The notes beneath the pieces are model-generated. The model searched no databases and was not told the origin of the DNA. It saw only the letters and a list, made by a program, of their open reading frames with translations. The position numbers and the translations under genes were made by a program. Shown here in pieces: positions 1-22,474 of a DNA stretch of 22,474 bases. The number at the start of each line of letters is the position of its first letter. The stretch's first letter is position 1. Origin of the DNA: Aduncisulcus paluster (lineage: Eukaryota; Fornicata); assembly GCA_024181965.1 (NCBI GenBank), contig BQXS01012522.1, positions 1-22,474 of the forward strand, read 5' to 3'.

Positions 1-1193
1 CCAGGTCTGAGTAAGGCTTCATCAATGAGGTCTTTCCTATTTGTCATACCAATCACAAGGATGTTGGAGAGTGCATCCACACCATCTAGCTTGGACAGGA
101 TCTGATTCACAATACTATCATGGACTCCTGTACTGTCACTCCTTGTACCTCTCTGGCGACAAATGGCATCGATCTCGTCGAATATGATAAGATGCAACTC
201 ACTGTCGTCTCCTTTCTCAGCCTGCTCTTCCTCGGCATCCTTGAAGAGCTCTCGAATATTCTCCTCGGACTGTCCTACATACTTGTTCAAAATGGAGGGA
301 CCGTTCACAACCTTAGGCTCCTTCGTGTGCAGCATCTTTCCAATCTGACGGGCAAGAAGAGTCTTACCAGTTCCTGGAGGTCCATATAAAAGCATTCCAC
401 GAACATGCTCAACTCCCATCTTCTTCACCATGTCGGGAGGGAACACACGAGAGGCAAACACACGTCTAAAAATAGTTTTAAACTCATCAGAAAGACCACC
501 GATGCCAAGATCCTCAATGGAGAAGTTGGGGTCGAATAAGGTAGCCTGGTGACCAGTGGCCATGGCTGAACCTTTGAGTTTGATTGAAGAACCTTCTTTT
601 TTCTTCAGATGAATGATTGTAGTGTTCGATATTTGACCATTAACTATCATTGAATAGTAATCTTCTTTTACATCCTCTTCTTCTTCTTCTTCTTCGTCTT
701 TTCGGGTCTGAATGACATCAGAAGAACCTTTCATGGAAGTATCAGCACTAATTACACTCTCTAAATGTGTTAATGAGGTTGGTTGAAGGATTAATCGAGT
801 TCCATTGAATTCGATTGGAATGCGTTGACTAATTGATATAATATGCTTATCCATGGTTTCTTTGATATGGAGAATTAGTCCATCTGCATCAATTTCACAG
901 TCTCTTGTCTTGGAGGAGAAGGGAGAGACAGTTATTGAGACCACAGACAACATACTCGACATAGCAGGATCATATGGTTTCACATCGAGCTCTTGATCAA
1001 AAACGGCCCTAAGCATATTACGTTGTTCAACATTGAGACCTATAAAACCTGGTTTTACCCTCTTTGAGACAGAAGCGACAAATACGAATCCGTCGATCAC
1101 TACATATTCAGAAAATAGGTCTGAATCTGAAATATATACACTATTAAGGAAGGCTAAGCTTGAAGACGGGCATTTAGCCACTTTGAGAATCAT
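1..1193 (-). CDS. NSF: Vesicle-fusing ATPase NSF (Sec18), N-terminal part, cut by window edge
   Basis: NSF is a hexameric AAA ATPase that, with SNAP adaptors, takes apart SNARE complexes after membrane fusion in the cytosol. The visible 397 codons cover the N domain (residues 1 to about 210, starting MILKVAKCP, as expected for the adaptor-binding domain) and most of the D1 ATPase domain. D1 shows Walker A GPPGTGKT at residues 271-278, Walker B LIIFDEIDA at 335-343, and the NSF-like stretch NQILSKLDGVDALSNILVIG followed by MTNRKDLID. An acidic run (EEEEEED) lies between the two domains. The rest of D1 and all of D2 lie beyond position 1. The ATG at 1193 is preferred because the family begins near it; an in-frame ATG at 1232 would add 13 residues, and a stop lies just upstream at 1242-1244. 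No intron is seen. NSF and not p97/CDC48 is indicated by the D1 wording and the N domain. Confidence 0.93.
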   Translation of the reverse strand, partial: MILKVAKCPSSSLAFLNSVYISDSDLFSEYVVIDGFVFVASVSKRVKPGFIGLNVEQRNMLRAVFDQELDVKPYDPAMSSMLSVVSITVSPFSSKTRDCEIDADGLILHIKETMDKHIISISQRIPIEFNGTRLILQPTSLTHLESVISADTSMKGSSDVIQTRKDEEEEEEEDVKEDYYSMIVNGQISNTTIIHLKKKEGSSIKLKGSAMATGHQATLFDPNFSIEDLGIGGLSDEFKTIFRRVFASRVFPPDMVKKMGVEHVRGMLLYGPPGTGKTLLARQIGKMLHTKEPKVVNGPSILNKYVGQSEENIRELFKDAEEEQAEKGDDSELHLIIFDEIDAICRQRGTRSDSTGVHDSIVNQILSKLDGVDALSNILVIGMTNRKDLIDEALLRP

Positions 1194-1323
1194 AGTGTTG
1201 TACAAAAGCAAAGAAAATTCATGATTGAACATAGCAAAGTTTTAGGAGTTATATTGTGAAAAAAGGATGGCAAAATGTAAAAATATATTTACATTATAAA
1301 ATATTTTACGTCCGGAATCATAA

Positions 1324-1329
1324 TTTATT
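1324..1329 (-). terminator. Candidate poly(A) signal of the PWP1-like gene
   Basis: AATAAA on the minus strand, about 42 nt after the PWP1-like stop codon. It is a short motif in AT-rich DNA, so chance occurrence is possible. Confidence 0.3.
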
Positions 1330-1370
1330 TGATAATCTGCACCTGCAGGCAAAAAAAAAATCTTTCATAT

Positions 1371-3182
1371 TCATTTCCCCTTCTTTCTTCCTCCTTTCTT
1401 TCCACGTTTCCCTCTCTTTTTAGTCTTTTCCTCTTCTTCAGAAGACTCAGATTCATCATCTTCATCCTTTAAATCATCATCAAGATCCCTTCCATCATCT
1501 CCCATCTTTTCACTCACAATACAACAAGATACAACAGATTTGTTTGGCCCATCTTCCACATCCTCATCTTCTCCTAGCCCACGTGAAGAAGAAGAAGAAC
1601 TATCTTTTCTACCAGACATAAACTCAACAACGAATCTTTCCTTTTTATCAGCAATACCTTCCCATATTTTCTTATCGCATTGACTCAAGGCGTTAAATAC
1701 ACATAAGGTACCATGGAATCCAGAAACACACACAACACCACACATTTCATCGCTCCAGGAAGCTCCAAGAACACGACCACATTCATGCATTTCACGGGTG
1801 TATAATAAATTCAATTGGTGTGACACAGAAGCTGCATCGCCATACTTGCTATCCTTAGGAACTATAGCCCATATCTTAACACTCTTATCCTCTGAGGCAG
1901 TCATTAGAATGTTTGGACATTGAGGACAAGTTGACACGGAGGTCACAGATGTCGAGTGAGCTCTTGGGAAACGAATACAGACTTCATCACTGCCTCCTGA
2001 TGTGTCTGTTGTTGACATTAACCAAGCATACACTCCTCCTTGATCGTCTCCAGCCAGAACAAGCTCTTTATCCTTGATGCCACTCTCAGTACTGCTAATG
2101 CACTCACAATCACTCTCCATTGTTCCAATTACTCTCTCTTTACCTTCATTGAAGTCACACACACCAATAGTGTTGCCACAGCCGTAAAATACACTCATTC
2201 CAGACTGTTTGTCCCAGCATATCGAATGGACACCACGAGAGATTGTGAGATCAATATCTTCTTCCTCTTCGTCCCTGCCTTTCGTCTTGGATGATGTTTT
2301 GCTGCTATCCGTAGTAACTTTATCTGAACAAGGAGACGGAATAACAGTGGCGACGCATTTATCTTCTTCTTTTTCAGCCGTTATATCCCATAGTTTTATA
2401 GAACAATCGGCACTACAGCTACACAAGAAATGAGGGAACTTCTTGTTCCATTCAATGCATGTTACAGTGTCGGTATGGGAATTGGCCTCATGGGATGGCA
2501 AAGAGGCCTTGAATTTGCTGATTTTTTTACGAATTCTTTGAAGTTTCTTTTTGTGTTGGGCTTTTTCCTCGGTGGTATAATCCTTTGTCGAGACTCCAAG
2601 TAATCCAGCTTCTTTCATTAGTCTCTCCCACTCTTCTTTTCCTACGGTCTCTTTATCAGTGAATCCACCGAGGGTCATCAGAGGACATATTTCATCCATT
2701 ACACTAAGATCCCAGATCTCAATGGATCCTCCTTTGCCGAATGTAGACACTCCGCATAGATTTTCTCCAAGAGATTTGTGAGATATCCAGGTAATAGCAG
2801 TGGGGAGGTGAGCTAATGGAAGATCGTGGTGGAGGAATGTATGGTGAGAAGTATGATCATATACCATATATGTAATATACGCACTTTGAGAATCAGACAC
2901 TCTAAGAGCACATATAGCGGTATCTGACTCTGGATTAAGAAGGAACTCGGGTTCTTCTTCTTCTGGTCCAACTGAAAGGTAAGGATCCAACTCAGGATCA
3001 GTCACAAGTCCGGTGGAGTGAAGAAGAATTGGATCGTCCTGGGATTCCGACTCTTCTTCGGGTCTTTCAGTAACTCGCCTGGAGGGATCGATAAAAGCCC
3101 TATCTCTTTGGCGGAGAGCTTGGATCAGGGCCTTTTTTGGCACCCATTTTGCACAAAAGATGAAATTACTGGACGCCTCCAT
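1371..3182 (-). CDS. PWP1: PWP1-like WD40 repeat protein (ribosome biogenesis)
   Basis: The 603-residue product matches periodic tryptophan protein 1, a nucleolar WD40 protein of large-subunit ribosome and rRNA production. The N-terminus has the family's FIFCAKWVPKKAL segment. After an acidic stretch come the signature FLHHDLPLAHLPTAITWI and GGSIEIWDLSVMDEICPLMT. WD repeats follow, with IKLWD near residues 262-266 and a later ILMTASEDKSVKIW. The C-terminus is acidic/serine-rich, then very basic (KKRGKRGKKGGRKKGK), which suits a nucleolar signal. The ATG at 3182 is the first in frame; the codon before it is TTG and should not be counted. It is longer than typical PWP1 because of low-complexity inserts between blades and the tail. 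It is transcribed divergently from the Hsp70 gene. No introns are evident. Confidence 0.9.
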   Translation of the reverse strand: MEASSNFIFCAKWVPKKALIQALRQRDRAFIDPSRRVTERPEEESESQDDPILLHSTGLVTDPELDPYLSVGPEEEEPEFLLNPESDTAICALRVSDSQSAYITYMVYDHTSHHTFLHHDLPLAHLPTAITWISHKSLGENLCGVSTFGKGGSIEIWDLSVMDEICPLMTLGGFTDKETVGKEEWERLMKEAGLLGVSTKDYTTEEKAQHKKKLQRIRKKISKFKASLPSHEANSHTDTVTCIEWNKKFPHFLCSCSADCSIKLWDITAEKEEDKCVATVIPSPCSDKVTTDSSKTSSKTKGRDEEEEDIDLTISRGVHSICWDKQSGMSVFYGCGNTIGVCDFNEGKERVIGTMESDCECISSTESGIKDKELVLAGDDQGGVYAWLMSTTDTSGGSDEVCIRFPRAHSTSVTSVSTCPQCPNILMTASEDKSVKIWAIVPKDSKYGDAASVSHQLNLLYTREMHECGRVLGASWSDEMCGVVCVSGFHGTLCVFNALSQCDKKIWEGIADKKERFVVEFMSGRKDSSSSSSRGLGEDEDVEDGPNKSVVSCCIVSEKMGDDGRDLDDDLKDEDDESESSEEEEKTKKRGKRGKKGGRKKGK

Positions 3183-3478
3183 CAAAAACGTATGATTTTG
3201 CCAAAATCATTTTAAGTCAAATAAAAAATATTTTAATCTTCTGATATATTCTAATTTTTCAATTTTTATTTTAAACACTCGTTTATTAATGGTGATAGTT
3301 GCCCCTATCATCCAATGCTGAAGGACAAACCCAAATTATTGAATACTGGAGAATAAGAAATAAATTTACAATCAAAATGGGTGAATATCATTATTTTTAA
3401 AAGATTTATCACGTGTTATAACAAAGTATCATCCTTGAAAATTGTTGATTGTTTTTAATTCGATTTTCTGTGTTTTGC
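3183..3478. promoter_or_regulatory. Divergent intergenic promoter region between PWP1-like and Hsp70 genes
   Basis: A 296-nt AT-rich gap separates the start codons of two divergently transcribed genes, so it must hold both promoters. I see no convincing TATA box or run of heat-shock elements. The 30 nt before the Hsp70 ATG are open in the Hsp70 frame but contain no ATG, and a TGA precedes them at 3446-3448. Confidence 0.5.
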
Positions 3479-5314
3479 ATGAGTGTTGGTATTGATCTCG
3501 GAACAACAAATTCCTGTATCGCCTCCTTTCTGGGCGGGGAGCCTATTGTACTCCCCTCATTAGAAGGAGGTCGTACCACCCCTTCCATCGTACTCTCCGG
3601 GGGGTTAGTTGGCCTGCCCGCCAAAAGACAAGCCATTCTAAACCCTCAAGAGACTTTTTACAGTTCAAAGCGTTTGATTGGAAGAAGATATAAAGATATT
3701 GTTAAAGAAGCTTCAACTTTGTCATATCCAGTTGTTGAAGGTAAGAATGGGGATGCTTGGATCCATTCAGCTGAGTTAGATCGTGATTTATCTCCAAGCG
3801 AAGTTGGAGGAATGATTCTCCGTAAGTTAAAGGAATCTGCTGAATCATATCTTGGTAAACCCGTTACAGATGCTGTAATCACTGTTCCTGCATATTTCAA
3901 TGATGCTCAACGCCAGGCTACCAAAGATGCTGGTGCTATTGCTGGCTTAAATGTTAAAAGAATTATTAATGAACCCACTGCTGCCTGTCTTGCTTATGGC
4001 TTTGGAAAAGAAGAGGATATGGAAACGAAACGCATTGCTGTTTTTGATTTGGGTGGTGGTACCTTCGATATCTCCATTCTTGAAGTCACTGGTGGTGTTT
4101 TTGCTGTTCTTGCTACAAATGGTGATACTTTCCTTGGTGGAGATGACTTTGACCAAGCTATTGTTAAACATTTACTCTCCATGTTCGAAGAGCACGAAGG
4201 TATTGATCTCTCAAATGATGTCGTTGCTCTCCAACGACTCAAGGAAGCTGCCGAGGCTGCTAAGATCGAGTTGTCTTCCACCTCCTCAACTGATATAAAT
4301 CTTCCTTTCCTCGCCATGGGTGGCAATCCTCCCCAACCTAAACATTTAACGACCACTCTGACTCGTAAGGATCTGGAATCTATCGTATCAACTGAAATCA
4401 AGAGAACTGAGGGACCTTGTAAGGCCTGTCTCCGTGATGCTGGTTTGACAGAGGCCGACGTGGATGAAGTTGTTCTCGTTGGTGGGATGACAAGGATGCC
4501 AGCTGTCCAGGAGCTTGTTAAGAAGATATTTAAGAAGGAACCCAGTCGTGGAGTCAATCCCGATGAAGTCGTTGCTCTTGGTGCTGCCATCCAAGGAGGA
4601 GTGCTTAGCGGAGATGTTGACAAGGTTCTTCTCTTGGACGTGACTCCTCTATCCTTGGGAATTGAGACTCTTGGAGGTGTGTTCACTCGTCTAATTCCTC
4701 GTAATACAACCATCCCTGTGAAGAGAACTCAAACATTCAGCACTGCCGTTGACAATCAAACCAAAGTCAATATCAAGGTTCTCCAAGGAGACCGTGACAT
4801 TGCCACGCATAACCAGCTTCTGGGGGAGTTTCAGCTCGTTGGCATTCCAGCTGCCCCTCGTGGTGTTCCACAGATTGATGTTACGTTTGACATTGATGCT
4901 GATGGTATTGTTAATGTGAGTGCCAGAGATCAGGCAACTGGAATTGAGCAACAGATCTCTGTCGAGGGTGCTGGAGGATTGAGTGAAGAGGAGGTAATGA
5001 AACTTATCAAGGAGGCTGAAGCCAACAAGGAACAAGATATGGTTGAAAGGAAGAGAATAGAAGTTGTGAACAATCTTGAACAGATCATTGAAAGTTGTCA
5101 GACAACAATTGCCGTTTGCAAAGATGAAAAGGGTGCAATTCTAAAGAAAAAAATCAACCAAAAGCTGTTGAAAGAGCTCGAAGATAAGGTTGCCACTGCG
5201 ATTATTATGAAAGATAACAAGGAATCGACACCTAAGCTTCTCCAAGAAGTCGGTGATGGACTTAACAAAATATTGCTTAAAGTGGGGAAAAGTCTTCATG
5301 GGGCAAAGAAATAA
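3479..5314 (+). CDS. Mitochondrial-type Hsp70 (DnaK family chaperone)
   Basis: This is an ATP-driven chaperone of the mitochondrial/DnaK branch; in mitochondria or related organelles it pulls in and folds imported proteins and helps iron-sulfur cluster assembly. The 611-residue product begins [13 protein letters not shown]. It carries the GDAWI motif (residues 91-95) typical of mitochondrial and proteobacterial Hsp70. It also has [46 protein letters not shown], the interdomain linker [19 protein letters not shown] and [18 protein letters not shown] in the substrate-binding domain. The C-terminal lid is short and ends GAKK, without the EEVD of cytosolic Hsp70 or the KDEL-type end of BiP. The ATG at 3479 is the first in frame after a stop, so no N-terminal targeting peptide is encoded here. 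A separate upstream exon cannot be excluded, but no AG acceptor lies close by. No introns are seen in the coding region. Confidence 0.95.
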
Positions 5315-5353
5315 CCATGAAACAACGAATTAATTGGTGTCTTTAATCATATA

Positions 5354-5359
5354 AATAAA
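5354..5359 (+). terminator. Candidate poly(A) signal of the Hsp70 gene
   Basis: AATAAA about 40 nt after the Hsp70 stop codon, in a suitable position for cleavage and polyadenylation. The motif is short and the region is AT-rich. Confidence 0.35.
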
Positions 5360-5397
5360 TAATTGATATATCTCATCTGAGGGTCATGAAATATACA

Positions 5398-5724
5398 ATT
5401 ATTTCATGGATTTAATTAAAAAGCATCTATTTACATCCCAATAAATCCCCCCAATGTATGAAATTATACACTATACACGCCATTCCGGCATTCATTTTCC
5501 TATCTCTGGATGTCAACAATATTATCGAATATAGATGTTTTTTAGTTCACAGATTTATACATTTATATCACTCTCATGACATGGACTTCCTTGGTTATAT
5601 TGTCAATATCGATATAATTGGAGTTTGAAACGAATTGTCCATTTTCTCCGAGTTAAGAACAATACCCATTTTTTTGAGGGGAAATTTTTATTTGTAAATT
5701 GCTGTGCAATATTATAAAATGCTT
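5398..5724 (+). repeat. Repeated 5' flank, copy 1 (before gene A)
   Basis: This segment reappears at 16790-17120 and, for its last part, at 17669-17790. It runs into the first codons of gene A. Blocks shared with copy 2 include a stretch from the CATCTATTTACATCCC block to the CTTGGTTATATTGTCAATAT block with almost no change. From TCAATATCGATATAATTGG onward it matches copy 3 more closely. A short inverted repeat (ATGAAAT/ATTTCAT, 5386-5392 and 5401-5407) lies at its left end. It fills nearly the whole 404-nt gap between the Hsp70 stop and gene A; nothing else is seen there. Confidence 0.9.
5694..5718 (+). promoter_or_regulatory. Conserved start-proximal element of gene A
   Basis: The 25 nt directly before the gene A ATG follow the pattern GTAAATTGCTGT, two variable bases, then AATATTATAAA. 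The same pattern abuts the ATG at 17113 and at 17785. Its fixed distance from the start codon suggests an initiator or transcription-start element with a very short leader, as in several anaerobic protists. This is inference. Confidence 0.45.
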
Positions 5725-8700
5725 CCAATCGATTCAAAAAATAATTTAACAACTTCTAGGGGTTCTGACAACCTTCCTGCAAGGGATGATGGGAGAGAAG
5801 ATGAAAAGTTAATGGATCCGACAGCAAATGTTGCAAATTATAGTTCTTCCGTCACTGTATGTTGCATTTCTCTGTTTTGTTTTTGGTTTCGAATTCCATC
5901 TGTTCCATGAGTTCTTACATTCCATAATGACTAAATCGTCATCATTTCATGTTTTATAGATTAAAACTGACACTATCGATGTTCAACCAATTTCTCGAGA
6001 CCGCAGTAGTCATTTTATTATTCCAATTCCTCGAGATCAACCTACTGTCATTTTTACTGAATTCAAAGGCATTAAATTCGACCATACCAATATTGTGAGA
6101 CGCAAATTTCCAAAACCAGCGTCCATGAAAGGTGCATATATTTTGCTATCGGAGAATTTCCATTCTCAGCTTATTTCCTTCAAATTCACTTCAGGGAAAG
6201 AAACGACAAAGAAATACAAATTTCCTGAATTTAAACATCATCATTGGTTCTATCTTCCGATCGATCTCGTCGATATTGATAGATTTGAGATGCTTGTAGA
6301 AAGCTCTAGACTCATGGATGTTAAAATCCCCTCGCTTGCTTTCATTCGGGAAGAAACTCTCAAAGAATCAACCGCTCGTAAATCTATTGAGCGAATATGG
6401 TCTAAAGCTACTCCTGTGGTGCCACAGTTTAAGAATGAAGGAAGTAGATATTCTGTTCCAATTTCTCGGGATACTCCATCTGTATTTAATCCTGCATTTG
6501 ACAAGGTGATTGGGAGGGATTTTTCATATTCTAAAGAATTAGAGAAATATTATAAGAGTGAAGGTGCAAAAATAATGTTTAAACGGGATTCTAGTGTTGT
6601 TTTATCTCGTCTTTCCAGCCCTTTCCAAGCACCTTGTTCCATAAAAGGTGCTTATATCTGCGTGAATAAGTATGATAGTTCACCTCAACTTCTCTTTACC
6701 TTTTCTCTGTCTGATGGTATAAAGATATTCAAGTTTGAATTCACTCCACCCAAACTTAAACCTAGACATAGTTATGAATGGCACTTCCTTCCTATTGATT
6801 TATCAAATGTTAAATCCTGTGAGATTGATGGAAAAGGTACTTGGAAAGCGAAGAAAAGTCGGGTATTTAAAATCAAATCTCTCGTTTTCATTCGAGAAGA
6901 AACCCCTGAGGAACGTACTGCTCGTGAAGTGCATGAACATCTCTGGACAGAAGCTGTATGTTTTTAGATATATTTTTAATTTTCTAACGAAACGATTCTT
7001 TGTTCACCCTAATTTTATATGATTATTATTATACTATCAAATTTTCTTTATTTTTTTCGGTAATTACCATTGTAACAAATTTAAGACAATTTTTAAACCA
7101 AAATTCATGAATCCAGGAAAGGCTGGTTTTATTCCTATTCCTCGTGATGATCCAACAATTATAATTCCTTCATTTGAATTGGTAAAGGGAAAAAATGATT
7201 CAATGAATTTAGAATCTGAGGAATATGATCAGAGTTCAGAAGCACAAAAAATGTTAAAGGGGGAAGGAAAAGTTTCCTTATCCCATCTTTCCATCCCTTT
7301 TACATCACCAAGTCCTATGAAAGGTGCTTATATTTGTGTGGATAAGAATTATAGTTCGCCTCAGCTTCTCTTCACGTTCACTGTTGATTCTGATGATAAG
7401 ACCATATCCAAGAAGTATGAATTCACAAGACCAAAAAATGAATATGAATGGCATTTCCTTTCAATTGATTTGGATAATGTCGTTTTGTGTGAGATTGAAG
7501 GGAAAGGAACATGGAAAATGAAATTTGATCGATGTTTTTGTATCCACTCTCTTGTGTTCCTCAAAAGACACATATACACAAAAGAAGTTACTTTTGTTCA
7601 TGAAGGAAGTAATTCTTCCATTCCAACGCCTAGAGATGCTCCAACTTGTGTCCCCAAAAGAGAAATATGTCACACAGAAGATATTTCGTATGTTCATGAA
7701 GGAGTCTATACTTTTGTTCATGAAGGAGGCTATTCATCTATTCCAATCCCTAGAGATGCTCAAACCATTATAAGTCCTGCTTTTGACAGGATTGTGGCGA
7801 GTAATGAAAAATATAGAGAAAGTTGTTCACATGATCGGAGTAGTGATGTCCAAAAAGTGATTAAGGGAGGGTATTGCAGAAATAATTTCACTCATATCTC
7901 CATTCCTTTCACTCATTCTACTTCCATAAAAGGTATTTATATTTGTTTACCAAATTCTAGCACTTCAAAATTTCCAGAACATCTCAACTTTACTTTCACC
8001 TCTTTTACAGGGAATTTCCAGTCCTTTAAGTTTGAATTTATTCCTTCAACAGCAAATAGATGGTATTTTCTTTCAATAGATCTCTTTGATGTTACTCTGT
8101 GTGAGATTGAAGGAGAATCTAAACAGGAAGGAGAGGAAAGTTTTGAATTTTCTATTGAATCTCTTGCTTTTGTTCGAGAAGAAACTCCTGAAGAAACCCT
8201 AAATCGGCAGAGAACTGAAAATCAACTGTCAAATATGTGGTTTGACGCTGTATGTTTGATATTTATTGTACTTTTACCTATCTATCTATTTTATCTTTTT
8301 TATTTCTTTATGTTTTATTGTTTTTTCATGTTCATTTCCAATTTGTTTAATTTTTTTAGACACCCATAATACCTGAATTTAAAGGAGAAGGAGGACCTAG
8401 ATCTTCTCCTCCAATTCCATTTGATGATCTACTTGTTATCAATCCTTCATTTGAATTGGTAAAGGGAAAGAATGATTCAATGAGTAAGGAATCTGAGAAA
8501 TATGATATGAGTTCCGAAGCACAGAAAATGCTAATAGGGGAAGATGATGGTGTCATCTTATCCCATCTTTCCATACCTTTTCCAGCACTAAGTCCTATGA
8601 AAGGTGCTTATATCTGTGTGGAAGAAGATTCCAGTTCACCCTCTCTTCTCTTCTCTTTCACTCTTTCTAATGGTGAGAAGATACCCAAGAAGTATGAATT

Positions 8701-11700
8701 CACACAACCCAAACATGACTATGAATGGCACTTCCTTCGTATTGATTTACCAAATGTTGTTTTATGTGAGGTTCGAGGGAAAGGAATGTGGGGAGAGAAA
8801 AACAGTCGTCCTTTTCAAATCAAATCCCTTATTTTCATTACAGGTGATGATATTCCTCCTCTCCCATCCGATTCTTCCAAACTTATCAAACATGACTCCT
8901 TCACTCTCACTTCCTCTGCAACCATCACTCCTCAGTGCGTCATTGGTCATGGTGGATTTGCTGAAGTTCTTCTTGTCAAGGTTGAAGGTATTCCCATTCC
9001 TTGTGTTCTGAAGAAGATGCTTCGTAAAACAGATGAAAAGGTTATGAAAGATTGTCAAAGGGAGTTTAAGGTGCAAAGAAAGTTATTTAATAACTCCAAA
9101 TGTTTCAATCGTATCCCTCGTCCTTTGTATATTCTTGATCTTCTTGATGCAGATTTACAGGGAATTTATGGATTCCTTATGGAGTTTTGTATTGGAGGTA
9201 GTGTGAGTTCATTTGCCAAGAAATGGTGTGTTGTTGATAAGTCTGAAAGTCAACTTCAAGGAGATGGAAAAGAAGGAGAGGAAGAAGAATGCTCATCTTC
9301 AGAAGAAGATAGTGATGATCACAAATATTTTGATCCAATGACATTAAACCCTGTGAAAGTGAGTGCCTTATGTGTTGGAATGATTGAATGCCTCGATGAT
9401 GTGTTCACTGCCAAACTAAAGCTTATTCACCGAGATATTAAACCTGACAACTTCCTTGTTCGTGTTGATTCCAAAGATGGAGAATGCACCGTGGTTCTCT
9501 CTGATCTTGGATTGGCACAGATCTTAGATTCCATATCATCTTCATCAACAACCAAATCAGGTTTGATTCAGCCTATTCATCTTGATACGAAAAAGGAAAC
9601 TCAAAATCAAACCCCATGCAAATGTGGAACTCTTGTGTACAACTCTTATGAAACCCTTTTAGCTGGCACTCAAACTCAGAAGAGTGATGGATATTCTCTT
9701 GGAATGTCGATTCTCGCTTTATTCATATGTGAACATCCTTTTGTTTCTTTGCCCATATTCAACGATATCTTTCGTAATGAAGGACGCTTGGGAGATGGAG
9801 CCATTAAATTTGAAATAATGAAAACGCTAATACGATTGATGGAAAATAACATGTGTCCATCTCTTCTCCGATCTCCTTTATTTAAATCATTATTAACCCT
9901 TGAAGGAGGTAAATTCCAACCTGTTCATGAATGTTTGAATGAAGTATTCACTGGACTCACCCAACTCGATGTTGACAAACGTATGAGTGTGCATAAAGCT
10001 CGTGAGAAGGTGCAAAGCATCAAACATTTACTGCCAGAGATTGGAGAAGGGTTTGAATGTCCATCTGTTGATGATATTATCAGGGAACAAAAACAGAAAC
10101 ATTTTGGATATTCTGGATCTATTATTGGTGGTCCAATGAGTTTTTCAAAAATGCAAGATAGTTCAAGATATCCTTCAGAAACACAGAGTTCAACTCGGCA
10201 GAGTTGTATTGATGGGTTACGATATCTCACCGAGAAAAATACTCGAGATATTCCTTCTTGTTTACAGGTTCCTGAGTATGATAGACGTTGTATACAATCT
10301 TCGTTTCTTCCATCTTCTAACCCGTTTCATGGTGTGTATTCGAAAGATTATGATGAGAGTGAGAAAAGTGAAAGAGATGAAGATAAGGAACAAGAAACTC
10401 GAGTCGTGCTTTCACCTCAAAGTACAGTTGAATTTCATCGGGAAGAAATTCAAAGTTCACAAGCTTCCAGTTCAACGACCCAATCTTTAATCCAGCGAAA
10501 GAAAAATATCTCTAATGTTATCAAACATGACTCCTTCACTCTCACTTCCTCTGCAACCATCACTCATCTGGATGTCATTGGTCATGGTGGATTTGGTGAA
10601 GTTCTTCTTGTCAAGGTTGAAGGTATTCCCATTCCCTGTGTTCTGAAGAAGATGCTTCGGAAAGGTGATGAAAAAGTTGTTATGTATTGTCGAGAAGAGT
10701 TTGAGATGCAACAAAAGTTGTTTAAAAAATGTTTCGAACATATTCCTCGTCCTTTGTATATTCTTGATCTTCTTGATGGAGATATGAAAGGTGTTTTTGG
10801 ATTTGTCATGGAATATTGTGCTGGAGGTAATGTGAAAGATTTTCTAAATAATTGGTGTTATCAAGCTGAATATTCATGTATTGTCAGAGAATCAAGCCTT
10901 AAAGTCACTGAATCGGGTGGTGAAGTTGTTATTTATGGTCAAGAAGATGGAGAGAATGGGGATGATGGTAATGAAGGGTCTCAGAAAAAAGAAACATCCG
11001 ATAATCCTCAAGAAGGTGATGAAAAATCAGATGAAGACCAATCAAAGTCTTCATCGAGGCAGTCATCGACAGAGGATGTCGAGATGACCTTAGAAATAGC
11101 TATTAGGATATGTGCAATGTGTGTTGCAATTTTAGAATGTTTCAATGAAATTCTCAAAGCAAATCCAAACTATTTTCATGGAAATGTCAGCCCTACAAAC
11201 TTCCTTGTTCGTGTCGATCCCACCTTAAATACTTGCACAGTTGTCCTTGATGCTAGTACTTCTCGGATCCAAATGGCAGTTCGTTCAGAATACCTTGCTG
11301 GACAATTCCCATTGTGGATCAGTATATCTTTGATTTCCTGTTGTTCAAATCTGCTGAATTCTTTGATGGGGTTGACGATCAAAAATGTGATTCTTTCTCA
11401 CTTGGGCTCACTTTATTCTCCCTTTTCTTTCTATGCAGTCCATTCGTTCATATGCAATATATTCAATGCTTTGACAATATTGAATCATTTTATAAGGAAT
11501 TAGACAAGAAACGTCGTAGTCTTTCACTTTTCCAATCGCCTGTTTATCAGAAACTCAATACAAGCGGAGATAAATACAAGCCACTTCTAACATATTTTGG
11601 AGAAATCATAAATGGGCTTATCTGTCCTAATCCTGCAGAACGTATGAGCGTGCACGAAGCGTGTGAGAGAGTTCAATCAATTAAAGAATTAAAATTACTT

Positions 11701-11928
11701 CCACCTCTTGGGGAAGGCCTTAAATTTGATATAATACAGGAGTCAACCACTGGTGGAGTGTCAGATAGATTCCTTCTTGGAGATGAAGATAGTGATCTAA
11801 GTTCATCCAGTTCGGATGAAGATATTCGCCCTGAGCGTTATTTGGCGAGGATTTATCGAGAATTGAAAGAAATGAGAGTGTATAAACCTGGCAAGGAAGA
11901 AGAAGAATATGAAGAGGAAGAGGACTAG
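5719..11928 (+). CDS. Gene A: five-module repeat protein with kinase and pseudokinase domains; frameshifted near 3' end
   Basis: Exons are 5719-5856, 5960-6955, 7086-8249 and 8360-11928; every junction is phase 0 with a GTATGT donor. Exon 1 (46 codons) is hydrophilic and Ser/Asp-rich. Exons 2 and 3 carry two modules each, and exon 4 carries a fifth module, an intact kinase (about 8880-10060), a low-complexity linker, and a second kinase-like domain (10518-11700) without catalytic motifs. The product would be about 1950 residues, ending in an acidic tail. The reading frame shifts between 11257 and 11503. Upstream codons continue frame 2 to a stop at 11503. Homology (FKSAEFFDG, then KCDSFSLG, later PAERMSVHEACERVQSIK) resumes in another frame from about 11330, as if one base were lost. 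The ATG at 5719 matches the start of gene B. No signal peptide or membrane segment is seen, so the protein is probably cytosolic. I recognise no named family beyond the kinase fold; role unknown, presumably signalling. Joining the exons and the shift is my inference. Confidence 0.8.
5857..5959 (+). other. Intron 1 of gene A (103 nt)
   Basis: The intron starts GTATGT and ends TATAG, and lies between codons (phase 0). Removal joins SSSVT to IKTDTIDV and restores one open frame into the first module. The same position is interrupted in gene B. Reading into the intron gives a stop after a short hydrophobic tail. Confidence 0.85.
6956..7085 (+). other. Intron 2 of gene A (130 nt)
   Basis: GTATGT donor after LWTEA, acceptor TTTAAG, phase 0. 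Splicing joins module 2 to TIFKPKF and then FIPIPRDDPT of module 3, which aligns with the unspliced equivalent in gene B (SVKAEFMNEA, then LPIPRDDPT). Retention would give a stop after three codons. Confidence 0.82.
7591..7727 (+). repeat. Short repeated VHEG segments inside gene A
   Basis: The sequence TGTTCATGAAGGA occurs three times (within 7591-7607, 7690-7702 and 7711-7727), coding for FVHEG, YVHEG and FVHEG. Each stands before or near a SIPxPRDAP linker. It looks like local slippage or partial duplication of the linker between modules 3 and 4. Confidence 0.75.
8250..8359 (+). other. Intron 3 of gene A (110 nt)
   Basis: GTATGT donor after MWFDA at the end of module 4; acceptor TTTTTTTAG; phase 0. 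Splicing joins TPIIPEFKG at the start of module 5. The intron is strongly T-rich. If retained it adds a hydrophobic tail of about 40 residues before a stop at about 8369. Confidence 0.85.
8880..10060 (+). other. Protein kinase domain of gene A (catalytically intact)
   Basis: The domain is a Ser/Thr-type eukaryotic protein kinase. The glycine loop reads GHGGFAEV, with the third glycine changed to alanine. The ATP-binding lysine lies in CVLKKML, the catalytic loop HRDIKPDN is at 9428-9451, the DLG magnesium motif at 9503-9511, and the alpha-F aspartate is in KSDGYSLG. The late helix has DKRMSVHKA. An acidic Ser/Glu insert follows FAKKWCVV, and the activation segment is long with a weak APE (NSYETLLAG). 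I cannot place it in a named kinase group. Confidence 0.9.
8883..8930 (+). repeat. 48-bp exact direct repeat, copy 1 (start of kinase 1)
   Basis: Coding for IKHDSFTLTSSATIT, this 48-bp block is identical to 10518-10565. Similarity continues for some 150 bp on both sides' downstream parts (the glycine loop and lysine region). Confidence 0.9.
10518..10565 (+). repeat. 48-bp exact direct repeat, copy 2 (start of pseudokinase)
   Basis: Identical to 8883-8930. It marks the boundary of a tandem duplication of the kinase-coding segment inside one exon. Confidence 0.9.
10518..11700 (+). other. Pseudokinase domain of gene A
   Basis: The N-lobe keeps GHGGFGEV and the lysine region CVLKKML, almost identical to kinase 1. 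The C-lobe is worn: HRDIKPDN is replaced by HGNVSPTN (11177-11200, catalytic Asp to Asn), and VVLSDLG by VVLDAST (Asp of DFG aligned to Ala at 11252-11254). The activation segment is much shorter than in kinase 1, and the frameshift follows within it. The last helices (PAERMSVHEACERVQSIK) are recognisable in the shifted frame. ATP binding may persist, but phosphotransfer is unlikely. Confidence 0.8.
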
Positions 11929-12171
11929 AAAGGGTGAGAATGCGAATCTTATGATTTGTACTGTGTTATTACAACATTTGTGGTAATGTATTATGAGGAC
12001 AGAAGAAGAGTCTGCAACTCCACAATCAAATGAACCAAGGTAATAGCTTGGGAAACTATCTCAAATGACCGGGAATGCTTGTTTCTTTCCGATAACCTTC
12101 AGCTGGGTGACTGATTCGACTCCTTCCGTCTTTAACTCCAAGTTGTTGTTTCCATGACATATAAGACCTGA
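11929..12171. other. Intergenic stretch after gene A
   Basis: I see no gene here, and no AATAAA close after the gene A stop. It leads into the broken gene remnant that starts about 12172. Confidence 0.4.
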
Positions 12172-12739
12172 GAGATCGATGATGATCTCGCATATTCAAA
12201 GGCGCCTCGTCCCGTTGCTTATCAACAATATAGTCTTTCTTGCTACAAATCTCTCCAACGACGTTCAAAATCCATGCCATAGGGTGGTCTTGGTGCCGAT
12301 TTAGAACATGATTCTGTTATTGCTGCCTCTGCAAGAATGAAACAAGAAAGGATGAAGCAGTATAAAAGAGCAATAGTATAGTATAGGTCGACGTGCCGAT
12401 AAGGAAGGGAAAGGGTATAAATCATCGAAGGGAACGAAAAAGAATGCCGGAAAATCAGCATTACTTTCTTCAAAAATCACTGACTCCTGAGCAAGCCAAA
12501 CTTGTATATGGAAGGAAGCCATCCAAAAAGGGGGGATGTTCTGTGATTTCAATCTCCCTGACAGTTTGTTCTAGGGAATTGGCATATACTGCTACATTCC
12601 AAAACCTCACATGAACCCGGTTCAATCGAAATTTTGTGATAAAAGAGATAAATTGTCCCATCTACAAATGATGCAGAAATGGCATGATGAAGAACGCCAA
12701 GCAGTTGATATTATTGCTCACGAATTAAGTTTATTATAG
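12172..12739 (+). pseudogene. Broken coding remnant, coiled-coil type, three reading frames
   Basis: Protein-like sequence continues across frames. Frame 1 reads AYSKAPRPVAYQQYSLS, a stop at 12280, then GGLGADLEHDSVIAASARMK and ERMKQYKRAIV to a stop at 12379. A second frame (12393 on) gives FLQKSLTPEQAKLVYGRKPS. A third (to 12739) gives LQMMQKWHDEERQAVDIIAH. A tyrosine/proline segment, then GGLGADLE and a charged helix, recalls C-terminal parts of some ciliary coiled-coil proteins, but I cannot name it. Stops and frame changes, with no GTATGT introns at those points, suggest a decayed gene. Low confidence. Confidence 0.3.
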
Positions 12740-13094
12740 CTATCATGAAAAACATGTTTTTTAGGCAATCTTTTGTAATTTTATTCGTTTCTGACCTTCG
12801 AAACTACCTCCCATGAAATAAGCTGAAATTCAGATAAATATGGGTTTTATTCACTCATTTATAAAAATTATAATTATTTTGGTGGCTTTCATCTGTTCTT
12901 AACTCAGTCTTGTTTTTTCCGTTTATGGTTATGACGATTCTCGAGCTACAGTTTGGAAGCTCTTTCTAATAAAATAATATATTCCCTAAATATTATTAAC
13001 AGTCATTTTTTAAACAACATTAGGCTGATTTCTATTTATTTTCTTGTCAATCACAAAGATTTCTTTTTTTTGATCCTTCTGTGGGTCCATTGCC
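12740..13094. other. AT-rich gap before the serine-rich protein gene
   Basis: About 355 nt of AT-rich sequence with no supported gene. It presumably holds the promoter of the plus-strand gene starting at 13095; no copy of the repeated flank is present. Confidence 0.4.
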
Positions 13095-16000
13095 ATGGAC
13101 AAGAGCTTGTTATATCATTTTAGTTTATTCATACGGCCGAAATTAAATGATATTGATCAATATTCAGATCTTCAAAGGATGCAGCGTGGCTTTAAAATGA
13201 ATCCTGCTGTTGAAGACGCTTCATCAATATCATCTGGCCAATTTGAAGAAATAAGGAAACAAACTGATATTTATCAGGATCTTACATCGGATAAGAAGGA
13301 TAAAGCTCCTTTAAAGTCCCCTTTTTTCAAGCATATTTCAAGTATCGTTTATTCGTGCCTTCAAATGAAGGATGTCACAATTACAGATAAATCAATTGCT
13401 CTTATTGATAATATTTCGCGAGTGTTATGCGTTAGGAGTATCATATTTTCAGTGGTAATAGAGCGGGTTAAAAAAGAGTTACTAAAAGATTATAAAATGA
13501 TTAAATCAACTCATAATACATCAATTCTTTCGTCAAAATATTTTAAATCTCGTTCTGAAATAGCATATACCTCAGATCAATGTGTTAAACTACTTTCATC
13601 TTTTTCCTCCTTTGTTGAGTCACTTTCAAGGCCAGTATTGTTAAGCATTATTAAAACACACTCACAATTCCTCATAGACCAATCTAAATATGCTTGGGAT
13701 GAGTGTATGAAGGGCAATCCACCTCCTAGTGTTCCTAGCAAGCAATCCATCTCTAGTCCAAAAAGTGAGGAAGAAATTGATTCGTTCTCGGACCAATCGT
13801 CCCATCATTCGGGCTCTTCAACCCATGATTGTCCCATTAATGCCTCTCAGATATTCCCTGATGCTCTCCATTCCCATCCTTCCTCTCGAGTCCCCATTGT
13901 TGATGAAGAGGACGATTTGGACCCATGTTATGTCGATGAATCGCAGTCTCATACGACTCCAACTCGAACATTCTCCCTTTCTTCATCCTATCGCTCTTCC
14001 TCCCCTCTTTTCCCATCTTCCCATGATCAGTCATCACCCTCGCCCATATTTCCCTCAAATAATACTAATAATAATAACAATATTACATTACATGAACAAA
14101 CTGTAGGGCCTTCATCTCCTTCTTCATCACCTCGCTCAGATGTTTCATCCATTGATGCAGATCAGACCAGAATAGCAGTGCAGTATAAAGCTGATGGTAT
14201 CGGCAAGAACAAGAATACGACCACAAATCCACCAAGTGTATCATCTCCCACCAAAGAATTTGATGTGGGCGATGATCCTATTCCATCGATTGTTCCATCA
14301 ATGGTTCCATTGGATCCTTCACAGCCTATGGAAAAAAGTTATGTTTCCCTATCATCAATCTTGTCTGCCCTTCCTCCTTATTTAAATAGGTTTTGTGTCT
14401 CCTTTTCGACCTCTAACTCCGAGAGATGTCCCATATGTTATCTTCCCGGGGTAGAATGCTCTCACGGACGGATATCGCAGTTCATATTCCACCAATGTGG
14501 TCAGAAACCAGAAGATTATAAACTATCTCTTATGAAACAGTCATTTCCAGCCAATTCTAAACAGCGAGACTATGAAGATGAACGGCTTTCTCGTTCCCAA
14601 TTCTCTCAGCATATGCCTCCTATACCCAAAGCTAGACCCAGTGATGTAGATACCAAGCAGACCATGAGAGTGCATTCATCATCCATTTTCCCTGCTTCTG
14701 CTTCTTCTTGTTCTATTTTTAGACAATCCTCAACCTCATGCGCAGGAATAGACTCAATTCATCTCGGCACAACTGAGCACCAATCAGGGGATTTATATCT
14801 ACGTGATGAGGAGGAGGAAGAGGTTCAGTGTGGAACTATACAACAATCTCCATCTCTTCCTTGTTTTCCTACCCCTAGCAGTGTTGCGGACATGGATGGT
14901 ACTTCTTTCTCTCTCAACAAGAGCAGCAGGAATGGTGGTAATATTATTACTGTCGGAGGAGGCCAAGATCTATCGTTGTTGAGTGAAGATGATCAGCAGA
15001 GAGACAGTATTGTGCAAATAGATATGGATAGTTCAAAAAATAGAATATTTCGAGAAGAAGAAGAAGAAGAAGGGGATTCTTCGTCCCCAAAATCAACAAC
15101 ACAGCCTTTATTTGGAGCTCCTGTTGTTCACAGCATTCATCCTATATTTCCTCAATATACTGTACATTCACATAGCCATGCAACAGGAAAAGAAGAAGAG
15201 GGGCATGGTGAAGAATGTGTTGCTGTTCATAGTGCCGTTAATTCAGTTCCTCAAGGTATTATGTTCGGTTTAGGACAGTATAGTACAGTATCTTGTTCCT
15301 CAACTGTTCATGTTGACACTCCTCCTTCTTCCTCTTCTCACCATCATGACTGTTTATCCCACTCCTCTCCTTTCCTTGGTGCTGATGCTTGTACAACACC
15401 TTTACTGACTCGAGATACCACTCGTAGTTGTTCTGCATCTACCCGTATATCTCCTGGTCTTGACGATGAAGATCAACTCCAAGCTCCATTAAGTACCAGC
15501 ACATCAGTGTCAACAGGTCTTGACGAGTACAGTGACACTATCATGAACAATATCGAGGATTCTGAGGTTAGTTCCCGTGAGGACTTCCCTTACTCATGTG
15601 GTAGAGGATATGGAGGTCCCAAGAGCAGTGCATTTGAGGATGCTGCTATTGCTATGGCCTTGTCGTCTATTCCATCTCTTGAAACCCCATCAAATACTTT
15701 CTCGGTTCGATCTGAAAGCTCACTCCCACATCTTAACGTCATGCACAAGTCCATATCATCGACTGTATCCATGCATGCACAATTCTATCATATTCTTCAT
15801 GAATATTATCCTGGAACTCTCGATTATAAGTTTCCAAATACTTTGTGTGTTGATGATATCTCCGACTGGATACTTGGAACTCCACCTTCTCTGTCTTCTC
15901 TGACATCCCACGGCCATCAATATCAGTGTCGGCATCATAAATCAGATTGCCATGCACATCTATTTATAGATAGTGCCAGTGAAGGTGAGAAAGAGAGTGA

Positions 16001-16637
16001 TCAACTCTTTGAGTATAGCTGGAACGATAGTTTCTCAATATCTTATTGTGGAAAGAGAAGAGGCAGATTGTCATGTAGCCGGCCAAGTATTGTTGGAATT
16101 GATCATATTGCGAGAAAACATTCTGCCATAGGTGTTGATATCGGCTATTCTGGTGGTGGCGGTATAAGTCCTAATGATTCATTTAATCATCATCCTCCTC
16201 CTTCTCTCTCCTCCTCTTCTTGTGGCTCTAAGTTTAAGTCATCTGCTTATCAACCTTATTCTCACTCTCCTTTCTGCTTTATTCCTGCTTCTTTTTCCTC
16301 TAACATGATGAATGTGTGTGTTGGGGTGTCCGTTTTCGTTGCTTCTCGACTCTCTCTATTGCTTCGGCAAAGAGAATATACCAAATCACAGTGTTTAAGC
16401 ATGAAACGACCTGGTGAAGTGGGGTTAATCTTGCATTATGACATAATTATTGATTGTTTATACTATCTGGAGAAAGAAACTGTGAAAATATTTCCTGTTG
16501 GATCGACTCTGTTGGCTGAGCAAGCAATGATATGTTCATCACAGGCTTTTCCTTGGTGGTCGAACACTTATTTCGACCCTTACCAATACCTTAGTGCCTT
16601 AAATGATGTGAAAATCAGGGAATTGTTGACACTTTGA
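13095..16637 (+). CDS. Large serine-rich protein of unknown function with Cys/His cluster
   Basis: This is an intact 1180-codon ORF from an ATG, with no visible intron. I do not recognise it. Residues 1 to about 210 look helical (KSPFFKHISSIVYSCLQMKD, then SRVLCVRSIIFSVVIERVKK). About 215-440 and 480-900 are low-complexity, rich in Ser, Pro, His and acidic residues. In between, C445-x2-C448, C455-x-H457 and H466-x-C468 could bind zinc (CPICYLPGVECSHG). The last part is ordered again (YHILHEYYPGTLDYKFP near 900; VFVASRLSLLLRQREYTKSQ and CLYYLEKETVKIFPVGS near the end). The many hydroxyl and acidic residues suggest a phosphorylated regulatory or scaffold protein. The length and open frame support a real gene; the function is not known. 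Confidence 0.75.
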   Translation: MDKSLLYHFSLFIRPKLNDIDQYSDLQRMQRGFKMNPAVEDASSISSGQFEEIRKQTDIYQDLTSDKKDKAPLKSPFFKHISSIVYSCLQMKDVTITDKSIALIDNISRVLCVRSIIFSVVIERVKKELLKDYKMIKSTHNTSILSSKYFKSRSEIAYTSDQCVKLLSSFSSFVESLSRPVLLSIIKTHSQFLIDQSKYAWDECMKGNPPPSVPSKQSISSPKSEEEIDSFSDQSSHHSGSSTHDCPINASQIFPDALHSHPSSRVPIVDEEDDLDPCYVDESQSHTTPTRTFSLSSSYRSSSPLFPSSHDQSSPSPIFPSNNTNNNNNITLHEQTVGPSSPSSSPRSDVSSIDADQTRIAVQYKADGIGKNKNTTTNPPSVSSPTKEFDVGDDPIPSIVPSMVPLDPSQPMEKSYVSLSSILSALPPYLNRFCVSFSTSNSERCPICYLPGVECSHGRISQFIFHQCGQKPEDYKLSLMKQSFPANSKQRDYEDERLSRSQFSQHMPPIPKARPSDVDTKQTMRVHSSSIFPASASSCSIFRQSSTSCAGIDSIHLGTTEHQSGDLYLRDEEEEEVQCGTIQQSPSLPCFPTPSSVADMDGTSFSLNKSSRNGGNIITVGGGQDLSLLSEDDQQRDSIVQIDMDSSKNRIFREEEEEEGDSSSPKSTTQPLFGAPVVHSIHPIFPQYTVHSHSHATGKEEEGHGEECVAVHSAVNSVPQGIMFGLGQYSTVSCSSTVHVDTPPSSSSHHHDCLSHSSPFLGADACTTPLLTRDTTRSCSASTRISPGLDDEDQLQAPLSTSTSVSTGLDEYSDTIMNNIEDSEVSSREDFPYSCGRGYGGPKSSAFEDAAIAMALSSIPSLETPSNTFSVRSESSLPHLNVMHKSISSTVSMHAQFYHILHEYYPGTLDYKFPNTLCVDDISDWILGTPPSLSSLTSHGHQYQCRHHKSDCHAHLFIDSASEGEKESDQLFEYSWNDSFSISYCGKRRGRLSCSRPSIVGIDHIARKHSAIGVDIGYSGGGGISPNDSFNHHPPPSLSSSSCGSKFKSSAYQPYSHSPFCFIPASFSSNMMNVCVGVSVFVASRLSLLLRQREYTKSQCLSMKRPGEVGLILHYDIIIDCLYYLEKETVKIFPVGSTLLAEQAMICSSQAFPWWSNTYFDPYQYLSALNDVKIRELLTL

Positions 16638-16789
16638 CTGTTTCGTTTGGGTTATTTGAATAATTGTGGCATACTGTCTTGATATTTTTAAAGATTTTTT
16701 CGGATTGTCACAATAACATCTTGCTAAGCCTCCTTATCCGAGAGAAAATCCAGAGTATAGAGGATTTGATAAAACACAAGGAAATGAAT

Positions 16790-17120
16790 AATTATTTCAT
16801 GGATTCCAAAAACACTCATCTATTTACATCCCAATAAATCCCCCCAATGTATGAAATTATACACTATACACGCCATTCCGGCATTCATTTTCCTATCTCT
16901 GGATGTCAACAATATTATCGAATATAGATGTTTTTTAGTTCACATATTTATACATTTATATCACTCTCATGACATGGACTTCCTTGGTTATATTGTCAAT
17001 ATGCGCTGAGAAATAACTTGAGGTAAAATCTCCATTTTCTTCGTGTTAAGAACAATACCTATTTTTTTGAGGGGATATTTTTTATTTGTAAATTGCTGTG
17101 AAATATTATAAAATGCCTCC
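16790..17120 (+). repeat. Repeated 5' flank, copy 2 (before a 45-codon ORF)
   Basis: It matches 5398-5724 over about 210 nt. A block at 17003-17030 does not match (the copy 1 sequence with GATATAATTGG and GAAACGAATTG is replaced). Homology then returns (TCCATTTTCT, GTTAAGAACAATACC, TTTTTTGAGGGG) up to the ATG. After ATGCCTCCAGGTA it agrees with the start of gene B. The gap 16638-16789 to its left shows no gene. Confidence 0.9.
17088..17112 (+). promoter_or_regulatory. Conserved start-proximal element, copy 2
   Basis: GTAAATTGCTGTGAAATATTATAAA-type element directly before the ATG at 17113, as at genes A and B. Confidence 0.4.
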
Positions 17121-17250
17121 AGGTATAATAATCGCTACGGGTGGACCTGCCTACTTCCTAAATCCCCATTATCGGCGAAACAGGCTAATACTAGTTGTAA
17201 TAATTCTTGTAATAATTGCAATATTTCTATCAATCAAGTTTCTGTCATGA
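17113..17250 (+). CDS. Possible 45-residue single-pass membrane peptide
   Basis: The ORF begins exactly at the ATG supplied by the repeated flank and shares the first four codons (MPPG) with gene B, then differs. It has a short polar front, an Arg-rich stop (HYRRNR), then a hydrophobic run from about residue 25 to the end (LILVVIILVIIAIFLSIKF). This would be a tail-anchored or small single-pass membrane protein. No intron donor follows the shared codons, so it is not simply exon 1 of a B-like gene. The exact fit to the promoter copy supports expression; its short length and AT-rich setting argue for caution. Confidence 0.35.
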   Translation: MPPGIIIATGGPAYFLNPHYRRNRLILVVIILVIIAIFLSIKFLS

Positions 17251-17375
17251 GATTAAAAACAAAATTGGTCTATTTGTATTTCATTGATCTAACCATTATA
17301 CGATCTTCTCAAATTATTTTTATTTTATTACCGTCATAAATTTAACATTTTTTATAATCTTGGCCACTTAAACGA

Positions 17376-17735
17376 TTATTTTGTTTCCAAAAGTTCCTTT
17401 TTCTGTGCTGTATTCTTGGATAAGCCTGAGTGAAATAGCAGTTCAACCAAACCAACGATAGGCAACTGAAGGACACAGAAAAAGGGGAAGAATTCATCCT
17501 TGGGAACATCTATTTCATAAGTAGCAGCAAAATCTGGTAAAATTGAACAGTAAACAACTTGACCGATAATTGCAAAGATCACACGAATTAAAGGATTTGA
17601 ACATCCGAAAATAGATGGTAAAACTGAGTTTTGTTGGTTGCTATCTCCTTTAATTCTGCAATATTTAATCAATATCGATATAATTGGAGTTTGAAACGAA
17701 TTGTCCATTTTCTCCGTGTTAAGAATAATACCCAT
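17376..17735 (-). CDS. Doubtful 119-residue membrane ORF starting inside repeated flank
   Basis: The first 23 or so residues are antisense to repeat copy 3. The remaining 95 have two hydrophobic segments (PLIRVIFAIIGQVVYCSIL and FFCVLQLPIVGLVELLF) separated by an acidic loop, and a Lys-rich end. The second part could be a remnant or terminal exon of an older gene cut by the arrival of the repeat; a TTGCAG near 17659 could be an acceptor on this strand. I know no homologue. It may equally be a chance ORF. Confidence 0.25.
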   Translation of the reverse strand: MGIILNTEKMDNSFQTPIISILIKYCRIKGDSNQQNSVLPSIFGCSNPLIRVIFAIIGQVVYCSILPDFAATYEIDVPKDEFFPFFCVLQLPIVGLVELLFHSGLSKNTAQKKELLETK

Positions 17736-17790
17736 ATTTTTGAGGGGATATTTTTATTTGTAAATTGCTGTAAAATATTATAAAATGCCT
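17669..17790 (+). repeat. Repeated 5' flank, copy 3 (before gene B)
   Basis: It starts abruptly at TCAATATCGATATAATTGG and matches the last 120 nt of copy 1 with few changes, including the block missing from copy 2. At the ATG it reads ATGCCTCCAGGTA like copy 2. It is therefore mosaic between the other two. The gap 17251-17668 otherwise holds only the doubtful minus ORF. Confidence 0.9.
17760..17784 (+). promoter_or_regulatory. Conserved start-proximal element of gene B
   Basis: Third copy of the 25-nt element (GTAAATTGCTGT, then AATATTATAAA) abutting the ATG at 17785. Confidence 0.45.
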
Positions 17791-19722
17791 CCAGGTAAAG
17801 CAAAAGAAGCACCAACAACTTCTAGTGTTTCCGATGATGAACCCTCCAAAGAATCGTCATCAGATTCAAGTTTAAGGTTTAATAATTGCAGTTCTGAAGA
17901 ATTGGAGGAACTGGATAGAAGTTTCTTTGATCTTTCAACTGTGTTATCCCTTATTTCGACTCCTGTATGTCCGTATCTTTTTCTTTCGTTAAATTTATTC
18001 AAAAATGTTTTTTCATTCTTATTTCTCATGTAAAATCAAATATATATTCAACTTTGTTTGTATTCATCGAATAATCTGTGATAGATTGAATCGATAAAGG
18101 CTATGGGAGTTGCCCAACAAGAGACTTCTCATGTTTCAATCCCTCGAGATGATCCCACAATGGTGTTTGCTGAATTGAAGGACATTCCATTTAAAACGAT
18201 CAAAGTTGAGACTGTGAGAAATGAAGGGGAGGATTTAAAACAAACTAGAATATTGATTGAGTCGAAACAATATTTCCCAAAATTATCCTCTACTATCGGC
18301 GCCTATATTTCGATTTATGGAAGTGAAATCGCTCCTAGTCTTATTTTCATTTTTACCTCTTCTGGAATGATAACAACCAAGAAATATGAGTTTCCTGAAT
18401 ACGAAACTTGTTTTTGGCAGTATATTCCACTTGATCTTCCCGATATTGATAGTTTTAAGATGATTATTGAGGATCCAAAACATAAAGATATTGGAATTTC
18501 CTCCCTTGCTTTCGTTCGAGAAGAAACTCCCGAAGAATCAACTATCCGTAAATCCAGAGATGTAGCTCTTGAGAAACTATGGCATGAATCTACATCTGTG
18601 AAGGCAGAGTTTATGAATGAAGCAAATGATTATTCTCTTCCTATTCCTCGTGATGATCCAACAATTATTGATCCTGCATTTGAGACTGTGAAAGCAGTGA
18701 ATTTGGTATATAGCACGGAAATGAAGGCTAAGGGGGTACATAATGAAGGCTATGATCAGAGTTTAAGAGCTCAAGACATGTTAAAAGGTGAAAGGCATGT
18801 ATTTTTGTCCCATCTTTCCATACCTTTTCCAGCACCAAGTTTCTTGAAAGGTGCTTATATCTGTATAAGTAAGCGTGGGAGTTCACCATTTCTTCTCTTC
18901 ACTTTCACTGATTGTGATGGCATGAAGATATCCAAAAAGTATGAATTCACAAACCCTAAGTTTTGGCATGAATGGCACTTCCTTCCAATTGATCTGGATA
19001 ATGTTATATTGTGTGAAATTGAAGGTAAAGGACAGTGGGAAGGAAAGAAAAGTCGGATTTTTGTTATCGAATCCTTGGCATTTATTCGAGAAGAAACGCT
19101 TGAAGAATCACTTGTTCGTGAAGCAAGAGAAATTCTCTGGTCTGAAGCCCTAATTGTGAATTCTGAGTTTGTTAAAGAAGGAGATAGAAAATCTAAAGGT
19201 AGAGATTCAATTCCCATTCCACGTGATGATCCAAGGATTATTCTTCCTTCATTCTCTTTGGTTAAGGGGAAACGTGACGTGTATAGTAAGGAATCTAAAG
19301 AGTATGATGTGAGTTTAAAGGTACAAAAAATGTTGAAAGGGGAAGATTATGTATGGTTATCCCATCTTTCTATCCCTTTTCCATCCCCTAGTCCTATAAA
19401 GGGTGCTTATATCTGTGTAGAAGAGAACACTAGTTCACCTCTTCTTCTCTTCACTTTTACTCTTTCTGATGGTACAAAGATATCCAAGAAATATGAATTC
19501 ACTGAACCTAAACATGAATATGAATGGCACTTCCTTCCTATCGATTTGGAGGATGTTGTATTATGTGAGATTGATGGAAATGGAACGTTGCGAGAAAGAA
19601 AATGCAGGGATTTCTTCATATACTCTCTTGTATTTCTGCTGACAGATGAATTTATTGCAACAAAACGGTTATGTCAACTACCTTGGGAACAAACTGGAGA
19701 TGATAATCAAGAAAAAAGATGA
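17785..19722 (+). CDS. Gene B: three-module repeat protein without kinase, paralogue of gene A
   Basis: Exons are 17785-17964 and 18085-19722 (phase 0), giving 605 residues. Exon 1 (60 codons) is Ser/Asp/Glu-rich, ending with an amphipathic segment (EELEELDRSFFDLSTVL). Exon 2 has three modules at about 18131-18640, 18640-19150 and 19205-19640, with linkers VSIPRDDPT, LPIPRDDPTII and IPIPRDDPRII. Unlike gene A, no introns divide the modules. The third module stops after YSLVFL, where A and C would carry on to REETPEE or to the kinase, and is followed by an unrelated 26-residue polar tail (ATKRLCQLPWEQTGDDNQEK). The protein may be a kinase-less partner of A and C or a 3'-truncated copy. No signal peptide is visible. 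The ATG is set by the repeated flank. Confidence 0.82.
17965..18084 (+). other. Intron of gene B (120 nt)
   Basis: GTATGT donor, GATAG acceptor, phase 0. Splicing joins LSLISTP to IESIKAMGVA and gives one open frame into the first module, at the position of intron 1 in gene A. Reading into the intron meets a stop at 18031-18033. Confidence 0.85.
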
Positions 19723-20431
19723 ATAGAGCTAAGATTCTGAATAAATAGGGTTTGGAGCTGTGCTTGAAATAGAGAAAAGGATTCATTCGTCGATTGAAGC
19801 GATTCTTTGATGGTCTGCGATAGCAACTGGCGCGCAAATTGAATCTTTCGATGCGAGGGTAATTTGTGGAAACAAATAAGCTTTGAAAATGAAGGAAAGT
19901 TTCAAAAGGATGTGGGATCTAATTTAAGACCTAAATATGATATTAAAAGAAGACTCACCTCGAGAGAGATTACTCTCATAGAAATTGATGTCGTTGGGTG
20001 ATTGAAAAAGCCTAGATAACCTTAGAACTAAGTTAGATCGTGATAATTTACTAGTTTCAAAGAATCTGAAGAGAAAAGTTTGATTTTAACCACCGAGAGA
20101 TGAGAGATGAAAATAATGGAAAAATAACGGCATTACAGAAATGTCATTTCTATTTTTAGAAAATCTATTTTTAGAATCACATTTTCCAAATGTCACAGAA
20201 ATAGCTTAATTTGGAAGAATAAATGCTCTACAAAGTTCAATTAATCCATTTAATAACCAAGAGGTGGTAGTAATATTTGATTTTACCTCATAGACTTTTT
20301 CCCCAAGTTTGACACTGAATAAATTTGATCCATTGTCTCAACTTCCATCTTTCACTCTCATCACAATCTTTTTCAATAATGTAGATTCTTGTTACCGATA
20401 TTCAATAGAACTCTGCTTTGAAAGAGATACT
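19723..20431. other. Intergenic region between convergent genes B and C
   Basis: About 700 nt with no supported gene and no clear kinase remnant. It holds a perfect 7-bp inverted repeat (AGAAATG-T-CATTTCT, 20137-20151) and a 12-bp direct repeat TCTATTTTTAGA at 20149-20160 and 20164-20175. Both genes end into it, so it contains their 3' ends. Confidence 0.5.
19740..19745 (+). terminator. Candidate poly(A) signal of gene B
   Basis: AATAAA 18 nt after the stop of gene B. It is a weak single motif, but well placed. Confidence 0.3.
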
Positions 20432-22411
20432 CTAAGAATCAAATTCATCTGTGGATGGAATTATGGAATGTGAACCTTTCGTTTCTCCTTTATCATCTTG
20501 ATGTAACATATAAGAAGGAATATCTCTGTTATCCTTTTCAGTGCTTTGAAGTTTTGAAGACATTGATTGAGTTTCATGTTCCTTATCTCTTCCACTCTGT
20601 TCTTCACTTTCTTTTTCACTCTCATCATAAACTCTATCATCAATAATATCATGTGATTTAATTGTAGATTCTTGTACTTCTGAATCACTCATTGGACCAC
20701 CAATAATAGTTCCAGAATCTCCAAAATGTTTCTGTTTTTGTTCTTTGATAATATCATCAATGGATGGACATTTAAACCCTTCTCCAATATCTGGCAGTAA
20801 ATGCTTGAGGCTTTGCACTTTCTCACGAGCTTCATGTACACTCATACGTTTGTCAACATCGAGTTGGGTGAGTCCTGTGAATATTTCATTCAAACATGAA
20901 TGAACAGGTTTATATTTCCCATCTTCAATGGTTCGTAATGTTTTGAAGAGATCAGAAGAACATAATTTGGGAACTCTATTCTTTTCCATCAAACTCAGCA
21001 TGGTATGCATGATATCATAACTATTAACAACACCTCGAAATACAGGCAGGGATACGAAGGGATCAGCGCATTGGAACAAGGCAAGAATCGACATTCCAAG
21101 AGAATACCCATCACTCTTCTGAGATTGAGTTCCAGCTAAAAGTGTTTCATAAGAATTGTACACAAGAGTTCCACATTTGGAGGCTTTTTGTTTCGAGGTT
21201 TCCTTCCTTTTTTCAAACTCAATGGGATGAAATGAACCTGATTTGGTGGTTGTTGAAGATGATATGGAATCTAAGATCTGGACCAATCCAAGATCAGAGA
21301 GAACAACAGTGCATTCTCCATCTTTGGGATCAACACGAACAAGGAAGTTGTCAGGTTTAATATCTCGATGAGTAAGTTTTGGTTTGGCAATGAACACATC
21401 ATCAAGACATTCAATCATTCCAACACATAAGGCACTCATTTTCAAAGGGTTCAATGTCATGGGATCAAAATGTTTGTGATCATCACTATCTTCTTCTGAA
21501 GACGAAAAGGAATCGGATAGATCTTCTTCTTCTTTTCCTGCACTGTCTGAAGAAGATTTAGAAAGTTCTTCTTCCTCTTCTTCCCCTTGACTTTCAGACT
21601 TCTCAACAACACACCATTTCTTGGCAAATGAACTCACACTGCCTCCAATACAAAACTCCATAAGGAATCCATAAACTCCCTTCAAATCTGCATCAAGAAG
21701 ATCAAGAATATACAAAGGACGAGGGATACGATTGAAACATTTGGGGTTATTAAATAACTTTCTTTGCACCTTAAACTCCTTGCGACATGTCTTGACAACA
21801 TTTTCATCACCTTTCCGAAGCATCTTCTTCAGAACACAAGGAATGGGAATACCTTCAACTTCAACAAGAAGAACTTCACCAAATCCACCATGACCAATGA
21901 TGCACTGAGGAGTGATGGTTGCAGAGGAAGTGAGAGAATCACGTTTAAGATCTGATCGAATATCTCCCTGGATGAATATCAGAGATTTTATCCGAAAACG
22001 TCGTTCATTCTTCTCCCACGACATCCCTTTCCCTTCAATCTTGCATCGAACAACATTTGTCAAATCAATAGGAAGGAAGTGCAATTCATACCAATATTCA
22101 TATCTCGAAAATTCATACTTCTTGGGTATCTTCTTACCATTAGAAAGAGTGAAAGTGAAAAGGAGAGAAGATGAACTATAATTCTTATTCACACAGATAT
22201 ATGCACCTTTTATGGAGGTGGGGACCGAAAAAGGGATGGAGAGATGTGATAAGGATAACCATACATTACTTTCTCGTTTTAACATTCTTTCGGCTCTTAA
22301 ACTCTCATCATATTCCTTGGATTCTCGACTTTTCGAACTGTCTTTCGCCTTTACCGATTTGAATAATGGATTTACCACAATCATTCCTTTTAATTCCGAT
22401 TTTAAAACCGA
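20432..22411 (-). CDS. Gene C: module plus protein kinase, last exon, 5' part beyond window
   Basis: One exon of 660 codons including the stop is in view. It starts after an acceptor TTTTTAG at 22412 and reads SVLKSELKGMIVVNPLFKSV, which aligns with the start of gene A exon 4 (TPIIPEFKG, then LLVINPSFELVK). An ATG at 22384 is internal to this and is probably not the true start. One module (about 21960-22380) leads into an intact kinase: GHGGFGEV with all three glycines, CVLKKML, HRDIKPDN at 21347-21370, SDLG and KSDGYSLG. The acidic Ser insert is longer than in A. The protein ends in a Glu/Lys-rich tail corresponding to the linker before the pseudokinase of A, so C lacks the second kinase unit. 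It is almost identical to kinase 1 of A over long stretches. Upstream exons with further modules are expected to the right. Confidence 0.88.
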   Translation of the reverse strand, partial: SVLKSELKGMIVVNPLFKSVKAKDSSKSRESKEYDESLRAERMLKRESNVWLSLSHLSIPFSVPTSIKGAYICVNKNYSSSSLLFTFTLSNGKKIPKKYEFSRYEYWYELHFLPIDLTNVVRCKIEGKGMSWEKNERRFRIKSLIFIQGDIRSDLKRDSLTSSATITPQCIIGHGGFGEVLLVEVEGIPIPCVLKKMLRKGDENVVKTCRKEFKVQRKLFNNPKCFNRIPRPLYILDLLDADLKGVYGFLMEFCIGGSVSSFAKKWCVVEKSESQGEEEEEELSKSSSDSAGKEEEDLSDSFSSSEEDSDDHKHFDPMTLNPLKMSALCVGMIECLDDVFIAKPKLTHRDIKPDNFLVRVDPKDGECTVVLSDLGLVQILDSISSSTTTKSGSFHPIEFEKRKETSKQKASKCGTLVYNSYETLLAGTQSQKSDGYSLGMSILALFQCADPFVSLPVFRGVVNSYDIMHTMLSLMEKNRVPKLCSSDLFKTLRTIEDGKYKPVHSCLNEIFTGLTQLDVDKRMSVHEAREKVQSLKHLLPDIGEGFKCPSIDDIIKEQKQKHFGDSGTIIGGPMSDSEVQESTIKSHDIIDDRVYDESEKESEEQSGRDKEHETQSMSSKLQSTEKDNRDIPSYMLHQDDKGETKGSHSIIPSTDEFDS

Positions 22412-22474
22412 CTAAAAATAGCACCATATCGGAAATGACAATACAACAAAAATGAACAATAAGAATAATAAACG
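22412..22474 (-). other. 3' part of an intron of gene C, cut by window edge
   Basis: The minus strand reads GCTATTTTTAG just before the exon. The family position and open downstream frame support an acceptor here. The donor lies outside the window. Confidence 0.7.

Follow-up and report, generated by a model that had tools for sequence, protein, structure and literature searches.

On balance, gene A of Aduncisulcus paluster probably belongs to a strongly expanded family of cytosolic proteins built from tandem jelly-roll modules, in which the variable loop end of each module would bind ligand and a C-terminal kinase would read out the binding. Gene A lies in the window, by which we mean the whole 22,474-nucleotide stretch of DNA analysed (Table 1). 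According to its genome report, A. paluster is a free-living fornicate flagellate, cultured together with food bacteria, whose short-read draft of 29.4 Mb comprises 25,863 contigs and 11,743 introns and was assembled from 150-base reads (PMC9933649).

Table 1. Coordinates of the gene A parts and of genes B and C in the window
Feature	Position	Strand	Remarks
Gene A exon 1	5719..5856	+	46 residues, module-free; ATG 5719, donor GTATGT 5857
Gene A exon 2	5960..6955	+	holds M1 and M2; frame open once spliced
Module M1	6008..6409	+	N-terminal subtype, pairs with C1 (48% identity)
Module M2	6410..6955	+	end coincides with exon end
Module M3	7086..7583	+	start coincides with exon start
Linker	7584..7721	+	partial repeat of module start (FVHEG...IPTPRDAP), read in translation
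Module M4	7722..8249	+	type A; end coincides with exon end
Module M5	8360..8860	+	type B; start coincides with exon start
Kinase 1	8879..10054	+	catalytic Lys, Glu, HRDIKPDN and DLG all present; one loop glycine replaced by Ala
Kinase 2	10514..11928	+	degenerate: HRD to HGN, DLG to DAS; N-lobe motifs retained; frame break ~11251-11350
Gene C	18103..19722	+	C1 18130-18591, C2 18592-19149, C3 19150-19692; no kinase
Gene B	20432..22384	-	one module 21950-22384, one intact kinase 20780-21946; 5' part off contig

Gene A reads as a single frame from the ATG at 5719 to 11503 after removal of three introns (5857-5959, 6956-7085 and 8250-8359), which were predicted from genomic DNA with acceptors picked by eye; each begins GTATGT and falls between codons. 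The second and third introns lie precisely at the M2/M3 and M4/M5 borders, preceded by a stretch ending W-x-E/D-A and followed by the opening stretch of the next module, and the M1/M2 and M3/M4 borders carry no intron. Within kinase 2 the frame shifts somewhere between ~11251 and ~11350 and is then open up to 11928. A 44-base GT-AG stretch, counted by eye, would preserve the frame over this break, its donor being unlike the GTATGT of the three introns. The layout of gene A is independently supported by L047, which encodes eight modules and one kinase (1887 residues) in a single open frame with no splicing, and by L048, with eight modules in 1505 residues and no kinase.

A preliminary description, made from the DNA letters, had counted five modules in gene A and two further family members nearby. 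All five modules were located, and genes C (three modules) and B (one module) account for the other members. The nine modules of the window are homologous: all 36 pairs scored 13.7 to 94.9 SD above shuffled sequence, which rules out chance repetition as their source, with pairwise identities of 31-71% across 57-178 aligned residues. The motifs quoted as strongly conserved hold as a consensus but are not invariant, since EWHFLPIDL reads EWHFLSIDL in M3 and EWHFLRIDL in M5. M1 found its best partner in C1 and M2 scored highest with C2 (56%); the N-terminal plan is therefore common to genes A and C. Whole-module dN/dS for six pairs of window modules was 0.24-0.55. The gene C product is 100% identical to the deposited ADUPG1_012716, which has 66 extra N-terminal residues. 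Because the first ATG of gene B lies 90 bases from the contig end, directly after an apparent intron end, upstream modules of this gene are probably missing from the contig.

The other genes of the window are of different kinds. An Hsp70 of the mitochondrial/DnaK type is encoded at 3449-5314 on the plus strand (best PDB match mitochondrial Stress-70, E 1.5e-205) and presumably belongs to the mitochondrion-related organelle. On the minus strand lie a WD40 repeat protein at 1371-3185 (Pfam WD40, 2.5e-12), which we take to be PWP1-like, and at 3-1232 a partial AAA ATPase interrupted by the contig end (Pfam AAA, 3.1e-32), presumably NSF-like. A Ser-rich open frame of 1180 residues at 13095-16637 on the plus strand gave no Pfam match above the cut-off, the best being zf-P11 at E 0.012.

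The Pfam Pkinase profile matched the gene A frame holding both kinases at 2.7e-17, with its strongest stretch within kinase 1. Scores were 63.5 bits for the kinase 1 frame and 49 bits for gene B against a cut-off of 31.7, and the catalytic K and E, HRD and a DFG-type motif are present in both. Both catalytic loops read HRDIKPDN, which we take to be the Ser/Thr form, and not the tyrosine-kinase form. Kinase 2 is best called a pseudokinase, judging from its residues, because HGN and DAS replace the HRD and DFG-type motifs and the frame is broken; the pairing of a kinase with a pseudokinase behind the modules thus stands as originally described. The N-terminal part of kinase 2 (10538-10870) shares 71% identity with the kinase of gene B as against 38-40% for its later parts (10967-11715), suggesting that an intact kinase may have exchanged sequence locally with this part.

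The lack of a membrane segment noted earlier was also borne out, hydropathy giving no transmembrane segment in genes A, B and C, and inspection by eye gave no signal peptide at the N-termini viewed. In gene A hydropathy peaked inside kinase 2, where a 19-residue stretch averaged 1.89, compared with 2.34-2.40 in the transmembrane segments of two sister kinases. Among 60 fetched Met-starting proteins of 340-400 residues, a 19-residue stretch above 1.6 occurred in two (P0111 and P0071). The same A. paluster kinase class sits after LRR, Cys-rich and transmembrane regions in P0182 and P0188. It also lies at the C-terminus of a 2945-residue open frame (L049:207-9041, minus strand), where the ~2540 residues ahead of the kinase have no Pfam match at E<=0.01. 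Two other kinase-family predictions, P0233 and P0218, carry non-kinase accessions in their precomputed Pfam lists; we take these to be reverse transcriptase or integrase/chromo domains, and the predictions are perhaps merges with neighbouring retroelements.

Beta-rich modules joined to a kinase and a degenerate kinase had been presented as an undescribed architecture; the arrangement is real but not unique, being part of a species-wide family. At least one module was present in 203 of 251 fetched proteins, many of them deposited as partial and located on short contigs. Modules and a kinase occurred together in 60 of the 251, 31 of these with the order A-B-K, and 143 of the 203 module-bearing proteins, some being fragments, had no kinase. 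The two module subtypes, A and B, often alternate, and A-B alone was the commonest architecture (85/251). A single-module query of genome set G000, whose 397 contigs total 7.09 Mb so that counts from it are lower bounds, gave at least 153 matches with 150 of 308 candidates scored. Module pairs also occur with thioredoxin (P0045 and P0079), nitroreductase, an MSP-type domain followed by part of a kinase, or a long coiled-coil-like region (P0054, P0025 and P0026 complete this group); some of these may be gene-prediction merges. A module protein (P0137) and a kinase protein (P0238) are EukProt entries of the same strain, from the set Carplike_NY0171, which we take to be transcriptome-derived.

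Searches for relatives gave A. paluster throughout. All 44 matches at E<=1 in single-module searches came from this species (43 deposited proteins and one same-strain EukProt entry), as did all of the 120 matches listed of 196 for a three-module protein and all 103 matches for the kinase, among which is the frame in the window itself. These searches rely on shared five-residue words and restrict sequence length, the single-module search having scored the 7996 top word-sharing candidates. So far, at the level of sequence, the family has been found only in A. paluster, and its absence elsewhere is not proven. Pfam, NCBIfam and PHROGs gave weak scattered matches only for the modules (best PHROG E 0.0057, function unknown), and no relative of solved structure in the PDB was better than E 1 by sequence. 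Among the literature matches listed, titles and abstract openings held no description of the module family.

Fold comparison of the predicted module structure pointed to a ligand-binding-type beta-sandwich, a galactose-binding-like jelly roll, the kind of match that the preliminary description had looked for. The module is thus undescribed in sequence but not in fold, since its predicted fold is a widespread one. The best fold matches were tied and included CBM32 modules as well as APC10/DOC, muskelin, the HERC2 DOC domain and IFT25. The predicted fold agrees with that of F5/8 type C (discoidin)/CBM32 domains and with that of APC10/DOC; their sequence profiles matched neither the gene A-C pieces nor any of 58 members (E<=10 for F5/8 type C and CBM32; Pfam for APC10/DOC). 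No NACHT or NB-ARC NTPase was detected when six pieces of genes A-C were scanned. PITH was considered in view of the thioredoxin domain in P0045 and P0079; it had no Pfam match and was absent among the 50 fold matches listed. Cupins and seed storage proteins, which were among the first Foldseek matches by E-value, were set aside at TM 0.1-0.14, with the alignment forced across both modules. The viral structure library returned many generic beta-sandwich proteins.

We then compared modules with one another position by position. For the modules with DNA sequence (55 of type B, 47 of type A), variation was concentrated before strand 1 and in the 2-3, 4-5 and 6-7 segments, segments 1-2, 3-4 and 5-6 being better conserved. 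Assigned from strand order, without coordinates and with boundaries drawn after the variability profile was known, the variable loops would lie together at one end of the predicted antiparallel jelly roll. Of the 15 most variable columns, 11 in type B (p 2e-4) and 12 in type A (p 1e-5) fell in these variable-end loops; the other seven comprised six strand columns and one column of an other-end loop. From the top 15 we kept 12 positions for type B (without 287, 309 and 321) and 13 for type A (without 86 and 143). Each held 15-20 kinds of residue among 191 type-B and 158 type-A modules, save one type-A column filled in eight sequences. At type-A position 58 variability dropped markedly, from 3.59 bits among the modules with DNA to 1.79 bits in the larger set.

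Mean pair identity was 0.77 at framework positions versus 0.14 at variable positions in type B, and 0.74 versus 0.19 in type A. The vector of variable residues was distinct in all 173 scorable type-B modules and in 135 of 138 scorable type-A modules (18/191 and 20/158, respectively, had no scorable vector). Variable-position identity hardly followed framework identity in type B (r 0.16) and did so moderately in type A (r 0.44). Hypervariability also holds in 164 type-B modules outside the loci used to choose the positions, alike in kinase-fused (52/52 scorable vectors distinct) and kinase-free modules (120/120). In this independent set, the 43 pairs with framework identity >=90% agreed at a mean of 0.28 of variable positions (maximum 0.75), and pairs below 90% at 0.12-0.16.

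Variable positions are enriched in W, D, Y and E and hold few aliphatic residues (L, I, V). Since D and E are also enriched in the 60 most variable columns of a kinase control, in which W and Y are depleted, it is the aromatic enrichment (Trp and Tyr, with Cys too in type B) that distinguishes the modules. A diversity-generating retroelement is not supported as the source of variation, because the variable positions hold many W and E residues, which AAY codons would not give through mutation of adenines alone.

These data bear on whether the loops are simply unconstrained, as they would be in a duplicated family undergoing neutral or selfish expansion. Pairwise dN/dS for pairs with pS <0.45 (1076 of 1485 type-B and 620 of 1081 type-A pairs) was 0.69/1.06 (type B/type A) for the variable-end loops, 0.30/0.42 for loops of the other end and 0.36/0.31 for strands; tree-based values were 0.84/1.16, 0.40/0.59 and 0.40/0.41. 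Rates were not uniform, type-B pS being 0.24 in strands and 0.40 in variable-end loops. Tree-based counting gave significant constraint at 26/56 and 26/55 strand sites of the two subtypes, and dN>dS at 5 of 200 single sites (uncorrected p<0.05), which is chance level, with two of the five in strands. Loop ratios of ~0.7-1.2 without single-site positive selection, and the many partial members on short contigs, would fit neutral expansion. Neutral drift of the loops is nevertheless disfavoured, and we consider it improbable, because the composition is aromatic, unlike that of neutral codons, and the opposite end is conserved; moreover, frames are mostly intact, with a stop codon in eight among the matches listed of the 153 module matches in G000.

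Some of the variation may be shared out in blocks. Among 155 full-vector type-B modules, 26 pairs agree at five or more of the six variable positions of one half, either the first two loops or the last two, compared with a column-shuffle mean of 5.5 and maximum of 11 (50 shuffles, which ignore relatedness), and in 16 of the 26 the other half agrees at no more than two of six. P0010 and P0222 have the same first half, and P0222 and P0212 the same second half. The two pairs with fitting DNA differ at 5 and 6 positions of a 72-base spacer, so that in these two the tracts are not identical. Swapping of loop segments between module copies is suggestive only, as joining of paralogues in an assembly from 150-base reads could mimic it (PMC9933649).

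Taken together, the data are explained most economically if these are recognition proteins of the cytosol whose frame is constant and whose putative binding edge varies, a subset of them signalling through a kinase. Each module would combine a conserved sandwich with loops at one end that differ in nearly every copy; this end most likely binds ligand, so that different copies would bind different ligands, perhaps foreign or variable molecules. In kinase-fused members, ligand binding to the tandem modules may control the C-terminal kinase (kinase 1 in gene A), and the degenerate kinase 2 would be a regulatory pseudokinase, or decaying. A sensor role, proposed earlier from the layout, is still an inference but is better supported than by layout alone, given the hypervariable edge of the module and the presence of this kinase class behind LRR-transmembrane regions in other proteins. 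We counted against this account the chance-level single-site result with loop dN/dS near 1, the Asp/Glu enrichment common to the kinase control, the placing of loops without coordinates and with post hoc boundaries, the type-A correlation and the many module proteins without kinase.

The chief rival to recognition is an adaptor or scaffold role, in which the modules would bind endogenous proteins and their loops would have diversified to choose clients or substrates for a shared kinase; we regard this as rather unlikely. APC10/DOC, muskelin, HERC2 DOC and IFT25, the intracellular proteins among the tied fold matches, act within protein complexes, genes A-C have no transmembrane segment, and further domains, thioredoxin for one, occur in some members. 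Shared clients should, however, mean shared interfaces, and no two of the scorable type-B modules have a common variable set. It is very unlikely that the modules act as lectins inside the cell, binding its own glycans or those of bacteria it has taken up, while the kinase regulates metabolism or the phagosome. Trp and Tyr at the variable positions suit sugar stacking, and CBM32 is among the best fold matches; sugar binding does not follow from fold alone, the CBM32 and F5/8C profiles matched 0/58 members, and no secretion signal was seen by eye. In favour of lectins there is also the culture of the organism with food bacteria (PMC9933649).

Recognition by the variable edge, our preferred reading, can be set beside known systems. 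The discoidin domain receptors DDR1 and DDR2 have one discoidin domain, a transmembrane segment and a tyrosine kinase. They likewise place a galactose-binding-like domain N-terminal to a protein kinase, whereas the A. paluster family has up to eight tandem modules (L047) with hypervariable loops, no transmembrane segment, a Ser/Thr-type HRDIKPDN loop and no detectable sequence relation. In APC10/DOC1, muskelin, HERC2 DOC and IFT25 we know of no kinase fusion or hypervariable edge, and unlike them the A. paluster modules have no Pfam profile match. LRR receptor-like kinases share the kinase class as it occurs in P0182 and P0188, but genes A and B have jelly-roll modules ahead of the kinase and no transmembrane segment. 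NLRs are large intracellular recognition repertoires of plants, animals and fungi. In the het-d/het-e NLRs of Podospora anserina, near-constant WD40 repeats are reported to have hypervariable sites at the predicted interaction surface, an intracellular arrangement like that proposed here (PMC12222747). The A. paluster family differs in fold, in having no NACHT found and in its kinase output, and diversifying selection is not proven; the comparison is one of working principle only.

On a modest reading, these results define a new domain family of ~200 predicted proteins (203 among 251 fetched sequences, many of which are partial) that is invisible to Pfam, and a kinase class combined with several kinds of partner region. 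A bolder possibility, which we hold tentatively and think doubtful at present, is that A. paluster has its own jelly-roll-derived cytosolic repertoire of ~200 or more hypervariable recognition proteins, innate-immune or self/non-self, unrelated to NLRs or immunoglobulins, signalling partly via kinases common to LRR receptor kinases and diversified partly by exchange of loop segments between copies. If true, a free-living metamonad would have arrived independently, on another fold, at a recognition family with a constant framework and a hypervariable edge, and the genes concerned would form a concrete set for studying how single-celled eukaryotes recognise microbes, viruses or each other.
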